A stretch of DNA of 61,471 nucleotides, taken from Acidobacteriota bacterium. Lineage in GTDB: Bacteria; Acidobacteriota; Terriglobia; Terriglobales; Acidobacteriaceae. A program made the translations under genes and the position numbers. Below the pieces are notes generated by a model. That model did not search any database, was not told the origin of the DNA, and was given only the letters and a program-made list of their open reading frames with translations. Shown in pieces: positions 1-61,471 of the stretch; within the stretch, counting starts at the first letter, position 1, and each line of letters begins with the position of its first letter. The stretch lies in assembly GCA_021792795.1 (NCBI GenBank), contig JAJYUB010000020.1:1-61471 (forward strand), in the 5' to 3' direction.

Positions 1-1
1 C

Positions 2-103
2 CTCCGCATGATCCTGAACCGGTGCAGGACTCTTTGCGCACTTTTCCTCGCCATCCTCCAACGCTTCGAAAGCCTACAGACCCTCGCTCCAACAGAAATC
101 TGA
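2..103 (+). CDS. C-terminal tail of an unidentified ORF, cut by window edge
   Basis: An open frame enters from the left edge and ends at a TGA at 101-103, giving 33 residues that are leucine- and arginine-rich (ending LQTLAPTEI). I do not recognise it. It sits directly against a transposase remnant, so it may be the end of another mobile-element ORF, but 33 residues are too few to assign. It is in the same frame as the following transposase fragment but is separated from it by the stop. Confidence 0.25.
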   Translation, partial: LRMILNRCRTLCALFLAILQRFESLQTLAPTEI

Positions 104-728
104 ATTATTCAGGGACGACTAGATATGTGGGATCCTTTCCGGCAGAGTATTGAGCAGTGGTTGCCCAAATGCCGAATCATCTATGACAAGTTCCACATCA
201 TGCAGCACGCCAACGCGGCTGTGGACGAGGTACGGCGGGCCGAGTTCTTTCGCAAGGGTGGCGCGGCACGTGCGGTGGTGAAGGGCAAACGCTGGCTGTT
301 GCTGTCGCGTTGGGTGAATCTGAGCACGCAAAAAAAGCGGCACCTTAACGCGCTGTTTGCGCTGAACCGGCGAGTGATGAAGGCCTACCTGCTGAAAGAG
401 AGCCTGGACCGGCTGTGGAGCTATACCTATGAAGGATCGATGTTGCGTTATCTGAAGAGCTGGATCGATCAACTGCGCTGGCAGCGTCTCAAGCCGATGG
501 AGAAGCTGGCCGACATGCTGCTCAATCACCTGGAGGGAATCCTGAACTACTGCCGGACCAAGGTGCGGCTGGGAGTTGTGGAGGCGGTCAACGGCAATAT
601 CAAAGCATTGCTCCGCCGCGGACGAGGCTATCGCAACCTCAACTACCTGCTCCTGAAAGCACAACGGCTAGCCGCCACGAGAACCGAATTCGTCGCTTTT
701 CAGAAAGCCGCGTAAAACGTACACTTTT
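104..728 (+). mobile_element. ISL3-type insertion sequence remnant
   Basis: The block holds the 3' part of an ISL3-type transposase gene and ends in or just after 716-728, where the interrupted ATPase frame on the other strand stops matching its family and reads into the transposase. The left boundary lies around 104-124, where unrelated sequence ends. No terminal inverted repeat pair or target duplication could be recognised, so the element is treated as a truncated copy. Boundaries are approximate. Confidence 0.6.
125..715 (+). pseudogene. ISL3 family transposase, C-terminal half
   Basis: This 196-residue product resembles the C-terminal half of ISL3 family DDE transposases. It starts at the typical DMWDPF segment, followed by YDKFHIMQHANAAVDEVRR, and ends with the conserved region VEAVNGNIKALLRRGRGYRN. 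Full-length members are about 400 residues, with an N-terminal zinc finger and helix-turn-helix that are absent here. The codon before ATG125 continues the same frame (LD-MWDPF), so the ATG is an internal methionine rather than a true start. The gene is therefore a 5'-truncated, presumably inactive transposase. It lies against a broken ATPase gene on the opposite strand. Confidence 0.8.
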
Positions 729-1398
729 CCAGTTTCTTGCCAAGAACCGTTTTGTCATCCAGATTGCCAAGGGGATTCTCGATGGTCGGTGTCACTCCGA
801 ATATCGATGCCGCTTTTGTCTCCAGGTCTAGTACTGAAGGCGGCGTAGCAGATGCTTTATTGCACTCCACAATCAACCGATCCTTGAACTTCTGCTTGTC
901 GCTGCGGTAGCCCGTCAGGGCCCCTTGGAGCTTTTCATCGTGCTTCGTCTTCACCTTCCAGCATTCGTCCCGGAACCTCGATTCGATCTCTCTCAATTCC
1001 CGACGTTTGCCGCCGGACCCATCAGGCCCTTGCAGCGTTTGTCTGAGTTGCTCGATTTTGTGGACTATTGCATCGAGCTCGGCATTGGTCTGCTTGATAT
1101 TGTTCTGGGTCTCGATGCCATGCTGGCCGAGGGTGAAGATTCCCTTCAGCTCAGAGCTTTGATTAAAGTTGGTAATTATAAAGTCGCGGTTATACACCAT
1201 GGTTTCAAGCTGTGTGCCACGGTACCAAGTCACTTTGCATGCTGGTGAGTAGCGGCTGCAGTCATCGATTAGACGAGAAACAGTAGTTTTGCCGGCTCCG
1301 TTTGGGCCGTAGATGAAGTTGATGGATGAAAGGGGGTCCATCGCCTCCACTACTCCTCCGTAACTGGCGCATCCAGCAATATCAATGCGTTCGATCAT
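700..1398 (-). pseudogene. AAA_13-type ATPase (PrrC/RloC-like N-terminus), truncated by IS
   Basis: The protein begins as a P-loop ATPase of the AAA_13 type: Walker A GPNGAGKTT at residues 31-39, then the family-typical segments VYNRDFIITNF and LKGIFTLG, followed by a coiled coil (about residues 120-180). Complete members are usually 600-800 residues and include RloC/PrrC-like anticodon nucleases and other defence ATPases. Here only about 225 residues remain. The last ten residues are read from the adjoining transposase remnant, so the Walker B and any nuclease domain are missing. The ATG at 1396-1398 has a weak upstream GGA. Base composition is less GC-rich than the housekeeping genes. Which defence family it came from cannot be told from the N-terminus alone. 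Confidence 0.7.
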
Positions 1399-1578
1399 CG
1401 GATTTCCAATGTGGACTAAATAATAGGCGCGTGCAATGGCCTTGGTGGGGATCCGCGATCAAGCATACTCTCTGCGCAGATCAATGCGCATAAATCTCAT
1501 CGCCAATATTGAGGCGCGCATTCACGGCTTGGTTGATTGGCCGTCCGCCGGTTTCGGAGATGGCCAAATTTTTTCAGT

Positions 1579-1616
1579 CCCACCCTTCGCACGGGGCGCG
1601 AAGGGTGGCGCACCCC
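1579..1616. repeat. Short hairpin repeat, family A copy 1
   Basis: CCACCCTTCGC at 1580-1590 pairs perfectly with GCGAAGGGTGG at 1598-1608, followed by CGCACCCC. It shares the architecture (stem rich in CCCA/TGGG, then GCACCC) with five other copies in the window. Confidence 0.6.
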
Positions 1617-1704
1617 GGCAGGTCCCTCGCTACGGCGATCTTCGGTCGGGATGACAAGGCTTTTTGGGCGGTGGGTTGACGGGCGGCGCGTGGGAGCGGA
1701 GTTT

Positions 1705-1753
1705 CTCTGGATTCTTCACTGCGGCCTTCCGCTGCGGCTTCGTTCAGAATGAC
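1705..1753. repeat. Partial long palindromic repeat (family B, right arm only)
   Basis: Contains CTCTGGATTCTTC and, after a GC-rich insert, CAGAATGAC, matching the right arm of the full copies at 26981, 35532 and 39300. The left arm is missing. Confidence 0.55.
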
Positions 1754-1837
1754 TGCGCGCGGACGGATGGGACGTTCGGCGAACCGCTGAGGCCCTTCGG
1801 TCGCCACGGCGGCCAGGAATGACAGGGCTTTTTTTAT

Positions 1838-1869
1838 CCCAGGTTAGCTACGCGAACCTGGGGCACCCG
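1838..1869. repeat. Short hairpin repeat, family A copy 2
   Basis: CCCAGGTT at 1838-1845 pairs with AACCTGGG at 1855-1862, followed by GCACCCG. Same design as the copies at 21557, 42378, 53006 and 59663. Confidence 0.6.
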
Positions 1870-1914
1870 GCATGGGATGTTCCGCTGGCCCAGAACATCT
1901 CTCAACATTCACAG

Positions 1915-3186
1915 CTACGAAAACTGGCCCATGTCGATGCCCAGATGGAATGTTTCTCCGTGCTGCAATAACTCTTCCCACGTGACCTCGCGGCCGAGGC
2001 GTCCGGCCATTCGGCCCAGCATTGCGCTTAGCGCCGTCTCCACGCCGGCGGCGGATTGATTGTGGTAATTTCCCGAGGCGATGCTATCGATGAAGCCGCG
2101 ATCCTTCTCCCGCTGGGCCAACGCCAGATTGTCGTTGAAGGCCCCGTTGGCGGCGAACTTGGCCGCGGCCGTCTGCGCCGCGGGTCCTCGATCGGCCCAT
2201 GTCCATGCATGGTCGCCCACGATCCGCAACGGACCGGAGTAGGGAGTCTCCGCAAAGCCCTCCGCGCCGAACATCCGCGCCGAGACGTCGAACCAGTCGT
2301 TGGGGCCGAACTGGGTGCAGGAGAAGCTGACACGGACATTTTCCGGATAGGTAAACACGATTTCATAGTTGTCCCAGGTGTTGCCGGGATGAGAAATAAT
2401 GTTTCGTCCGCCGGCGCCGCTGGCCTTGATTGGATGCGCCTGCAGCACCCAGTTGCAGATATCGATCAGATGGATGGCTTGCTCGACGATGATATCGCCG
2501 GAGAGCACAAGGTCCCAGTACCAGCGGCGAATTCGCAGTTCGTCCGCGGACATGTTGGGCATGGGAGGATACGTGGAGGCCGGCGCGTTGTAATTCGCGG
2601 CGATGGCGCCGATCTTTCCCAATGCGCCCTGCTGGATGCGACGGACGATTTCTACAAAGGGAGGCGCGCTGCGGATCTGGAAACCCACTTCGAGGCTCAC
2701 ATGCCCCTGGGCGCGCTTGCCGATCTCCAGGGCCTGCTTCGCTTGCGCAACGTCCACTCCGATGGGCTTCTCGCAGTACACGTGCTTGCCGCCGCGGACC
2801 GCGGCATCGAGATGCTGCACATGAAACCATGGCGGAGTTGAAATCTGGACAGCATCCAAGTCCGGGGAGGAAGCGACTTCCTCAAACGCCTTGTGGCCGT
2901 GGAACATCCTTTTTGGATCGACCGTCGCGTGGCCCGCCGTATTGGCGAGCTGGTCGAAGTGCGCCTTCGCAGGCCCCAGCTTGTCTGGGAACAAATCGGC
3001 AAGGGCCACCACGCGAGTGTTGGTGTCGTTCGCAAACGATGTTGCCACGGAAGTCCCGCGCGAGCCGCAGCCCAACAACGCCAGCCGTACCGCCGAATTC
3101 GCTTCATAACCGAACACCGTTCGCGGCCTCAACAGCAATAATCCTGAAGCGGCGGCGGCAGACCCGACAAATTTTCTTCTATCCAT
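1915..3186 (-). CDS. Gfo/Idh/MocA family oxidoreductase, Tat-exported
   Basis: A 423-residue NAD(P)-dependent oxidoreductase of the Gfo/Idh/MocA family. The N-terminus MDRRKFVGSAAAASG is a twin-arginine signal, so export to the periplasm is predicted. The Rossmann segment RLALLGCGSRG lies at about residues 34-44 and the family-defining EKPIG at 139-143, giving the lysine that assists hydride transfer. The substrate is probably a sugar or inositol derivative but is not readable from sequence. An AGGAG lies about 10 bases before the ATG. The gene follows an exported TIM-barrel isomerase with a 17-base gap, so the two are probably one operon acting on the same carbohydrate. Secreted pairs of this kind are common in Acidobacteria and Planctomycetes. 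Confidence 0.9.
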   Translation of the reverse strand: MDRRKFVGSAAAASGLLLLRPRTVFGYEANSAVRLALLGCGSRGTSVATSFANDTNTRVVALADLFPDKLGPAKAHFDQLANTAGHATVDPKRMFHGHKAFEEVASSPDLDAVQISTPPWFHVQHLDAAVRGGKHVYCEKPIGVDVAQAKQALEIGKRAQGHVSLEVGFQIRSAPPFVEIVRRIQQGALGKIGAIAANYNAPASTYPPMPNMSADELRIRRWYWDLVLSGDIIVEQAIHLIDICNWVLQAHPIKASGAGGRNIISHPGNTWDNYEIVFTYPENVRVSFSCTQFGPNDWFDVSARMFGAEGFAETPYSGPLRIVGDHAWTWADRGPAAQTAAAKFAANGAFNDNLALAQREKDRGFIDSIASGNYHNQSAAGVETALSAMLGRMAGRLGREVTWEELLQHGETFHLGIDMGQFS

Positions 3187-3203
3187 GGCAAAACACTCCT
3201 GGG

Positions 3204-4232
3204 TTACGTTGGATTGGAATGGACGCGGGTTGGATTGGCGCGTACCTGGGCAAGGACCCGTTCAAGATACATTTTCTCGTGCATCACGTCTTTCATTTGT
3301 TGCGGGCCGGAGGTCTCGCGCTCAATGGTGATCGCGCCCTGGTAGCCCAGTTTCTGGAGTTTGGAAAACACCTGCGGAAAATCGACGCGACCCGTGCCGA
3401 TCAACACTTCCTTGCCCAATCGCATCGGATCGGTCGGCCACATTCCATCCTTGGCGTGGACGCTGCGGACGTGCTGGCCGATCATGTCCACCGCATCGAC
3501 CGGATTGGCTTTTCCGTAGAGAACCAGGTTCGCGGTATCGAGGCCTACGCCGAGGTTCGGCTGGTTGACATCGAGGATTGCCCGCGACATGGTGGTCGGC
3601 GTCTCCTGGCCGGTCTCCATCAGGAAGTCCTGACCGTTCCCGGCGCAATGGATGGCAACCTCGCGAATGGCCTGCACAGCCGGGGCGTAGAGCGGATCTC
3701 TCGGATTCTCCGGCAGGAAGCCGCAATGGGTCTGGAGGCGCGGAATGCCCATGCGTTTGGCGAAGTCGGACGTCTGCTTCAGGGCGTCGGTCCGCGCGGC
3801 GCGTGTCGCGGGCGGCACCAGGCCGATGGTCGCGGGTCCATCCAGAAAATCCCAAACCAGGCGTCCCGGGCCAACGATCTCGACGCTGGTTGCCGTCACG
3901 CCATATTTTTCCAGCAGCGCGCTCAATTGCCGCGCGCCCGATGCGCTGAACCTTCCAATGTAGTCATCGAGGCTCAGGAAGCAATTCGAGATCCCCAACT
4001 GTTTCACTCGCGCGATGGCCGCTTCCGGGCGGTCGTACGCGGGCGCAATCATAAGGCCGATCGCCATCGGCTGGACGCCGCGCTGTCTCGCGGTTGCGTT
4101 CGGCGATCCAGCGGCCGTCGGGGGGAATGTCGTAGCGGCGGACGACTCGTTGCCAACGAAGACGCTGGCAAAGACCCGCGATTGCAGCATTGTCGCTCCG
4201 ATGGCGGCGCTCAGAACATCTCTACGACGCAT
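3204..4232 (-). CDS. Sugar phosphate isomerase/epimerase-like TIM barrel, Tat signal
   Basis: A 342-residue protein of the xylose isomerase-like TIM barrel (AP endonuclease 2) superfamily. It begins MRRRDVLSAAIGATM, a twin-arginine type signal. Likely metal-binding stretches include FLMETGQETP, GLDTANLVLYGK, VHAKDG and TIERE, which supply the Glu, Asp and His ligands usual in this fold. A TTG two codons upstream is open, but the ATG at 4230-4232 is preferred because GAGGAG sits about 7 bases upstream. It is first in a probable operon with the Gfo/Idh oxidoreductase. It may isomerise or epimerise the keto-sugar produced or used by that enzyme; the exact substrate is unknown. Confidence 0.8.
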   Translation of the reverse strand: MRRRDVLSAAIGATMLQSRVFASVFVGNESSAATTFPPTAAGSPNATARQRGVQPMAIGLMIAPAYDRPEAAIARVKQLGISNCFLSLDDYIGRFSASGARQLSALLEKYGVTATSVEIVGPGRLVWDFLDGPATIGLVPPATRAARTDALKQTSDFAKRMGIPRLQTHCGFLPENPRDPLYAPAVQAIREVAIHCAGNGQDFLMETGQETPTTMSRAILDVNQPNLGVGLDTANLVLYGKANPVDAVDMIGQHVRSVHAKDGMWPTDPMRLGKEVLIGTGRVDFPQVFSKLQKLGYQGAITIERETSGPQQMKDVMHEKMYLERVLAQVRANPTRVHSNPT

Positions 4233-4339
4233 GTTCAACTCCTCTCACGACCATCTCTCCACGTCTATTCCTCGCTCATCCGTCTTACAAACATTGGCGC
4301 GCGATACAGCCGGACCGCGAGGCGGACTTCTATTCCTCG

Positions 4340-5779
4340 CTATTGTCTCAGGCGGCGCAGCGCGAGTTTCGCCGCGTTGTGGCCGCACATGCCATGCACT
4401 CCGCCGCCGGGCGGGGTTGAAGATGAGCAGAGATAGATATTTTTGTCCGAGGTCGCATAGTGCCGCCAGGTGGGACGAAAAAAAAACTGGCGAAAATCGA
4501 CCGCGCCTCCGCCGATATCTCCTCCAACCAGGTTTGCGTCCATGGCTTCCAGTTCTGCGGGAGACCAAGTCCGGCGCGCCAGAATGCAGTCGCGAAATCC
4601 TGGGGCGAAACGCTCGATCTGCGCTTCCACTCGCTCCAGCATGTTGAACGTCGAGCCATTGGGAACGTGACAATACGCCCATGCAATATGCTTGCCCGCG
4701 GGAGCGCGCGAGGGATCGAACAACGTCGGCTGCGACAACAGAACGAATGGCCGCTCCGCAGGCTTCCCGCCTGCCATGGCGGCTTCCGACGCGGCAATCT
4801 CCGCCATGCTGCCGCCCAGATGCACGGTCGCGGCGCGCAGACATTCCGCCGCCTTCCACGGAACCGGAGACGACAGCGCGTAATCAACTTTGAAAATGCC
4901 TGGACCGTATCGAAATTTTTCCAGCCGGCGGCGATACTGGGACGACAGTTTCCCTTGCGAGAGACGCAGCAACTGGCGCGGAGTAATGTCGCACATCGTG
5001 ATGTCGCAGTTTGGAAGCTGATCGAAGCTGGCAATGCGAGTGGCGGCAACGATGTTCCCGCCCAACCGGGCAAGGTGCGCGGACAAGGCATCGGTGATGG
5101 CCTGAGCGCCGCCGCGCGGAACGGGCCAGCCGACCGCGTGCGCGGCGGCCCCGAGCACCAGGCCGAACGATGCGCTGAGCGGTTGGCCCAGGCCCAAAAA
5201 CGAGTGCGCCGCAAGGCCAGCGAACAGGGCGCGTGTTCGTTCATCGCGAAATCTTCTACGCGCAACAAAAGTTGCGGGAGCAAGAGCATCCTGCGCGAAT
5301 TTTGCCAGCAGGAAAGGATGACTCGGTATGCGAAACAGAGGCCGCAGAATGTCCTGCGCGAATTCCGGCCAATGGTCCGACAACGGGGCCATTAAATTGC
5401 GCCAGGCGCGGCCGTCCTCTCCCAGCGCAGTTTGTGCGTCGTCCAGATTGCGCTCCAACGCGATCGCGGCGCCATCGTCGAAGGGATGCGCCAGGGGCGC
5501 GGGCGAATGGACCCACTCCAGGCCGTAGTCCGCCAGAGGCAGCGAACGGAAGAACGGCGACCCGGCGGCCATGGGATGAACGGCGGAACCGAAGTCGTGA
5601 TGAAAACCAGGGAGCGTCAATTCCATGGTTCGGGCCGCGCCGCCCGGCTGCGCTTCGGCTTCGAACACGTCCACCCGCATCCCCGCCTGGGCCAGCACGA
5701 TCGCGGCCGAAAGACCATTTGGCCCAGCGCCGATCACGCAAGCTTTCCGGCGCCGAGCGTCGCGAGGGGCTTTGACCAT
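4340..5779 (-). CDS. FAD-dependent oxidoreductase, phytoene desaturase type
   Basis: A 479-residue NAD(P)/FAD-dependent oxidoreductase. An N-terminal dinucleotide-binding motif GAGPNGLSAA begins near residue 18 and is followed by the acidic strand end VFEAEAQPGGAAR, as in the CrtI/phytoene dehydrogenase-related group. The C-terminal GGGVHGMCGHNAA is the second FAD-contacting segment typical of the family. The frame is open far upstream, but the ATG at 5777-5779 is chosen because it starts just before the FAD motif and leaves 10 bases after the preceding gene. No carotenoid genes lie nearby, so a desaturase role in carotenoid synthesis is not supported; it could act on another lipid or polyketide. 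Probably cotranscribed with the lipase maturation factor-like gene upstream. Confidence 0.85.
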   Translation of the reverse strand: MVKAPRDARRRKACVIGAGPNGLSAAIVLAQAGMRVDVFEAEAQPGGAARTMELTLPGFHHDFGSAVHPMAAGSPFFRSLPLADYGLEWVHSPAPLAHPFDDGAAIALERNLDDAQTALGEDGRAWRNLMAPLSDHWPEFAQDILRPLFRIPSHPFLLAKFAQDALAPATFVARRRFRDERTRALFAGLAAHSFLGLGQPLSASFGLVLGAAAHAVGWPVPRGGAQAITDALSAHLARLGGNIVAATRIASFDQLPNCDITMCDITPRQLLRLSQGKLSSQYRRRLEKFRYGPGIFKVDYALSSPVPWKAAECLRAATVHLGGSMAEIAASEAAMAGGKPAERPFVLLSQPTLFDPSRAPAGKHIAWAYCHVPNGSTFNMLERVEAQIERFAPGFRDCILARRTWSPAELEAMDANLVGGDIGGGAVDFRQFFFRPTWRHYATSDKNIYLCSSSTPPGGGVHGMCGHNAAKLALRRLRQ

Positions 5780-5789
5780 ATTTTGAACT

Positions 5790-7445
5790 CTACTGCGGCG
5801 GGGCCATCGTCTCCGGCGTTGCCTCTTGCGCAGGTCCATTCTCCCGCACCATGCCAAATTTCCCGTCCGGCCCAATCGCCAACGTGGGGGCATAAGCGCC
5901 CAGAAGCAGACGCCGCCACCAGTCTCCCGTCGCCCGCTTCTCGTCGATGGTCGTGAACCAGTATTGCCAAAGCACGGCGCGCACCATGCGTGGAGGATGG
6001 CGCGGAAATGGATTGCCGGCAAACAACGACAGCACGGCTGGATCGTTGGTCAGCAACAACTCTTCCGTCCGCGGCACGATCGGATATTGTGTCCACGACC
6101 CCAGCGACGCGAACCAAAGGTTCCAGTCGAACCGGGGTTGATAGGGCGCGTAGATGCCGGGGGCCTGCGCCAGGGCCTGCGGCTTGTTGCGGAATGGATA
6201 GGCAACCCAGGTCTGGCCGTCGTCGGAACCTTGAAATTCGATTTCATAGCGGTTGGGCGTCATCACCGCGAACAACCCGTATGGATTGGCGATGCGAAAG
6301 GGCTGCAATGCTGCGAGGGGCGCGGTCGGCAGCGGAATGCCGCGCCAGAACATTTGCAGCATCGGCACGGTCGTCGCGTAGAAAATCCAGCCGAGCATCA
6401 CCGCCGTGGCAGCCAAACCCGCCGAACGAAGATGCCGGCGAAATCCCGAGGTCTTCGTGGAGGCGGACGCTTCGTTGGCGGCGCTCTCCGCGCCGGTCCC
6501 GCTTTCTGTCGCGGCTTTGCTGGCGGCGACCTTGAACTGCCACGGCGCAGGCACGAAGCGCATGAGAAAGCGGTCGTCCAGCAGGAGGAAGCCGAGGGCC
6601 AGCACAATGTAATTCAGGAACGCGTAGTTGGCCGTGAGAATGACGACGATCTGCCACGGCGTCACAATGAAAAAACAGACGATGCGCCAGCGGCGCGGCA
6701 GAAACAGCATCCATACCAGCACCAGTTCCAGCGCCAGCGTGGCCACGACAGTGGAGGCCTGAAACCAGTGCGGCAGGTGCTGCACATACCAGCCAATCCA
6801 CGTGGGCAGCGGACCGTTCTGGTAGTACTGGTCCATGGCGGTCAGGTGTCGCCACTGGGGATCTCCGCTGGCGAGTTTCACCACGCCCGACTCAAAATAG
6901 ATCCGGAACCATTCCCACAGCAAAAGAAAGAGACTGGCGCGCACCGGCGGACTTTGCCTTCCCCAACCGGGGAAAAATCCCGTGGGCGCGAAGAAAAGGC
7001 AGAGAAAGCCGGCCTCCAGCAACATGCCGTCGGACTGATAGCCGGAAAAGTCCCCGGCGGCGCTGACGAAGGAGAGGAAGCAGACGAAACAAACGGCCAG
7101 CATGGCGCGCGGCCAAACATTCGCGGCAACCAGCAGCGAGGCCGCAATGCCGACCCAGCAAATTGCCATCAGCATGTGGGAGCTGCTGGAGAGCCATAGC
7201 AGCGTCGGGGCATACCAGAAGCGCAGCGGGCCCAGACCGGACGCAACCTCGGAAAGATATTGACCGGCGGGAAGAATTCCGCGCGGCCCGATCAGACCGC
7301 GAATCTGGAAGAGGAGCGAATAAAACGCGGAAAAATAGATCAGCCCCAGGGCGCGCAGAAAGATCCAACGCGAAATATGGCGGTCGGGCACACCCTGTTC
7401 GGAGTCGAACCAGCGGCGGATTGTACGTACGGGAGCCCTATACAT
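5790..7445 (-). CDS. Lipase maturation factor (LMF1) family membrane protein
   Basis: A 551-residue multi-pass membrane protein. The segment from about residue 175 (WFRIYFESGVVKLASGDP, then HLTAMDQYYQNGPLPTWIGW) is the signature of the lipase maturation factor family, known in animals as an ER chaperone for secreted lipases; bacterial members are uncharacterised. Several hydrophobic helices span residues 27-300, and a soluble C-terminal domain with WNLWFASLG follows. The gene carries the unusual structured leader at 7451-7566, which contains its likely ribosome site GGAGG (about 13 bases before ATG). A VKOR-like thiol oxidase gene lies just upstream, which could fit oxidative folding of exported proteins. 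That link is inference. Confidence 0.8.
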   Translation of the reverse strand: MYRAPVRTIRRWFDSEQGVPDRHISRWIFLRALGLIYFSAFYSLLFQIRGLIGPRGILPAGQYLSEVASGLGPLRFWYAPTLLWLSSSSHMLMAICWVGIAASLLVAANVWPRAMLAVCFVCFLSFVSAAGDFSGYQSDGMLLEAGFLCLFFAPTGFFPGWGRQSPPVRASLFLLLWEWFRIYFESGVVKLASGDPQWRHLTAMDQYYQNGPLPTWIGWYVQHLPHWFQASTVVATLALELVLVWMLFLPRRWRIVCFFIVTPWQIVVILTANYAFLNYIVLALGFLLLDDRFLMRFVPAPWQFKVAASKAATESGTGAESAANEASASTKTSGFRRHLRSAGLAATAVMLGWIFYATTVPMLQMFWRGIPLPTAPLAALQPFRIANPYGLFAVMTPNRYEIEFQGSDDGQTWVAYPFRNKPQALAQAPGIYAPYQPRFDWNLWFASLGSWTQYPIVPRTEELLLTNDPAVLSLFAGNPFPRHPPRMVRAVLWQYWFTTIDEKRATGDWWRRLLLGAYAPTLAIGPDGKFGMVRENGPAQEATPETMAPPQ

Positions 7446-7450
7446 CGACG

Positions 7451-7566
7451 AGACCGGTCCTCCTGATGCTATAGATTGCGAAGATCGTTCAGTGCGGCCT
7501 TTTTTTTAAGGAAAGGCCACGAATCGAGGTTGTCTCCACGCCAGATACCTTCAGGAGAACCGGTCT
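7451..7566 (-). ncRNA. Candidate cis-regulatory leader RNA, copy 1
   Basis: Read on the minus strand, the 116-base leader begins AGACCGGTTCTCCTGA and ends TCAGGAGGACCGGTCT. These ends pair over 16 positions with one G-U, closing a long terminal stem. The 3' arm contains GGAGG, the presumed Shine-Dalgarno of the following membrane-protein gene, so the stem would mask it. An internal hairpin (7496-7518, GGCC ends with an A-rich loop) and the conserved 3' segment TATAGCATC lie between. A perfect TATAAT at 7572-7577 would start transcription at or next to the first paired base. A second copy with the same layout is at 31833-31944. Not matched to a known riboswitch class by eye. Confidence 0.55.
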
Positions 7567-7571
7567 AGCGA

Positions 7572-7577
7572 ATTATA
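7572..7577 (-). promoter_or_regulatory. -10 box upstream of the leader RNA
   Basis: Minus-strand TATAAT, a perfect consensus -10 hexamer, ends six bases before the AGACCGG that opens the leader, the expected distance to a start point. No good -35 hexamer is visible 17 bases upstream (TGTGTC). Confidence 0.5.
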
Positions 7578-7645
7578 GCGGATGCAGCCATCCCGACACA
7601 TGGGACGATGAGAAACGCAAAGGCGCTCTGCCGAAAACAGCAGGC

Positions 7646-8137
7646 TCAAACTGGATGCGCCTGCCCGGCGTCTCGCATCTTTCGCGCGAAATACACCAGA
7701 CCCGCCGTCGCAACCGCCGCGCCCATACACCAGGAGCAGATGCGCCCATGATCCGCGATTTGCTTGCGAACGCTTCGAATCGCCATGGTCGCATCCAGCG
7801 CCAGCTTGACGCGCAACGCTTTTCGCACCAGGGGCCGCTCCGGCTGCGCGGCCAACAGCAGCGCCAGTGTGACGCCATAGCTGGCCAGACCCAGCACCCC
7901 GTCCGGAATGCCGAGATGGTAAGCGTCCTTCGACGTGACAACTCGCTTCGAGTGGAACAGGCGGCCCGGAGGGTCGGGCAAGTCCTTCATGATACGGAGC
8001 TGCACCAGCGCCACGGGCACCAGCGATGCCATGGCGGCGCAACAACAGGCAATCGCCATGCCCTTGTGGAGCGGGCACACTTTTGCCAGGGCTGCTGGGT
8101 TGCCGCCTGGTTTTTCGACGGCCAGTTCGAGCGGCAT
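7646..8137 (-). CDS. VKOR-like (vitamin K epoxide reductase family) membrane protein
   Basis: A 163-residue integral membrane protein with the VKOR core: a first hydrophobic helix (about residues 25-47), then HLGIPDGVLGLASYG starting helix two (residues 74-97), and the active-site motif CSWC at 134-137 inside the last helix. Bacterial VKORs oxidise quinone and drive disulfide formation with DsbA-like partners. The loop between helices one and two, which normally carries a second cysteine pair that shuttles electrons, has none here (residues 50-73), so the redox relay must differ. It starts 21 bases after the SDR stop, with GGAAG before the ATG, and is probably cotranscribed with the SDR. Confidence 0.7.
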   Translation of the reverse strand: MPLELAVEKPGGNPAALAKVCPLHKGMAIACCCAAMASLVPVALVQLRIMKDLPDPPGRLFHSKRVVTSKDAYHLGIPDGVLGLASYGVTLALLLAAQPERPLVRKALRVKLALDATMAIRSVRKQIADHGRICSWCMGAAVATAGLVYFARKMRDAGQAHPV

Positions 8138-8158
8138 AGGTTTACTTCCTTGTCACGA

Positions 8159-9154
8159 TTATTTCCGTTTGTACGCAACCACCATGGCTGTGACCAGCGC
8201 AGCGCCACCCGCTGCAAACCATTTATGATGCAGATCCAGGAAGACCTGTGGGCTGAAAGAACAAGATTTTCGATCGAACGGCCCCTGCGCGCTGTGCCGG
8301 CCGGGAACGTAGTCCCAAAGATTGTTCGGCCGATTGGGATCGTCCGGAACGCCGGATTGCAGCGCTCTGTATCCGGTCTCTTCCCTGTCGCGATCGGACC
8401 GTCCGGAGACAAACATCCGACTGACGATTGGCTCGAACGCGGGCGGGCCGACCCAATACTCGCGGCGCGGCCGGTCCGCTCCCGCAGCATGCACCACAAC
8501 TTTGGCGGCGACTTCCGGTCGAAAAATGGGGGGCACGGGCTGCGGTTTGTCCCGGAGCCGGTTCTTTACCCAGGTGAAGTGGGCCGTGTTCATGGCCGGC
8601 ATTTGCACCACGGTAAGCTGGACATTGCTTTTGTCGTGGTGGAGCTCGGCCCGCAGCGACTCAGTAAATCCAATGACCGCGTGCTTTGCGGCGCAGTAGG
8701 CGGACTGCAGCGGAATGCTTCCCGCGGCCATCGCCGAACCCACCTGTATGATGGTCCCGCGGTCTCGCGGCAACATCCGGCGCAGGGCCGCCTGGGTGCC
8801 GTAGACATAGCCTAAATAGGCGACTTCCGTGACCCGCTTGAATTCCTCCGCGGTCATCTGCTTCACCGGCGAAAGCACGGAAGTCATGGCATTGTTCACC
8901 CACACATCGATCGGCCCAAAGGCCTCCTCCAGCTTGCCGGCGGCAAGTTCGATGGGCGCGGCGTCACTCACATCCAGAGGCAGCACCAGCGCTTCGCCGC
9001 CCATTTGCTCGACCTCTTCGCCGCAGGCTTCCAGCGCTTCTCGATTGCGCGCGATCAGCCCGATTTTTGCTCCCTGCCTTGCAAACCCATGTGCGATGGC
9101 CCGGCCCAGGCCCGCGGAAGCGCCGGTAATCATCACCACCTGGTCCCTCTTCAT
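8159..9154 (-). CDS. SDR family oxidoreductase with C-terminal membrane anchor
   Basis: A 331-residue short-chain dehydrogenase/reductase. The N-terminal cofactor motif is TGASAGLGR (residues about 10-18), NNAMTS corresponds to the NNAG strand, and the catalytic pair is in YCAAK with an upstream serine in VGSAM. The catalytic domain ends near residue 250. The remainder is unusual: an Arg- and Pro-rich linker followed by a hydrophobic stretch (WFAAGGAALVTAMVVAY) near the C-terminus that could anchor the enzyme in the membrane. AAGGGA precedes the ATG. The VKOR-like gene follows directly. The substrate is unknown. Confidence 0.85.
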   Translation of the reverse strand: MKRDQVVMITGASAGLGRAIAHGFARQGAKIGLIARNREALEACGEEVEQMGGEALVLPLDVSDAAPIELAAGKLEEAFGPIDVWVNNAMTSVLSPVKQMTAEEFKRVTEVAYLGYVYGTQAALRRMLPRDRGTIIQVGSAMAAGSIPLQSAYCAAKHAVIGFTESLRAELHHDKSNVQLTVVQMPAMNTAHFTWVKNRLRDKPQPVPPIFRPEVAAKVVVHAAGADRPRREYWVGPPAFEPIVSRMFVSGRSDRDREETGYRALQSGVPDDPNRPNNLWDYVPGRHSAQGPFDRKSCSFSPQVFLDLHHKWFAAGGAALVTAMVVAYKRK

Positions 9155-9819
9155 CTCTTGTCCCTTTCCACAGCCGCGCGCGCATCGTTTGCGCGGGGGG
9201 CCTACATATCGTCATCTCTACGGTTTCGCGGGCCCGCGTTCGGCAAGCGAGGAAGCCCCCGTTCCAGGTCCCGGGGGGCAAGATGGCGTTGGATGGCTGG
9301 CAGCATCATATCCCGATCCTAGCCTGGAAAAATAGATTCCCTTTGGACACTTAAGTAATCAACCGCGGCGTGGCCAGGGCCTGAAGCGCCAACGCAGAAT
9401 AGGCGAAACCTGGCGTGGGCGGATTGCCGCCATCGCACCTGAAAATGTTACCCAAGTCACGCGTACGCCCAGGATTATCCACAACTGAGTCTGCGGACCG
9501 GGACCCAATGCGGGCCACGCCACCGGGGACAAGGACGCCTTCCGCCTTGCCAGTTGGGGCCAAGGGCCACGACGTTGCAAGGTCGCCACAGGCAGGCACG
9601 GCGGAACCGTGGAGGGCCAAACCTCAAGTACCATGGAAACAGATCCCGGCGACCTTCGATTCGTGGGCCAGCACCGGCAGCGTATTCCATGACTGGGCCG
9701 CTGGCAGCAGAGGGGTCCGAGAGACAAGTCCGCGTATTTGCCTAGTTAACCCTGGAAGGCCCTTTTACGGAACTCATTCCGCCGCCGCATGACGCGGCGT
9801 CGATCGGAATGGAAACGCC
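9155..9819. other. 665-base intergenic stretch with no supported gene
   Basis: Several short open frames exist on both strands (the longest about 125 codons), but none has a recognisable motif or a convincing ribosome site. The only clear structure is the GC-rich hairpin at its end (9774-9811), likely the mscS terminator. I looked for RNase P, tmRNA and SRP RNA signatures and saw none. It could hold an uncharacterised RNA or degraded coding sequence. Confidence 0.4.
9774..9811 (-). terminator. Hairpin after the mscS-like gene
   Basis: Nested inverted repeat: outer CATTCCG pairs with CGGAATG and inner CGCCGC pairs with GCGGCG. It lies about 8 bases beyond the stop of the minus-strand mechanosensitive channel gene. 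A short A/T-rich run follows further down, so termination is plausible but unproven. Confidence 0.45.
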
Positions 9820-11883
9820 TTATACCTTGATGGGCGAACGCAACTCCGGTGATGCGCCATCGGCGAGGCGGAGCGACGGATTTTTGCGCAGGAGTTCCAT
9901 CACCGCCATGATCATCCCGTCATCCTCTGCCGCGCTCTGTCGCAGCGGGACCGGGTAATTCACCACCACTTCCAAGCCCGAGGAGACCAAACGCACGCGG
10001 GTATATGGCTTGGGCACATCCATATGCATGCCCAACCTCTGTTCGAGCCCCTCATGTTGCTGCTCCAGAACCGGCTGGTACTCCGCATACAGCGTATTGG
10101 CGGCGGCCAGCAGTTCTTTTTCCGCCAAGGCCACATCGCTGTCCGCGCGCATGGGAAGCCCGATCTCACGCCACATATATTCCGTGCCCGGAAATTGTTT
10201 GTACAGCGGACTTGTCTGAAACAGGACCGAATTGGGGAACACAACGATGCGGCCGGTCGGCTTGAGGTCAATGCCGCTTCCAGCCAACTCCATCAGGTAA
10301 AAACGCACCAGGCCAATGTCCACCACGTCGCCGGTGACGCTGTTGGCACCGTTAAACACCACCGTCACTCGATCGCCAACGCGGACGCCATAGCGGCCAA
10401 CCAGGAAGAAATACGCGGCCACGGACAAGATGACCGTCTGCAACGCCACCGCGATCCCGGCGGTGATCAGGCCGGCATAGGTGGCCAGCGAGCTGAAGTC
10501 GCTGATAAAGCCCAGCAGCACCACAACGAACATGCAGAAGCCGGTGAGGACCCGGCGCAGCACCAGAAATTGGCGCCTGCGACGCGCATCGCGGACATAG
10601 CGGAAGGTGGCGCGCCGCCATAGCTCGGAAAACAGCCAGATCAGCCCAAGCGCGATCAGCAGCGTGGCCACCCGCAGCAGCAGAGAGCGCAAAATCCTGT
10701 CGTATTCGTGGTCGACGGAGTCCTGCAACTGCTTGAGGTTCGCCTGGCCCTGGTCCATCAAAATCAGTTGCTGGCTCAGCGGTATGGTCGCGTCGGAGAC
10801 CTGCTTGAAATGCTCGACCAGTTGGGCCGTCGCATGCTGTTCCTGCTGCGGCGTTTCCTGGGCCGGAATCGACTGGCCTGGGGCCGCGGGCGCGCTCGGC
10901 GCGGCTTGGTTGGCCCCTGGATTTGCGGAAGCGTTCTGGCCGCCGTTGTTCCTCTGTCCAGTAGCGCCGCCCGCTTGGCCAATGCTTTCGAGTTCCACCT
11001 GGCCCTGCTGCAGGGTGAGGCGCAGCGCTGCCAGCAATGGCGCGCGCAGACGCTGCGTGGACGCCTGCAAGCGCGTCGTCGCGTCCTCCAGTCGGTCCAA
11101 TGCGCGCAGCCCGCCGACCAGATAGATCAGCTCGCCCATCTGGCCGACCAGCCCTTCGTTCCGCGCACTGGCGAACGTGGGCAACTGGACTGGCAACGCG
11201 GTCGGGGAATTTTTCGCGACCGTCTTTCCTGCCGCCGGTCCCACAGGAATGGCCGACGCCGGAACTGTCCGCTGCAACGCCCGGATCTTCGCGGTGAATT
11301 CTGTCGCCACTCCGTTGGCGCTGTCCGTCGAACTCATAAATGCGGTCAGCCGCTGCAGATTGTCTTGCAGCGCAAGCGCCAAGTCCATCTGCCCCTGCAA
11401 GGCGTCCCGCCGCGATTCCAGCGCTGCGCGTCGCTTCGCCGGCGCAGTGGAAATTTGCTTGTCCAGCGCGTCCAGTTCGGTCTTCAATGCTTGCAGTTGT
11501 TGGGCGACGCCCTGCTGCACTTTCAGAATGTTCTGGGCGTCGGTGGAGTTCGGCGAAGTTGCGTCCGCCGGAATTGGCTTGCTCGACGATTGTCCAATCA
11601 ACGCGGCCTGCGCCAGCGCGGACTGAAACTCCAACTGCACCACTTTCCGCGCAATGTCCTGCCCGTTTTCGACATACAGTTCATCGCCAGGGACGACGAC
11701 GTAGGCCTCCGCGCCGCTCCATTGCCGGGACCATTGCAGCACCAGGTTGATGTGGTCCAGCACCTGCACGCCGGTGTTCGGCGCAACCGCGTTCGGCGTG
11801 GCCGTCTGGCCGTCAGCGGCAATCCATGCCAATGCGCCCAGCATTACGATCGGCGCGCACAATCGTTTGGGTACAACCCGCAT
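9820..11883 (-). CDS. MscS family mechanosensitive ion channel, large form with coiled-coil periplasmic domain
   Basis: A 687-residue membrane protein. It has a signal peptide (start MRVVPKRLCAPIVMLG, cut near ADGQ). A long Ala/Gln-rich, probably coiled-coil periplasmic region with a Gly/Asn/Pro-rich linker follows (residues 30-400), then transmembrane helices (about 420-520) and the MscS core, which contains AGLITAGIAVALQTVILSV (the pore-lining helix) and the beta domain with GDVVDIGLVRFYLMEL. Such channels release solutes on hypo-osmotic shock. The frame opens 15 codons earlier, but ATG11883 has GGAG six bases upstream and starts the signal peptide. It is last in a run metG-tatD-yajQ-polyprenyl synthase-mscS. 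Confidence 0.85.
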   Translation of the reverse strand: MRVVPKRLCAPIVMLGALAWIAADGQTATPNAVAPNTGVQVLDHINLVLQWSRQWSGAEAYVVVPGDELYVENGQDIARKVVQLEFQSALAQAALIGQSSSKPIPADATSPNSTDAQNILKVQQGVAQQLQALKTELDALDKQISTAPAKRRAALESRRDALQGQMDLALALQDNLQRLTAFMSSTDSANGVATEFTAKIRALQRTVPASAIPVGPAAGKTVAKNSPTALPVQLPTFASARNEGLVGQMGELIYLVGGLRALDRLEDATTRLQASTQRLRAPLLAALRLTLQQGQVELESIGQAGGATGQRNNGGQNASANPGANQAAPSAPAAPGQSIPAQETPQQEQHATAQLVEHFKQVSDATIPLSQQLILMDQGQANLKQLQDSVDHEYDRILRSLLLRVATLLIALGLIWLFSELWRRATFRYVRDARRRRQFLVLRRVLTGFCMFVVVLLGFISDFSSLATYAGLITAGIAVALQTVILSVAAYFFLVGRYGVRVGDRVTVVFNGANSVTGDVVDIGLVRFYLMELAGSGIDLKPTGRIVVFPNSVLFQTSPLYKQFPGTEYMWREIGLPMRADSDVALAEKELLAAANTLYAEYQPVLEQQHEGLEQRLGMHMDVPKPYTRVRLVSSGLEVVVNYPVPLRQSAAEDDGMIMAVMELLRKNPSLRLADGASPELRSPIKV

Positions 11884-11973
11884 AGATTCTCCAGGAGATG
11901 AAATCGATATCGCTTGATGCATGGGCAAATACAGGCAGAAACGGTCAGGCAGAGATGTCCAGATCGCCGACCA

Positions 11974-12963
11974 TCATTTATCGCGGGACACGACGAAATC
12001 CGGCACCCACAACAGCGCCCGCTTGAATTCCGAGTCCGGCAACATGGAAAGATTTCCCCGCGCCGCCTCCGCGTGCGCGTCTGCAACCTGAATGGCGCGA
12101 TCGATCGAGCCGTTGCGATGGAGGATGGCAAGAATCCGCTCGTGCCTGACACGCTCAAAGCCCTGGTCGTCGATCACCGCAAGAATGTCGGCGCGCTCTT
12201 CGGCCGTGCCATGCTCCAGTGCGTGGACCACCGCCAGGGTGGCCTTGCCTTCGCGCAGGTCGCTGGCAGTCGGCTTGCCCAGCACCGCTTCGCTGGCGGT
12301 CAGGTCCAGGACATCGTCCACAATCTGAAAGGCCAACCCAACGTTCCGCCCATAATCCCCGAGGGCCTTTTCCATCGCCTGGGACGCACCGGCCAGCACG
12401 CAGCCCAACTGCATGGAAACGCGAAACAAACAGGCTGTCTTTCGATAAATCAACTCGTAATAGTCATGCTCGGTCAGCGAGCTGCCGAGGCTCTCCATCT
12501 GCAGCAGTTCGCCCTCGACCATCTGCTGCGTCAGGCCGATCAGCAGATCGAGAATGCGAAAATTGCGTTCCTCCAGCGCCACGCGGAAGGCCTGCATATA
12601 CAGCCAGTCGCCCGCCAGCACGCATTTGGAGTTGCCCCATTGCGTGTTCGCCGAAGGCCGTCCCCGGCGGATGTCCGCCACGTCGATGATGTCGTCATGC
12701 ACCAGGGTCGCGGTGTGGACCATCTCAATGACTGCGCCCAGGCGGATACTGCTGTCACCGTGGTAGCCCAACGACTTCGCGGCCAGCAGCAGCAGCGCCG
12801 GACGAATCCGCTTGCCGCCGCCTTCGCGGAGGTATCCGGCAATTTCCGTGATGGAATCGACCTCCGACGCAGAAAGGCGCTCGAATTCCCGCTCCATCGC
12901 GGCCAATTCGTCGCGCAGCAGGTCGAACACTTCTTTTGCCGTCGTGATGGCCGTTGTGCTCAA
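11974..12963 (-). CDS. Polyprenyl diphosphate synthase (long-chain, IspB/HepT type)
   Basis: A 329-residue trans-isoprenyl diphosphate synthase. It condenses isopentenyl diphosphate onto an allylic primer to make the side chain of the respiratory quinone. The first aspartate-rich motif DDIID is at residues 90-94 after GGGKRIRP, and the second is DDVLD in FQIVDDVLDLT. The long-chain synthase group is inferred because the first motif is the DDxxD type without the two-residue insertion seen in the shorter-chain bacterial enzymes such as the one at 34596. Menaquinone is the usual acidobacterial quinone, so a menaquinone side chain is likely. The gene lies between yajQ and mscS on the minus strand. 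Confidence 0.88.
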   Translation of the reverse strand: MSTTAITTAKEVFDLLRDELAAMEREFERLSASEVDSITEIAGYLREGGGKRIRPALLLLAAKSLGYHGDSSIRLGAVIEMVHTATLVHDDIIDVADIRRGRPSANTQWGNSKCVLAGDWLYMQAFRVALEERNFRILDLLIGLTQQMVEGELLQMESLGSSLTEHDYYELIYRKTACLFRVSMQLGCVLAGASQAMEKALGDYGRNVGLAFQIVDDVLDLTASEAVLGKPTASDLREGKATLAVVHALEHGTAEERADILAVIDDQGFERVRHERILAILHRNGSIDRAIQVADAHAEAARGNLSMLPDSEFKRALLWVPDFVVSRDK

Positions 12964-13046
12964 ATTGCTTCCACCCTTGCGTCTCTCACGCTGCCCGGTT
13001 GCGCCGCATGCCTCAACTTTGCAGATGCATCCCCAGGCTTCGCCGG

Positions 13047-13547
13047 CTAATTGGAACGATAATTCGTGAACTGCAGGTCGATGCCGAAGTCGTGTTTCTT
13101 CAACATTGCAATCATATCCTGCAAGGTGTCCCTGTCCTTGCTGCTGACGCGGACCATGTCGGATTGGATGGTCGCCTGCGCCTTGCTTTTCGATTCCTTA
13201 ATCAGCTTCACGATCTCTTTTGCCTTCTCGATCGCAATCCCCTGTTGCAGGGTTATCTTCTGGCGAACGCTGGAGTTGGAGGCCGGCTCGATCTTGCCAT
13301 AGGTCAGGGCCTTCAGCGAAACTCCGCGCTTGGCCAGCTTCTGCTGCAAAATCTCAGTGACGGCTTTCAGCTTGTATTCATCGCTGGAAGCAAGCTGGAT
13401 CGCCTCTTCCCCTTCCAGCTTGATTTCAGAGTGCGTGTCCTTCAAATCGAAGCGGGTGCGAATCTCCTTGGAGGCCTGGTCCACAGCGTTCAATACCTCT
13501 TGCGCATCCACTTTGCTGACAATGTCGAACGAATTCTCTGTCGCCAT
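13047..13547 (-). CDS. YajQ family nucleotide-binding protein
   Basis: A 166-residue protein matching the YajQ/UPF0234 family over its full length: N-terminal NSFDIVSKVDAQEV, central TRFDLKD and C-terminal KDRDTLQDMIAMLKKHDFG are characteristic. Family members bind nucleotides, and some in Xanthomonas bind cyclic di-GMP and act with a transcription factor; the role here is not known. It is cytosolic, without signal or membrane segments. It starts 21 bases after the tatD stop and is part of the metG-tatD-yajQ series. Confidence 0.92.
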   Translation of the reverse strand: MATENSFDIVSKVDAQEVLNAVDQASKEIRTRFDLKDTHSEIKLEGEEAIQLASSDEYKLKAVTEILQQKLAKRGVSLKALTYGKIEPASNSSVRQKITLQQGIAIEKAKEIVKLIKESKSKAQATIQSDMVRVSSKDRDTLQDMIAMLKKHDFGIDLQFTNYRSN

Positions 13548-13568
13548 ACTTCCCTGTCCTTACTCGAT

Positions 13569-14441
13569 TCAATTCTCTACATGATGCCCAAGGTCTGTCT
13601 TGCTCTCGCCGGCCCGCGGCCTGGCGCTTCGCGAAAGACGAAAAAAGCGATAAAAATTTTCCGTCGTCGTCAAAGCCATGGTCTCATAGTTCACGCCGCT
13701 TACCGCAGCCAGTTGCTCCGCCACCCGCCGAACCATGGCCGGTTCATTGCGCTTTCCGCGATTCGGCACCGGCGCCAGAAAGGGCGCGTCGGTCTCAATC
13801 AAGATGCGGTCGGCGGGCAGTTTTGCCGCCACATCCCGGATGGGCTGCGCCTTGGGGAAGGTAATGTTGCCGGCGAAGGAAACAAGAAAACCCATGTCGA
13901 TCGCCTGCTGCGCGTGCCTGTATTCGCCCGCAAAACAGTGGAGCACCCCGCCCAACCCCGTCGCTCGCCAGTGCTCTTCGAGCAGCGCCAGCGCGTCGTC
14001 CCAGGCATTCGCGCTGTCCGCCGAGGCGCGGCAGTGAATCAGGATCGGCAGGCTGTGCCGCGCGGCAATTCCCATCTGATCCACGAAAGCACGCTGCTGC
14101 ACCTTGCGGGGCGAGTGGTCATAGAAGTAGTCCAGGCCAATTTCGCCGACCGCAACCACTTCCGACTCCGCAGCCAGAGCATCCAGCTTGTTCAGGGCAT
14201 TCCGATCCGCCAGGTTCGCCTCATGCGGATGGATTCCGGCGCTGACCAGAATCCGCGGCATGTCCGGCCTGGATGGATACGCGCGACTCAGATCGAGCGC
14301 GGCGTGCATGGTGTCCGGGCCTTCGCCGATGCCGACCGCCAAAATGGTTTCGACGCCAGCCGCGTAGGCACGCGCCAGCATCGCCTCACGGTCCTCCGCG
14401 TAGCGGGCACTGTCAAGATGCGCGTGCGAGTCGACCAGCAT
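13569..14441 (-). CDS. TatD family metal-dependent hydrolase
   Basis: A 290-residue TatD-type DNase/hydrolase with a TIM-barrel fold. Visible metal and catalytic residues are HAH at 6-8 in DSHAHLDS, GEIGLDYF, IHCRAS, LHCFAG and the C-terminal TDAPFLAP. Members remove 3' nucleotides or process damaged DNA and RNA in the cytoplasm. The gene follows metG by 14 bases; metG-tatD adjacency is widely conserved in bacteria and supports both calls. The C-terminal tail beyond residue 275 is basic and less conserved. Confidence 0.92.
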   Translation of the reverse strand: MLVDSHAHLDSARYAEDREAMLARAYAAGVETILAVGIGEGPDTMHAALDLSRAYPSRPDMPRILVSAGIHPHEANLADRNALNKLDALAAESEVVAVGEIGLDYFYDHSPRKVQQRAFVDQMGIAARHSLPILIHCRASADSANAWDDALALLEEHWRATGLGGVLHCFAGEYRHAQQAIDMGFLVSFAGNITFPKAQPIRDVAAKLPADRILIETDAPFLAPVPNRGKRNEPAMVRRVAEQLAAVSGVNYETMALTTTENFYRFFRLSRSARPRAGESKTDLGHHVEN

Positions 14442-14455
14442 GGGGAGTTCCTTGC

Positions 14456-16726
14456 CTATTTCAGCCGCGCGCCGATTTCTGCGTCTTCCAAAAATCCCGC
14501 CAGTACCGGCTTGCCTTTTTCGCCCACGGATGCTGCGACAATCATGCCATTCGATTCCAGGCCGCGCAGTTTTCGCGGGGCCAGATTCGCGACAATGACC
14601 ACCTTGCGCCCGATCAGACTCTCAGGCGTATAAGCCTCCGCGATGCCCGCAACGATCTGCCGCTGTTCGTAGCCCAGGTCAACTTCCAGCCGCAGCAAGC
14701 GGTCCGCCTTGGGAACTCGTTCGGCCACGCGAACAATAGCGACGCGCAACTCCACTTTGGCGAAATCCTCAATGGAAATTTTCGGTTCCCGAGGCACAGC
14801 GGAGGTCACGGGCCCTACGAGCGGTTGCGGCGGAGGAAGCGGATCGAAAACGGCACTCACGGGACCCACCTGCCGGTTGGCAGCGGCTTGTTGCGCGACG
14901 GCATCCGCCTCCTGCTCAGGAGACAGCCCGGTCGCGGAGAATGGCTCAGGCACATGCGGAGGCGGGGGTTGCTCCGCCGGCCCCGATATTTTGCTGTTGG
15001 GAACAGCATCTTGGTCCGCCGTTGCGGATTGCGCCTCCCCAGTCGCCGTGGCGACACGATCTTCTTCCATGTTCTGCATACGTTCGATCGCTTCCTTTTC
15101 TGCGCGGGGAAAAACAGGTCCAAGCTCGCCGAGCTTTGTACCCGGCTTCAGTCCGCCCCACTGCAAATCTTTCAGGTCGGCCTGCGTAATATCGCCCAGG
15201 CCAAGTTGCTGCCAAACTTTTGCTGCTGCATCGGGAATGACTGGATAGACCAGCGCCGTGATAATGCGGATAGCTTCTGCCGCACCGTAAAGAATGGTAG
15301 CTCGCGTTGCAAGCTGTGCATCATCAGAGAAGCCTTGAGGCTGCTTCCATGGAGCTATTTCTGTCAAAACGCTGTCAATATTCGCAATTAGCCACTGCGC
15401 TGTTCCCAATGCACGAGAAAAGTCGAGCATGCCAAAGAACTCGACGAATTTGTCGGTGTGAATCGCAAATTCATTTGCAATCGAATCGGCTAAGGTTTCA
15501 GACGCTGCGGCGCGCCACCATCCATCTGGATCATCCGGCCCAGGCGTCAGTCCCAGATTATTCAGGAGTCCTTGCACATCAGCAGGCTCCGGCACAACCC
15601 CGTCAAAATATTTCACGATCATGGCCAGCGTGCGGCTGACCAGGTTGCCGTATCCATTCGCCAGGTCGGCGTTATAGCGCTGCACCAGCGCGTCAAAGCT
15701 GAAACTGCCATCCTGTCCAAATGTCACCTCGCGCAGCAGGAAATACCGCAGCGCGTCCGCGCCCAGCACGTCGAGCACCGTCTCCGCGCGCACAATGTTG
15801 CCGCGCGACTTCGACATCTTCGACTGCTCAAACAGCAGCCATCCGTGCGCCACGATGCTTTTGGGCAACGGCAGGCCGGCAGCCATCAAAAACGCCGGCC
15901 AGTAGACACAGTGGAAGCGGCTGATCTCCTTGCCGATCAGGTGCACATCCGCAGGCCAATACTGATTGAAGTTCGCGCAGTCTTTGCTTCCATAGCCGAG
16001 CGCGGTAATGTAGTTCGCCAGCGCATCCATCCACACGTAGATGACGTGCTTTTCGTCGCCCGGTACAGGGATGCCCCAGTTGAAACTGGTGCGGCTGATC
16101 GACAGATCGCGCAGCCCACCCTGCACGAACGCCATCACCTCATTGCGCCGCGCTTCCGGCCGAATAAAGTCCGGATGCTGCTCGTAATACTCCAGCAGCT
16201 TGCGTTCGAACGCGGATAGCTTGAAGAAATAATTCTCTTCGCTCACCGTCTCGGTGATGCGACCGCAGTCCGGGCACGGCGTTCCCGGCGAACCTTCCAC
16301 GTATAACTCATCCCACACGCAGTACTGGCCGGAGTAAGTGCCCTTGTAGATGAAGCCGCGTTTCCGCAACTCGGAAAACAAGTGCTGCACGCCGCGCTTG
16401 TGCCGTGGCTCGGTGGTGCGGATGTAGTCGTCGTAGGTGAGCCCCATGCGGTCCCACAGGCCGCGAAACTCGCTCGACACTTCCGCGGCAAACTCCTGCG
16501 GAGTTTTGCCGGCCTTCGCCGCCGACCGCTCGATCTTCTGGCCGTGCTCGTCGGTCCCCGTCAGGAACAAGACATCGAAGCCGCGCATCCGCTTCCATCG
16601 CGCCACAGCGTCCGCCGCGACCGTCGTGTACGTGTGCCCCAGGTGCGGGCGTGCATTCACGTAGTAGATAGGCGTGGTCAGGTAAAACGTCGGTTTCGGA
16701 TCTTGCTTTTTTTCCTGGATGGACAT
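14456..16726 (-). CDS. metG: Methionyl-tRNA synthetase
   Basis: A 756-residue class I aminoacyl-tRNA synthetase that charges tRNA-Met. HLGH (HIGH motif) is at residues 28-31, a CPDC zinc knuckle is at 151-154 and KMSKS at 303-307. An anticodon-binding helical domain follows to about residue 510. The C-terminal tRNA-binding (OB-fold, Trbp111-like) domain starts near residue 650 at ISIEDFAKVELRV. Between them is an unusual Ala/Pro/Gln-rich linker of nearly 100 residues (about 555-650). Most bacterial enzymes of this type have a shorter connection. It is transcribed divergently from argS and heads the series with tatD. Confidence 0.97.
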   Translation of the reverse strand: MSIQEKKQDPKPTFYLTTPIYYVNARPHLGHTYTTVAADAVARWKRMRGFDVLFLTGTDEHGQKIERSAAKAGKTPQEFAAEVSSEFRGLWDRMGLTYDDYIRTTEPRHKRGVQHLFSELRKRGFIYKGTYSGQYCVWDELYVEGSPGTPCPDCGRITETVSEENYFFKLSAFERKLLEYYEQHPDFIRPEARRNEVMAFVQGGLRDLSISRTSFNWGIPVPGDEKHVIYVWMDALANYITALGYGSKDCANFNQYWPADVHLIGKEISRFHCVYWPAFLMAAGLPLPKSIVAHGWLLFEQSKMSKSRGNIVRAETVLDVLGADALRYFLLREVTFGQDGSFSFDALVQRYNADLANGYGNLVSRTLAMIVKYFDGVVPEPADVQGLLNNLGLTPGPDDPDGWWRAAASETLADSIANEFAIHTDKFVEFFGMLDFSRALGTAQWLIANIDSVLTEIAPWKQPQGFSDDAQLATRATILYGAAEAIRIITALVYPVIPDAAAKVWQQLGLGDITQADLKDLQWGGLKPGTKLGELGPVFPRAEKEAIERMQNMEEDRVATATGEAQSATADQDAVPNSKISGPAEQPPPPHVPEPFSATGLSPEQEADAVAQQAAANRQVGPVSAVFDPLPPPQPLVGPVTSAVPREPKISIEDFAKVELRVAIVRVAERVPKADRLLRLEVDLGYEQRQIVAGIAEAYTPESLIGRKVVIVANLAPRKLRGLESNGMIVAASVGEKGKPVLAGFLEDAEIGARLK

Positions 16727-16960
16727 GCCGTCGGCGTTCGAGTGCTCGCGCGTCCGGCTGGAGAGCGAGTCACTTTTATCTTATAACGTTTTGCCGCTGC
16801 GACTATGCATGATCGGCCCGCTTGTGCCGCGTGCGACTCACGGGAACGAGCTGAGAATGTCGCCACGACGTGTCGCCACGCGCAGTCTGGTAAAATTTGC
16901 TCTAACTCATCGAATCGCTACCAGGTCGCCGCGGCGGCCCAGCGCCCACGGACGCCCCTT

Positions 16961-18976
16961 GTGTATCGCACTTATCGACAAATTTTATTTGAGCGCTTTC
17001 GCGCCGTCCTGCTGGAAAAATTCCAGGTAGAACTTCCTCGCCTCACGGTGGAGGAGCCGCCCAAGGTGGAGATGGGCGACTATGCCCTGCCCATCGCGTT
17101 CGAGCTGGCGCGCACGCTTCGCAAAGCCCCGCGCAAGATCGCGGAGGAACTTGTGGCCGCCATTGGCAGCGTGCCAGGATTCACTGGGTTTGAGGTCGCA
17201 GGCGCCGGGTACATCAACTGCCGTCTGGATCGGAATGCGGCTGCGCACGCGCTGGCGATGCGAAAGGAAAACTTAGGCGTTGCCTTGTACGATGTTGGCG
17301 TTGAGCACACCAGCATCAATCCGAACAAAGCCGCGCACGTGGGCCATTTGCGCAACGCCATTCTGGGAGACACGCTGACTCGTATGTTGCGTGTCGGTTT
17401 GAACGACAGGACCCCAAATAATGTTTGGGTCCAGAACTACATTGACAACACCGGCGTCCAGGTGGCCGATGTGGTCGTCAGCCTAACGCAACTGGAAGGA
17501 ATGGGCCTCGCTGAAGTCAAGCGTTGGATGGAAGCGTTGCGCCAGCGCAACGAACGAATCGACTTTGCCTGCTGGGACCTCTATGCACGAGTCTCGCAGT
17601 GGTACGAGGCCGACCCGGAACAAAAAGAAGTCCGCAAACAAATTCGCCTGGACACGCTGCACGCGCTCGAAGTGGGCGGCAATGAGACTGCCGCAATTGC
17701 CGACCTGGTCTCCACGGCGATTGTGCGTCGTCATCTGGAAACCATGCAACGCCTCGGCATTGAGTATGATTTTCTACCGCGTGAAAGCGAAATTCTGCAT
17801 TTGCATTTTTGGGACGCCGCCTTCGCGTTGATGAAGGAAAAAGGCGTCCTGTACCAGGAGACCGAAGGCAAGAACGCCGGCTGTTGGGTGATGCGCCGCG
17901 CGGGAACGGCCGGCGCTGACGGTGAAAATCCCGATGAAGAAGCCAAGGTCATCGTGCGCTCCAACGGCACCGTGGGTTACGTCGGCAAAGACATTGCCTA
18001 TCACCTGTGGAAGTTCAACAAGTTAGGACTTGATTTTGGCAAGCGCGAGTTCCGGCGTTACGGGACACCTCCGAACGAACGCTTTTGCTGGATATCGCGT
18101 GAACCTGACCCGATGAAACCAGAAGTGGAACCTTCGTATTTTGGAAAAGCCACGGTCATCTACAACGTCATCGATTCGCGCCAAGCCGATCCGCAGAACA
18201 ATGTCATCGAAGCGCTGCGTGGCATGGGCTTCACTAGGGAAGCCGACAACTACCACCACTTCTCCTACGAAATGGTCGCGCTCACTCCCCGCTGCGCCAT
18301 GGAGCTGGGCTATCTGGTTTCCGACGAGGATCAGAAGCGCGCCTACATTGAAGTTTCCGGGCGCAAGGGCTTCGGCGTAAAGGCCGACGACCTGATCGAC
18401 AAGCTGATCGCCTCCGCACTGGCGGAGGTGAATGCACGCCATCCGGAACTGAGCGAACAGGAGCGCCAAAGCATTGCCAGCAAGATTGCGGTGGGCGCGC
18501 TGCGCTATTACATGCTGCGCTATACGCGCAACACCGTCATCGCGTTCGATTTCGAGGACGCGCTCAGCTTTGAAGGCGAGACCGGACCGTATGTGCAATA
18601 TGCCGTGGTGCGGGCCGCGAGCATTTTTCGCAAGGCCGGCATCGCGGCGGAAGACGCGCTGCGTCAATTCGCTGCCATCGATGCCACAGCCTATTTCACC
18701 GGCGAGGATGGCGACAGCCTGTGGGAGCTTTGGCTACTGGCGTCGAAGTCCGTCTATGTGCTGGAGCGCTGCATCCAGAGCACGGAGCCGGCCTACCTGG
18801 CGAAATATGCCTTTCAACTGGCGCAGCAATTCAGCAACTTCTACCATCGCCACCACATTTTGACGGAGAGCGATCCGACGCGGAAAACATTGCTGCTGGC
18901 AACCGCCGCCGTCGCCCAGCGAGAACTGCTGCGCGCGCTCGGCTGGATGGGCATCGAAGTTCCGGATGTCATGTAG
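16961..18976 (+). CDS. argS: Arginyl-tRNA synthetase
   Basis: A class I aminoacyl-tRNA synthetase that charges tRNA-Arg. The N-terminal Arg-tRNA synthetase domain has GDYALP, the HIGH-like motif is HVGH within INPNKAAHVGHLRN, and the C-terminal DALR anticodon-binding domain ends GWMGIEVPDVM. The frame is open from an ATG at 16805, but those 52 residues resemble no synthetase. A GTG at 16961 gives VYRTYRQILF, a normal N-terminus, and a protein of 671 residues. No strong ribosome site precedes either start, so the start remains uncertain. A TAAAAT-like hexamer at about 16890 may be its -10. Confidence 0.95.
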   Translation: MYRTYRQILFERFRAVLLEKFQVELPRLTVEEPPKVEMGDYALPIAFELARTLRKAPRKIAEELVAAIGSVPGFTGFEVAGAGYINCRLDRNAAAHALAMRKENLGVALYDVGVEHTSINPNKAAHVGHLRNAILGDTLTRMLRVGLNDRTPNNVWVQNYIDNTGVQVADVVVSLTQLEGMGLAEVKRWMEALRQRNERIDFACWDLYARVSQWYEADPEQKEVRKQIRLDTLHALEVGGNETAAIADLVSTAIVRRHLETMQRLGIEYDFLPRESEILHLHFWDAAFALMKEKGVLYQETEGKNAGCWVMRRAGTAGADGENPDEEAKVIVRSNGTVGYVGKDIAYHLWKFNKLGLDFGKREFRRYGTPPNERFCWISREPDPMKPEVEPSYFGKATVIYNVIDSRQADPQNNVIEALRGMGFTREADNYHHFSYEMVALTPRCAMELGYLVSDEDQKRAYIEVSGRKGFGVKADDLIDKLIASALAEVNARHPELSEQERQSIASKIAVGALRYYMLRYTRNTVIAFDFEDALSFEGETGPYVQYAVVRAASIFRKAGIAAEDALRQFAAIDATAYFTGEDGDSLWELWLLASKSVYVLERCIQSTEPAYLAKYAFQLAQQFSNFYHRHHILTESDPTRKTLLLATAAVAQRELLRALGWMGIEVPDVM

Positions 18977-19011
18977 GGCCGCTGAATGGCGACTGTAGGG
19001 CAGATTTTGTT

Positions 19012-19647
19012 TTATGGATGTTGCGCTGGAGGATCCAGGAAACTCACGGAAGCGATGGTCGCATTCCTGGTCAACAAAATCCCTGGGCCACGAATTGGGA
19101 TCGTGGTTTTTCCGTCTTCGCCCACCCATGCAGCGCCCTGCAGAAACACCGAGCATTCATCTGCCGTATCGGAATAGAATTTGACCGCACCCATGACCCG
19201 TCTTCCATCCCCAAGTTCCACTTCCACGATGGACCCTGCTTCCGGGTCAACTTGCTGCTGAATGTCCTGAAAAGTATCGTTCCATATAGAGTTTCTGGAC
19301 GTGCGCTCCGTCAGCTTGATCCAACGGAACAACCTTGCGCCGTCCTTGTTGACGTACAAGATCATCAGTAAGGCAAAAAACAGGGACAGTCCGGTCAACC
19401 AGAGGAGATTGATGCGATGGAATTGAAGCGTGTCTCCATTCGTCGCCGGGACGATGGCGACCGGCAGGCCGTTGTGCCGAACCAGGCCGTAGCCCACATA
19501 AATCAGAAAGCTGAATAGCAGCGCCTCAATGATCTTTTCCAGATCGGTCTGCTTGGCGCGTGTTGCCAGCAATTGGACAAGATATGCCGCCGTAAATCCT
19601 GGCAGCAGGACAAGCAGGATTTGCAACGCCACAGCCGTCGCTGGCAT
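19012..19647 (-). CDS. Membrane protein, DUF6338-like
   Basis: A 211-residue protein with at least three hydrophobic segments (about residues 5-27, 43-58 and 80-101) and a soluble C-terminal domain holding VEVELGDGRRVMGAVKFYSD and PGILLTRNATI. The pattern (membrane entry PGF near residue 16, LEKIIEALLFS, then a small beta-rich domain that reads GRRVMG) resembles DUF6338 proteins, whose function is unknown; the assignment is from memory of the family. It follows a 52-codon ORF by 5 bases and converges on argS. No function is proposed. Confidence 0.6.
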   Translation of the reverse strand: MPATAVALQILLVLLPGFTAAYLVQLLATRAKQTDLEKIIEALLFSFLIYVGYGLVRHNGLPVAIVPATNGDTLQFHRINLLWLTGLSLFFALLMILYVNKDGARLFRWIKLTERTSRNSIWNDTFQDIQQQVDPEAGSIVEVELGDGRRVMGAVKFYSDTADECSVFLQGAAWVGEDGKTTIPIRGPGILLTRNATIASVSFLDPPAQHP

Positions 19648-19652
19648 CGGCC

Positions 19653-19811
19653 TTAACTGTTCGCCGGTTGCGGTTGCTGGACTATTGCGACTGCGGGCTT
19701 CCTGGGTGCTCCCACAGGCGGCGGCAGCTTCACGCGCTGGGTTGCTGGCTTCGCGGAGTCAGTCGCACGCGCCCTACCCGCATTGCCGGATTTTCGGATG
19801 ACATAAGGCAT
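19653..19811 (-). CDS. Small hypothetical protein, 52 residues, Pro/Ala-rich
   Basis: A short frame on the minus strand with an ATG at 19811 preceded by GGGAG about 8 bases upstream. It encodes MPYVIRKSGNAGRAR and a Pro-rich tail VKLPPPVGAPRKPAVA. It ends 5 bases before the start of the DUF6338-like gene, which suggests translational coupling. There is no recognisable domain and the composition is basic and low-complexity. It might be a leader peptide or an upstream ORF rather than a functional protein. Confidence 0.4.
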   Translation of the reverse strand: MPYVIRKSGNAGRARATDSAKPATQRVKLPPPVGAPRKPAVAIVQQPQPANS

Positions 19812-19970
19812 CGGAGGTCTCCCACAGACCTAAGTTTACACCTCTGGCCTGGATTCCTGCCGCCGGCAGGTCGAATGCAGACCCGCATTCAAAATCGGCG
19901 GACGGCTTTTTGGTTCGAACCCAGAACAGGAAACAGGTCCTCTACCGTCCCTTTTATTGGCCGCCGTTTC

Positions 19971-21500
19971 TCATTCCTTTTCGTAGCTCCGCACCCACTC
20001 CACAATGCTGCGCACGGCCACGCCGGACGGGCCTTTCGCAATCCAGGGCTTCTGTTCTTCCATCCAGGCGACGCCGGCAATGTCGAGATGCAGCCAAGGC
20101 GTCTCGTCGACAAATTCCTTCAGGAACATGGCCGCTGTAATCGCCCCGCCATAGCGGCCGCCGGTATTCTTGATGTCTCCAATGTCGGAGACGATCATCT
20201 CGCGATACTCGTCTTCGAGAGGCAAGCGCCAGAACCGCTCGCCGGAAATCTCCACCGCTTTCTGGAAATGCTCATAGGTCGCCTCATCGTTCGAGAACAC
20301 GCCCGCATTCACCATGCCGAGCGCCACCACGCACGCGCCGGTGAGCGTCGCCGCATCGATCAAATGCGTGGCGCCCAACTGCTGCGCGTAGTGCAACCCA
20401 TCGGCCAGCACCATGCGGCCTTCGGCGTCGGTGTTCAACACCTCAATCGCTTTGCCGGACATCGCAATCGCAACATCTCCCGGCTTGTAGGCCTTGCCGG
20501 AGGGCATATTTTCCGCCGAGCAGACCACGCCGATCACGCGCACCTTCGGCTTCAGTTGCGCAATGGCGCGCATGGCCCCAATCATGGCCGCGCCGCCCGC
20601 CATGTCGTATTTCATCTTCTCCATGCCTTCGGAAGGCTTGATGGAAATGCCGCCAGTGTCGAAGGTAATGCCCTTGCCCACCAGCGCCAGCACCGGGCCG
20701 TCTTTCGGCGCGGCCTTTCCATCGGCGGGCGGCCCATAGCGCATCACGATCAGAGCCGGCGGCTCATCGGAGCCCTGCGCCACAGCCCAGAACGCGCCCA
20801 TCTTCAGCTCTTTAATTTTTTCCGTGCTGTGGACTTCGCAGGGCAATCCTTGCTCCTTGCACATCGCGGCGGCGCGTTCGCCCAGGATGGTGGGCGTCAG
20901 CCGGTTGCCGGGCTCGTTGACCAGCGCGCGGGTAAAGTTCTGCGACTCGCCGAGAATCGCGCCCTCACGAAACGCGGCCTGCACCGCTGTTTTGTCGGCG
21001 CTCGCAGGGGCCACCACGGTGAACTGCTGGATGGAGCGGTCTTTGCGGTCCGAGCGATAGGTATCCGGGTCGAAGTCGCCAACGAACGCGCCTTCCACCG
21101 CTGCGCGCGCGGCCCCGGCCAGATCCAATCCATCATGTTCCGGCAGCACAAATGTCATCTGGCGGATTTTACGCGGCTTGGCGAAGCGGACCGCAGCCCC
21201 AGCCGCCTTGCGAATCTCCGGCAGCGACAGCTTTGCAGCTTTCCCGACGCCGACAATCAACAGCCGTTTGGCTTTCAGTTCAGGCGGCGCGTGGAGCAAC
21301 AGGGTCTCGCAGGCGGTCGCGGAAAATTCACCGCTTTGTAAAGCGGGCTTGTCGGCGCTGGCGACAGCGGCGTCCTTGGTCAGCAGGACAGGCTCCGCGG
21401 CAGCGTTCTTGTCCTTGGAGGTGGAGGCGTCCGCGGCCAGCACCACCAGGAGTTCGGCCTGGAGAGATTGCAGCGATTCAAACTTCAGTTCAGTTTTCAT
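19971..21500 (-). CDS. pepA: Leucyl aminopeptidase (M17)
   Basis: A 509-residue cytosol aminopeptidase. It removes N-terminal residues from peptides using two metal ions. The N-terminal domain is poorly conserved (residues 1-170). The M17 catalytic domain has VGKGITFDTGGI, KYDMAGGAA and the signature NTDAEGRMVLADGL, which provide the Lys, Asp and Glu metal ligands and the catalytic Arg. The length matches the family. The gene lies downstream of smpB with a 120-base gap containing a hairpin repeat. GATAAT about 20 bases upstream of the ATG could be its own -10 box. Confidence 0.95.
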   Translation of the reverse strand: MKTELKFESLQSLQAELLVVLAADASTSKDKNAAAEPVLLTKDAAVASADKPALQSGEFSATACETLLLHAPPELKAKRLLIVGVGKAAKLSLPEIRKAAGAAVRFAKPRKIRQMTFVLPEHDGLDLAGAARAAVEGAFVGDFDPDTYRSDRKDRSIQQFTVVAPASADKTAVQAAFREGAILGESQNFTRALVNEPGNRLTPTILGERAAAMCKEQGLPCEVHSTEKIKELKMGAFWAVAQGSDEPPALIVMRYGPPADGKAAPKDGPVLALVGKGITFDTGGISIKPSEGMEKMKYDMAGGAAMIGAMRAIAQLKPKVRVIGVVCSAENMPSGKAYKPGDVAIAMSGKAIEVLNTDAEGRMVLADGLHYAQQLGATHLIDAATLTGACVVALGMVNAGVFSNDEATYEHFQKAVEISGERFWRLPLEDEYREMIVSDIGDIKNTGGRYGGAITAAMFLKEFVDETPWLHLDIAGVAWMEEQKPWIAKGPSGVAVRSIVEWVRSYEKE

Positions 21501-21556
21501 TGTTGGATTCGTTCCTCAAATTATCCGGTGTAGCTGCTTATTTAGATGAACCGGAG

Positions 21557-21597
21557 CCCACCCCAGCCGCAAAGAACGCGGCGAGGATGGGGCACCC
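21557..21597. repeat. Short hairpin repeat, family A copy 3
   Basis: CCCACCCCAGCCGC and GCGGCGAGGATGGGG form an imperfect stem around CAAAGAAC, followed by GCACCC. Located between smpB and pepA. Confidence 0.6.
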
Positions 21598-21623
21598 GCA
21601 GTGATTTCCGATCGCTGCCTTTT

Positions 21624-22157
21624 CTAGGCATTGCGTCGTTTGCTGGCGGCGATGGCGGCCCGGGCGTCGCGGTCGTCTTCGCGCCGCCGCTCCGTCTCGC
21701 GCTTGTCCCAGGTCTGCTTTCCTTTGGCGACGGCAATCTCGCACTTCACGCGCCCGTTGCGAAAATACAGGCGCGTGGGAATCAGCGTGAGGCCCTTCTG
21801 CTGCACCTTGCCCAGCAGCTTGCGCACTTCCTCGCCATGCAATAGCAGTTTGCGGGTCCGCATGGCATCGTGGCTGGTGTAGCCGCTGTGGGAGTAGGGT
21901 CCAATATGCAGATTCAGCAGAAACGCCTCCCCATCCTTGACCAGGCCGTAGGCGTCGCGCAGGTTCGCTTTGCCTTCGCGGATCGATTTGACCTCCGTCC
22001 CGCGCAGCACCACGCCTGCTTCAAACTTCTCCAGCAGAAAGTAATTGTGGCCAGCCTGACGGTTCTGGGCCGCGTCTCTCTCTCCGGAAGCGACAGGATC
22101 GCGCGGCTTGGGCTTTTTCGGCGGATTCGGGAGCAGATGGGTCGTTGGACGAGGCAT
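21624..22157 (-). CDS. smpB: SsrA-binding protein SmpB
   Basis: A 177-residue protein that binds tmRNA and delivers it to stalled ribosomes for trans-translation. The family core is complete: NYFLLEKFEAGVVLRGTEVKS, REGKANLRDAYG, PYSHSGY, RKLLLH and GRVKCEIAVAKGKQTWDKR. The N-terminus has an extra Pro/Lys-rich stretch of about 35 residues before the core, so the true start could be slightly internal. The C-terminal tail is basic as usual. No tmRNA gene was seen in the window. Confidence 0.96.
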   Translation of the reverse strand: MPRPTTHLLPNPPKKPKPRDPVASGERDAAQNRQAGHNYFLLEKFEAGVVLRGTEVKSIREGKANLRDAYGLVKDGEAFLLNLHIGPYSHSGYTSHDAMRTRKLLLHGEEVRKLLGKVQQKGLTLIPTRLYFRNGRVKCEIAVAKGKQTWDKRETERRREDDRDARAAIAASKRRNA

Positions 22158-22452
22158 GATTCAGCGTTTTCCACTTCAGGCACATGCGAAGGAAGCTGTC
22201 TGCGCGCCAGACCCCGCGCATTGGGGATTGTCCGAGGCCGCGCTCGACCGCTTCAACGCAGCAAGGGTCGCTGCAATTTCCCATGCTAGCACGCAAATCG
22301 AGGCGTCCACCGCAGTTGGAGATGCCGGAATCGGCGCCAAACCAGCCCGATCCCCCGATGGTATATTGATGGTAACGACCCGCCGCATTGGCCCGAGCGA
22401 AAGCGTTGCCGCTCATTCGGGTTTATCAAAAATGCCGGGATGCGCCGAGTTC

Positions 22453-24945
22453 ATGCCTTTGTCCCTTCATCTTCCTCGCGATCGCAATTTTGATATCGCC
22501 GCAAGCCCGCACCCACTCGCATGTCTGCCTGAAGTCCCGTCGCGCCGGGCCATTTCCGGGCCGCAGCCGTCTCGCTCCTTGCATTTTTTTGGATGGCCCC
22601 TCTTGTTCGCGATTGCATTCGCCGTGCAGGGAGCATTTTCTCCACTGGGCGCGGAGTCGGCGAAGAAATATTTCAAAGAAGGCAAACGCGCGGAAATTCG
22701 CGAGGACTACATCGCCGCCTACCAGGACTACCGGCAGGCATGGCTGGCAAAGCCCAAGGACATGGAATACAAGGAGTCCTACGAGCGCCTGCGCTTCCAG
22801 GCCGCCGCGCAGTACGTGGAGATGGGGAAAAAGCTACGCGACCAGGGGCAGCTCAACGACGCATTGACGGATTTTCTCCGCGCCCTGGAGGTCGATCCCA
22901 CCTATGAAGCCGCGCAGCAGGAGGCGCAACGCACGCGTGTACTGATCAATGGGTCAAACGCGCCGCAGGCGGAATCGGACCACTCCGGCGTCACCTCCGC
23001 CAGGAACCAGCGGCAGCTTCAGGACCTGGGCGGCCCGTTGCAGTTGAAACCGCTCTCCGATGCGCCCATCACCATCCACATGGTGGAGGACACGAAAGTC
23101 ATTTACAAGACGATCGGCAAGCTGGCGGGCATCAATGTGTTGTTCGATCCCGACTACACCTCAAAACGAATCCCGATCGATCTTGACCGCGTCTCGCTTG
23201 CCGACGCTCTCCGGAGCGTCGCTTTCGTATCGCAGACATTTTGGCGTCCCGTCACCCCAGACACCATCTTTGTGGCCGCCGACACGCGCACCAAGCGCAC
23301 CGAGCTGGAAGCCCAGGCGGTGCAGACGTTTTATCTGGGGAACATCACCCAGGCCAACGACCTGAACGAAGTATTGAATGCGGTGCGCAACTTGATGGAC
23401 ACCACCGTGAAAATGCAGGCGGTGCCCAGCCAGAACGCCATTGTGATGCGCGGCACCCCGGACCAGTTGCTGTTGGCGCAGAAGATCATCGACGATCTGG
23501 ACAAGGCCAAGCCGGAAGTGGTGGTCGATATCGCGGTGTTGGAAGTGAACAAAGATTTGCTGAGGAACATCGGACTGCAATTGCCCGGATCGATCGGCGT
23601 GCAACTGCAAAGCTCGACCGCGAACTCTACGACGACAGGCACGACCTCCACCATCGGCGTCACGGGCACGACCTCCACGGGCGCCGGCTTAGAGCTCAAC
23701 GACCTGGGCAACCTGAACGCCACCAATTTTGGAATTAGTATCGGTACGGCCACATTGAACATGCTGTTGACCGACTCCGACACGCGCGTCCTGCAAAACC
23801 CGCAAATCCGCGCGGTCGATGGCGAAAAGGCGACGCTGAAGATCGGATCGAAAGTCCCCATCGCCACCGGTTCGTTCTCGCCCGGCGCCGGCATTGCCGC
23901 AGCCGGAATCAGTCCGCTGGTCAGCACCCAGTTTTCCTACATCGATGTCGGCGTGACGATCGACATGCAGCCGACGATCCATTACGACGGCGACGTTTCC
24001 ATGAAGCTCCACATTGTCGTCTCCAACATCACCAGCTACAGCAACCTGGGTGGGATCGAGCAGCCGGTCATCGGACAGCAGGACTTGCAGCAGGTCATCC
24101 GCATGAGAGAGGGCCAGGCCAACCTGCTGGGGGGCATTCTGCAACACTCTGAAAGTTTGACCGTCGGAGGCACGCCGGGGCTGGGCGAAATCCCTCTCCT
24201 CAAGTACTTGTTCAGCTCCCAGCAGACCGAAACGGTGAACGACGAGATTGTTTTCGTGCTGATTCCGCATCTGGTCCGCGGCATTGACTTGAGCCCGCTC
24301 AACCTGCGCACCATCGACACCGGAACAGGCGCCAACGTAAGTTTGCGAGAGGTGCCAAAGCCCCAGGATGTTTCGTCTGCGGTCATCACTCGCACCGGCC
24401 AGCCCCCGCTTACCTTTGAGCCCAGCACGCCGCCCGTGGGGGCAGCCGAGGCGGCAAGCCAGGTCGCCACCCAAATGGCGCAGAGCGCGCAAAATGCAGG
24501 CGCGACCCCTGCGCCCGCGGGCGGAGGGCCGCCGCTGGCGCTTTCCTTCTTACCGCAACAAAGCGTGCATAAGGTCGGCAGCACATTCCAGATGCAGATG
24601 GACCTGACCGGCGGTCATGATGTCTTCTCGGTGCCGATGCAGCTGCATTACGACCCCAAGGTGCTCGAGCTGATCAATGTCGATACCGGCGATCTGCTGG
24701 CGAAAGACGGCCAGACCACCGCAACCGTGCATCGCGATGAAGGCAATGGGGATGTGACCATCAGCACCTCGCGCCCGCCGGGCGTGAAGGGGATCACCGG
24801 CAACGGCAATCTCTGCACGCTTACCTTTTTGGCCAAGGCCCCCGGCGATGCCACCGTGCAGGTGACAAAAGCTGCCGCGCGCAACAGCGCGCAATCGATC
24901 CTGCCCGTGCTTGCGGGCCCCCCAGCCGTCGTCCAGGTGCAGTAA
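22453..24945 (+). CDS. Secretin with N-terminal TPR and C-terminal cohesin domain
   Basis: A protein of about 830 residues. A hydrophobic export segment (residues 43-65) is followed by a TPR-like helical region (about 68-155, with KKLRDQGQLNDALTDFLRALEVDP). Next come N0/STN- and N1-like domains (200-350) and a secretin pore domain with VLQNPQIRAVDGEKATLKIGS and GGTPGLGEIPLLKYLF. After an Ala/Pro/Gln linker the last 140 residues read as a cohesin-like beta domain (HYDPKVLELINVDTGDLL, GDVTISTSRPPG). It should form an outer membrane channel for a type II/IV pilus-like system, and the two following pseudopilins support that. The frame extends upstream; ATG22453 is chosen for its distance to the export segment but the ribosome site is weak. 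Confidence 0.88.
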   Translation: MPLSLHLPRDRNFDIAASPHPLACLPEVPSRRAISGPQPSRSLHFFGWPLLFAIAFAVQGAFSPLGAESAKKYFKEGKRAEIREDYIAAYQDYRQAWLAKPKDMEYKESYERLRFQAAAQYVEMGKKLRDQGQLNDALTDFLRALEVDPTYEAAQQEAQRTRVLINGSNAPQAESDHSGVTSARNQRQLQDLGGPLQLKPLSDAPITIHMVEDTKVIYKTIGKLAGINVLFDPDYTSKRIPIDLDRVSLADALRSVAFVSQTFWRPVTPDTIFVAADTRTKRTELEAQAVQTFYLGNITQANDLNEVLNAVRNLMDTTVKMQAVPSQNAIVMRGTPDQLLLAQKIIDDLDKAKPEVVVDIAVLEVNKDLLRNIGLQLPGSIGVQLQSSTANSTTTGTTSTIGVTGTTSTGAGLELNDLGNLNATNFGISIGTATLNMLLTDSDTRVLQNPQIRAVDGEKATLKIGSKVPIATGSFSPGAGIAAAGISPLVSTQFSYIDVGVTIDMQPTIHYDGDVSMKLHIVVSNITSYSNLGGIEQPVIGQQDLQQVIRMREGQANLLGGILQHSESLTVGGTPGLGEIPLLKYLFSSQQTETVNDEIVFVLIPHLVRGIDLSPLNLRTIDTGTGANVSLREVPKPQDVSSAVITRTGQPPLTFEPSTPPVGAAEAASQVATQMAQSAQNAGATPAPAGGGPPLALSFLPQQSVHKVGSTFQMQMDLTGGHDVFSVPMQLHYDPKVLELINVDTGDLLAKDGQTTATVHRDEGNGDVTISTSRPPGVKGITGNGNLCTLTFLAKAPGDATVQVTKAAARNSAQSILPVLAGPPAVVQVQ

Positions 24946-24986
24946 ACTGGAGACGTAGGGAGCGTTTCGCAAGGGAGTTGAAAAAG

Positions 24987-25592
24987 ATGGATGCGAATCG
25001 CGGAAACCAGGTCCCGGCGGCGACACATTTTTCAACCCCACTCAAGCCAGAAGACGGCTTGAATGGGCCACCGGCGATCATGCGCCGGAGGGCCCCCGCG
25101 CCGCGGATTTTCGGCGGACGCCTCTGCCGCCGGACGGCATGGCCGGGACGAAGTCAGCAGGGATTGACCCTGGTTGAGTTGATCGTGACCGTCGCGATTC
25201 TCGGCATTCTGGCCTCGGTGGCCTATCCCATCGCGCGCTTCCAGATCCAGCGGCAAAAGGAACAGGTCCTTCGCGACGATCTTTGGACGATGCGGCGCGC
25301 CATCGATAAATACAAAGACGCCGCGGACCGGCACGCGTTTGAAACTTCGATCGACAGCAACGGATATCCACCGGACCTGGACACCCTGGTCAACGGCGTC
25401 GATGTCCAGGACCACAAGGTGAAATTCCTGCGTCAAATTCCCGTCGATCCCATGACGGGCAAAAAAGACTGGGTGCTGCGCTCCATGCAGGACGATCCGG
25501 ACAGCGATACCTGGGGCGGTCAGAACGTGTTCGACGTGCATTCGGCCTCCGACGGCACGGCGCTGGACGGGACAAAGTACAACACATGGTAG
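24987..25592 (+). CDS. Type II secretion-like pseudopilin (GspG type)
   Basis: A 201-residue pseudopilin. A long basic leader (about 48 residues) ends in the prepilin peptidase site QQGLTLVELIVTVAILGILA, with cleavage after Gly and Glu at +5. The C-terminal part has DPDSDTWGGQNVFDVHS, the metal-binding loop type seen in GspG. A TTG nine bases earlier is open, but ATG24987 is about 10 bases from AAGGGA and is preferred. The leader is unusually long for a class III signal. The gene starts 41 bases after the secretin, and its stop overlaps another open start of the next pilin gene. Confidence 0.88.
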   Translation: MDANRGNQVPAATHFSTPLKPEDGLNGPPAIMRRRAPAPRIFGGRLCRRTAWPGRSQQGLTLVELIVTVAILGILASVAYPIARFQIQRQKEQVLRDDLWTMRRAIDKYKDAADRHAFETSIDSNGYPPDLDTLVNGVDVQDHKVKFLRQIPVDPMTGKKDWVLRSMQDDPDSDTWGGQNVFDVHSASDGTALDGTKYNTW

Positions 25593-25606
25593 CTGAGAGA
25601 CAATCG

Positions 25607-26068
25607 ATGTTGGGTCAATTCCGCGCCGTGCTTTTCAAAACACGGTCCTGGAATCCACGTCCGAATGCTCGCCGCTCGCTTCGGCAACAGGGTGGCTTTA
25701 CGCTGGTGGAGCTGATGGTCGTGATGGCCATCATGGCGGTCCTGATGGCGGTGGCAATACCCAGCTTCATCTCCGCGATCCGCAGCGCCAAGGAAGCGGC
25801 GCTGCGCGAGGACCTGCATACCATGCGCGACGCCATCGAGCAGTACACTGAAGATAAAGAGGCGGCCCCGCAGTCCCTGGACGATCTGGTGCAGTCCGGC
25901 TATCTGGTTTCGATTCCCGTCGATCCCATGACCCACAGCAACACGACATGGGTCGCCGACCAGTCCGACACCTACACCAGCGTGGACCAATCGCAGACCG
26001 GCATCAATGAAGTCCACAGCGGTTCCGACCTGATCGGCAGCAACGGCGAGCCCTATTCGCAATGGTGA
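25607..26068 (+). CDS. Second type II secretion-like pseudopilin
   Basis: A 153-residue pseudopilin with a 30-residue basic leader. The processing site is QQGGFTLVELMVVMAIMAVL (Gly-Phe, Glu at +5), followed by a long hydrophobic helix. The soluble part has RSAKEAALREDLHTMRDAIEQY and ends GSDLIGSNGEPYSQW, parallel in layout to the preceding pilin. They look like paralogues that may copolymerise. ATG25607 has GAGAG about 8 bases upstream; an ATG at 25586 overlaps the previous stop. The cognate ATPase, inner membrane platform and prepilin peptidase are not in the window. Confidence 0.88.
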   Translation: MLGQFRAVLFKTRSWNPRPNARRSLRQQGGFTLVELMVVMAIMAVLMAVAIPSFISAIRSAKEAALREDLHTMRDAIEQYTEDKEAAPQSLDDLVQSGYLVSIPVDPMTHSNTTWVADQSDTYTSVDQSQTGINEVHSGSDLIGSNGEPYSQW

Positions 26069-26090
26069 TGCGACCTGGAAGACGGACACC

Positions 26091-26915
26091 GTGAGCGGTC
26101 CCGACAGACTTGCAGGCCCGCAGCCCAGCCAGACCGCCGTCTACCGCCGTTACGCGCAGTTGCAGGCGATTCGCGGCGAACGATTCCCAGACGCTGCCGC
26201 GGACGGCCTGGCGGGACGCCTGATCGCATGTGTTGGATTCGGCCTGGAAGGCGCGGAACTGGCGCTGGCCACCACGATTTCCGGCGGCACATTTCTCGGC
26301 ATCGATCCCTCCTCGGACCATCTGAAGGCGGCCGTGCGCAATGGCTCCTGCGACTTTATGGTGAACACGCTGGAGGAGTCGCTGCGCGTGCTGAAGAACG
26401 AAATTCGCAAGCGAAAGGCCCTCTCCGTCGGCCTGCTCGGGGAGGCATCGACCATCTTGCCGGCCATGGTCGAGCGCGGCGTGCAGCCGGACCTGGTGGC
26501 CGAAACGGTCGTGTCCGACAGAGAAGCCGCCGTCAGCTCCGATCGCCCGGCGCTGCTGCAACTCGTCGAACGCGGCGCGGTCCGCGTGGACACGCCAGCC
26601 GCAAAGCATTCCTCACCCGCTGGTCTCGTTGAAGTCGTCTGGACGGCGGAAAGCATCGCCGATCTGAAGCGCATGGACACGCTGGCGCTGGAGCAATTGC
26701 CGCCGGACGACATCATCCGGCGCCGATGGCTGCGGCAAGCCCCCGGATGCTTCCATCGCCAGCGTCCGTTGCAGCGCGTTCTGGGGATGCACCCTGAAGA
26801 AGTGACGCGATTGGCGGAGGAGTTCAAGAAGGCGGTTTCTGCTGCAGCGATTCAATCGCCTGCGACCCTCCACTGGCGAACCGCCGACGGCGCGAAGCAA
26901 TCGATCGCGTTGTAG
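26091..26915 (+). CDS. Urocanase-like fragment protein of unknown function
   Basis: A 274-residue protein, GTG start, 22 bases after the second pseudopilin. The middle (about residues 65-150) resembles the central Rossmann region of urocanate hydratase: TLEESLRVLKNEIRKRK and ALSVGLLGEASTILPAMVERG followed by PDLVAETVV. Real urocanases are about 550 residues, bind NAD through this region and have further conserved N- and C-terminal parts that are missing here. The expected GLVGNAAE reads GLLGEAST and the TDQTSAHD that normally follows reads AETVVSDR. Urocanase activity is therefore unlikely. Position at the end of the pilin operon suggests a function linked to that system, but none can be named. 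Confidence 0.45.
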   Translation: MSGPDRLAGPQPSQTAVYRRYAQLQAIRGERFPDAAADGLAGRLIACVGFGLEGAELALATTISGGTFLGIDPSSDHLKAAVRNGSCDFMVNTLEESLRVLKNEIRKRKALSVGLLGEASTILPAMVERGVQPDLVAETVVSDREAAVSSDRPALLQLVERGAVRVDTPAAKHSSPAGLVEVVWTAESIADLKRMDTLALEQLPPDDIIRRRWLRQAPGCFHRQRPLQRVLGMHPEEVTRLAEEFKKAVSAAAIQSPATLHWRTADGAKQSIAL

Positions 26916-26980
26916 CGGTCTTAAAGGACCGCAGGCAGAATTAAAGCAGATTTACAGTTGGCGTCGTCGAACCTGAACGG

Positions 26981-27084
26981 GAGTCATTCCGAGCGCAGCG
27001 AAGAATCCGGAAAATATCTGCCTCGTCCACGCTGCCATCACCCTCTGGATTCTTCGGTCGCCACGGCGACCTCAGAATGACTCC
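26981..27084. repeat. Long palindromic repeat, family B copy 1
   Basis: Left arm GGAGTCATTC with GAAGAATCC and right arm GGATTCTTC with CAGAATGACTCC form a long imperfect palindrome around a GC-rich centre. Flanked by ATTTACAGTTGG (26951-26962) and an inverted ATCTGTAAATCCGC (27104-27117). Confidence 0.65.
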
Positions 27085-27117
27085 TCTCATTTTGAAACCG
27101 GTATCTGTAAATCCGCG

Positions 27118-27738
27118 TTAGACGGATTCGATGCGCGCTTTTGCCGCAGTTTCCGCGATCCCATGGATGGCCTTCCAAAGCGCCGAGATGCCGCGCCCAT
27201 CCTTGGCGGAGCAGACCAGGATCTCATCCGTCTCCAGCGCTTCGCGCAGCCGCTTGGTCGCCACCACCCGCTGGTTCCCCGACAGCTTGTCCGCCTTGGT
27301 GCCGACAATCATTCGCGGGCGGTGAATGCTGTCCAGATATTCGGCCAGCATCGCGTCGCCGGGTTGCGGCGGAACGTTCATGTCCACCAGGCAAACGCAG
27401 GCGGCCAGGGTTTCGCGCTCGGCCAAGTAGGGATTGATGAACGCCGGCCATTCGGCGCTGATGGAGCGCGAGATTTTTGCATATCCGTAGCCGGGCAGGT
27501 CCGCCAGGACCAGCTCCGGCCGGGGCTGCGACGGCGCATGCAAGGCAAAGAAATTGATGGCCCGCGTCCGCCCGGGCGTGGACGAGACCCGCGCCGCCGG
27601 CTCCCCTAGCAAGGCGTTAATCAGGCTGGATTTGCCGACATTGGAACGGCCCAGAAATGCAATCTCCGGCGCCGAGGTCGCAGGAAATTGCGCGGCGCCA
27701 GTCGCCGACAACAGAAATGTCGTTTGATAGCGAAACAT
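27118..27738 (-). CDS. engB: Ribosome biogenesis GTPase EngB/YsxC
   Basis: A 206-residue TRAFAC-class GTPase acting in large-subunit ribosome assembly. G1 is GRSNVGKSS (residues 30-38), G2 lies in SSTPGRTRAINFF, G3 is DLPGYGYA, G4 is TKAD and the G5 region is CSAKDGRG. This is the canonical EngB set, including the family-specific SNVGKSS and LPGYGYA. The open frame extends far upstream, but the ATG at 27736-27738 gives a normal EngB N-terminus. The stop is directly followed by the ATTTACAG-type motif and the long palindrome. Confidence 0.95.
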   Translation of the reverse strand: MFRYQTTFLLSATGAAQFPATSAPEIAFLGRSNVGKSSLINALLGEPAARVSSTPGRTRAINFFALHAPSQPRPELVLADLPGYGYAKISRSISAEWPAFINPYLAERETLAACVCLVDMNVPPQPGDAMLAEYLDSIHRPRMIVGTKADKLSGNQRVVATKRLREALETDEILVCSAKDGRGISALWKAIHGIAETAAKARIESV

Positions 27739-27883
27739 CGTGGGAGCACCTGAACTTCTTCTGTTGGCTAGAGCAAAACCAGAGTTACTGTGGACTTTTT
27801 GGGTATTCTGAAGGTCGCCGCTCCTTGGTCGTCGCGTCGACTTGGCCTCCGTGGCTTCGAGGTACATCCACTCTGGTTTCGCT

Positions 27884-28894
27884 CTAGCGCACGGAAAGTT
27901 TTTGCAACGGTGTCGGGTCGTGGGCGCGCAACTCAGCGACGATCTCCGCCGCCGCCTCTCGCGCCAGATCGTCCTTTTCGCGCGGAAATGAAATCGCTCC
28001 CACCCGCGCATGGCCGCCGCCGCCGTAGCGTTCGCAAATCACCGCCAGATTCACCATCTGCTCGGCTGGAACGCGCGCCCAGGGATTGGAGCCGACCGCA
28101 ATTTTGGTTCGGAAGCTAGAGCGGCTGAGGCCAATGCTGTAGGTCGCCTGGGGATGAAGGTAGTACGGGATAAATTTGTTATAGCCTTCCAGCGGATGGT
28201 CGGTGATGTCGAAAGTAATGGTCCCCCGCTCGCACGAGGAGCGTTCCCGAATCAGTTCCAGCGCGTGGCGATGGCGTTCCAGCAGGCCCGGAATCAGGTC
28301 GCGCACAAACGGCTGGTCCAGAACTTCCGCCAGGCCCATTTCCGTCAACAACGGAATCAATCGAGGAACAAAGCCGGGGTCCTGCGCCGACTCAATCGCC
28401 ATGGTCAGCTTCATGGCGGGCTCCGCCATCTCCACAGCGCTCTGCGCGCTCTCATAATGCGCGCCATCCACAATGTCCGCCCAGCGAACCAACTCGGCGA
28501 CCGGCGCGGCGTCAAATCCAAAGTGCGTTGCCGCAATGCGCGCGATCAACCCGGTACAGGAAACATACTCAGGATCGTAAAATTTTCGCTCGCGGACCTT
28601 CGCGTCCTTCTGGCCGGCGAGAAAGTGCCGATGATCTTCCGGCGTCAGGAACGCGCTCAGGTGATGATCGAACCACCAGGTAATCGCCGGGGAAGAAGAG
28701 TATTTGAAATCGACAATGGCATTCTCATCGCCGGTAAACTCCTTCTCGTCAAACAGCGCGCCGGCGCGGTGGACCAGCCCGCGGAATTCATAGTCCACGC
28801 CCGCGGCGATGCGTTCGCGATGGAAGCGCGCGAACAGCGAGGCCGAACAGGCCCCATCGAAACATTTGTCGTGATAGAAAACACGTACTTTCAC
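27884..28894 (-). CDS. DHH family phosphoesterase-like protein
   Basis: A protein of about 336 residues resembling the DHH/DHHA1 superfamily of phosphodiesterases (RecJ, NrnA and relatives). It opens RVFYHDKCFDGACSASL, has the signature WWFDHHLSAF near residue 75 and ends with a DHHA1-like glycine-rich motif ERYGGGGHARVGAISF. Some canonical metal-binding positions look altered (HDKCFDG in place of HxDxDA), so it may be a divergent or non-exonuclease member. A TTG is open 63 bases upstream, but GTG28894 with GGAG 11 bases before it starts the conserved part. Possible substrates are nano-RNA or cyclic dinucleotides; unproven. Confidence 0.75.
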   Translation of the reverse strand: MKVRVFYHDKCFDGACSASLFARFHRERIAAGVDYEFRGLVHRAGALFDEKEFTGDENAIVDFKYSSSPAITWWFDHHLSAFLTPEDHRHFLAGQKDAKVRERKFYDPEYVSCTGLIARIAATHFGFDAAPVAELVRWADIVDGAHYESAQSAVEMAEPAMKLTMAIESAQDPGFVPRLIPLLTEMGLAEVLDQPFVRDLIPGLLERHRHALELIRERSSCERGTITFDITDHPLEGYNKFIPYYLHPQATYSIGLSRSSFRTKIAVGSNPWARVPAEQMVNLAVICERYGGGGHARVGAISFPREKDDLAREAAAEIVAELRAHDPTPLQKLSVR

Positions 28895-29065
28895 TTGGGA
28901 ACAATCACTCCATTCGCAACCGTCGGATGGCAACAATATCCTATTAGGCTGAATCAACTAGCATTGCTGGCATTGGGCGATATGTCAAGCGAACCCGCTG
29001 CCGGAAACGACCGTTGAAGCGGTTGCGGCTGCGCCAAGCGGATGGAGGGCAGGGCGGGATCTCGA

Positions 29066-29911
29066 CTACTGCGGGCGAGGAGTCGCCGGAACCAGCTTGA
29101 TCTCATACAGGTTGGGCCACAGCTTTCCGGTCACATACAGGCGGTCGTGCTGGCTGTCATAAGCAATGCCGTTCAGCACGGCATTGTCGTTTTGCCGCAC
29201 GGACGAAGGGCGAAGCCCGGACAGATCGATCCACTCGATCACTTTGCCGGTCGCGGGTGAAATTCTTGCGATCCTGTTCGTTTCCCAGATGTTGGCGTAG
29301 ATTTCTCCGTGGATATATTCCAGCTCGTTCAAATTCAAAACTGGCTGGCCGTCGGCCGTTACGTGAATCTCGCCCGCTGGCTTGAACGTGGAGGGGTCCA
29401 GCAAATGCAGCACAGAGGTGCCATCGCTCAGAATCAGGTGATGGCTGTCGCGTGTGAGTCCCCAGCCTTCCCATGGATAGGTGAAGGTCCGCAGTATCCG
29501 GAAGCTGAAGCGGTCATAGACAAACCCCAGATGCGATTGCCAGGTCAACTGGATCAAGTTGCTCTGCCAGTCCGTGAGACCTTCGCCGAAATATTTTGCC
29601 GGCAGATCGTGTTGTTGCAGCACGTGCCCGGTTGCAAGATCGACCATCCGCAAGCTGGACTGACCCTGCAATCCCGTCGATTCATACATCATGCCGTTGA
29701 CGAACACCATGCCCTGGGTGAACGCCGTTGGATCATGGGGATAAACATGGACGATTCGATAGCGTTCGGTCGGGACTGCGCGGTCGGCGCCGAAGGCTGA
29801 CGCCGCCAACAACAAGGGGATAAAAAAAAGGACGAGAAAGGGCCGCGGCGGATTGCAACGGGAACGAAATCTCCGCGAAGTCGCTGTTCTTGGGCATCGC
29901 GTGGAGCGCAT
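29066..29911 (-). CDS. Glutaminyl-peptide cyclotransferase (QC, beta-propeller type)
   Basis: A 281-residue exported protein of the plant/bacterial glutamine cyclotransferase family, which converts N-terminal glutamine to pyroglutamate. A basic N-terminus and hydrophobic core PFLVLFFIPLLLAASAFGA form a signal peptide. The mature part shows family segments AFTQGMVF, YESTGLQGQSSLR, FGEGLTDW, FTYPWEGWGLT, LSDGT and NELEYIHGEIYANIW. An upstream-extended frame exists, but ATG29911 starts the signal peptide. The gene is divergent from the CPBP protease gene; the two starts are 127 bases apart. Confidence 0.92.
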   Translation of the reverse strand: MRSTRCPRTATSRRFRSRCNPPRPFLVLFFIPLLLAASAFGADRAVPTERYRIVHVYPHDPTAFTQGMVFVNGMMYESTGLQGQSSLRMVDLATGHVLQQHDLPAKYFGEGLTDWQSNLIQLTWQSHLGFVYDRFSFRILRTFTYPWEGWGLTRDSHHLILSDGTSVLHLLDPSTFKPAGEIHVTADGQPVLNLNELEYIHGEIYANIWETNRIARISPATGKVIEWIDLSGLRPSSVRQNDNAVLNGIAYDSQHDRLYVTGKLWPNLYEIKLVPATPRPQ

Positions 29912-30038
29912 ACTTTCAACATACCGCACGGCGGCTGGATTTCTAGACGGTTGGAAGCCGGATACGTTGAACGACCGTTCGCCAGTACTATGGAAACATC
30001 GATTTTTGCAACTCATCTCCATTGCATGAGGCCCGCCC

Positions 30039-31010
30039 GTGGAAGTTTTACCGCCGGATCCATCTGAAAACATTTCTGAACCCATCGCACCGCAGATTGT
30101 AGCCGCGCCTTCGCCGCGTCCTTCGATGCTATATGGACCGAACGGCCTGCGCGCAGGCTGGAGCATTGCGATCTATGTCGCGGTGGCGGTAGCGCTGTTG
30201 TTTCTTGTTGGATTGGAGATGCGCTGGCTGATACCTCATCTTCCAGTGGACCTGCGCGGCGCAAGAGGCGGCGCCTTTCATCCCACGGTGGCCATTTTGT
30301 CGGAAGCCAGCGTACTGATTGCGGTATTGCTGGCCACGGCGGGCATGGCGCGGCTGGAACATCGTCGCGCGGCCGACTACGGACTGGCCGGATTCGATCG
30401 CGCCCGCCAATTCTTTATTGGACTGGTCTGCGGATTTGCGTTCCTGTCCCTGCTGATCGGCATATTGGTAGCGACCCACCATCTCACGCTCAACCAGTCC
30501 CACATGACGCTGGGCTGGACGCTGCGCTACGCGGCGGCATGGGGCTTGGCTTTCTTGCTGGTCGGCATGACGGAGGAGTTCATGCTGCGCGGGTATCTGC
30601 TGTTCACCCTGGCGCGCGGCATCCGCTTCTGGCCGGCGGCATTGGTGTTGGCGATACTCTTTGGGGCGCTCCATAAGGGCAATCCCGGAGAAAGCCCGTT
30701 TGGCCTGGTCGCCGCAGCCTTAATCGCGCTGGTATTTTCGCTGAGTCTGTGGCGGCTTGGCCATTTGTGGTGGGCCATTGGATTTCACGCGTCCTGGGAC
30801 TGGGCGGAATCGTTCTTTTACGGGACCGCCGACAGCGGCGCCGTTTCCGCCGGACGCCTGATGGAGGCGCATCCGCACGGCGCGCTGCTGCTAAGTGGGG
30901 GGGCTACCGGGCCGGAAGGCAGCGCGTGGGTCGCGCTGGTGATTTTGCTGGCGGCGATCCTGGTGTGGAAGACACAACCGAATCGAGGGCTCCAACTCGG
31001 GCAGAAATAA
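30039..31010 (+). CDS. CPBP family intramembrane metalloprotease
   Basis: A 323-residue multi-pass membrane protein of the CAAX protease/bacteriocin-processing (CPBP, Abi) family. The active-site motifs are intact: EExxxR as TEEFMLRG (Glu179, Glu180, Arg184), the second as FGALH (His212) and the third as GFHASWDW (His250). It starts with GTG at 30039. The N-terminal 35 residues are Pro-rich and cytosolic. Family members cleave prenylated peptides or take part in bacteriocin immunity; the substrate here is unknown. A hairpin terminator lies 42 bases downstream. Confidence 0.9.
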   Translation: MEVLPPDPSENISEPIAPQIVAAPSPRPSMLYGPNGLRAGWSIAIYVAVAVALLFLVGLEMRWLIPHLPVDLRGARGGAFHPTVAILSEASVLIAVLLATAGMARLEHRRAADYGLAGFDRARQFFIGLVCGFAFLSLLIGILVATHHLTLNQSHMTLGWTLRYAAAWGLAFLLVGMTEEFMLRGYLLFTLARGIRFWPAALVLAILFGALHKGNPGESPFGLVAAALIALVFSLSLWRLGHLWWAIGFHASWDWAESFFYGTADSGAVSAGRLMEAHPHGALLLSGGATGPEGSAWVALVILLAAILVWKTQPNRGLQLGQK

Positions 31011-31051
31011 AATTTCGCTGCGGCGATCCAGGCAGGATGGCCATCTGGAAT

Positions 31052-31073
31052 ATTAGCTGCCTTAGCAGCTAAT
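31052..31073. terminator. Bidirectional hairpin terminator
   Basis: ATTAGCTGC (31052-31060) and GCAGCTAAT (31065-31073) form a perfect 9-base stem with a CTTA loop between two convergent genes (ends 31010 and 31119). A second short hairpin GTTGCC/GGCAAC follows at 31086-31099. Confidence 0.6.
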
Positions 31074-31118
31074 TTGGCCAAACTGGTTGCCAAGGCAACT
31101 AAATCTGGCCAGAGCAAA

Positions 31119-31832
31119 TCAGTCCGCGACCATCGACTCGCCGGGCAGGATTGGACGGGTGCGAGGCAACATTCCGCGATACGCGCCCACACCCATCGAC
31201 AAGAGCGCGCCAACAAAGACCGCCAATTTCAAAACGTTCGTCACCTGTGTCTGTGGCGCAATTTTCCACAACGCCAGCAACAGCGTCTGCGCGACGGTGA
31301 CGGCCCAGACCGAGCCGTAAAAATAGCGCCGCTCCGTCCCTTCGCCCCTGGTGGAGCGACCGACGCGCGGCAGCTTGCCGAATGCGCCCAGCAGTAGAAT
31401 GATGGCGCACAGCGGCAGATAGCCATGCCGATAGATCGGCCGCATATACCATTTCCCGGTCGCCGCCGCGACAATGAGACCGCTCAGGTTCAGCAGAGCG
31501 AAGCTCAACACCGCATTCCAGGCGAAGGCGTAGCAGACCCTGCGGTAGAGCGGATTCGGCTTGTCTTCATCGAAGCGCAGAATGTACGGGCGCGGCTCGG
31601 AGCCGGGGAGTTTCCCGCGCACAGCGGCCACGCCAGTTCCCGCCAATACGGCCAGCAGCCAGGCCAGGTTGCCGAGCCCAAACCCATGCGCAAACAAGGT
31701 GAAGGTCAGCGGACCCGGCGCCAGAAAGAACACCCAGATCCAGATGGGCCAGTGCGCCAGCCGGTAGAGGCGCGTGTTTCGCTGGCGCATTTTTCGCGCG
31801 TCGGCATATTCCACCTTCCCGCTGTATCGCAT
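31119..31832 (-). CDS. Unknown membrane protein with structured leader
   Basis: A 237-residue integral membrane protein with about five or six hydrophobic helices (near residues 27-45, 53-68, 105-125, 138-152, 172-190 and 200-215). I do not recognise a family. A short soluble loop (RPYILRFDEDKPNPLYRR) lies between the second and third helix. The gene is monocistronic as far as can be seen and is preceded by copy 2 of the structured leader RNA, whose 3' arm supplies its ribosome site GGAGG eight bases before the ATG. Sharing this leader with the LMF1-family gene suggests a common control signal. Confidence 0.7.
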   Translation of the reverse strand: MRYSGKVEYADARKMRQRNTRLYRLAHWPIWIWVFFLAPGPLTFTLFAHGFGLGNLAWLLAVLAGTGVAAVRGKLPGSEPRPYILRFDEDKPNPLYRRVCYAFAWNAVLSFALLNLSGLIVAAATGKWYMRPIYRHGYLPLCAIILLLGAFGKLPRVGRSTRGEGTERRYFYGSVWAVTVAQTLLLALWKIAPQTQVTNVLKLAVFVGALLSMGVGAYRGMLPRTRPILPGESMVAD

Positions 31833-31944
31833 GGAGCGGTCCTCCCGATGCTATAAGTTGCCACGATCGATTCAGCGCAGATCGCCGCAGCGAGCTGCGA
31901 ATGGACCCGCTTCCCGATCGACACCCTGAGGGGGGGACCGGTCT
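31833..31944 (-). ncRNA. Candidate cis-regulatory leader RNA, copy 2
   Basis: Minus-strand leader of 112 bases that opens AGACCGGTCCCCCC and closes GGGAGGACCGCTCC, pairing at 11 of 14 positions. The GGAGG in the 3' arm is the ribosome site of the downstream membrane protein. Copy 1 (7451-7566) shares the opening AGACCGGT, a segment GC-CTGAA-CGATC, then GCAA, TATAGCATC and GGAGGACCG, while the apical hairpin differs in sequence (here CGCAG/CTGCG at 31886-31899). Preserved shape with changed internal sequence supports an RNA function. The -10 region upstream of this copy is not a good consensus. Confidence 0.55.
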
Positions 31945-32084
31945 ACGCGTGAGTCTCGCAGAGTCGCCGCAAGCGCGTCAATCCGCATCGCATCCCTGCG
32001 ACCGTGGACCCATGCCGAGGATTGTCGATTCGCCCCTGAGAGCCTCGGGTTTCATTTTGAATTCCCCTGCTAGACTGAAAATCG

Positions 32085-34529
32085 ATGCCAGCATCCGGGC
32101 CGCAAGCCAGCCACAAACCCCATTTCCGCAGGCGGCCGCTCCGATGGCTGCTGGCCGCTGTACTGGTCCTGCCGGCGGCAATCGTTCTTGGCTGCGTGGC
32201 TGGAACATTCTGGCTGCGACATGCCATGCGGACCTCGCTGCCGCAGTTGGACGGACAACTGCATGTAGCGGGCCTGTCGCATGCGGTGACGGTCCGCCGC
32301 GACGGGCATGGCGTGCCGCACATCACGGCAGCCAATATGGACGACCTGATTGTGGCGCAGGGCTACGTGACGGCGCAGGACCGGCTGTGGCAGATGGACA
32401 TGCTGCGCCGCTACGCGTCGGGGAACCTGGCGGAAATCCTGGGGCCGAGCGCGGTGGAGCATGATCGCGCGCAACGGACCCTCGAGATTGGCCACGCCGC
32501 CGATGCGGCGCTGGCCGTCATGGACCCAGCCGACCGGCAATTTCTTGGCGATTATGCGCGCGGAGTGAATGCCTGCATCGCGGAAACGCAAACGCATCTT
32601 CCCGCGGAGTTTCGCCTGCTGCATTATCGTCCGCAACCGTGGCAGCCGCGGGATTCCGTGCTGGTAGGGCTGAACATGGTGGAAACGCTCAGCACGGATT
32701 TCCCGACCAAGCTGGCGCGAGAGAAAATTGCGGAGCGGCTGCATCGACCGATCCTGATCGATGACTTGTATCCGGTCGGCTCCTGGCGCGACCATCCGCC
32801 CATTTCCACGGCCCCGGACATTACCGCGCCGCAGGAGGTTCCGCAGATTCCGCTCGATTCCTCCCAGACCAGCGTGGAGAAAAACGTGGAAGACATGCTG
32901 CGTCTGCGACAACTGCTGCCTTCATCGCGCATCCTGGATTGCGACGACTGCGCTCCCGGCTCCAACAACTGGGTAGTTTCCGGCGCGCATACAGTCACGG
33001 GCATGCCGCTGCTGTCGAACGATATGCATCTGGACCATACGATCCCAGACACCTGGTATGAAGCGCAACTGAGCAGTGGAGACTTCAACGTGGCCGGGGT
33101 GACGCTGCCGGGAGTTCCCTTCGTGATCGTCGGCCACAATGGCCACATCGCCTGGGGTTTCACCTTGCTGTATGCCGATGTGCAGGATGTGTATGTGGAA
33201 CAGACCAACGGCAACACATACAAAACCGCGCAAGGATGGCAGCCATTTCAGCATGACGAGGAAGCGATTCATGTACGCGGCGGCCGCGATGCGATGCTGG
33301 ACGTGCTGCGCACGGACCACGGGCCGGTGATTACGCCGTTGCTGCCGCACGAAAAACGGACGCTGGCGCTGCGTTGGACGGTCTACGACCCCAGGGTCGT
33401 ATCCATGCCGTTTTATCAGGTGGACAGCGCGCAGAACTGGGAGCAGTTTCGCGCCGCGCTCGCCTTGTTCGGCGGCCCTCCGCAGAACGCGGTGTATGCC
33501 GACACGCAGGGCAACATCGGCTATCAGGCGGCCGGAAAAATCCCGATGCGGCCCAATGGATTGATGGGCGTTCCCATCGCCGACGCAAACCATGAATGGC
33601 AGGGATACATTCCGTTCGACCAACTGCCGTCGGCGTATGACCCGCCAGGAGGGATTCTGGCCACGGCGAACGCCCGAGTGACGCCGGACGGCTATCCTTA
33701 CCCGATCACGCTGGACTGGGCGGCGCCCTATCGCAATGAGCGCATCTGGAAGGTGCTGGCCAGCAAACCGAAGTTGTCCGCAGCCGACATGCTTGCGCTA
33801 CAGAACGACGTGTACTCCACGCTGGACCAGGAACTGGCGCAGCGATTTACCTATGCCATCGACCATGCCGCCCATCCAAATCGCAGATTGCGCGAAGCCG
33901 CCGACCGAATGCGCACCTGGGACGGCAATGTGACGGTCCCTTCCGTTGCGGCGACGATTGTGGATGCCGCGCGCGACGCGTTGTGGCCGATGATGCTGAA
34001 ACCGAAGCTGGGAGACGAATGGAAGCTGTATCGATGGGCATCGTCGTCGTTTGTAGAGGAACAAATCGTCGCCGGCCAACCGCAGCGCTGGCTGCCGAGC
34101 CAATACAGCGACTGGAATGAGTTTCTGGCGGCGGCCGTGGACCGGGGAATGAGCGCACTCCACGCCCCGCTCGATCTGGACCGCTGGCATTATGGCGAGG
34201 CGCATCCGGTCGAGGTCGAACATCCGCTGTACGGCGGCATTCCATGGATGCGGGGATGGACTGGCACCGGCGCGCAGCCGCAGTCTGGCGACGGGAGCAC
34301 GGTGAAACAAGTGTCGCGCACCTTTGGGCCGTCCGAGCGGCTGACGGTGGACTTTTCCAACCTTGACCGCTCCACGCTGAACATCGTCATTGGCCAATCC
34401 GGAGACCCACTGAGCCAGAATTATCTGGACCAGTGGCCGTTTTGGCATGCAGGAAAAACATTTTCGCTGCCTTTCAGCGACGCCGCTGTCCAATCGGCAG
34501 CGGCCCATACGCTGACGCTGGTCCCGTGA
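32085..34529 (+). CDS. Penicillin acylase family N-terminal nucleophile hydrolase
   Basis: An 814-residue precursor of the penicillin acylase (S45) family, which hydrolyses amides such as penicillins or acyl-homoserine lactones. An N-terminal membrane segment (residues 20-45) suggests export. The alpha-chain region has VTVRRDGHGVPHITA and QDRLWQMDMLRR. Autocatalytic cleavage is expected between Gly292 and Ser293 in APGSNNWVVSG, leaving serine as the catalytic N-terminus of the beta chain. The beta chain has SNDMHL and GGPPQNAVYAD. The ATG at 32085 has only a weak AG-rich upstream stretch. The natural substrate cannot be told from sequence. Confidence 0.92.
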   Translation: MPASGPQASHKPHFRRRPLRWLLAAVLVLPAAIVLGCVAGTFWLRHAMRTSLPQLDGQLHVAGLSHAVTVRRDGHGVPHITAANMDDLIVAQGYVTAQDRLWQMDMLRRYASGNLAEILGPSAVEHDRAQRTLEIGHAADAALAVMDPADRQFLGDYARGVNACIAETQTHLPAEFRLLHYRPQPWQPRDSVLVGLNMVETLSTDFPTKLAREKIAERLHRPILIDDLYPVGSWRDHPPISTAPDITAPQEVPQIPLDSSQTSVEKNVEDMLRLRQLLPSSRILDCDDCAPGSNNWVVSGAHTVTGMPLLSNDMHLDHTIPDTWYEAQLSSGDFNVAGVTLPGVPFVIVGHNGHIAWGFTLLYADVQDVYVEQTNGNTYKTAQGWQPFQHDEEAIHVRGGRDAMLDVLRTDHGPVITPLLPHEKRTLALRWTVYDPRVVSMPFYQVDSAQNWEQFRAALALFGGPPQNAVYADTQGNIGYQAAGKIPMRPNGLMGVPIADANHEWQGYIPFDQLPSAYDPPGGILATANARVTPDGYPYPITLDWAAPYRNERIWKVLASKPKLSAADMLALQNDVYSTLDQELAQRFTYAIDHAAHPNRRLREAADRMRTWDGNVTVPSVAATIVDAARDALWPMMLKPKLGDEWKLYRWASSSFVEEQIVAGQPQRWLPSQYSDWNEFLAAAVDRGMSALHAPLDLDRWHYGEAHPVEVEHPLYGGIPWMRGWTGTGAQPQSGDGSTVKQVSRTFGPSERLTVDFSNLDRSTLNIVIGQSGDPLSQNYLDQWPFWHAGKTFSLPFSDAAVQSAAAHTLTLVP

Positions 34530-34595
34530 CCGGTTTCGCCGGCAACCGGCGTGCGAGGACTACTTTCATCGCGCAACCTCCGATAGGATGAGACC

Positions 34596-35498
34596 ATGCC
34601 CTCCCATGTGGATGTTCAGAAGATTTTGCACTCCGGCGCGGAGTTGACGGACCGCGCCCTGGAACGACTGCTTCCCCCTCCCGATGCGATGCCGTCGTCC
34701 ATTCACCGGGCGATGCGTCATAGCACGTTCGCGGGCGGCAAACGGCTGCGGCCTGTGCTGTGCATGGAGTCGGCGCGGACCTTTTCGACACGCGGCGAAC
34801 TTCCGGAGGGGATCGAGGACCTGGCGGCAGCTCTGGAAATGCTGCACACGTACTCGCTGGTGCATGACGATTTGCCGGCGCTCGACAACGACGACCTGCG
34901 GCGGGGAAAGCCGACGTGCCATGTCGTTTTCGGCGAGGCGATCGCCATTCTTTGCGGCGACGCGCTGCAGACGCAGGCGTACCAGACCTTGGCGGGATTG
35001 CGTTGCCCAGCGACGGCCACAGTGGCCATCCTGGGGGAAATCTCCCGCGCCACCGGCACGGTGGAAGGCATGATTGGCGGGCAGGTGATGGACCTGGAGA
35101 GCGAACACCTGACGCCGACCGCAGAATTGGTGTCCGCGATTCACAAGGCCAAGACCGGCGCCCTGATTACCGCCAGTGTTGCGACCGGAGGCATTTACGC
35201 GGGCGGCGACGCGGACGCCGTCAAGCATTTACGCGTCTTTGGACAATACGCCGGATTGGCCTTCCAAATCGTCGATGACGTGCTGGACGTGACGGAAAGC
35301 TCGGAACATCTGGGCAAAACGGCGGGCAAAGACACCGCGACGGTGAAGGCGACCTGGCCGGCTGTGTATGGCGTGGACCAATCCCTGAAGGACGCGAGAG
35401 GATTGATCGATGCGGCATTTACGGAGCTGGATGGCTTTGGCGCAGCGGCGGAACCGCTGAAGGCGGTGGCGTTGTATCTGGTGGAGCGAAAACATTAA
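34596..35498 (+). CDS. ispA: Farnesyl/geranylgeranyl diphosphate synthase (IspA type)
   Basis: A 300-residue short-chain trans-prenyl diphosphate synthase making C15 or C20 isoprenoid precursors. GGKRLRP (residues 48-54) is followed by the first aspartate-rich motif DDLPALDNDD (91-100), whose two-residue insertion is typical of bacterial IspA, then GDALQTQA, KTGALI and the second motif FQIVDDVLDVT with GKTAGKD. It differs clearly from the long-chain synthase at 11974-12963, so the window holds both steps of polyprenyl supply. Product length (C15 versus C20) is not certain. Confidence 0.88.
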   Translation: MPSHVDVQKILHSGAELTDRALERLLPPPDAMPSSIHRAMRHSTFAGGKRLRPVLCMESARTFSTRGELPEGIEDLAAALEMLHTYSLVHDDLPALDNDDLRRGKPTCHVVFGEAIAILCGDALQTQAYQTLAGLRCPATATVAILGEISRATGTVEGMIGGQVMDLESEHLTPTAELVSAIHKAKTGALITASVATGGIYAGGDADAVKHLRVFGQYAGLAFQIVDDVLDVTESSEHLGKTAGKDTATVKATWPAVYGVDQSLKDARGLIDAAFTELDGFGAAAEPLKAVALYLVERKH

Positions 35499-35531
35499 AG
35501 GAGCGGATGGTCCATGAAGCAGATGCCAAAT

Positions 35532-35636
35532 GGAGTCATTCTGAATGGAGCGCAGCGGAGTGAAGAATCCAGACAATGTACGCCGGTTGCGTGCCGCCAT
35601 CACCCTCTGGATTCTTCGATTCGCCCAGAATGACTC
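35532..35636. repeat. Long palindromic repeat, family B copy 2
   Basis: The clearest copy: left arm GAGTCATTCTG plus GAAGAATCCAGA, right arm TCTGGATTCTTC plus CAGAATGACTC, with a centre of about 30 bases. An inverted ATTTACAGTTG motif lies 18 bases to the right (35655-35665). Confidence 0.7.
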
Positions 35637-35687
35637 ATCCCGGAAATAACTACACAACTGTAAATGAGCTAAAGAGGAATGGAAACG

Positions 35688-36053
35688 ATGCATTGGACTA
35701 CAGTTTCGATCATCCTGGCGGTCGCCGCGGTGTTTTATCTGCTGAAACGCAGCGGCCAGATTTCACGCAAGGACGCACGGTCGCATTTGGAAAACGGCGC
35801 GCTGGTGATTGACGTGCGCACCCCGGCGGAATTTAACTCCGGGCATTTACCCGATGCAATCAATCTGCCGCTGGATGAAATTGAAGCGAAACTGCCGCGC
35901 CGAGTAAAAGACAAGAACCAGGCGCTGCTGCTGCATTGCCAGAGCGGAATGCGCAGCGGCATGGCAAAGAAGAAGTTGAAGAGCCTGGGTTATGCGAACG
36001 CCTTCAATCTTGGCTCCTATGGCCGGGCGGCGCGAGTGGTGGGGGACGAATAG
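35688..36053 (+). CDS. Membrane-anchored rhodanese-like protein
   Basis: A 121-residue protein with a single N-terminal hydrophobic helix (MHWTTVSIILAVAAVFYLLK) and one rhodanese domain. Key segments are VIDVRTPAEFNSGHLPDAINLP and the catalytic loop HCQSGMRS with Cys84, so sulfurtransferase chemistry is possible. Single-domain rhodaneses of this form are thought to carry sulfane sulfur; the acceptor is unknown. GAGG lies ten bases before ATG35688; the ATG at 35679 is too close to the ribosome site. The long palindrome lies just upstream. Confidence 0.88.
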   Translation: MHWTTVSIILAVAAVFYLLKRSGQISRKDARSHLENGALVIDVRTPAEFNSGHLPDAINLPLDEIEAKLPRRVKDKNQALLLHCQSGMRSGMAKKKLKSLGYANAFNLGSYGRAARVVGDE

Positions 36054-36194
36054 GCGATTCCGCGTGTTCCAATCGTGAATTGTGCCGAGGCCATCGGGAC
36101 CAAGGCGGAAAAGGTTGCGCAGCGCTCCTTCGCTCAGCATGATGCGATCTGGGATGCCCCTGCGCAATGCCGACAGCGAAAACGCGCTGGAGCG

Positions 36195-37544
36195 TTAACC
36201 GGACCGGCCATCCTGCGACCGCATTCCGAGCATCTCCGGCGTGGATTTATCGAAGACCAATGTCCTGGTAGGGAATGGGAATTCAATGCCTTCCTTCTGA
36301 AAGCGTTCGACGATTCGCATACGCAGCTCCGTCTGGACAGAGAACTGTTGCGCGAAGTCGAGAATTTCGACCATGAGAGTGAAATTCAGGGACGAATCCC
36401 CGAATCCAGGCATGAACCGTATCTGCGGATCGGCATCGAGGGCGAGCCCCGCCACCTGACCGCGAACCGCCTGTTCCGCTACTTCTTTCAACACCTGGCC
36501 CACCCAGCGCGGATCCGTGCCGTACGCCACCCCTACCTCGATCGACAGTAGCATCTGCCGTTCCGGATGGGAAAAGTTCGTGACCACGGCCTTGGCCAGC
36601 GTGGAATTGGGGACCACGACGAGGTTCTTCTCCAAGGACTGGATGGATGTGGAGCGCCAGCCGACACGCAGGACATATCCCTGCTGACCGGAGTCGAGCT
36701 GGATAAAATCGCCAGCACGGATGGGGCGGTCGGCGAGCAGATAGAGGCCGGCAAAAAAATTGCTGAGCGTTTCCTGCAACGCCATGGCCACTGCCACGCT
36801 GCCGACTCCCAGGGTGGTCCAGACTGCAGTCAGCCGTACTCCCAGGTTTTCCAGCACGATCATCACAGCCAGCAGGCTGAATATGGCCCGCGCCACGAAC
36901 ACGGCGGGCTCCGTGAATCGTACGTATGAGGGGTCTTCCTGGGACATCCGGGACAGGTACAGGGTCACCATTTTCCCGGCGCCGTAGCTGCCCAGAAAAA
37001 TTGCCAGCGTCATCAACAACCGGCCAGCAAAATGTTCGTGTCTGGGGGCCAGGTGCAGCGCTTCCAGCAGGGTGTAGACCGCAATCAGGAGCACGGACGC
37101 TTCCATCAGGAATGCAAACAGGCGGATGGTCTTCTCTTTGCCGGGAAGCTTCTGTCCCCACCTGCGCAAGAACAGCAAAGCGATGCGGGTGGGAACATAA
37201 TACGAAACGCCAACAATGAGCGCGAGGCTGACCCGCTGGAGAAGCTCGACATGCGCGTTGTGGAAGGTAAGCCCAAACACGTCCAGATCGAACGAGACCG
37301 CGGCAATCACGAACAATGGGACCGGCAGGACCGCAAGAATGGAAAACGGGAATTCGCTCCACTGGTTCCGATGTTTTGTCGCCTGACGGTTGAGAAAGCG
37401 GGTGAGCGCGACCCCAAGAACAAGCGCCGCCAGAATCAACAACCCGAGACTGGACCGGCGCAAAAGAGCCGGGCCCAGATGCAGGAGCGTGGCGAACTTT
37501 AAAAGTATCTTGTCATAGGACGACAATGGCAATGTCGCTTCCAT
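36195..37544 (-). CDS. MscS family mechanosensitive ion channel, short form
   Basis: A 449-residue membrane protein with about six predicted helices (residues 25-260) followed by the MscS pore and beta domains: TLGVGSVAVAMALQETLSNFFAGL (pore helix plus hinge, from about residue 240), then GDFIQLDSGQQGYVLRVGWRSTSI and VPNSTLAKAVVTNFS. It lacks the long coiled-coil region of the other channel at 9820. The open frame extends 72 codons upstream with non-family sequence; ATG37544, directly after GGAAGG, begins a normal N-terminus, though the ribosome spacing is poor. It follows the transpeptidase gene on the same strand. Confidence 0.85.
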   Translation of the reverse strand: MEATLPLSSYDKILLKFATLLHLGPALLRRSSLGLLILAALVLGVALTRFLNRQATKHRNQWSEFPFSILAVLPVPLFVIAAVSFDLDVFGLTFHNAHVELLQRVSLALIVGVSYYVPTRIALLFLRRWGQKLPGKEKTIRLFAFLMEASVLLIAVYTLLEALHLAPRHEHFAGRLLMTLAIFLGSYGAGKMVTLYLSRMSQEDPSYVRFTEPAVFVARAIFSLLAVMIVLENLGVRLTAVWTTLGVGSVAVAMALQETLSNFFAGLYLLADRPIRAGDFIQLDSGQQGYVLRVGWRSTSIQSLEKNLVVVPNSTLAKAVVTNFSHPERQMLLSIEVGVAYGTDPRWVGQVLKEVAEQAVRGQVAGLALDADPQIRFMPGFGDSSLNFTLMVEILDFAQQFSVQTELRMRIVERFQKEGIEFPFPTRTLVFDKSTPEMLGMRSQDGRSG

Positions 37545-37756
37545 CCTTCCGGAGGATTTGTTCCGATAGTAACAAGCAATCTGGCCTGACGGGCCTGTTA
37601 GTGCATTTTCGGTCAAGGCGTCGACGGTCGGGGAAAGAGTCGCGCTCCTCCACCCAAGTCTTGTTGACACCCGATTTGAAAGTACTCCAGATGCAGTGGG
37701 AAGAGGATTGGGAACTTCTGTCCTTGAAGATAGGGCAGTCCGGACGCTGCTTCTCT

Positions 37757-39010
37757 TCAATGACCTTCCAGAGACGATATTTCGCTCTTCGGCTGCCGCG
37801 GACCCATGGTGGCGTAGTAATTCTGTTCTTCCAGATTGCGGTAGAAGATGCCCGCCAGTTCCGCGGCCTTGGGGCCGTATGTCGGTCGTCCACCCTCAAG
37901 AAAAAACACGGCCACCAGCCTTCCATGGGGCGTGTCGGCGTAGGAGCCGAACCAGCCGAACCGGGTGCCATTGTCGGAGCAGGTACCGGTCTTCCCCAGG
38001 ACTGGAAAGTCCTTGAAGTTGGCCCGCACGGGGCGGCCAGTGCCAAACTTGACGACGTCGGTCATGCCAACGGTCATCGAGGGGAGCAGCGGACCGATGT
38101 TGAGTTCGCGCTTCACCAGAGGATGGAAATTCGCCACTTCCGCGGGTGTCTCGGGATGCTGCAGGTAATAGAGCGTGCCGCCATTGGCAATGGCGGAGAT
38201 CAGCGCGCCCAGTTGCAACGGAGTGACCGAGACGCTCTCGCCAAAGGAACACATCCGGCCCACACCACCCTCGCTTTCAGGAAGAACATGGGAGGGATAG
38301 ACGCCGAGCTGCTCGCCGGGAATGTTATATCCCGCGAGTTCTCCCAGGCCGAACATGTTGGCGTAATACTTGACGCGATCGAAGCCGAGACGACGCCCGA
38401 CGGTCTCAAAATAAAGATTGTTGGAGTGCGCCAGGGCATCGGTCAACGTCATGCGATAGCGGCCACCCAGATTGACAGGCATGTCCGCGGTGATGACGCC
38501 TTCTTCCAGTGCAGCCAAAGCGACGGACAACTTGATGGTCGAACAGGGTTCGGCCCCGCTGGACAGCGCCAGCCGATGGTTCACCATGGCAAGAATGCGG
38601 CCGTTGTCGGGGTTGATGACAACCACGGCGCCGTTCATATCGCCAAGGGCTGAAATGGCCGCCTGGCGCACGACTGGATCTTCGCCAGCGGCGATGTCGC
38701 CGGCTGTCTGGTCCTGGGCATAGGAGCTGGCGGTGAACCGTTCATAGTAACGATGGCGACGATAACGGCGGCGGTGCAAGGAGGTCGAAGCGCGAACCTT
38801 CGCTGAAGCATGCACGGTGCGGCGAGATGCAGCCGTCCGGCGGCGGGTCGCATGGGTGGCGCGGATGCGGCGCGATTTCGATTTTTTGCGGACAGTTACT
38901 TTGGGTGTTGCGATCGTAGCAGCCAGCGCGACTGGGCGTGTCCGCAGGGCCAGGGACGAGGCCAGGACGGACAGCAACAGAAGGCGGGGGAGGAGGAAAC
39001 GCAACTTCAT
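37757..39010 (-). CDS. Penicillin-binding protein transpeptidase with Arg/His-rich linker
   Basis: A 417-residue exported serine transpeptidase. After a signal peptide (residues 1-32) comes a striking basic linker (about 37-92, rich in Arg, Lys, His, Ser and Thr, for example RRTAASRRTVHASAKVRA). The transpeptidase domain then carries all three active-site motifs: SxxK as STIK (Ser157, Lys160), SxN as SNN (196-198) and KTG (340-342). There is no dimerisation or glycosyltransferase domain, so it is smaller than FtsI or MrdA and closer to a stand-alone transpeptidase. ATG39010 has AAGGTG 8 bases upstream. It lies downstream of ftsZ and may act in division peptidoglycan; that is inference. Confidence 0.85.
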   Translation of the reverse strand: MKLRFLLPRLLLLSVLASSLALRTRPVALAATIATPKVTVRKKSKSRRIRATHATRRRTAASRRTVHASAKVRASTSLHRRRYRRHRYYERFTASSYAQDQTAGDIAAGEDPVVRQAAISALGDMNGAVVVINPDNGRILAMVNHRLALSSGAEPCSTIKLSVALAALEEGVITADMPVNLGGRYRMTLTDALAHSNNLYFETVGRRLGFDRVKYYANMFGLGELAGYNIPGEQLGVYPSHVLPESEGGVGRMCSFGESVSVTPLQLGALISAIANGGTLYYLQHPETPAEVANFHPLVKRELNIGPLLPSMTVGMTDVVKFGTGRPVRANFKDFPVLGKTGTCSDNGTRFGWFGSYADTPHGRLVAVFFLEGGRPTYGPKAAELAGIFYRNLEEQNYYATMGPRQPKSEISSLEGH

Positions 39011-39447
39011 GGGGACTGCACCTTCGCTGTGTGGATGAGACTTCATGATCGCAGAATTGGCCCAAATCCGGCCAGTTTCTTTTGACGAGTATCCTGCCAA
39101 TACACGCGAGCCATGTTCTTCATTCCTTGTCGATGCGCAGCCGTTGCCGCGCGGGACCGCACGGAAATCGCGAGACATACCTGAATGATTCCGGCCTTTT
39201 CAAAGTGACGCCGCGCTAACGCAAAGCAATCCTCCCGATGTCCCTCATCATGCGGCCCCGCCAGTGCGGATCGATGGTCCGTATAGCCAGGTTCCCAATG
39301 GAGTCATTCTGAATGGAGGTCGCCGCGACGACCGGAGTGAGGAATCCAGACAATCCGCGCCTGGTACGTACCGCCATTACCCTCTGGATTCTTCGCTTCG
39401 CTCAGAATGACTTCTCACCAAAACGATTGCACCAACTGTAAATCCGC
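39011..39447. other. Intergenic region between ftsZ and the transpeptidase gene
   Basis: These 437 bases lie between the ftsZ stop and the transpeptidase start on the minus strand. They contain the family B palindrome (39300-39413) and, touching the ftsZ stop, the motif CCAACTGTAAATCCGC (minus strand GCGGATTTACAGTTGG). The rest keeps an open frame upstream of the transpeptidase start, without family features. No gene is called. Confidence 0.5.
39300..39413. repeat. Long palindromic repeat, family B copy 3
   Basis: GGAGTCATTCTGAATGGAGG on the left and TCTGGATTCTTCGCTTCGCT with CAGAATGACTTC on the right, around a centre of about 40 bases. Inverted ATTTACAGTTGG motif to the right at 39432-39445. 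Confidence 0.65.
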
Positions 39448-40860
39448 TTAGAGATCGTTGCGGCGCAGATACGCGGGTACATCCAGTTGCTGGTCCTCCA
39501 GCTCCGCCACTCTGGCCGGGTGGACCGGCGAGGACGCCCGTTCCACGGTGTTGCCAGGTTGCGATGCGGAGGGAGAGGCAGGGGCAACATCCTGGCGCGC
39601 TTGCAGCGCGGGGGAATCTGCTTCCGCCGACTTGGCTGCATGCGCGGCTGTGGAGATTGCTGAACCCTGGCGGCCAGCAGAAGAGGCCTGTTGCGCCTGC
39701 TCTTCGGCGATTTCACTGGCGAACCTGGGCGCTGCGACCGGCCTATTGCCGGCCGGATTTGCAGGACGCTCATTTGCCGACTCCTTTAACTGCGCGGAGG
39801 TCCGGGCCGACGCGGGAACATCCAGGGGATGCGAGAGATGCGCGCCACGCGAAGGCAAATCGGGACGGAAACCGGTCGCGATCACCGTGATCTTGATCTC
39901 ATCGCCCAGCGATTCATCGAGCACCGCGCCAAAAATGATGTTGGCGTCCTCATGCGCGGAACTTTGGATGATGGTGGACGCCTCATTGACTTCGCTCAGC
40001 TTCAGCGAACTGGAGCCGCTGATGTTGATGAGGATGCCTCGCGCTCCGTCGATGGCCCCTTCCTCCAGCAGCGGCGAAGACATGGCGGCGTTGGCAGCCT
40101 CTTTGGCGCGGTCCGGCCCGCTGCGCATCGCCGTTCCCATCACCGCGTAGCCCATGCCGGACATGGTCGTCTTTACGTCGGAGAAGTCGCGGTTGATGAT
40201 TCCGGGGATGGTAATGATGTCGGAAATTCCCTGCACGCCCTGGCGCAGCACGTCGTCGGCAATGCGGAAGGACTCAAAAAAGCCTGCGTCCTTGGCCACT
40301 GCCAGCAGCCGCTCATTCGGAATTACGATCATCGTGTCCACGCTATCGAGTAGCTCCGCCACGCCATGGTCCGCCTGCAGCAAACGCCGCTTGCCTTCAA
40401 ATGCAAATGGACGGGTGACGACGGCCACCGTGAGCGCGCCCATCTCGCTGGCCAGCGACGCAATCACGGGCGCAGCCCCCGTTCCCGTGCCTCCGCCCAG
40501 CCCGGCGGTCACAAAGACCATATCGGCGCCTTCCAGGGCCTCGATAATTTTTTCCGAGTCCTCAATCGCGGCACGGCGGCCCACGTCGGGGTTCGCGCCC
40601 GCGCCGAGGCCGCTGGTCAGCTTCATCCCAAGCTGCAATTTCACCGGGGCCTTGGAGGAACGCAGCGCCTGGGCATCGGTGTTGGCAACGATGAACTCGA
40701 CCCCCTCGACGTGGGCTTCAATCATGCGGTTGACGGCGTTTCCGCCGCCGCCGCCCACGCCGATCACTTTGATTTTTGCGCCGCGCGGCACTTCATCCTG
40801 GTATTGAATGCGCAGGCCCTCGTCTGTGGTCTTCCGCTCTTGCTGTTTACTGTCGGTCAT
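39448..40860 (-). CDS. ftsZ: Cell division GTPase FtsZ
   Basis: A 470-residue tubulin homologue that polymerises into the division ring. The GTP-binding signature GGGTGTG is at residues 122-128, preceded by [13 protein letters not shown] near 34-46, and the T7 loop region and [11 protein letters not shown] are intact. A long Ala/Ser/Pro-rich variable linker (about 335-455) ends in a conserved-type C-terminal peptide [12 protein letters not shown]. The linker and tail bind FtsA and other partners. It is the last classic gene of the dcw cluster here and is separated from ftsA by 271 bases holding tandem repeats and a hairpin, so it may have its own promoter. Confidence 0.98.
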
Positions 40861-40953
40861 TTGTAGAAATCCCTCGATTCAAGCATTTTCGCCGTTCCTG
40901 GTTTGCGTGCCTCATTCTGTCCCGCAGAATGAGGAACCTTGTTTTTCAACTAC

Positions 40954-41022
40954 GCGAACTTCGCATCCGTCCTTCCGCGAACTTCGCATCCGTCCTTCCG
41001 CGAACTTCGCATCCATCCTAAT
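40954..41022. repeat. Three tandem 23-base units upstream of ftsZ
   Basis: Three consecutive 23-base units start at 40954, 40977 and 41000. Each begins GCGAACTTCGCATCC; the first two are identical and the third differs at the end. Each contains the small palindrome GCGAACTTCGC. They lie about 95-160 bases upstream of the ftsZ start and may be protein binding sites or simple slippage. Confidence 0.65.
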
Positions 41023-41080
41023 GAAGCCTCTTGAAAGTCCCTCAGGGGCCAAAGCCCGACCTAAATTTGCTGCGCGCTCG

Positions 41081-41099
41081 GCACGACTAAAAGTCGTGC
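41081..41099 (-). terminator. Perfect hairpin between ftsA and ftsZ
   Basis: GCACGACT and AGTCGTGC form an 8-base stem around an AAA loop, 33 bases beyond the ftsA stop on the minus strand. It could attenuate or end transcription before ftsZ, or be another dispersed hairpin; no long T run follows. Confidence 0.4.
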
Positions 41100-41131
41100 C
41101 CCGATACAAAACAGGCTGGATCAGGGCCCTG

Positions 41132-42355
41132 CTAAATGCTGCCGGCAAAAATCGCGCGCAATTTTGCGCCCACTCCAATGTCGTTTGCGGAGCGCTGCTC
41201 GCGCACGCGATGGGTATACAACAAAAGGCCGATCAAAGTTGAATACTCGGGGTCGACCAGTTCCTCCGGCATGCGCGACAGCGGGACCGGAAGGCCAACT
41301 CTGGCGGAGGTACGCAACATATTCTCTGCGTGCTCGGCCATGCCTGGCAATTTCGCGCCGCCGCCGGTCAGCACGCAACCGGAACCCATCGCCTCCAACA
41401 CGCCGCCCTGGCGCAAACTATTGCGCAGCATCTGGAACAATTCGCGGGCGCGGGGCTCAAGAATTTCGCTCAAATGGCGCTGCGGCACCTGGCGATACGG
41501 GCCGCTGCCGGCCTCCGGCGCTTGAATCATGATCTCATTCAACTGCGGAATTGCGGTAACGACGGCGTGGCCGTATTGCAGCTTCAGCCGTTCGGCTTCC
41601 GGCAGCGGCACGCGCAACACGACGGCCAGATCGTTGGTGAAATGCGCGCCGCCGATCGGCAAAGAGTCGGTGTGGACCACAGCGCCTTCAAACAGCACGG
41701 CCACTTCCGTCGAGGCGGCGCCGATGTCGAGCACGCAAACGCCCAGCTCCCGCTCGTCCGATGTGAGCACGGCTTCGGCGGCTGCGATGGCCTCAAAGAT
41801 GGTGTCGGAAACTTCAATGCCCGCCTTATTGGCGCAGGTCACAACATTTTGCATGGTGCTGGCGGGGGCCATGACAATGTGCAGATTCACTTCCAGCGTG
41901 CTGCCGACCATGCCCACCGGATCGAGGATGCCTTCCTGCTCATCCACCAGAAAATCCTGCGGCAAAAGATGCAGCACGCGATACTCCGGCGGAAGATGCA
42001 CTTCACGCGCGCGCTCGACGGCGGCGCGCACATCGTCGCGAGTGATCTCTCGCATGCGGCTGCCCAGGAGAATGCCGCCTCGACTGGTCACTCCACGCAC
42101 GCGCGAGCCGCCAATGCCGACGGTAGCGGTTGAGACCTGGGTGTCGGCTGCTTCTTCAACGGCCTGAAATGCGTGGTCGAACGACTCGGTGGCCGGGCCC
42201 AGGTCGGCGACGATGCTGCGGCGCATGCCGCGCGCCTGAACCGCGCTGTGGCCGCGATAGCGGACCGCGCCGTCGGAGATTTCCGCGGAGAGAGCGCGCA
42301 CGTTGGCGCTGCCCGCATCGAGTACCGCGATATGTCTTTGTTCTCGTTCTGGCAT
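41132..42355 (-). CDS. ftsA: Cell division protein FtsA
   Basis: A 407-residue actin-like ATPase that tethers FtsZ to the membrane. The N-terminal phosphate-binding segment is AVLDAGSANVRALSAEI, followed by the SHS2 1C domain with AVEEAADTQVSTATVGIGGS. The second phosphate motif is CVLDIGAASTEVAVL and the adenosine motif is GCVLTGGGAKLPGM. The C-terminus ends in a short helix (KLRAIFAGSI) that may be the membrane-targeting amphipathic tail, preceded by YSTLIGLLLY. GGGAGTGGAAG precedes the ATG. It is downstream of ftsQ with 68 bases between, where a hairpin repeat sits. Confidence 0.96.
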   Translation of the reverse strand: MPEREQRHIAVLDAGSANVRALSAEISDGAVRYRGHSAVQARGMRRSIVADLGPATESFDHAFQAVEEAADTQVSTATVGIGGSRVRGVTSRGGILLGSRMREITRDDVRAAVERAREVHLPPEYRVLHLLPQDFLVDEQEGILDPVGMVGSTLEVNLHIVMAPASTMQNVVTCANKAGIEVSDTIFEAIAAAEAVLTSDERELGVCVLDIGAASTEVAVLFEGAVVHTDSLPIGGAHFTNDLAVVLRVPLPEAERLKLQYGHAVVTAIPQLNEIMIQAPEAGSGPYRQVPQRHLSEILEPRARELFQMLRNSLRQGGVLEAMGSGCVLTGGGAKLPGMAEHAENMLRTSARVGLPVPLSRMPEELVDPEYSTLIGLLLYTHRVREQRSANDIGVGAKLRAIFAGSI

Positions 42356-42377
42356 CTTCCACTCCCTTCGACTGAAT

Positions 42378-42410
42378 CCCAGGTCGCAAAGTCGAGACCT
42401 GGGGCACCCG
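42378..42410. repeat. Short hairpin repeat, family A copy 4, between ftsQ and ftsA
   Basis: CCCAGGTC (42378-42385) pairs with GACCTGGG (42396-42403), followed by GCACCCG. It sits inside the dcw cluster, in the 68-base ftsQ-ftsA gap. Confidence 0.65.
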
Positions 42411-42423
42411 CAAGTTTTAGCCG

Positions 42424-43674
42424 CTAGGTTCCAGACACCACATGCATGATTGGATCGCGCACGGTGTGCCCACGCTGCGGCGCATGCCGCGGTCTCCGCG
42501 AGCGCGTCGCGCTCCCGCGATGCGTGGGACGGCCATGCGTCGACGCTACAGCGTGTTTCGTCCTCCTGGCCGTTGCCTTGGCGCTGGTTGCGGCAGCCGC
42601 CGAGCTTTCACTGGAGCGCGGTGGCGCGGCATCCTTGGCGGGCGCGAATCCTTTCGCGTCTGCACTGTCATCCAACGGCGCGGACGATGCATCCGCGACG
42701 GAACCGGTATCGAGGACTACTTGTTTTCCGTAGCGCATGTCCACCGACCGCAGCGCGGGATACTGTTGCAGCCACTCTGTGAGATGCGCCTGGTAGGCGC
42801 GATACCGCGCCAGATAGTCTGAATCGCCAAAGTGCACCAGGGGCTGGCGCCCGCCGCCGGCAAAGATCGCGCGAATGTCCTCGGGATCGGACAGGTCCAC
42901 TTCGCTGAGGGTTGACGAAATATGTCCACCCTCGGCATCGAGCGCGCGGACGAATTGGAGATACATTTCGATGCGCGCCGCGCGGATGGACAAGGGAGCA
43001 GCGGCGACGACGCCGTTCAGCACGGGAAAGGAGTAATGCTGCGCGGCAGCATCCGGCAGATCGAGAAGAGTGCCTCGATCATCCACCAGGCGCACGGTGT
43101 TTCCGTCCAGGGCAAAGGCCACCGGAGTGCGTTCGACCACGGTGACGCGCAGTCGATTCGGCCACAGACGCATGACCGTCGCCATCCGCACCCACGGAAT
43201 TTGTTCCAGTTGCGCCTTGCGATGGGCCAGCGGAACACGAAAGATGCTGTGTCCAAGATCGGGCGCGAAGAAGGCGAGCGCCTGGGGCGCGGTCACGACG
43301 CGATTGCCGTTGACCTGAATATTTTCCGCGGACTGCAGGAAGAAATGGCGGTTGTGGAGCAAAAAAGATTGGACGGCGAAACCGGCCATCGCGACCAAAC
43401 CCAGAGCGGCAACGATCAAAACGGCTGCAAACAAGCGGACCCAGCGAGTTCCAATACCGAATCGAGAGAAGAGGCGCGGTCCGCCGCGGCGACGTACTGG
43501 GACGCGCCGTTGAGAACGCAGAAAAGGCGTTTCCGCTTCCCGGGTGGCCGCTTCATCCAATACAGGGTCGGGAATGTGTACTGTCTCCGCGTTGAATTTT
43601 GAGCGCAGGAAGCGGCTGGCCTCCTCGGTTTCGAGCAGCCCGGTCCGTCCATCGCTTCCTGTGTTTTTTGCCAC
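42424..43674 (-). CDS. ftsQ: Cell division protein FtsQ/DivIB
   Basis: A 416-residue single-pass membrane protein of the divisome. A basic cytosolic part (residues 1-75, with RVPVRRRGGPR) precedes one membrane helix (LFAAVLIVAALGLVAMAGFA, about 80-100). The periplasmic POTRA domain starts at NIQVNGNRVVTAPQALAFF, and the FtsQ beta domain follows with RVTVVERTPVAFAL and DDRGTLLDLP. The last 100 residues are an unusual Ala/Ser then Arg/His-rich tail (ATARRTKHAVASTHGRPTHR) absent from most FtsQ proteins. It lies between vsr and ftsA. Confidence 0.93.
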   Translation of the reverse strand: MAKNTGSDGRTGLLETEEASRFLRSKFNAETVHIPDPVLDEAATREAETPFLRSQRRVPVRRRGGPRLFSRFGIGTRWVRLFAAVLIVAALGLVAMAGFAVQSFLLHNRHFFLQSAENIQVNGNRVVTAPQALAFFAPDLGHSIFRVPLAHRKAQLEQIPWVRMATVMRLWPNRLRVTVVERTPVAFALDGNTVRLVDDRGTLLDLPDAAAQHYSFPVLNGVVAAAPLSIRAARIEMYLQFVRALDAEGGHISSTLSEVDLSDPEDIRAIFAGGGRQPLVHFGDSDYLARYRAYQAHLTEWLQQYPALRSVDMRYGKQVVLDTGSVADASSAPLDDSADAKGFAPAKDAAPPRSSESSAAAATSAKATARRTKHAVASTHGRPTHRGSATRSRRPRHAPQRGHTVRDPIMHVVSGT

Positions 43675-43707
43675 GGCCGTAGCTGGTCGTGAGAGTCGCC
43701 AATTCGA

Positions 43708-44244
43708 CTATAACCCGCCTGCCATTTTCCGCCACACTATTTTTCGGGTTTCTTGCCGTTTTTTTCCGGATTTTATAGGTGTTTGTGGCAACTTCGCAGG
43801 AGACATAGGTCGCTGGGACATCTTACGGAGCGGAGCAATTTCACGAAGGAAGCTTTTCACTATGTTACCGAGAGATTCCGTATCCCGAGTCAAGCATTCC
43901 CATACGACAAGCACTTTCCAGCCATCCTTGCGAAGTGCCTTGATGTTCTCCCGATCCCTCTCGGCATTTCTTTCGCGTTTGTCGCTCCAATATTCCGAAT
44001 TCTTAGCAGGCGAGATCCTTCCATGACGGCAATTGTGATTATGCCAGAAACATCCGTGAACGAAAACGATCTTCCGGCGAGAGACGAAGACCAAGTCAGG
44101 TTTGCCTGGAAGGCTTTTGGCATGGAGAGAATAACGAAAGCCCATGGCATGGATTAACCTCCTGACGCGCATTTCAGGTGCCGTGTCCTTGTCTCCGACG
44201 GCTTGCATGCACGCCCTTCGTTGTTCCGCCGTAAGGGTATCCAT
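43708..44244 (-). CDS. vsr: Very short patch repair endonuclease Vsr
   Basis: A 178-residue mismatch endonuclease that nicks 5' of T in T:G mismatches produced by deamination of 5-methylcytosine. Family segments are present in order: LTAEQRRACMQAVGDKDTAP, RVRRLIHAMGFRYSLH, LPGKPDLVF (Asp50, equivalent to the catalytic Asp51 of E. coli Vsr), HGCFWHNHNC (active-site and zinc residues) and EYWSDK. A basic tail follows residue 145. The open frame continues 16 codons upstream and would overlap the nuclease gene; ATG44244 keeps a 7-base gap and starts MDTLTAEQRR as in the family. Vsr genes accompany C5 methyltransferases, which fits the neighbour at 44868. Confidence 0.92.
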   Translation of the reverse strand: MDTLTAEQRRACMQAVGDKDTAPEMRVRRLIHAMGFRYSLHAKSLPGKPDLVFVSRRKIVFVHGCFWHNHNCRHGRISPAKNSEYWSDKRERNAERDRENIKALRKDGWKVLVVWECLTRDTESLGNIVKSFLREIAPLRKMSQRPMSPAKLPQTPIKSGKKRQETRKIVWRKMAGGL

Positions 44245-44251
44245 CTGGCGC

Positions 44252-44857
44252 CTATTCGTCCTGCTGGCTTGGCTCAGAGTCTTCCTCACCAATTCTCAAA
44301 GGCACCTCTATTACCGTCATGGCCGGAAAAACCACTTCCCCGTCTTTGAGCGTCATCAACAGAGTTCCATTTTTCTTTACAAATCCGTAGGGGATGTTCT
44401 TGCGGTAACGCTGCGGATATGGATCGGGGTATTCCTCTAGCCATTTTCCGAAAAACTCCAGCATTTTCGATCCATGCAAATAGCGGAGGTCAACCTCGCT
44501 CAGATTATCGAAATAGTCAAAGAACAAATGGCCGACTTCTGCATCTTTGGCTAGCTTATCCAGCCCCGTGTTCTTATGGTATTGATATTCATAACTACTG
44601 CCTCGCTTCGCCGATTTGACTTCGTAGTTGGCAAGATCAATCCCTGCACCGAATTTGCGGCCCAGATCCTTCACGAGCATCGAGGCAAATACTTCCCAAT
44701 CCGATGACATCGCAATGGATCCCTGCGGGATACTACGAGCCCCGTAGAGCCGTAGTTTACCTTTGAGTGGACCGTACATATAGGCATGAAAAAACATCAG
44801 GGACTTTTCGAAGTCGAGATTCGTTGGAGCGGCACCGAATTGAGGGGATTCAGACAT
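44252..44857 (-). CDS. Putative type II restriction endonuclease (PD-(D/E)XK type)
   Basis: A 201-residue protein of no family I can name. Position between a C5 methyltransferase and vsr, with 10- and 7-base gaps, makes it the expected cognate restriction enzyme. The sequence supports this: GIDLANYEVKSAK has Asp74 and Glu79-Val-Lys81, the spacing of a PD-(D/E)XK nuclease centre, followed by the aromatic-rich stretch SSYEYQYHKN. The N-terminal part carries GPLKGKLRLYGARSI. Local GC is low (two sampled 60-base lines gave 43% and 48%) compared with about 65% in ftsQ, indicating transfer. The recognition sequence is unknown. Confidence 0.65.
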   Translation of the reverse strand: MSESPQFGAAPTNLDFEKSLMFFHAYMYGPLKGKLRLYGARSIPQGSIAMSSDWEVFASMLVKDLGRKFGAGIDLANYEVKSAKRGSSYEYQYHKNTGLDKLAKDAEVGHLFFDYFDNLSEVDLRYLHGSKMLEFFGKWLEEYPDPYPQRYRKNIPYGFVKKNGTLLMTLKDGEVVFPAMTVIEVPLRIGEEDSEPSQQDE

Positions 44858-44867
44858 TGATGTTCGG

Positions 44868-46010
44868 CTATGCCGCGCTTTTTGACCCAGAGTTCTGGGT
44901 GTGGCCGCTTCTGGATCGCGCAGTTAGAGGAGCTAGAAGGTGGCTTGTAAGCCAGCGGGTCACAGGAACCACAACAGCATCGCCCATCGCACGATAACCG
45001 TCATTGTAAGTGCCTTCTACTTTATAGGTGTCTGGTGCTCCCATTAACCGCGCACATTCTCTGATCGTCATCAGACGAGACCGGACGAATCCGTCGTCAA
45101 CGAGGATGACTGTTTGGCGGCTGCTGCCGCCGTTCGGTGTACGCAGGCAGCCCGCGATGCCATCAAAACGAACCTCTAGGCGTTGAATTTTGTCGCCCTC
45201 CCGGTCCGGTCTCGTGCGCCGATAAGCAGTCCCCGCAAATGACGATTTCGCCCTTTTCGCCGCATCGAGTTTCTTCTTGTTCAATGGTGAGAGCATCGCG
45301 CAAAGCTCTCTTGTTTTCGATGACGGATCGCAAGGAGCGTCGTGTTCACACAAATCACTAAATTGAGATACTCTCGCTGGCGGAATTGGAAGTGACCACC
45401 ATATCCATTCCGGATCGTTAATAGTGAAGGAAGTCCGAACGAGGCCAGTTGGATGAAATGGCTCGGACGGGCGCTGCTGGCTCAAGCCGTCCAAAGAAAT
45501 TTCTTGGGAAACGGCGATGATAAATGCCCTGGGACGGCTTTGAGGCACGAAGGCTTTGGCGTCAATGACAACCGCACCCACTTGATAGCCCAGGTCACGA
45601 AGTGCCCGGTAGGCGAGCTGAAAGTGCTTCCCTTGATCCGAGACAATGAAGCCGACTACATTCTCAGCAACTAGGACGGGTGGCCGCTTGCCATTATCGT
45701 TCATCTCCTTGAGAACACGTATCCAGTCCCAGAACAAACCTGACCGCGTTCCAGTGTTCATACCGTTGAGGTTACCCGCAAGTGAAAGGTCCTGGCAGGG
45801 GAATGAGGCCCAAGCCAAATCGGCAGCAGGGATATCCACTCCGCTCACGTCCTGAATGTCCGCGAAATGGAACTTGTCCCATGGGTGGTTTGCTACATGT
45901 ACAGCCTGTTTTTTCGCGCAGTTATCGTTTGCCCAGAGGGTTTCAAACTCCGGTGCCAGCCCCAACTGAACGAGGCCGCTGCCAGCAAAAAAGTCCAGGG
46001 CGGTAAACAT
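44868..46010 (-). CDS. DNA (cytosine-5-)-methyltransferase
   Basis: A 380-residue C5 cytosine methyltransferase. SAM-binding motif I is DFFAGSGLVQLGL (residues 6-18), catalytic motif IV is SFPCQDLSLAG with Cys72, motif VI is ENVVGF (116-121) and motif VIII is QSRPRAFIIAV. A target recognition domain of about 100 residues follows, then motifs IX-X (RLMTIRECARLMGAPD and AMGDAVVVPV). In motif X the usual GN reads GD. It leads the cassette methyltransferase-nuclease-vsr on the minus strand, 87 bases after murC. It protects host sites from the neighbouring nuclease; the target is not readable. Confidence 0.92.
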   Translation of the reverse strand: MFTALDFFAGSGLVQLGLAPEFETLWANDNCAKKQAVHVANHPWDKFHFADIQDVSGVDIPAADLAWASFPCQDLSLAGNLNGMNTGTRSGLFWDWIRVLKEMNDNGKRPPVLVAENVVGFIVSDQGKHFQLAYRALRDLGYQVGAVVIDAKAFVPQSRPRAFIIAVSQEISLDGLSQQRPSEPFHPTGLVRTSFTINDPEWIWWSLPIPPARVSQFSDLCEHDAPCDPSSKTRELCAMLSPLNKKKLDAAKRAKSSFAGTAYRRTRPDREGDKIQRLEVRFDGIAGCLRTPNGGSSRQTVILVDDGFVRSRLMTIRECARLMGAPDTYKVEGTYNDGYRAMGDAVVVPVTRWLTSHLLAPLTARSRSGHTQNSGSKSAA

Positions 46011-46097
46011 CGTTAGAAGCGACTGTAGCAGCGTGAAAGCGGCGCGTCAAAGGCATCCGCGGGAGTCCAACCTCGCGGCCAAATAATGGCGTGCCCA

Positions 46098-47495
46098 CTA
46101 CCTGCTCGGGTGTTGGACACCAGTTTTCAAAGTGGCGAGCGCCATGGCCGCGGCCTGATGAATGTTGCCTGCTCCCATGGTCAGGACCAGATCGCCGGGT
46201 CCCGCAATGCGCACAATTTGTTCGACGGCATCTTCAAACGACGGGCTGTAGCGGACGTCCGCGCCATCGATGGCGTCCACCAGAGCAAGAGCATCGACGC
46301 CGGGGATGGGAGTTTCGCTGGCAGCGTAGATATCGAGAACGCGGACGACATCGGCCGCCTGAAAACAGTCGCGGAATTCGCGCAGCAGATCGCGGGTGCG
46401 GGTGTAACGATGCGGCTGAAACAGGACCAGAATGCGCTTGAAGCCGCATTGACGGGCGGCCTCCAGGGTGGCGCGAATTTCTGTCGGGTGATGGCCGTAA
46501 TCATCGACCACGGTGACGCCGCGGACCTCTCCTTTGCGCTGAAAACGGCGCTCCACGCCGCGAAACTCCGCCAGCCCGGCGGCAATGTGTTCGACCGAGA
46601 CGCCAAGCTGGATGCCGATGGCGACCGCGGCGGCGGCGTTTCTGAGGTTATGCAGGCCGGGGACGGAAAGGGTGAAGGGCCCGAGCGGATTGCCTTTACG
46701 ATGGACGATAAACTGCGGCTGGCTGCCGGGCTGGGAGCGGCCTGGGGCGGGCAGCACTTCCAGGCGAAACGCGGCTTCCGGGGCCATGCCGTAGGTCAAC
46801 ACGGTATGACGCACGCGGGGCAGCAAGGCGGCCAATTTTGGGTCGTCGATGCAGGCAGTCGTCGCGCCGTAAAACGGAACGCGGTCCATAAACTCAAGAA
46901 ATGCGCATTCCACGTCCTGCATATCGCGATAGCAGTCCATGTGTTCGCGATCGATGTTGGTGACCACGGCCAGGATGGGCGACAACTTGAGAAAGGAGCG
47001 ATCGCTTTCGTCGGCCTCGGCGACCAGGTATTGGGAGCTTCCCAGACGAGCGCTGGAACCCATCGTCTCCACGCGTCCGCCGACGACAACGGTCGGGTCC
47101 AATCCTCCCGCAGCCAGCACGGCGGCGATCATGGAGGTGGTGGTGGTTTTGCCGTGCATGCCGGCGATGGCGACACCGTATTTCAGGCGCATCAACTCCG
47201 CCAGCATCTCCGCGCGCTGAATTACAGGAATGGATTGCGCGCGCGCTGCGAGGACTTCAGGGTTGGTGGAAGCGAGCGCGGATGTGGTCACGACAACGTC
47301 CGCGCCAGCAATGTTGGAGGCTGCGTGTCCCTCAAAAATGGTGGCCCCCAGACTGAGCAGCCGATCGGTGATGGGGGAACGTTTCAGGTCGGAACCGGAG
47401 ACGCGATGGCCAAGATTGAGCAGAATCTCGGCGATCCCGCTCATGCCGATGCCGCCAATCCCTATGAAATGTACGTGCTGGGCGCGGATGAACAT
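46098..47495 (-). CDS. murC: UDP-N-acetylmuramate--L-alanine ligase MurC
   Basis: A 465-residue Mur ligase that adds L-alanine to UDP-MurNAc in peptidoglycan precursor synthesis. The N-terminal UDP-binding motif is HFIGIGGIGMSGIAEIL, the ATP motif AGMHGKTTTTSMIA and the later YGHHPTEI, with EADESDRSF between. The C-terminal domain has LFQPHRYTRTRDL. The open frame extends 59 codons upstream, but ATG47495 begins the canonical N-terminus. The gene lies between the YXWGXW gene (opposite strand) and the methyltransferase, so neither flank is its normal neighbour. Confidence 0.97.
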   Translation of the reverse strand: MFIRAQHVHFIGIGGIGMSGIAEILLNLGHRVSGSDLKRSPITDRLLSLGATIFEGHAASNIAGADVVVTTSALASTNPEVLAARAQSIPVIQRAEMLAELMRLKYGVAIAGMHGKTTTTSMIAAVLAAGGLDPTVVVGGRVETMGSSARLGSSQYLVAEADESDRSFLKLSPILAVVTNIDREHMDCYRDMQDVECAFLEFMDRVPFYGATTACIDDPKLAALLPRVRHTVLTYGMAPEAAFRLEVLPAPGRSQPGSQPQFIVHRKGNPLGPFTLSVPGLHNLRNAAAAVAIGIQLGVSVEHIAAGLAEFRGVERRFQRKGEVRGVTVVDDYGHHPTEIRATLEAARQCGFKRILVLFQPHRYTRTRDLLREFRDCFQAADVVRVLDIYAASETPIPGVDALALVDAIDGADVRYSPSFEDAVEQIVRIAGPGDLVLTMGAGNIHQAAAMALATLKTGVQHPSR

Positions 47496-47817
47496 CCTGG
47501 ATGGAAACCTAGCCTCTACTGTAGCAGCGACCGCGGGGTGGAAAAGCTGGCCGGAGGCCGTTCTGCCAGGCGGGCCGGAATCGAAGCATCCAGCCGAGCA
47601 TCGAAGGACTGGCCCGATCTTTGTCCATTGAAAAATGGATACCGCACAAAAAATGTGTCGAAACAGCCGCAACCTTTTCGCTGGAAATACGTTAGATTAA
47701 GGTGAGAGCCGGAGGGGTACGTCCGCTGAGCGGCCACTCTGGGACTCTCCGAGACCCTTTCCTCCTGAAGCCACAGAATTCGGTGGATAGCAGGGAGTTC
47801 CGGTCGGGAGATACGAT
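47496..47817. other. Divergent promoter region between murC and the YXWGXW gene
   Basis: These 322 bases separate murC (minus) from the glycine-rich protein gene (plus). No gene is supported. The part at 47701-47760 is rich in short inverted matches (CCGCT/AGCGG and GAGAG/CTCTC), so a structured leader for the plus-strand gene is possible. No known riboswitch consensus was recognised. Confidence 0.4.
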
Positions 47818-49251
47818 ATGCGATCGCTTCGTTCCCTTTTCGTACCGGCGCTGGCAGGCATATTTCTTGCGGGCGGACTGATTGTCCCAGCGATTGCGCA
47901 ACAGGACGATGGCACGGTCACGCCGCCGCAGGACGCCAACAACCCACAATGGAGCTGCCCGAGTTGTCAGTTGCCGAATGCCGGCCAAGGCACGGCGCAG
48001 CCGCAGGACGGCGATCAGCCATACAATAACGGCCAGTCCAATTACAATGGCCAAGGCGAGCAACAAGGCAATGGCCAGTCCAATTACAACGGCCAAGGCG
48101 AGCAACAAGGCAATGGCCAGCCCTACGACAACGGCCAAGGCGCGGTGCAGCCGCAGGACCAAGGCAACGGCCAGTACAACGGAGCGCCGCCGCCGCCCCC
48201 TTCAGATCAATCGGGAAGCGAAGATCCTGGCCGGGCCGCGGTGCAGCAGGTGGATTCCGCGCCGCCGCCGTTTCCGGTCGACGCGTATGACCAACCACCC
48301 TGCCCAGGCGATGGATATGAATGGACCCCTGGCTATTGGGGCTGGGACGATGGCTGGGACTGGGTCCCGGGCGTCTGGGCGTATCCGCCGTATGTGGGGG
48401 CCTTGTGGACGCCTGGATATTGGGGCGGCTATGGATTCGGATACGGCTGGTACCCCGGTTACTGGGGTCTCTCGGTCGGATTTTACGGCGGCATGTTCTA
48501 CGGCGGCGGCTATTGGGGACGCGGGTTTTATGGCGGCCGCTGGGATGGCGGGCGCTACTACAACAACCGCAACGTGAACAACATCACCAACATCAACAAC
48601 ATTCACAACTACAATGGCCAGCGTGGTCCCGGCGGATTGAATGGGCGCCAGTTCAACAATGCCAGAAATTCCGGACTGACAACGGGCCACGGAATGACAA
48701 ATGGCCGCAGTGCAATGAACGAGAGTGTTACACGCGCCAACAACTATGCTTCGCTTCATGGAGGCAGGCTGCAGGGCGGCAACGGCCGGGCTTACAGCGG
48801 CGCAACAGGTCGCGTCATGAATACCGGATATAGTTCCAGATCGACCGCAACGGCGGGCCGCAACTATGGCAGCTACATGGGGCGCGGCTACAGCAATTCG
48901 GCGGCGCGGAGCTATGGCGGTTCCAGCGGCTCTCCGACGCGGGCCTACAACCTGCCGCGCGGCAACAGCTATGGCGGCAGCTCTTTCGCCGGACAGCGCA
49001 GCTACGGCAACAGCTACGGCGCACGCGGCAGCTACGGGGGCGCCGCTCGCGGCTATAGCGGAGGCGGATTCAGCGGATCGCGCAGCTATGGCTCGGGCGG
49101 GTTCAGCGGATCACGCGGCGGATTCAGCGGCAGCAGCGGCGGATTCCACGGTGGAGGCGGAGGCTTCGGTGGTGGCGGCTTCCATGGTGGTGGCGGCTTC
49201 GGCGGCGGCGGAGGCGGGTTCCACGGTGGCGGCGGGGGCGGACATCGCTAA
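47818..49251 (+). CDS. Secreted glycine-rich protein with YXWGXW-type repeats
   Basis: A 477-residue exported protein. The signal peptide (MRSLRSLFVPALAGIFLAGG) is cut near AIAQQ. The next region is Gln/Asn/Gly-rich with two nearly identical 14-residue units containing NYNGQGEQQGNGQ (DNA repeat of 42 bases at about 48030-48120). Aromatic repeats of the YxWxPGYW type follow (WTPGYWGWDDGWDWVPG, WTPGYWGGYGFGYGWYPGYW), then an Asn-rich stretch and a long Gly/Ser tail ending GGGGGHR. Such proteins are probably extracellular or cell-envelope structural components, but function is unknown. GGGAG lies 7 bases before the ATG. The gene sits opposite to and inside the dcw cluster. Confidence 0.8.
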   Translation: MRSLRSLFVPALAGIFLAGGLIVPAIAQQDDGTVTPPQDANNPQWSCPSCQLPNAGQGTAQPQDGDQPYNNGQSNYNGQGEQQGNGQSNYNGQGEQQGNGQPYDNGQGAVQPQDQGNGQYNGAPPPPPSDQSGSEDPGRAAVQQVDSAPPPFPVDAYDQPPCPGDGYEWTPGYWGWDDGWDWVPGVWAYPPYVGALWTPGYWGGYGFGYGWYPGYWGLSVGFYGGMFYGGGYWGRGFYGGRWDGGRYYNNRNVNNITNINNIHNYNGQRGPGGLNGRQFNNARNSGLTTGHGMTNGRSAMNESVTRANNYASLHGGRLQGGNGRAYSGATGRVMNTGYSSRSTATAGRNYGSYMGRGYSNSAARSYGGSSGSPTRAYNLPRGNSYGGSSFAGQRSYGNSYGARGSYGGAARGYSGGGFSGSRSYGSGGFSGSRGGFSGSSGGFHGGGGGFGGGGFHGGGGFGGGGGGFHGGGGGGHR

Positions 49252-49285
49252 AGCGAAAATTTCGCGCAACACGAGGAGTTCAACA

Positions 49286-49308
49286 GCAGCCTGCTTTTAC
49301 GCAGGCTG
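49286..49308. terminator. Bidirectional hairpin between YXWGXW gene and murG
   Basis: CAGCCTGC and GCAGGCTG form an 8-base perfect stem around TTTTAC, with T-rich sequence on the right. The murG stop codon lies in the loop. It serves convergent genes ending at 49251 (plus) and 49297 (minus). Confidence 0.6.
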
Positions 49309-50397
49309 TTGCTGTTTCAGGAGCGACGCAATGGATGCGGCCGCGTTCTCGTGGGCGAGACCGCGGGCCTTCCGCGCCATCGTGGCAAGACCTTCCGGGT
49401 CTTTGAAGAGGCGGAGCAATTCTGCAAGCAGCCGCTGCGGCGTCAGTTCGGGCTCGACCAGCATGGCTGCAGCGCCAGCATGAACAAATACCTCGGCATT
49501 GCGGCACTGGTGGTTGTCGGCGGCCTGTGGGAACGGAACCAGCAGCGAAGGTTTTTGGGCAGCCGCCAGCTCGGCGACCGTGCTGGCCCCGCTGCGGCAC
49601 AGGACCAGACTGGCATCGCCAAAACGCGCCGGCATGTCGTCCAGGAACGGACCAACCTTCCAGGCAGCGGCCCAACGGCCACGCAGCTCCGGCGATTGTA
49701 AATATGCCTGTTGCGTGCCCTCCAAATGCCGCGCGCCGCTTTGATGCAGAATGGTGAGACCAGGCACCGCCTCCAGCAGATCGGCTGCGATCAGCGGCGT
49801 CATGCGGTTCAACACTCGCGCTCCCTGGCTGCCGCCGAAGACGAGCAACTGCGGAGGCGCATCGACGGGACGAGGAGGAAGCGCGAAGAATTCCGGGCGA
49901 ACTGGAATTCCAGTGACATGGCCGTTGCGGAAATAACGCAGCGTATCGGGAAAATTGACGGCAGCCGCCTGCACCCATCGGCCGATCCAGCGGTTGACCA
50001 TGCCGGGGACCGCATTGGGTTCAAAGGCAACCCGCGGGGTACCGGTCAAAATGGCCGCCAGCATCGCCGGACCGGAAGCGTAACCGCCGACGCCGAACAC
50101 AACATGCGGATGAAATTTTCGCAGCAGGCCCATGCATGCCAACACGCTGAACGGGAGCCTGGAAAGCGTCGCGATTTTCGTCGTGAGGCGGACATTGTTG
50201 AGCTGGCCAACCTGGATCAAGTCCAACGGAAAGCCGGCCTCCGGGACCAGGCGCGTCTCCATGCCGCGCGCTGTGCCGACAAAGCGGACCTTGGCATCGC
50301 AGGCATGGAGCAGTTCACGCGCCACCGCCAACGCGGGAATGACGTGGCCTCCGCTGCCGCCGCCGGCAATCAAAACGCGCAATTTTCCATTGGCCAT
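49297..50397 (-). CDS. murG: UDP-N-acetylglucosamine transferase MurG
   Basis: A 366-residue glycosyltransferase that makes lipid II from lipid I at the inner face of the membrane. The N-terminal glycine-rich loop is LIAGGGSGGHVIPAL, the second domain has FGGSQGARVLNRM and the UDP-GlcNAc-binding signature CRSGASTVAELAAAQKPSLLVPFPQAADNHQ. The frame is open far upstream, but ATG50397 lies just 5 bases after the ftsW stop and gives the normal N-terminus. Order murD-ftsW-murG is the conserved one. Confidence 0.97.
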   Translation of the reverse strand: MANGKLRVLIAGGGSGGHVIPALAVARELLHACDAKVRFVGTARGMETRLVPEAGFPLDLIQVGQLNNVRLTTKIATLSRLPFSVLACMGLLRKFHPHVVFGVGGYASGPAMLAAILTGTPRVAFEPNAVPGMVNRWIGRWVQAAAVNFPDTLRYFRNGHVTGIPVRPEFFALPPRPVDAPPQLLVFGGSQGARVLNRMTPLIAADLLEAVPGLTILHQSGARHLEGTQQAYLQSPELRGRWAAAWKVGPFLDDMPARFGDASLVLCRSGASTVAELAAAQKPSLLVPFPQAADNHQCRNAEVFVHAGAAAMLVEPELTPQRLLAELLRLFKDPEGLATMARKARGLAHENAAASIASLLKQQQPA

Positions 50398-50402
50398 GCG
50401 TG

Positions 50403-51494
50403 TCAGTCGATCTCCCTGGTAATGTTCAACAGCACGCCCATACTGAGCAGCGTAAAAAACAACGATGTGCCGCCGGCGGAAATGAAGGGCAGCGCAATAC
50501 CTTTGGTGGGAACCAGCGCCAGCACCACGCTGATATTGAAGAATGCCTGGATGACAATGGTGGCCGTGATGCCGAAGGCGAGAAAACGCGCGAAGGGATC
50601 GGTCGACAGCAGGGCGGCGCGGAGACCGCGATACGCCAGCATCAGAAACAGCGCGACAACGAAGATGGCGCCAATCAGCCCCAGCTCCTCGGCGATGTTG
50701 GCAAAGATAAAGTCGGTCTGGGGCTCCGGCAGATAGAAGAGTTTTTGCCGCCCCTCCATGAGGCCGACGCCATGGATGCCGCCCGCGCCGACGGCAATCA
50801 ACGATTGCAAGATGTGAAAGCCGGTGCCGCGCGGATCTTTTTCCGGATCGAGAAATGCGATCATGCGGGCGCGACGCCAGGCCACATGAAACAGCATGTA
50901 ATACAGCACTGGAGAAGCCGCCAACAGCGCGAAGACAAGATATTTTATCCGCGCCCCAGCCAGATACAGCATCAGCGCGGTCACAACTGCGCAGACCAGG
51001 GCGGTGCCCAGGTCGGGTTCCTTCAAGATGAGCGCGATGAACAACAGGCTGGGCAGCGCCGCAGGCAGAAGCGCGCGCCGCCAATCCTGCATCCGATCGA
51101 CACGGTCCTGCAGGAACCATGCCAGAAACAGCACCAGAGCGGGCTTGGCGATTTCAGATGGCTGAAAACTCAAGGGGCCGAAGCGGATCCATCGATGCGT
51201 ATGGTGCGAGTCGTGCAGGAAGAACGTGGCCAGCAACAGCAACGTGGTGACGGCAACGCAGGGAAAAATCACGGAGGGGCTGTTGTAATGCCGGTAATTG
51301 ACGCGCATCAGGACAAGCATGGCAAGCAGGCCGAGCAGCGCCCAACCGGATTGCCTCAGGAGAAAGTAATAGGGGGAACCGTAGCGCTCCTTCGCCATGA
51401 CGGCGGAGGCGGAAAATACCATGACCAGCCCAAAGAGCACCAGCAGCAGCGTGACGATGAACAGCCATTTGTCTACGCCGACACGTTTTGCCAT
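50403..51494 (-). CDS. ftsW: Lipid II polymerase / division protein FtsW
   Basis: A 363-residue SEDS-family membrane protein with about ten helices, which polymerises septal peptidoglycan together with a partner transpeptidase. Characteristic segments are FSASAVMAKERYGSPYYF, RWIRFGPLSFQPSEIAKP, LKEPDLGTALV, TGFHILQSLIAVGAGG and the C-terminal LPFISAGGTSLFF. ATG51494 (MAKRVGVDKW) overlaps the end of murD by 22 bases and has AAGGTG 7 bases upstream; a start 14 codons earlier is open but less likely. The overlap implies translational coupling to murD. Confidence 0.95.
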   Translation of the reverse strand: MAKRVGVDKWLFIVTLLLVLFGLVMVFSASAVMAKERYGSPYYFLLRQSGWALLGLLAMLVLMRVNYRHYNSPSVIFPCVAVTTLLLLATFFLHDSHHTHRWIRFGPLSFQPSEIAKPALVLFLAWFLQDRVDRMQDWRRALLPAALPSLLFIALILKEPDLGTALVCAVVTALMLYLAGARIKYLVFALLAASPVLYYMLFHVAWRRARMIAFLDPEKDPRGTGFHILQSLIAVGAGGIHGVGLMEGRQKLFYLPEPQTDFIFANIAEELGLIGAIFVVALFLMLAYRGLRAALLSTDPFARFLAFGITATIVIQAFFNISVVLALVPTKGIALPFISAGGTSLFFTLLSMGVLLNITREID

Positions 51495-52861
51495 GCTTCC
51501 ACACCTTGCCGCGCCAGCACGTATTGTTTGAAACACTGTCCGCGGTGCTCGTAATTTTCAAATTGATCGAAGCTGGAACAGGCCGGCGCCAGCAGGACGA
51601 TTTCTCCGGATTTCGCCTGCGACGCAGCTTGATCGACAGCGCGCTCCAAGGTCTGGCAGCGAACAAGCTCGACGATGCCGCCGATCTGGCCCTCGATTTT
51701 TTCCGCCGCCGCGCCGATGGTATAGACGGCGCGCACCCGTTCCTTCAGCAGCGGGGCCAGCAGGGTGTAGTCGGAATTTTTATCTTTACCGCCCAGGATC
51801 AGGTGGATTCCGCCGGGGAAGGAGGCAATGGCCTTCATCGTCGCATCGACATTTGTGGCCTTGGAGTCGTTGTAAAATTCCACTCCGCCGAGGCGGGCGA
51901 CAAACTCAAGACGATGTTCGACTGCGCGGAAAGCGGCGACGGCTTTGCGAATGACGTCGTTGGAGATTCCCGCCAGTTTGGCGGAGCACACCGCAGCCAG
52001 AACGTTTTCGATATTGTGCTCGCCTTTAAGAGGAATTTCGCTCGCAGGCAGGACCGGCTCCGCAGCGGACTGCTCGCTGGCGCGCCAGACAATGGCATCG
52101 CGATCGACGAAACTTCCCTGGCGGACCGGACGTCGCGCGCTGAACCAGAAGGCCCTGGCTTTCGTCCGCGCCGCCATGGGCTGCGACTCGACGCTTTCTG
52201 CATTCAATACCGAAAAATCTTCCGCCGTCTGGTTGGCGAAGATGCGTTCCTTCGCGGCGACGTAATTTTGCATGCTGCCGTGGCGATCGAGATGGTCGGG
52301 AGTGATATTCAGGATGACGGCGATGTTGGGATGAAACTCGACGATGGTTTCCAACTGGAAACTGGAGACCTCGAGCACGTTCCAGCCGTCGTCGGTACTT
52401 TGCGACACAAGCGAAATGACCGGCAGGCCAATGTTGCCGCCCACCTGCGTGGGCCGGCCGGCGGCGCGAAAAATTTCCCCACAGAGGGCGGTCGTGGTCG
52501 TCTTGCCATTCGAGCCGGTAATGGCGAGGATTTTGCCGCGCAGAAAACGTGACGCCAGTTCCAGTTCGCCGATGACCGGCGTGCCAAATCCGCGCGCCTG
52601 CGCGAGTTCCGGCGTGTCCAGCGGAACGCCGGGGCTGACGACAATCCAGTCCTGACGGCGAAACGTCAGCAGGCCATGCCCGCCGGCCTCAACCATCACG
52701 CCGACATCGAGCAGCGCGGGCAAATCGTTCGCCAGGGCCTCCACGCTGCGCACATCGGAGACGGTGACCTGGGCACCGTGTTTTCGCAGGAAAATAGCGG
52801 AAGCCAGGCCGGATTTCCCCAGCCCCACCACCAGAATTTTCTTGTCCTTCAATTCCATCAT
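51473..52861 (-). CDS. murD: UDP-N-acetylmuramoyl-L-alanine--D-glutamate ligase MurD
   Basis: A 462-residue Mur ligase adding D-glutamate to the peptidoglycan precursor. Segments in order: LVVGLGKSGLASAIFLRKHG (UDP binding), ITGSNGKTTTTALCGEI (ATP), NITPDHLDRHGSM, EHRLEFVARLGGVEFYNDSK and the C-terminal LLAPACSSFDQFENYEHRG. GGAG lies about 9 bases before the first of two adjacent ATGs (52861). It is the most upstream dcw gene in the window. mraY, murE, murF and ftsI, which usually precede it, are not here; instead uxaC follows on the upstream side. Confidence 0.97.
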   Translation of the reverse strand: MMELKDKKILVVGLGKSGLASAIFLRKHGAQVTVSDVRSVEALANDLPALLDVGVMVEAGGHGLLTFRRQDWIVVSPGVPLDTPELAQARGFGTPVIGELELASRFLRGKILAITGSNGKTTTTALCGEIFRAAGRPTQVGGNIGLPVISLVSQSTDDGWNVLEVSSFQLETIVEFHPNIAVILNITPDHLDRHGSMQNYVAAKERIFANQTAEDFSVLNAESVESQPMAARTKARAFWFSARRPVRQGSFVDRDAIVWRASEQSAAEPVLPASEIPLKGEHNIENVLAAVCSAKLAGISNDVIRKAVAAFRAVEHRLEFVARLGGVEFYNDSKATNVDATMKAIASFPGGIHLILGGKDKNSDYTLLAPLLKERVRAVYTIGAAAEKIEGQIGGIVELVRCQTLERAVDQAASQAKSGEIVLLAPACSSFDQFENYEHRGQCFKQYVLARQGVEAWQNVSA

Positions 52862-53005
52862 CGAGTCAATCTCCGCCGCGATTTGATTGTCCCATGTTTC
52901 GCTGTTTCTGTTTCCCACATTATGATGCGCGGCGGCGGATCGCGTCCCACCCTTTCGGTCGCAGCGGCGATCTTCAACGGGGTGACAATTCATTTTTTGG
53001 GCAGG

Positions 53006-53035
53006 CCCCATGCCTCAGAAGCGAGGCTTGGGGCA
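53006..53035. repeat. Short hairpin repeat, family A copy 5
   Basis: CCCCATGCCTC and GAGGCTTGGGG pair around AGAAGC, followed by CACC. It lies between murD and uxaC. Confidence 0.55.
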
Positions 53036-53090
53036 CCTAGGGTCTTTTCGCTGCGGGAAAGCGCGGGTCCCTCCACTCCCATTCATTGGT

Positions 53091-54479
53091 CTATAGCTTG
53101 TAGGCGGACTTGGCCAGGCGGTAGGCGAGGTCGAGCGCAACCTCGTGGGCTTCGTCTTCCTGGAGGCGATGGTCGGCGACCAGGGTCGCGAGATAGGCGC
53201 AATCGACTCGGCGGGCAACGTCGTGACGGGCGGGGATGGAGAGGAAGGCGCGGGTGTCGTCGTTGAATCCCACGGTGTTGTAGAAGCCCGCGGTCTCGGT
53301 GGCGCGTTCGCGGAAACGCCGCATGCCTTCTGGACTGTCATAGAACCACCAGGGTGGACCGAGCTTGAGGCAGGGATAGTGACCGGCGAGCGGGGCGAGT
53401 TCGCGGCTGTAGGTGGATTCGTCCAGCGTGAAAAGAATGATGGTCAGGTTTGACTCATTGCCGACGCGCTGCAGCAGCGGACGAAGGTTGTGGACATAGT
53501 CGGTTTGCGTGGGAATGTCTGCGCCCATGTCGCGACCGAAGCGCTTGTAAACGGTCCGATTGTGATTGCGGAAACTACCGGGATGGATCTGCATGACCAG
53601 GCCATCATCGAGACTCATCAGCGCCATTTCGGTGAGCATTTGCGCGCGGAAGAGTTCTCGATCGGTGTCGGTCGAGGAGCCGGACACAATACGATGAAAG
53701 AGACGGGTGGCGCTGTCGTCGTCTAAATCGGCTGTGGCGGGCGTGGGGTGGCCATGATCGGTGGCGGTGCAGCCAAGGGCGCGAAAACGCTGGCGCGTGG
53801 CGCGGAGGGCGGAAAGATAGCCGAGCCAATGAGAAGTGTTTTCTCCCGTCATTGCGCCCAGTTGGCGAACATTTTCCTGGAAACCGTCGAAGTCGGGATC
53901 GACCGCGGGATCGGGGCGAAAAGCGGGAATGACCTTGCCCGACCAGCCCGAGTCGCGCAAGGCCAGGTGATGGGTCAAAGGGTCGAGCGGCGAATTTGTA
54001 GTTGCGAGAACTTCAATATGGAAGCGTTCAAACAGGGCGCGCGGGCGAAACTCGGGCTGCGCCAGCTTTGCCTGCATGGCATCGTAATATTCATCCGCAG
54101 TTTCCAGAGACAGCGGGACTTTCAGGCCGAACAACTCGTGAAAACAATAATCCAGCCAAAGCCTGGTGGGCGTGCCGCGAAACAGATAGTAGTGCTTGGC
54201 AAACAGGCGCCACACACCGCGTGGATTCGCGATGGGATGCTCGCCAATGCCGAGGTGCTCGAGAGGAATTCCCTGACTGTAAAGCATGCGGAAGATATAG
54301 TGGTCGGGCTGGATCAAGAGGGTGGCTGGATCGGGAAATGGCTGGTTGTCGGCAAACCATTTGGCTTCCGTGTGGCCGTGTGGACTGAGAATCGGCAGAT
54401 CTTTGACACTGGCGTACAGGCGACCGGCAATGGCGCGCGCGGATGGATCGGTAGGGAACAGTCTCTGGGGATGCAACAT
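53091..54479 (-). CDS. uxaC: Glucuronate isomerase (UxaC)
   Basis: A protein of about 462 residues that interconverts D-glucuronate/D-galacturonate and the keto sugars in uronate catabolism. Family features are the metal-binding HGHTEAKWF near residue 35, the ALFERFHIEVLATTNSP segment, GKVIPAFRPD, LVMQIHPGSFRNHN and GFNDDTRAFLSIPARHDVARR. The open frame runs on upstream over the divergent SDR gene, which is an antisense artefact. Starts at 54518, 54500 and 54479 are possible; 54479 (MLHPQRLFPTDPSARAI) matches the family N-terminus best but its ribosome site is not ideal. A divergent SDR gene suggests shared control of uronate use. Confidence 0.9.
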   Translation of the reverse strand: MLHPQRLFPTDPSARAIAGRLYASVKDLPILSPHGHTEAKWFADNQPFPDPATLLIQPDHYIFRMLYSQGIPLEHLGIGEHPIANPRGVWRLFAKHYYLFRGTPTRLWLDYCFHELFGLKVPLSLETADEYYDAMQAKLAQPEFRPRALFERFHIEVLATTNSPLDPLTHHLALRDSGWSGKVIPAFRPDPAVDPDFDGFQENVRQLGAMTGENTSHWLGYLSALRATRQRFRALGCTATDHGHPTPATADLDDDSATRLFHRIVSGSSTDTDRELFRAQMLTEMALMSLDDGLVMQIHPGSFRNHNRTVYKRFGRDMGADIPTQTDYVHNLRPLLQRVGNESNLTIILFTLDESTYSRELAPLAGHYPCLKLGPPWWFYDSPEGMRRFRERATETAGFYNTVGFNDDTRAFLSIPARHDVARRVDCAYLATLVADHRLQEDEAHEVALDLAYRLAKSAYKL

Positions 54480-54729
54480 GGCTGGGAAGGCCCCTCCCAT
54501 CCATAGTAAAGCTTTCATTGGGCCGACATCTTGAGTGGAAATCGTTTGCGTGAGTCCGCCAGATGCGTGAGCGGTTTCAATCAACATCGCCGGCGAGGTG
54601 TCGATTGTGAGGCTGGTGGCATACAGCCAGACAAAGGGCGGAGAGGCGGATGGTCGCGAGTTTGCTGGCTGACGATTTGGAAAATATTTCGTTGCAGGCG
54701 ATACTTTCCTGATGGAGACGGGGGACAGA

Positions 54730-55515
54730 ATGGCGATGGACGGAATCAAGGGACTGGATGTAGCACGAAAAGTAGCGGTGGTGGTGGGTGGCACTTCCGG
54801 GATTGGGCGGGCGCTTGCATTAGGATTGGCGGCGGCGGGCGCGGATGTGGTGGCGACCTCTCGCCGGGCCGAGCAGGTGGAAGAAACCGCGGAGCAGATC
54901 GAAGCGCTCGGGCGGAGGTCGCTGGCAATCGCTTCCGACGTTGGCGACCGCAACTCTCTGGAGCAAGTGTTAGAGAAGACCATTTCCGTGCTGGGCGGCG
55001 TGGACATTCTGGTGAACTGCGCGGGTATTACGAAGCGGACGCCGACGCTGGACATGGATGATGCGACCTGGCAGAAGATCCTCGATACAAATCTGACGGG
55101 GACGCTGCGGTCGTGCCAGGTGTTTGGGCGGCATATGGTGGCGCGCGGGCATGGTCGCATCATCAATATCGCATCGCTGACCAGCTTTGTTGCGTTCTAT
55201 GAGGTGGCCGCGTATGCGGCGAGCAAGGGCGGAGTGGCTTCGCTGACAAAATCCCTGGCGATCGAGTGGGCGCGATATGGAGTCACCGTGAATGCGATCG
55301 CTCCGGGAGTGTTCCGCACGCCGCTGAATTCAGAATTGTTGGACCACACCGGGCGGGGAAAAGAGTTGCTGCTGCGAACTCCGATGGGAAGGTTTGGCAA
55401 GGTGGAGGAGTTAGCTGGCGCGGCAATCTATCTGGCGTCTGACGCAGCTTCCTTTGTTACGGGAGAGATTCTGGTTGTGGATGGCGGGTTCCTGGCCAGC
55501 GGCGTGAACCAATAG
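54730..55515 (+). CDS. SDR family oxidoreductase, KduD/gluconate dehydrogenase-like
   Basis: A short-chain dehydrogenase of about 261 residues. The cofactor motif is VVGGTSGIGRALALG, NCAG stands for NNAG, the active site is AYAASKGGVASLTKSLAIEW with the upstream serine in IASLTSF, and the C-terminus is the usual FVTGEILVVDGGF. Proteins like this act as 2-dehydro-3-deoxygluconate 5-dehydrogenase (KduD) or gluconate 5-dehydrogenase. Divergence from uxaC supports a role in uronate breakdown, but the substrate is inference. Three ATGs lie close together; ATG54730 follows GGGGGA by 4 bases and is preferred over 54712. Confidence 0.85.
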   Translation: MAMDGIKGLDVARKVAVVVGGTSGIGRALALGLAAAGADVVATSRRAEQVEETAEQIEALGRRSLAIASDVGDRNSLEQVLEKTISVLGGVDILVNCAGITKRTPTLDMDDATWQKILDTNLTGTLRSCQVFGRHMVARGHGRIINIASLTSFVAFYEVAAYAASKGGVASLTKSLAIEWARYGVTVNAIAPGVFRTPLNSELLDHTGRGKELLLRTPMGRFGKVEELAGAAIYLASDAASFVTGEILVVDGGFLASGVNQ

Positions 55516-55527
55516 GCACAGACCCGT

Positions 55528-58467
55528 ATGATTCGAGCGCTTGCAGTGTGCAGCATCGTTCTTTGCGCCGTGTCCATCGGCATGCTTGCGCAGACGCCGG
55601 ATACCGCGACGTTACAAGGGCAAGTGGACGATGCGAATCATGCTCCCATTGCCGGCGCTGTTATCACCCTTTCAAACAGACTGAGCGGCCTGCATCGAAC
55701 GGTCCAGACGGATAGGTCGGGTACATTTGCTGCCGCTGGACTTCCGGTCGCGGGAACCTATGAGGTTATCGCGGCGAAGTCCGGCTTTGCGAACGCACGC
55801 ATTTTTGGGCTTTCGCTGGTCGGCGGCGCGACTGCGGAGTTGCATTTTCAACTTAACCTAGCAGGCAATCGGACTCGCGTTACGGTAACTGGCGCGGTCG
55901 ATGCAATCCGCACTGACAGTCCGCAGTTGGGCGACACGCTGGGCGCGGCACAAATGCAGGAGACGCCGCTGTTGAATCGCAGGATCACGTATCTTCCGTT
56001 GTTGAATTCGGCGAATCGTCCGGCCATCAACCAGGGCGATGCATTTATGAACCAGGACCTGTTTACCACGAATGGCTCTGGGCGAAGGCAGACCTGGTTT
56101 GAAATCGACGGCGGCAACGGGATCGATAGCTGGGGCAGGCAAACCATTTTCACGAATATTCCTCTGGCCGCGGTGCAGGAGATGACCGTGTTGGAGAATG
56201 CATTTTCCGCCGAATACGGCTTCGGAATGGGCGGCGTTGTGAATATCGTGACGAAGAGCGGCGGAAATCAATTTCATGGAGACGTGCTGGGGCTATGGCG
56301 GCCATCCGGTCCGGAAGCGAAGTTGTCCGGCTTTACGACAGCCGACGCGAGCAACGGAAACGATGTCACCAACGACACGCTGCGGCAGGGGGCGGGTTCG
56401 GTGTCTGGCCCGTTGGGAACAAAGGACAGGACGCAGTTTTTTCTGGCAGGCCAGTACAGCGCGCAGGACAGAGCTTCTCCGGTAACGTCGCCGATCGCTC
56501 TGGGAAACTTTGTCGGGCACTATCGCTCATGGCTGATTTTTTTTCGGCTGGACCATCAAGTGAATCGTGCAAACAATCTGTTTCTTCGCAGCGATATCGA
56601 CAGCTTTTACGATACCAATCCAAATGGAACCGTTGGCGGAAACAATCTCCCTTCTGTCGACCGCATTTTTCGCAAGCGAACATACTCGCAACAACTGGGT
56701 GAGACGGCGATCCTGCGCCCGCCGCTGGTGAATAACCTGCGCTTACAGTTTCAATTGGCGTCGCCGATTACTGAATTCGATCCTGTGATCGATGGAACGC
56801 AGTTTGTCGTCCCTATTTCGACAGGCGGAACATTTACTTCGGGTACCTCGCAGTCGGCATTGTTGTTGAACCGGCAATATGAAGTGAACGACACGCTGGC
56901 TTCTTCCATGGGGCGACATCAACTGACGTATGGGATGGAAGTCCTTGGCTCCCACAGTGGAGGCAACAGCAAGGAATACGGCGGCCCGATCTACGATGGA
57001 CAGTTTGTCTACAACCCATGCACGCAAAGCCTGGATGTCTGCGAAAGCCCGGCGTATCTCGACAATTTGAACAATGTGCAGACGTACACGCAGAGCTATG
57101 GCAATGCGAATTACCGGGTGGATGACGTGCTGTGGGGACTCTTCGTGCAGGACGATTTTCGCGTGGCTGCAAATCTGACGCTGAACCTGGGCCTGCGCTA
57201 CGAGCAGCAGACCTTTACGGATGCGCGCGCGGATTTTGCGCCGCGGATCGGGTTGTCCTACGATCCGCATGGGCAAGGGAAGACGGTGCTGCAAGCGGGT
57301 TATGGCATCTACTATGCGCAGGTCGTGGACAACTCCGAGGCAAATTATGCGTTGACGGGACCGACGGGAGTATTCAACTACAAGGCTGCTCCGGGGCAGA
57401 TTGGATTTCCGTCAAGCGTGGCGGCGGCGCCGTTGCCCGCATTTCCGCCGGGCGCCCAGGCGCCGTTGCGGAGCCTATACATTCGGCCGGGAAACGGTGC
57501 GTATCTCAACCAGTTCTTCCCGACATCGGCGCTGCGCGGCTATCCCAGGAAGCTGTTGAATCCGTATAACCAGCAGTGGACTGTTGGAGTGCAGCAGGAA
57601 CTGCGTCCTGAGTGGATCTTGAGCGCGGACTATGTGGGCGCTCACACGCTGAGAAATGTTCGTCCGCTGGACGTGGATACGCCGGCCCCGTTTGTTCGCA
57701 CGGCGCAGGGACAGAGCCGGACGGCGCAGGCGGCGAACTGCACGCGACCGTATTGGATGGAGTGGTACCAACAGCACGGGATGACCTGCAACCCTCTCGC
57801 AGCCAGCAATCCGCAGCCGCCGTACAGCGTGATTCAAAGCGACGTGAACGACGGATACGTGTACTATGACGCGCTCGATGTGAATCTGAGTCATCGGTTC
57901 AGCCGGGGTCTGGCGATGTTGGCAAGTTACACGTGGTCGCACACCATCGACAATGTCGACCCGGATGTTCCCAGCCAGAACCCAAACGACCCGAACTTTA
58001 CGGGCGCAGCGGAGAAAGGGAATGCGATTTTCGATCAGCGGCATCGATTTGTGCTGAGCGGGAGTTATGCGACGTTCTTCAAGATCAACGCAGGCGGCGT
58101 GGCGACGCTGGCGTCGGGGCTGCCTTACAACTATGTGACGGGATCGACCAATAGCGGCGATCTTGGGGCGACGACGGACCGGCCTGTGATCGATGGCGTG
58201 GTGGTGGGCCGCAATACCGGCCGCGGCGGAGCGATATATGAAGTCGATCCTTTTCTAGAAAGGGTATTCGCGATGGGCAGCAGCCGGGTGCAAACGAAGC
58301 TGCGGGCAGAAGCGTTCAATGTCCTGAACCATGCCAATTTCGTCGGCTACAGCGGCACCTACGGCAACGGTCCGACCCCAGGGGCGGGATTCGGGCAGCC
58401 GCTCCCTGGGGTGACGAACCAGTTGACTGCGCGGTCGTTTCAATTTTCAGCGCAAATGATGTTTTGA
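55528..58467 (+). CDS. TonB-dependent receptor, Oar-like, with carboxypeptidase regulatory domain
   Basis: A 979-residue outer membrane receptor. A signal peptide (residues 1-20, ending MLAQ) precedes a carboxypeptidase regulatory-like beta domain (about 27-105, GQVDDANHAPIAGAVITLSN). A TonB plug with MTVLENAFSAEYGFGMGGVVNIVTKSGGNQFHGD and a long beta barrel follow, with terminal aromatic SFQFSAQMMF. This architecture is amplified in Acidobacteria and is proposed to take up large carbohydrates or siderophores. The substrate is unknown; the uxaC/SDR neighbours hint at plant polysaccharide. Its start lies 12 bases after the SDR stop, so the SDR and receptor are probably one transcript. Confidence 0.88.
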   Translation: MIRALAVCSIVLCAVSIGMLAQTPDTATLQGQVDDANHAPIAGAVITLSNRLSGLHRTVQTDRSGTFAAAGLPVAGTYEVIAAKSGFANARIFGLSLVGGATAELHFQLNLAGNRTRVTVTGAVDAIRTDSPQLGDTLGAAQMQETPLLNRRITYLPLLNSANRPAINQGDAFMNQDLFTTNGSGRRQTWFEIDGGNGIDSWGRQTIFTNIPLAAVQEMTVLENAFSAEYGFGMGGVVNIVTKSGGNQFHGDVLGLWRPSGPEAKLSGFTTADASNGNDVTNDTLRQGAGSVSGPLGTKDRTQFFLAGQYSAQDRASPVTSPIALGNFVGHYRSWLIFFRLDHQVNRANNLFLRSDIDSFYDTNPNGTVGGNNLPSVDRIFRKRTYSQQLGETAILRPPLVNNLRLQFQLASPITEFDPVIDGTQFVVPISTGGTFTSGTSQSALLLNRQYEVNDTLASSMGRHQLTYGMEVLGSHSGGNSKEYGGPIYDGQFVYNPCTQSLDVCESPAYLDNLNNVQTYTQSYGNANYRVDDVLWGLFVQDDFRVAANLTLNLGLRYEQQTFTDARADFAPRIGLSYDPHGQGKTVLQAGYGIYYAQVVDNSEANYALTGPTGVFNYKAAPGQIGFPSSVAAAPLPAFPPGAQAPLRSLYIRPGNGAYLNQFFPTSALRGYPRKLLNPYNQQWTVGVQQELRPEWILSADYVGAHTLRNVRPLDVDTPAPFVRTAQGQSRTAQAANCTRPYWMEWYQQHGMTCNPLAASNPQPPYSVIQSDVNDGYVYYDALDVNLSHRFSRGLAMLASYTWSHTIDNVDPDVPSQNPNDPNFTGAAEKGNAIFDQRHRFVLSGSYATFFKINAGGVATLASGLPYNYVTGSTNSGDLGATTDRPVIDGVVVGRNTGRGGAIYEVDPFLERVFAMGSSRVQTKLRAEAFNVLNHANFVGYSGTYGNGPTPGAGFGQPLPGVTNQLTARSFQFSAQMMF

Positions 58468-58680
58468 GGTATTTTCGCTGTACTTTGCAGTTGTGGGTCG
58501 CCGCAGCGGCGATTTGGCCATCGTCACAGGCGAGGGAAGCGAGTAAACACGGAGGTTCCGGCGTGATCGGGCGGGAGGCGTCTCGAATCGCTAGAGGCGG
58601 ACATGGCATTGCGGGCGGATGGGAATTCGGTCCATGAGTTGTGCGCGGACGCTGAAGGCCACTAGAATCGAAGTTCTACC

Positions 58681-59535
58681 ATGATGGCAGAGAATTCAGC
58701 AGACAACCGGACAGAAACGCCAGCCGAAACGCTAAGCGTGGCCTGGCAGAAAACGGAGTTGGCGCGGCATCCGAAGCGCCCGTATCCGATGGAATTTATC
58801 CAGTCGTTATTTACGGACTTCAGCGAGATTCACGGCGATCGGTCGTTTGCCGACGATCTGGCGATGGCGTGCGGCATGGCCCGCTTCCACGACGAGCCGG
58901 TGATGGTGATTGCGAACGTGAAGGGCCGCACGACCAAGGAAAAGGTGGCGCGCAATTTCGGCATGCCGAACCCCGAAGGCTACCGCAAGGCGCTGCGGGC
59001 GATGAAGTTTGCCGAGAAATTCGGCCGACCAGTGTTTACGTTTATCGATTTGATCGGCGCCAACCCGGGCCTGGGCGCTGAGGAACGAGGACAGGCGGAA
59101 GCCATTGCGCGCAACCTGCGCGAGATGGCGCGGCTGCGGGTGCCGATTCTGGCGACGATTACCGGGGAAGGCGGTTCGGGCGGGGCGTTGGCGCTGGCGG
59201 TCGCAGATCGGGTGCTGATGCTGGAAAACGCGGTGTACTCGGTGATTTCGCCGGAGGCCTGCGCTTCCATCATGTGGCGGGATGCGAGCAAGCGAGCGCT
59301 GGCGGCAGAAGCGCTGCGGACAAATTCTGAAAGCGTTTTGCGGCTGGGTTGCGTGGATGCGATCGTGCCGGAACCGCAGGGCGGCGCGCAAAACGATCCG
59401 GAGTTGGCCATCAAGTTCCTGGACGAGGCGCTGCAGCAGCATTTGAGCGAGCTGAAAAAGCTTGCGACGGATGAGTTGGTGCGGTGCCGGATCCTGAAGT
59501 TCCGCAACATGGCGCGATTTTTTACCGAAGGATGA
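58681..59535 (+). CDS. accA: Acetyl-CoA carboxylase carboxyltransferase subunit alpha
   Basis: A 284-residue subunit that transfers carboxyl from biotin to acetyl-CoA in fatty acid synthesis. Conserved segments are WQKTELARHPKRPYPMEFI, HGDRSFADDLAM, GRTTKEKVARNFGMPNPEGYRKALR, TFIDLIGANPGLGAEERGQAE, GEGGSGGALALAVADRVLMLENAVYSVISPE and CASIMWRDASK. It is about 30 residues shorter than the E. coli protein at the N-terminus, which is normal for part of the family. Two adjacent ATGs can start it; neither has a strong ribosome site. accD is not in the window. Confidence 0.95.
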   Translation: MMAENSADNRTETPAETLSVAWQKTELARHPKRPYPMEFIQSLFTDFSEIHGDRSFADDLAMACGMARFHDEPVMVIANVKGRTTKEKVARNFGMPNPEGYRKALRAMKFAEKFGRPVFTFIDLIGANPGLGAEERGQAEAIARNLREMARLRVPILATITGEGGSGGALALAVADRVLMLENAVYSVISPEACASIMWRDASKRALAAEALRTNSESVLRLGCVDAIVPEPQGGAQNDPELAIKFLDEALQQHLSELKKLATDELVRCRILKFRNMARFFTEG

Positions 59536-59662
59536 ACGGTGCTCGCAATCGGCAGACCCAGGGTTTCCGTTCGCTGTCCAGCCAGGTACGGGCGGGCTGT
59601 TGTCAACGCTCGCCCCGATAGGGCTCTGGCCGCCTGTTGTTCCCTGGACTGGCCGCCGCAAT

Positions 59663-59694
59663 CCCAGGCCTCAAAAGCGAGACATGGGGCACCC
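59663..59694. repeat. Short hairpin repeat, family A copy 6
   Basis: CCCAGGCCTC pairs imperfectly with GAGACATGGG around AAAAGC, followed by GCACCC. Located between accA and the CPBP-like gene. Confidence 0.55.
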
Positions 59695-59711
59695 GCATCT
59701 GGAGTAGGGGT

Positions 59712-60815
59712 ATGAGTCTGCTGCGAGGTCCGGGTAGGGGACGCGCTTTTGTTCGGTTTCTTGGCGCAGTGGGCTGGCTGCTGGTTGCCTATTATTTGTC
59801 CAATCGAGCCGCACATGGTTTCAGCCGGGGCGCGGCCTTTCCTCTGGTTCAAAATCTCTTCCAGATTTTCATGCTGATCGTCGGCTTCGGATATATGGAA
59901 CTGGCCTGGGACCGCAGCCGCGATCCGATGAAAGCCATGGGGCTGGCGAGGAGGCCGGGAGGCGCGCGCGAGTTTGGACTGGGCGCGGCGCTGGGCTGGG
60001 GAATGGCGACGGCTGTCCTGCTGTTCATCGCGCTGGCCGGACATTTCTATGTACAACTGTGGACGGCCCCGCGAGCATGGGACTTGCTGGCCCTGCAACT
60101 TCCGACGCTGGCAGCGGGCGCGCTAGCGGGCGAGATCGCGTTTCGGGGATATCCCTTTCAAAAGCTGGTGGAAGCCGTGGGGCCGTTCAGCTCGACGATT
60201 CTGGCCGCAGTTCTTTTTGGCGTGGCGCGGGTGGCGACTCCTGGCGCAACTCCCACAGCGGTATGGATCGGCGCTGTGGCGGCGGTGCTGTTATCGGTGG
60301 CGTATCTGCGCACGCATGCGTTGTGGTTGAGTTGGGGACTGCACTTTGCGTGGACAGTGAGCATAGGCATCCTCTTCGGCCAACCGCTGGCGGGCAGCCG
60401 ACAGGTTTCGAGCATGATCCACACCTATGCCGATGGACCGACCTGGCTGACGGGGGGCGAGTTTGGTCCGGAAGCCAGCTTGATCGCGTTGATCGTGCTG
60501 TGGGTGGGGCTGTATTTTCTGGTGCGAATGACCCGCGACCTGGCCTGGAAATACGGTCAGCCGGAAATCACGCCAGCCGGCATTCCGATGGACCTGAGTC
60601 ATCCAATGCATCCAGCGCCGCCCGCGGCGGCGTCCGCGCCACCGGTGGAAGCGCCCAGGGCCGGCCTGGTGCAGATTGCTGGGATGAGTACGGCTACCAG
60701 TCCAGCGCGGCAGGAGCCGACGTCGGAGCCATTCGCGGTTTCTACGTACGTGCCGTCGCCGTTACCCTCCGAGGATGCGCCGAACCGCACGGTGAAGGAG
60801 CGCGAGAACCCGTAG
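59712..60815 (+). CDS. CPBP-family-like membrane protein with altered active site
   Basis: A 367-residue multi-pass membrane protein resembling CPBP intramembrane proteases. The first motif reads AGEIAFRGY, keeping Glu141 and Arg145 but with Gly140 where the catalytic pair EE normally has a second glutamate. The second motif position normally FGxxH reads FGVARV, so His is replaced by Arg173. The third histidine (GLHFAWT) is kept. The C-terminal 100 residues are Pro/Ala/Ser-rich and probably disordered. Loss of two catalytic positions suggests no protease activity, or a different chemistry. GGAG lies 7 bases before ATG59712. Compare the intact paralogue at 30039-31010. Confidence 0.75.
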   Translation: MSLLRGPGRGRAFVRFLGAVGWLLVAYYLSNRAAHGFSRGAAFPLVQNLFQIFMLIVGFGYMELAWDRSRDPMKAMGLARRPGGAREFGLGAALGWGMATAVLLFIALAGHFYVQLWTAPRAWDLLALQLPTLAAGALAGEIAFRGYPFQKLVEAVGPFSSTILAAVLFGVARVATPGATPTAVWIGAVAAVLLSVAYLRTHALWLSWGLHFAWTVSIGILFGQPLAGSRQVSSMIHTYADGPTWLTGGEFGPEASLIALIVLWVGLYFLVRMTRDLAWKYGQPEITPAGIPMDLSHPMHPAPPAAASAPPVEAPRAGLVQIAGMSTATSPARQEPTSEPFAVSTYVPSPLPSEDAPNRTVKERENP

Positions 60816-61040
60816 CTGCGGGCCCATTTCGGGCGGGGTAGTGGGGGGCAGCGGCTTCGTGTAAACTAGGTTTGGAAGCGATCCGCGACTGCTCCGGCTC
60901 GTCTCAGGGCCGAATTTCCCATTCATCTTCGACTGCTCCGGAAGGGTCTTTTCGAGGCCTGCCGCGGCGAATGGCGCGAGGTCAAGTGGGCGAAGGATGC
61001 GGCGACGCGGACCGCCAAGCAGAAGGAGATTGGAAAGACG

Positions 61041-61220
61041 ATGGCAAAAATTGCGAAAACGGGCGACCGTAAAAAGGAAATGGACACCACCAAGAGCACG
61101 GACTGTCCCAAGTGCTCCAAGCCGACGCGCATTGTGAAGCGCGTCAAGGACCGGGAGCGCGGCGTGCCGGGCGGGGTGTACATCTCCTGCTCCGCGTGCG
61201 AGTTCCACGAGAAGCTCTAG
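61041..61220 (+). CDS. Small zinc-ribbon protein, 59 residues
   Basis: A short frame encoding a basic protein MAKIAKTGDRKKEMD, then a zinc-ribbon pair: DCPKCSKPTR and, about 26 residues later, SCSACEFHEKL. Two CxxC motifs with basic flanks suggest a nucleic-acid-binding or topoisomerase-type zinc ribbon. AAGGAG and GGAAAG lie 13 and 4 bases before the ATG, and it ends in TAG at 61218. It has no identifiable partner in the window and a broken IS follows. No specific function is proposed. Confidence 0.65.
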   Translation: MAKIAKTGDRKKEMDTTKSTDCPKCSKPTRIVKRVKDRERGVPGGVYISCSACEFHEKL

Positions 61221-61370
61221 GTGTGTGTCGGGCATAGCGTTTTGCCAAGGGCGATGCAGCGATTCGCAAAGCTGGTGTTCGTATTGGGGCGCGCAGGCAG
61301 TATCCCGTTGGTAGCTTATAGCAGGCTTTCTGGGCCGTTTCGGGTTCAACGGGCCTCATTCCCCGCCGTT

Positions 61371-61471
61371 TTATGCCATTTCCAAAACCCCGCCGGCCCG
61401 GAACAGCTTCAGCAGGTTGCTGACCGCGCACGCCAGCTTCCACTCGCGGCTGACATTCTCTTTGCCACGCA
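61371..61471 (-). mobile_element. IS1182-type transposase C-terminus, cut by window edge
   Basis: Minus-strand reading from the right edge gives RGKENVSREWKLACAVSNLL and then KLFRAGGVLEMA before a TAA at 61371-61373. The pattern RGxExVxxEWxLxxxxxNLLKLFR is the C-terminal end of IS1182 family DDE transposases. The rest lies outside the window, so intactness cannot be judged. Confidence 0.65.

Follow-up and report, generated by a model that had tools for sequence, protein, structure and literature searches.

Among described bacterial repeats, RUP of Streptococcus pneumoniae comes near to the elements studied here: excerpts from PMC2229807 and PMC3049150 present it as a 107-bp non-coding repeat with IS630-like inverted ends, associated with IS630-Spn1 and inserted at TA. 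The present family differs from RUP in that its arms vary between subfamilies yet match within each copy and its central hairpin covaries; one of its subfamilies is enriched at start codons and one of its copies is under constraint. ERIC and Correia/NEMIS are likewise inverted-end repeats with a terminal TA, and ERIC apparently acts on mRNA stability (both from excerpts of PMC2229807); going by these descriptions, they are set apart by their other hosts and by the position found here, where the element separates the -10 box from the ATG in genes predicted to be leaderless and supplies a GGAG. BOX, also of S. pneumoniae, is an interspersed repeat transcribed as a 5' or 3' extension of operons, and differs in its modular build and its proposed mover, ISSpn2 (excerpts of PMC3049150). 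The titles and abstract openings listed in literature searches yielded no report of this family, or of a MITE that turned leaderless into led genes. The cases described below are before-and-after cases, in which a transposon gives near-leaderless genes a structured Shine-Dalgarno leader and one such leader is strongly selected. With sister species as controls, shifts between leaderless and led translation, and the birth of RNA leaders, become directly testable.

The window analysed is the whole 61,471-nt stretch of contig JAJYUB010000020.1 from an Acidobacteriota genome (G000). A preliminary description had recognised two matching structured leaders there and had ascribed them to a cis-regulatory RNA rather than a MITE. 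Our preferred reading, held at a probability of about 0.78, is that both are MITE insertions and that copy 1 has been exapted as a Shine-Dalgarno-sequestering leader; that copies 1 and 2 are insertions of an IS630-type (Tc1/mariner-like) MITE can itself be regarded as close to certain. The structural account of copy 1 proved accurate: on the minus strand, a leader of 116 nt (7451-7566) has outer 16 positions that form 15 Watson-Crick pairs and one G-U pair, and TATAAT and GGAGG are both present (Table 1), the gap from GGAGG to ATG being long for a Shine-Dalgarno sequence. Its fold (-55.1 kcal/mol, z -6.6) was equalled by none of 200 shuffles. Copy 2 (31833-31944, minus strand) indeed shares TATAGCATC, GGAGGACCG and AGACCGGT with copy 1; the likeness of 36 of 45 bases claimed for the 3' halves holds if an internal gap is admitted (37 matches over the last 46), not for the ungapped comparison (31/45 over the last 45). 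The fold of copy 2 is weak (z -1.0), being matched by 30 of 200 shuffles, and its outer 16 positions form 11 Watson-Crick pairs. Scanned for arms at least 15/16 identical at a span of 105-125, the window returned copy 1 and a sister element (27768-27887) only.

Table 1. Coordinates, on the window, of the family members, their flanking target sites and the associated signals and genes
Feature	Position	Strand	Remarks
MITE copy 1	7452..7565	-	114 nt, GACCGG...CCGGTC; palindromic ends; insertion common to G006 and G008, empty in the other 7 genus genomes
TA target duplication, upstream side of copy 1	7566..7567	-	empty site CGC-TA-GTCGATG in G009, G004, G007
Downstream TA duplication of copy 1, now TC	7450..7451	-	identical TC in G000, G006, G008
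TATAAT, putative -10 box before copy 1	7572..7577	-	in filled and empty sites alike; candidate promoter element
GGAGG in 3' arm of copy 1	7459..7463	-	13 nt before ATG; GGAGA in both orthologues (G006, G008)
Gene behind copy 1, LMF1 family (PF06762 and PF25179), 551 aa	5790..7445	-	
Third family member	27771..27884	+	TA at 27769-27770 and 27885-27886, each inside CTAG
MITE copy 2	31834..31943	-	110 nt, diverged centre; empty site in G006, G009, G004
TA target duplication, upstream side of copy 2	31944..31945	-	empty site ACGCG-TA-TGCGATAC
Downstream TA duplication of copy 2, now CA	31832..31833	-	its A is the A of ATG
GGAGG of copy 2	31841..31845	-	8 nt before ATG
Candidate -10 GAGACT (3/6 to TATAAT)	31952..31957	-	with TTGACG 31976-31981, 18-nt spacer; putative promoter
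Gene behind copy 2, membrane-like protein (by eye), 237 aa	31119..31832	-	

LMF1 orthologues were found in all 10 genus genomes examined, with the element upstream in G000, G006 and G008 and empty sites in the other 7. The empty site reads TATAATTCGCTAGTCGATG in G009, G004 and G007, where the TATAAT box ends 10 nt before the ATG; in G002, G005, G003 and G001, also without the element, TATAAT lies 10 or 11 nt before the ATG. At the copy 2 locus three genomes (G006, G009, G004) have the empty site, ACGCGTATGCGATAC, whose TA overlaps the start codon. Orthologous empty sites thus identify both window copies as insertions at TA, with the TA kept on one side and altered by one base on the other, and the argument that no target-site duplication flanks either copy, which had spoken against a MITE, fails. 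Since the downstream TA has become TC in all three filled species, the LMF1 element traces back to one shared insertion event, older than the split of these species. Copy 2 was found in one lineage only and, unlike copy 1, offers no evidence of function. Elsewhere in the genus its gene stands behind a different upstream region in G002, is a fragment only in G008 and was not found in G001, G003, G005 and G007; no close second copy of the element was found in the genus, and the 237-aa gene product has no Pfam or NCBIfam match. At other loci, comparison with empty sites gave perfect TA duplications for fmt and a moaD-like gene and a TA changed to TG for mutS; the empty site at the Rrf2 locus reads CACATG, with no TA seen, and no clean empty site was obtained for the FliS and glycosylase loci. 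Of 79 copies tallied, 38 have TA at the left end, 48 at the right end and 27 at both, with G after the right TA in 27/48 and C before the left TA in 16/38. IS630 prefers CTAG, with which this tally agrees only in part.

Copies 1 and 2 are members of a family of palindromes, about 115 bp long and dispersed, that occupies at least 19 distinct places in their own genome. BLAST of that genome with copy 1 retrieved 7 further full or partial copies at E <0.01, the best three 76% identical over 100 bases, and a covariance model (R1), built from 13 copies and seeded partly with leader copies, had matches in 12 genomes out of 61, namely in all genus genomes but G001 (9 of 10) and in 3 of 51 outside the genus (G044, G056 and, weakly, G026). 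For comparison, copies were taken from 79 places: G000 contributed 19, eight further genomes of the genus 58, and G044 and G056 one apiece, after removal of second-strand duplicates and some of the weaker matches. As in a MITE, the elements are short and non-coding, dispersed in many copies between unrelated flanks, and bounded by terminal inverted repeats, to which the empty sites add a TA target duplication. The ends typically read TAGAGC...GCTCTA or TAGACC...GGTCTA; the arms vary by subfamily yet agree inside each copy (GCATTTCTCC, CCGGTTCTCC, AAGAGCACAG, AGTTCCACGG, ATTTTCACTA, AATCGCACAG).

The third window member, well preserved and absent among the R1 matches listed, spans 120 bases including CTAG at both ends (27768-27887) and is identical at 114 of these to G000:C33:13151-13270; the 40-bp flanks of the two are unrelated (10/40 and 12/40 alike), and one arm pair has changed on both sides, from A-T to G-C. 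A minus-strand ORF (27884-28957) terminates with TAG at the edge of this member. Beyond the window, comparison of L051 (G003:C103) with L096 (G005:C265) shows a AAGAGCACAG-type element apparently at the terminal TA of a AGTTCCACGG-type one, a nested target use. In L003 (G000:C40:25692-25709), half an element apparently forms an in-frame part of the coding sequence for the N-terminus of a protein predicted to be secreted (MAMTRDRVLLMLSIAKC...). L036 (G056:C110:11479-11637), a copy in a genome from another family of the taxonomic class, has the same ends and a different, longer centre.

Kinship with an autonomous transposon is indicated by the ends: because they bound IS630 elements of about 1.0 kb in other Acidobacteriota, the family is classed as an IS630-type MITE. 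In L173 and L180, inverted copies of the same end enclose elements that measure 1031 and 1016 bp from TA to TA, each set within CTAG. Each contains two overlapping ORFs, of which the second exceeds the cut-offs for DDE_3 (Pfam) and for the IS630 transposase model NF033545 (155 and 144 bits, cut-off 100) and the first gives HTH matches below the Pfam cut-offs and an NF033545 match below its cut-off. The assembly of L173 also holds a 159-bp internally deleted derivative (L177) with both L173 ends. Matches to the IS ends amount to 21/24 and 20/24 for a genus copy (G006:C194) and, against L173, to 17/24 on each side for window copy 1. G000 itself carries two decayed IS630 relatives of about 1.02 kb whose second ORF is 43-48% identical to that of L173. 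One lies inside CTAG with both ends reading GAGC, the other has GAGC at a single end; a search of this genome for an IS630 with the exact family ends found looser ends only. Judging from the shared ends, an IS630 transposase presumably mobilises the family in trans.

Seven IS630 elements of the genus were rejected as parents, L106-L110 having GTG-type ends after CTA and L111 and L116 no clear ends. The end AGCATTTCTCCYGWWGSTRTAKA, scanned in named genomes, returned 24 stretches; 23 carry names that we take to be Acidobacteriota, and the remaining one, from Clostridia, has the look of a fortuitous AT-rich hit. A strict motif search, too narrow, hit paired ends in 3 of 120 genomes, and a viral-contig scan yielded one stretch, without an inverted mate. 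A REPIN-like nature of the copies, with movement by a REP-associated tyrosine transposase (Y1_Tnp), has next to no probability. Y1_Tnp genes do occur in 9 of 10 genomes searched, with one copy adjoining such a gene (L149) and a lone end near another (L155), but model R1 matches 1 of 30 Y1_Tnp loci examined, so that, this locus and the lone end apart, the copies do not flank the RAYT genes covered; the TA duplication and the IS630 ends point the same way.

The check for covariation came out positive. In alignment A2, whose 35 rows were selected from the 79 places, both partners vary in 22 of 26 pairs, the central hairpin contributing 7 of its 9. Shuffling gives a mean of 14.9 such pairs, with 22 reached once in 500 trials, and shifting the partners by 1-3 columns leaves 7 to 13. 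Inverted repeats covary in any case, so this test would be passed without a regulatory RNA class; covariation and recurrence before genes do not by themselves mark a riboswitch class, since TA-flanked inverted repeats pass both. The covariation of the central hairpin (A2 columns 47-55 with 66-74) is not explained by transposase end recognition; either selection on folding or hairpin-driven correction would account for it.

The RNA class originally envisaged, a riboswitch, thermosensor or protein-bound leader dedicated to membrane proteins, could draw on copies that precede genes, on the strong fold of copy 1 and on the covarying pairs. It is nevertheless very improbable. The whole window gives 0 matches to Rfam 15 at gathering score, and the hosts of the leader copies are unrelated (LMF1, Rrf2, MutS, formyltransferase, ThiS/MoaD-like, FliS); of 67 independent places just 11 have a start codon, as called by a custom ORF caller, no more than 15 nt away, and a transposon is indicated by the TA seen at empty sites and by IS630 elements whose ends are shared. 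As for a thermosensor, in the LMF1 leaders (n=3) the computed unpaired probability of GGAGG/GGAGA is 0.000 at 25 and 37 °C and 0.001 at 50 °C, so that the predicted Shine-Dalgarno sequence stays closed over this range. Masking is predicted to be complete at 25-50 °C in the LMF1, Rrf2 and FliS leaders; for copy 2 the predicted value is about 80% and for mutS half. A riboswitch-like class is rejected on the grounds of the empty sites, the unrelated hosts and the missing Rfam match. What stands of the cis-regulatory reading applies to copy 1, not to copy 2: retained in three species, constrained, and with its GGAGG/GGAGA hidden in silico, copy 1 is plausibly a cis-acting leader.

Among genes adjacent to copies, Pfam matches on the 120-residue starts are to Rrf2, MutS_I, FliS, ThiS (moaD-like), Formyl_trans_N (fmt-like), GCV_T and ketoacyl-synt (fabF-like), with the L048 glycosylase match below its cut-off. 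The CCGGTTCTCC subfamily has 7 of 15 independent places within 15 nt of a start, compared to 4 of 52 for the others (Fisher p 0.0015, post hoc, the enrichment having been tested after the pattern was noticed); the custom ORF caller missed the mutS start and put the L048 glycosylase start 82 nt away, with a GTG lying at 7 nt. At 25 of 67 places a gene ends at the element edge, as expected if the TA lies in the stop codon, and 0 of 67 places are inside a called ORF.

A signature of leaderless genes, TA-like signals about 12 bp upstream, applies to a mean of 13.3% of genes in three Acidobacteria genomes (excerpts of PMC3160421). Inspected by eye, the empty state conforms to it, with a -10-like box ending 7-10 nt before the start at LMF1 (G009, G004, G007), copy 2, mutS and Rrf2, and the TTGACG..GAGACT..ATG block at copy 2 is conserved in G006, G009 and G004. 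From these boxes, weak at copy 2, the LMF1 and copy 2 host genes were probably leaderless before insertion; alternatively, a promoter may lie inside or downstream of either element. The events at LMF1 are envisaged as follows. A non-autonomous IS630-type element of about 114 bp, targeting TA and with inverted repeats starting GAGC or GACC, entered the 7-10 nt gap between predicted -10 box and start codon, as its relative did at copy 2. Insertion would create a 5' leader of about 115 nt with GGAGG/GGAGA in its 3' arm, predicted to fold end to end in copy 1. There the likely role is in translation: the 5' arm would pair with the purine-rich arm and keep initiation at a low level, with release once the ribosome, a helicase or RNase III, for instance, unwinds or cleaves the helix.

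Extended to other genes, this scheme would make the GACCGG/TTCTCC subfamily a mobile translation switch, which through its GGAGAA end and hairpin enters the -10-to-ATG gap of leaderless genes and brings several unrelated ones (LMF1, an Rrf2 regulator, perhaps mutS) under shared RNA-level control. Each gene entered may in this way become Shine-Dalgarno-led and locked by the same helix. We regard this generalisation as speculative and, on balance, doubtful.

The LMF1 copy is under strong constraint across species. Between G000 and G008 the element is identical at 115/117 positions, compared to 179/268 fourfold-degenerate sites of the gene (Fisher p 5e-14); the figures are 115/117 and 179/267 for G006-G008, and 113/117 and 253/293 for G000-G006 (p 0.002). 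Conversion from a sister copy is unlikely, as the nearest to copy 1 among 18 other compared G000 places is only 70% identical. Rrf2 leaders also exceed fourfold sites for G002-G003 (111/116 vs 46/73) and G002-G005 (104/116 vs 40/68), with G003-G005 not significant (104/115 vs 64/80, p 0.056); mutS does so for G000-G007 (94/107 vs 139/235) and G006-G007 (89/107 vs 141/233), and gcvT for the pair compared (112/116 vs 166/194, p 0.002).

Functionless MITE passengers, which the genes would tolerate thanks to the GGAG in the element end, would account for the leader copies that drift like fourfold sites, namely fmt (85/115 vs 120/154), fabF (90/117 vs 161/222) and mutS in G000-G006 (96/111 vs 223/267), none of them showing constraint, and for the degenerate copy 2 in its single lineage. 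As an explanation for the whole, passengers are unlikely: the G000-G008 identity of the LMF1 element is far above that of fourfold sites and of the flank 15-110 bases upstream (61/92), and the two Rrf2 comparisons named above run against it as well. We consider copy 1 likely to be functional.

Whether copy 1 acts as RNA rather than as DNA we place at even odds. Constraint on DNA (an operator, supercoiling or a termination hairpin) fits the conservation of the whole LMF1 element, loops included, and the LMF1 substitutions are too few to tell DNA from RNA; on the other side, 4 changed LMF1 pair-cells stay paired on the mRNA strand compared to 2 on the other, tiny numbers read from a structure derived from the same sequences. 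As an explanation in its own right, constraint on DNA and not on RNA is considered unlikely. Changed pair-cells on the mRNA strand were kept or broken in the ratio 4/2 in LMF1, 4/4 in Rrf2, 15/18 in mutS, 1/0 in gcvT, 7/0 in fmt and 6/0 in fabF; since drifting copies score as well as constrained ones, pair-cells do not demonstrate selection at the RNA level.

The window also contains other repeats. A second dispersed repeat (GAATCC.GA ... CTCTGGATTCTTCG) occupies four places, 1696-1726, 26982-27056, 35554-35655 and 39331-39432, and sequence similar to it occurs between MITE-type ends in L184 and L188. At 40953-41021 a 23-bp unit, CGCGAACTTCGCATCCGTCCTTC, stands three times in tandem, with 87% likeness in the last copy.
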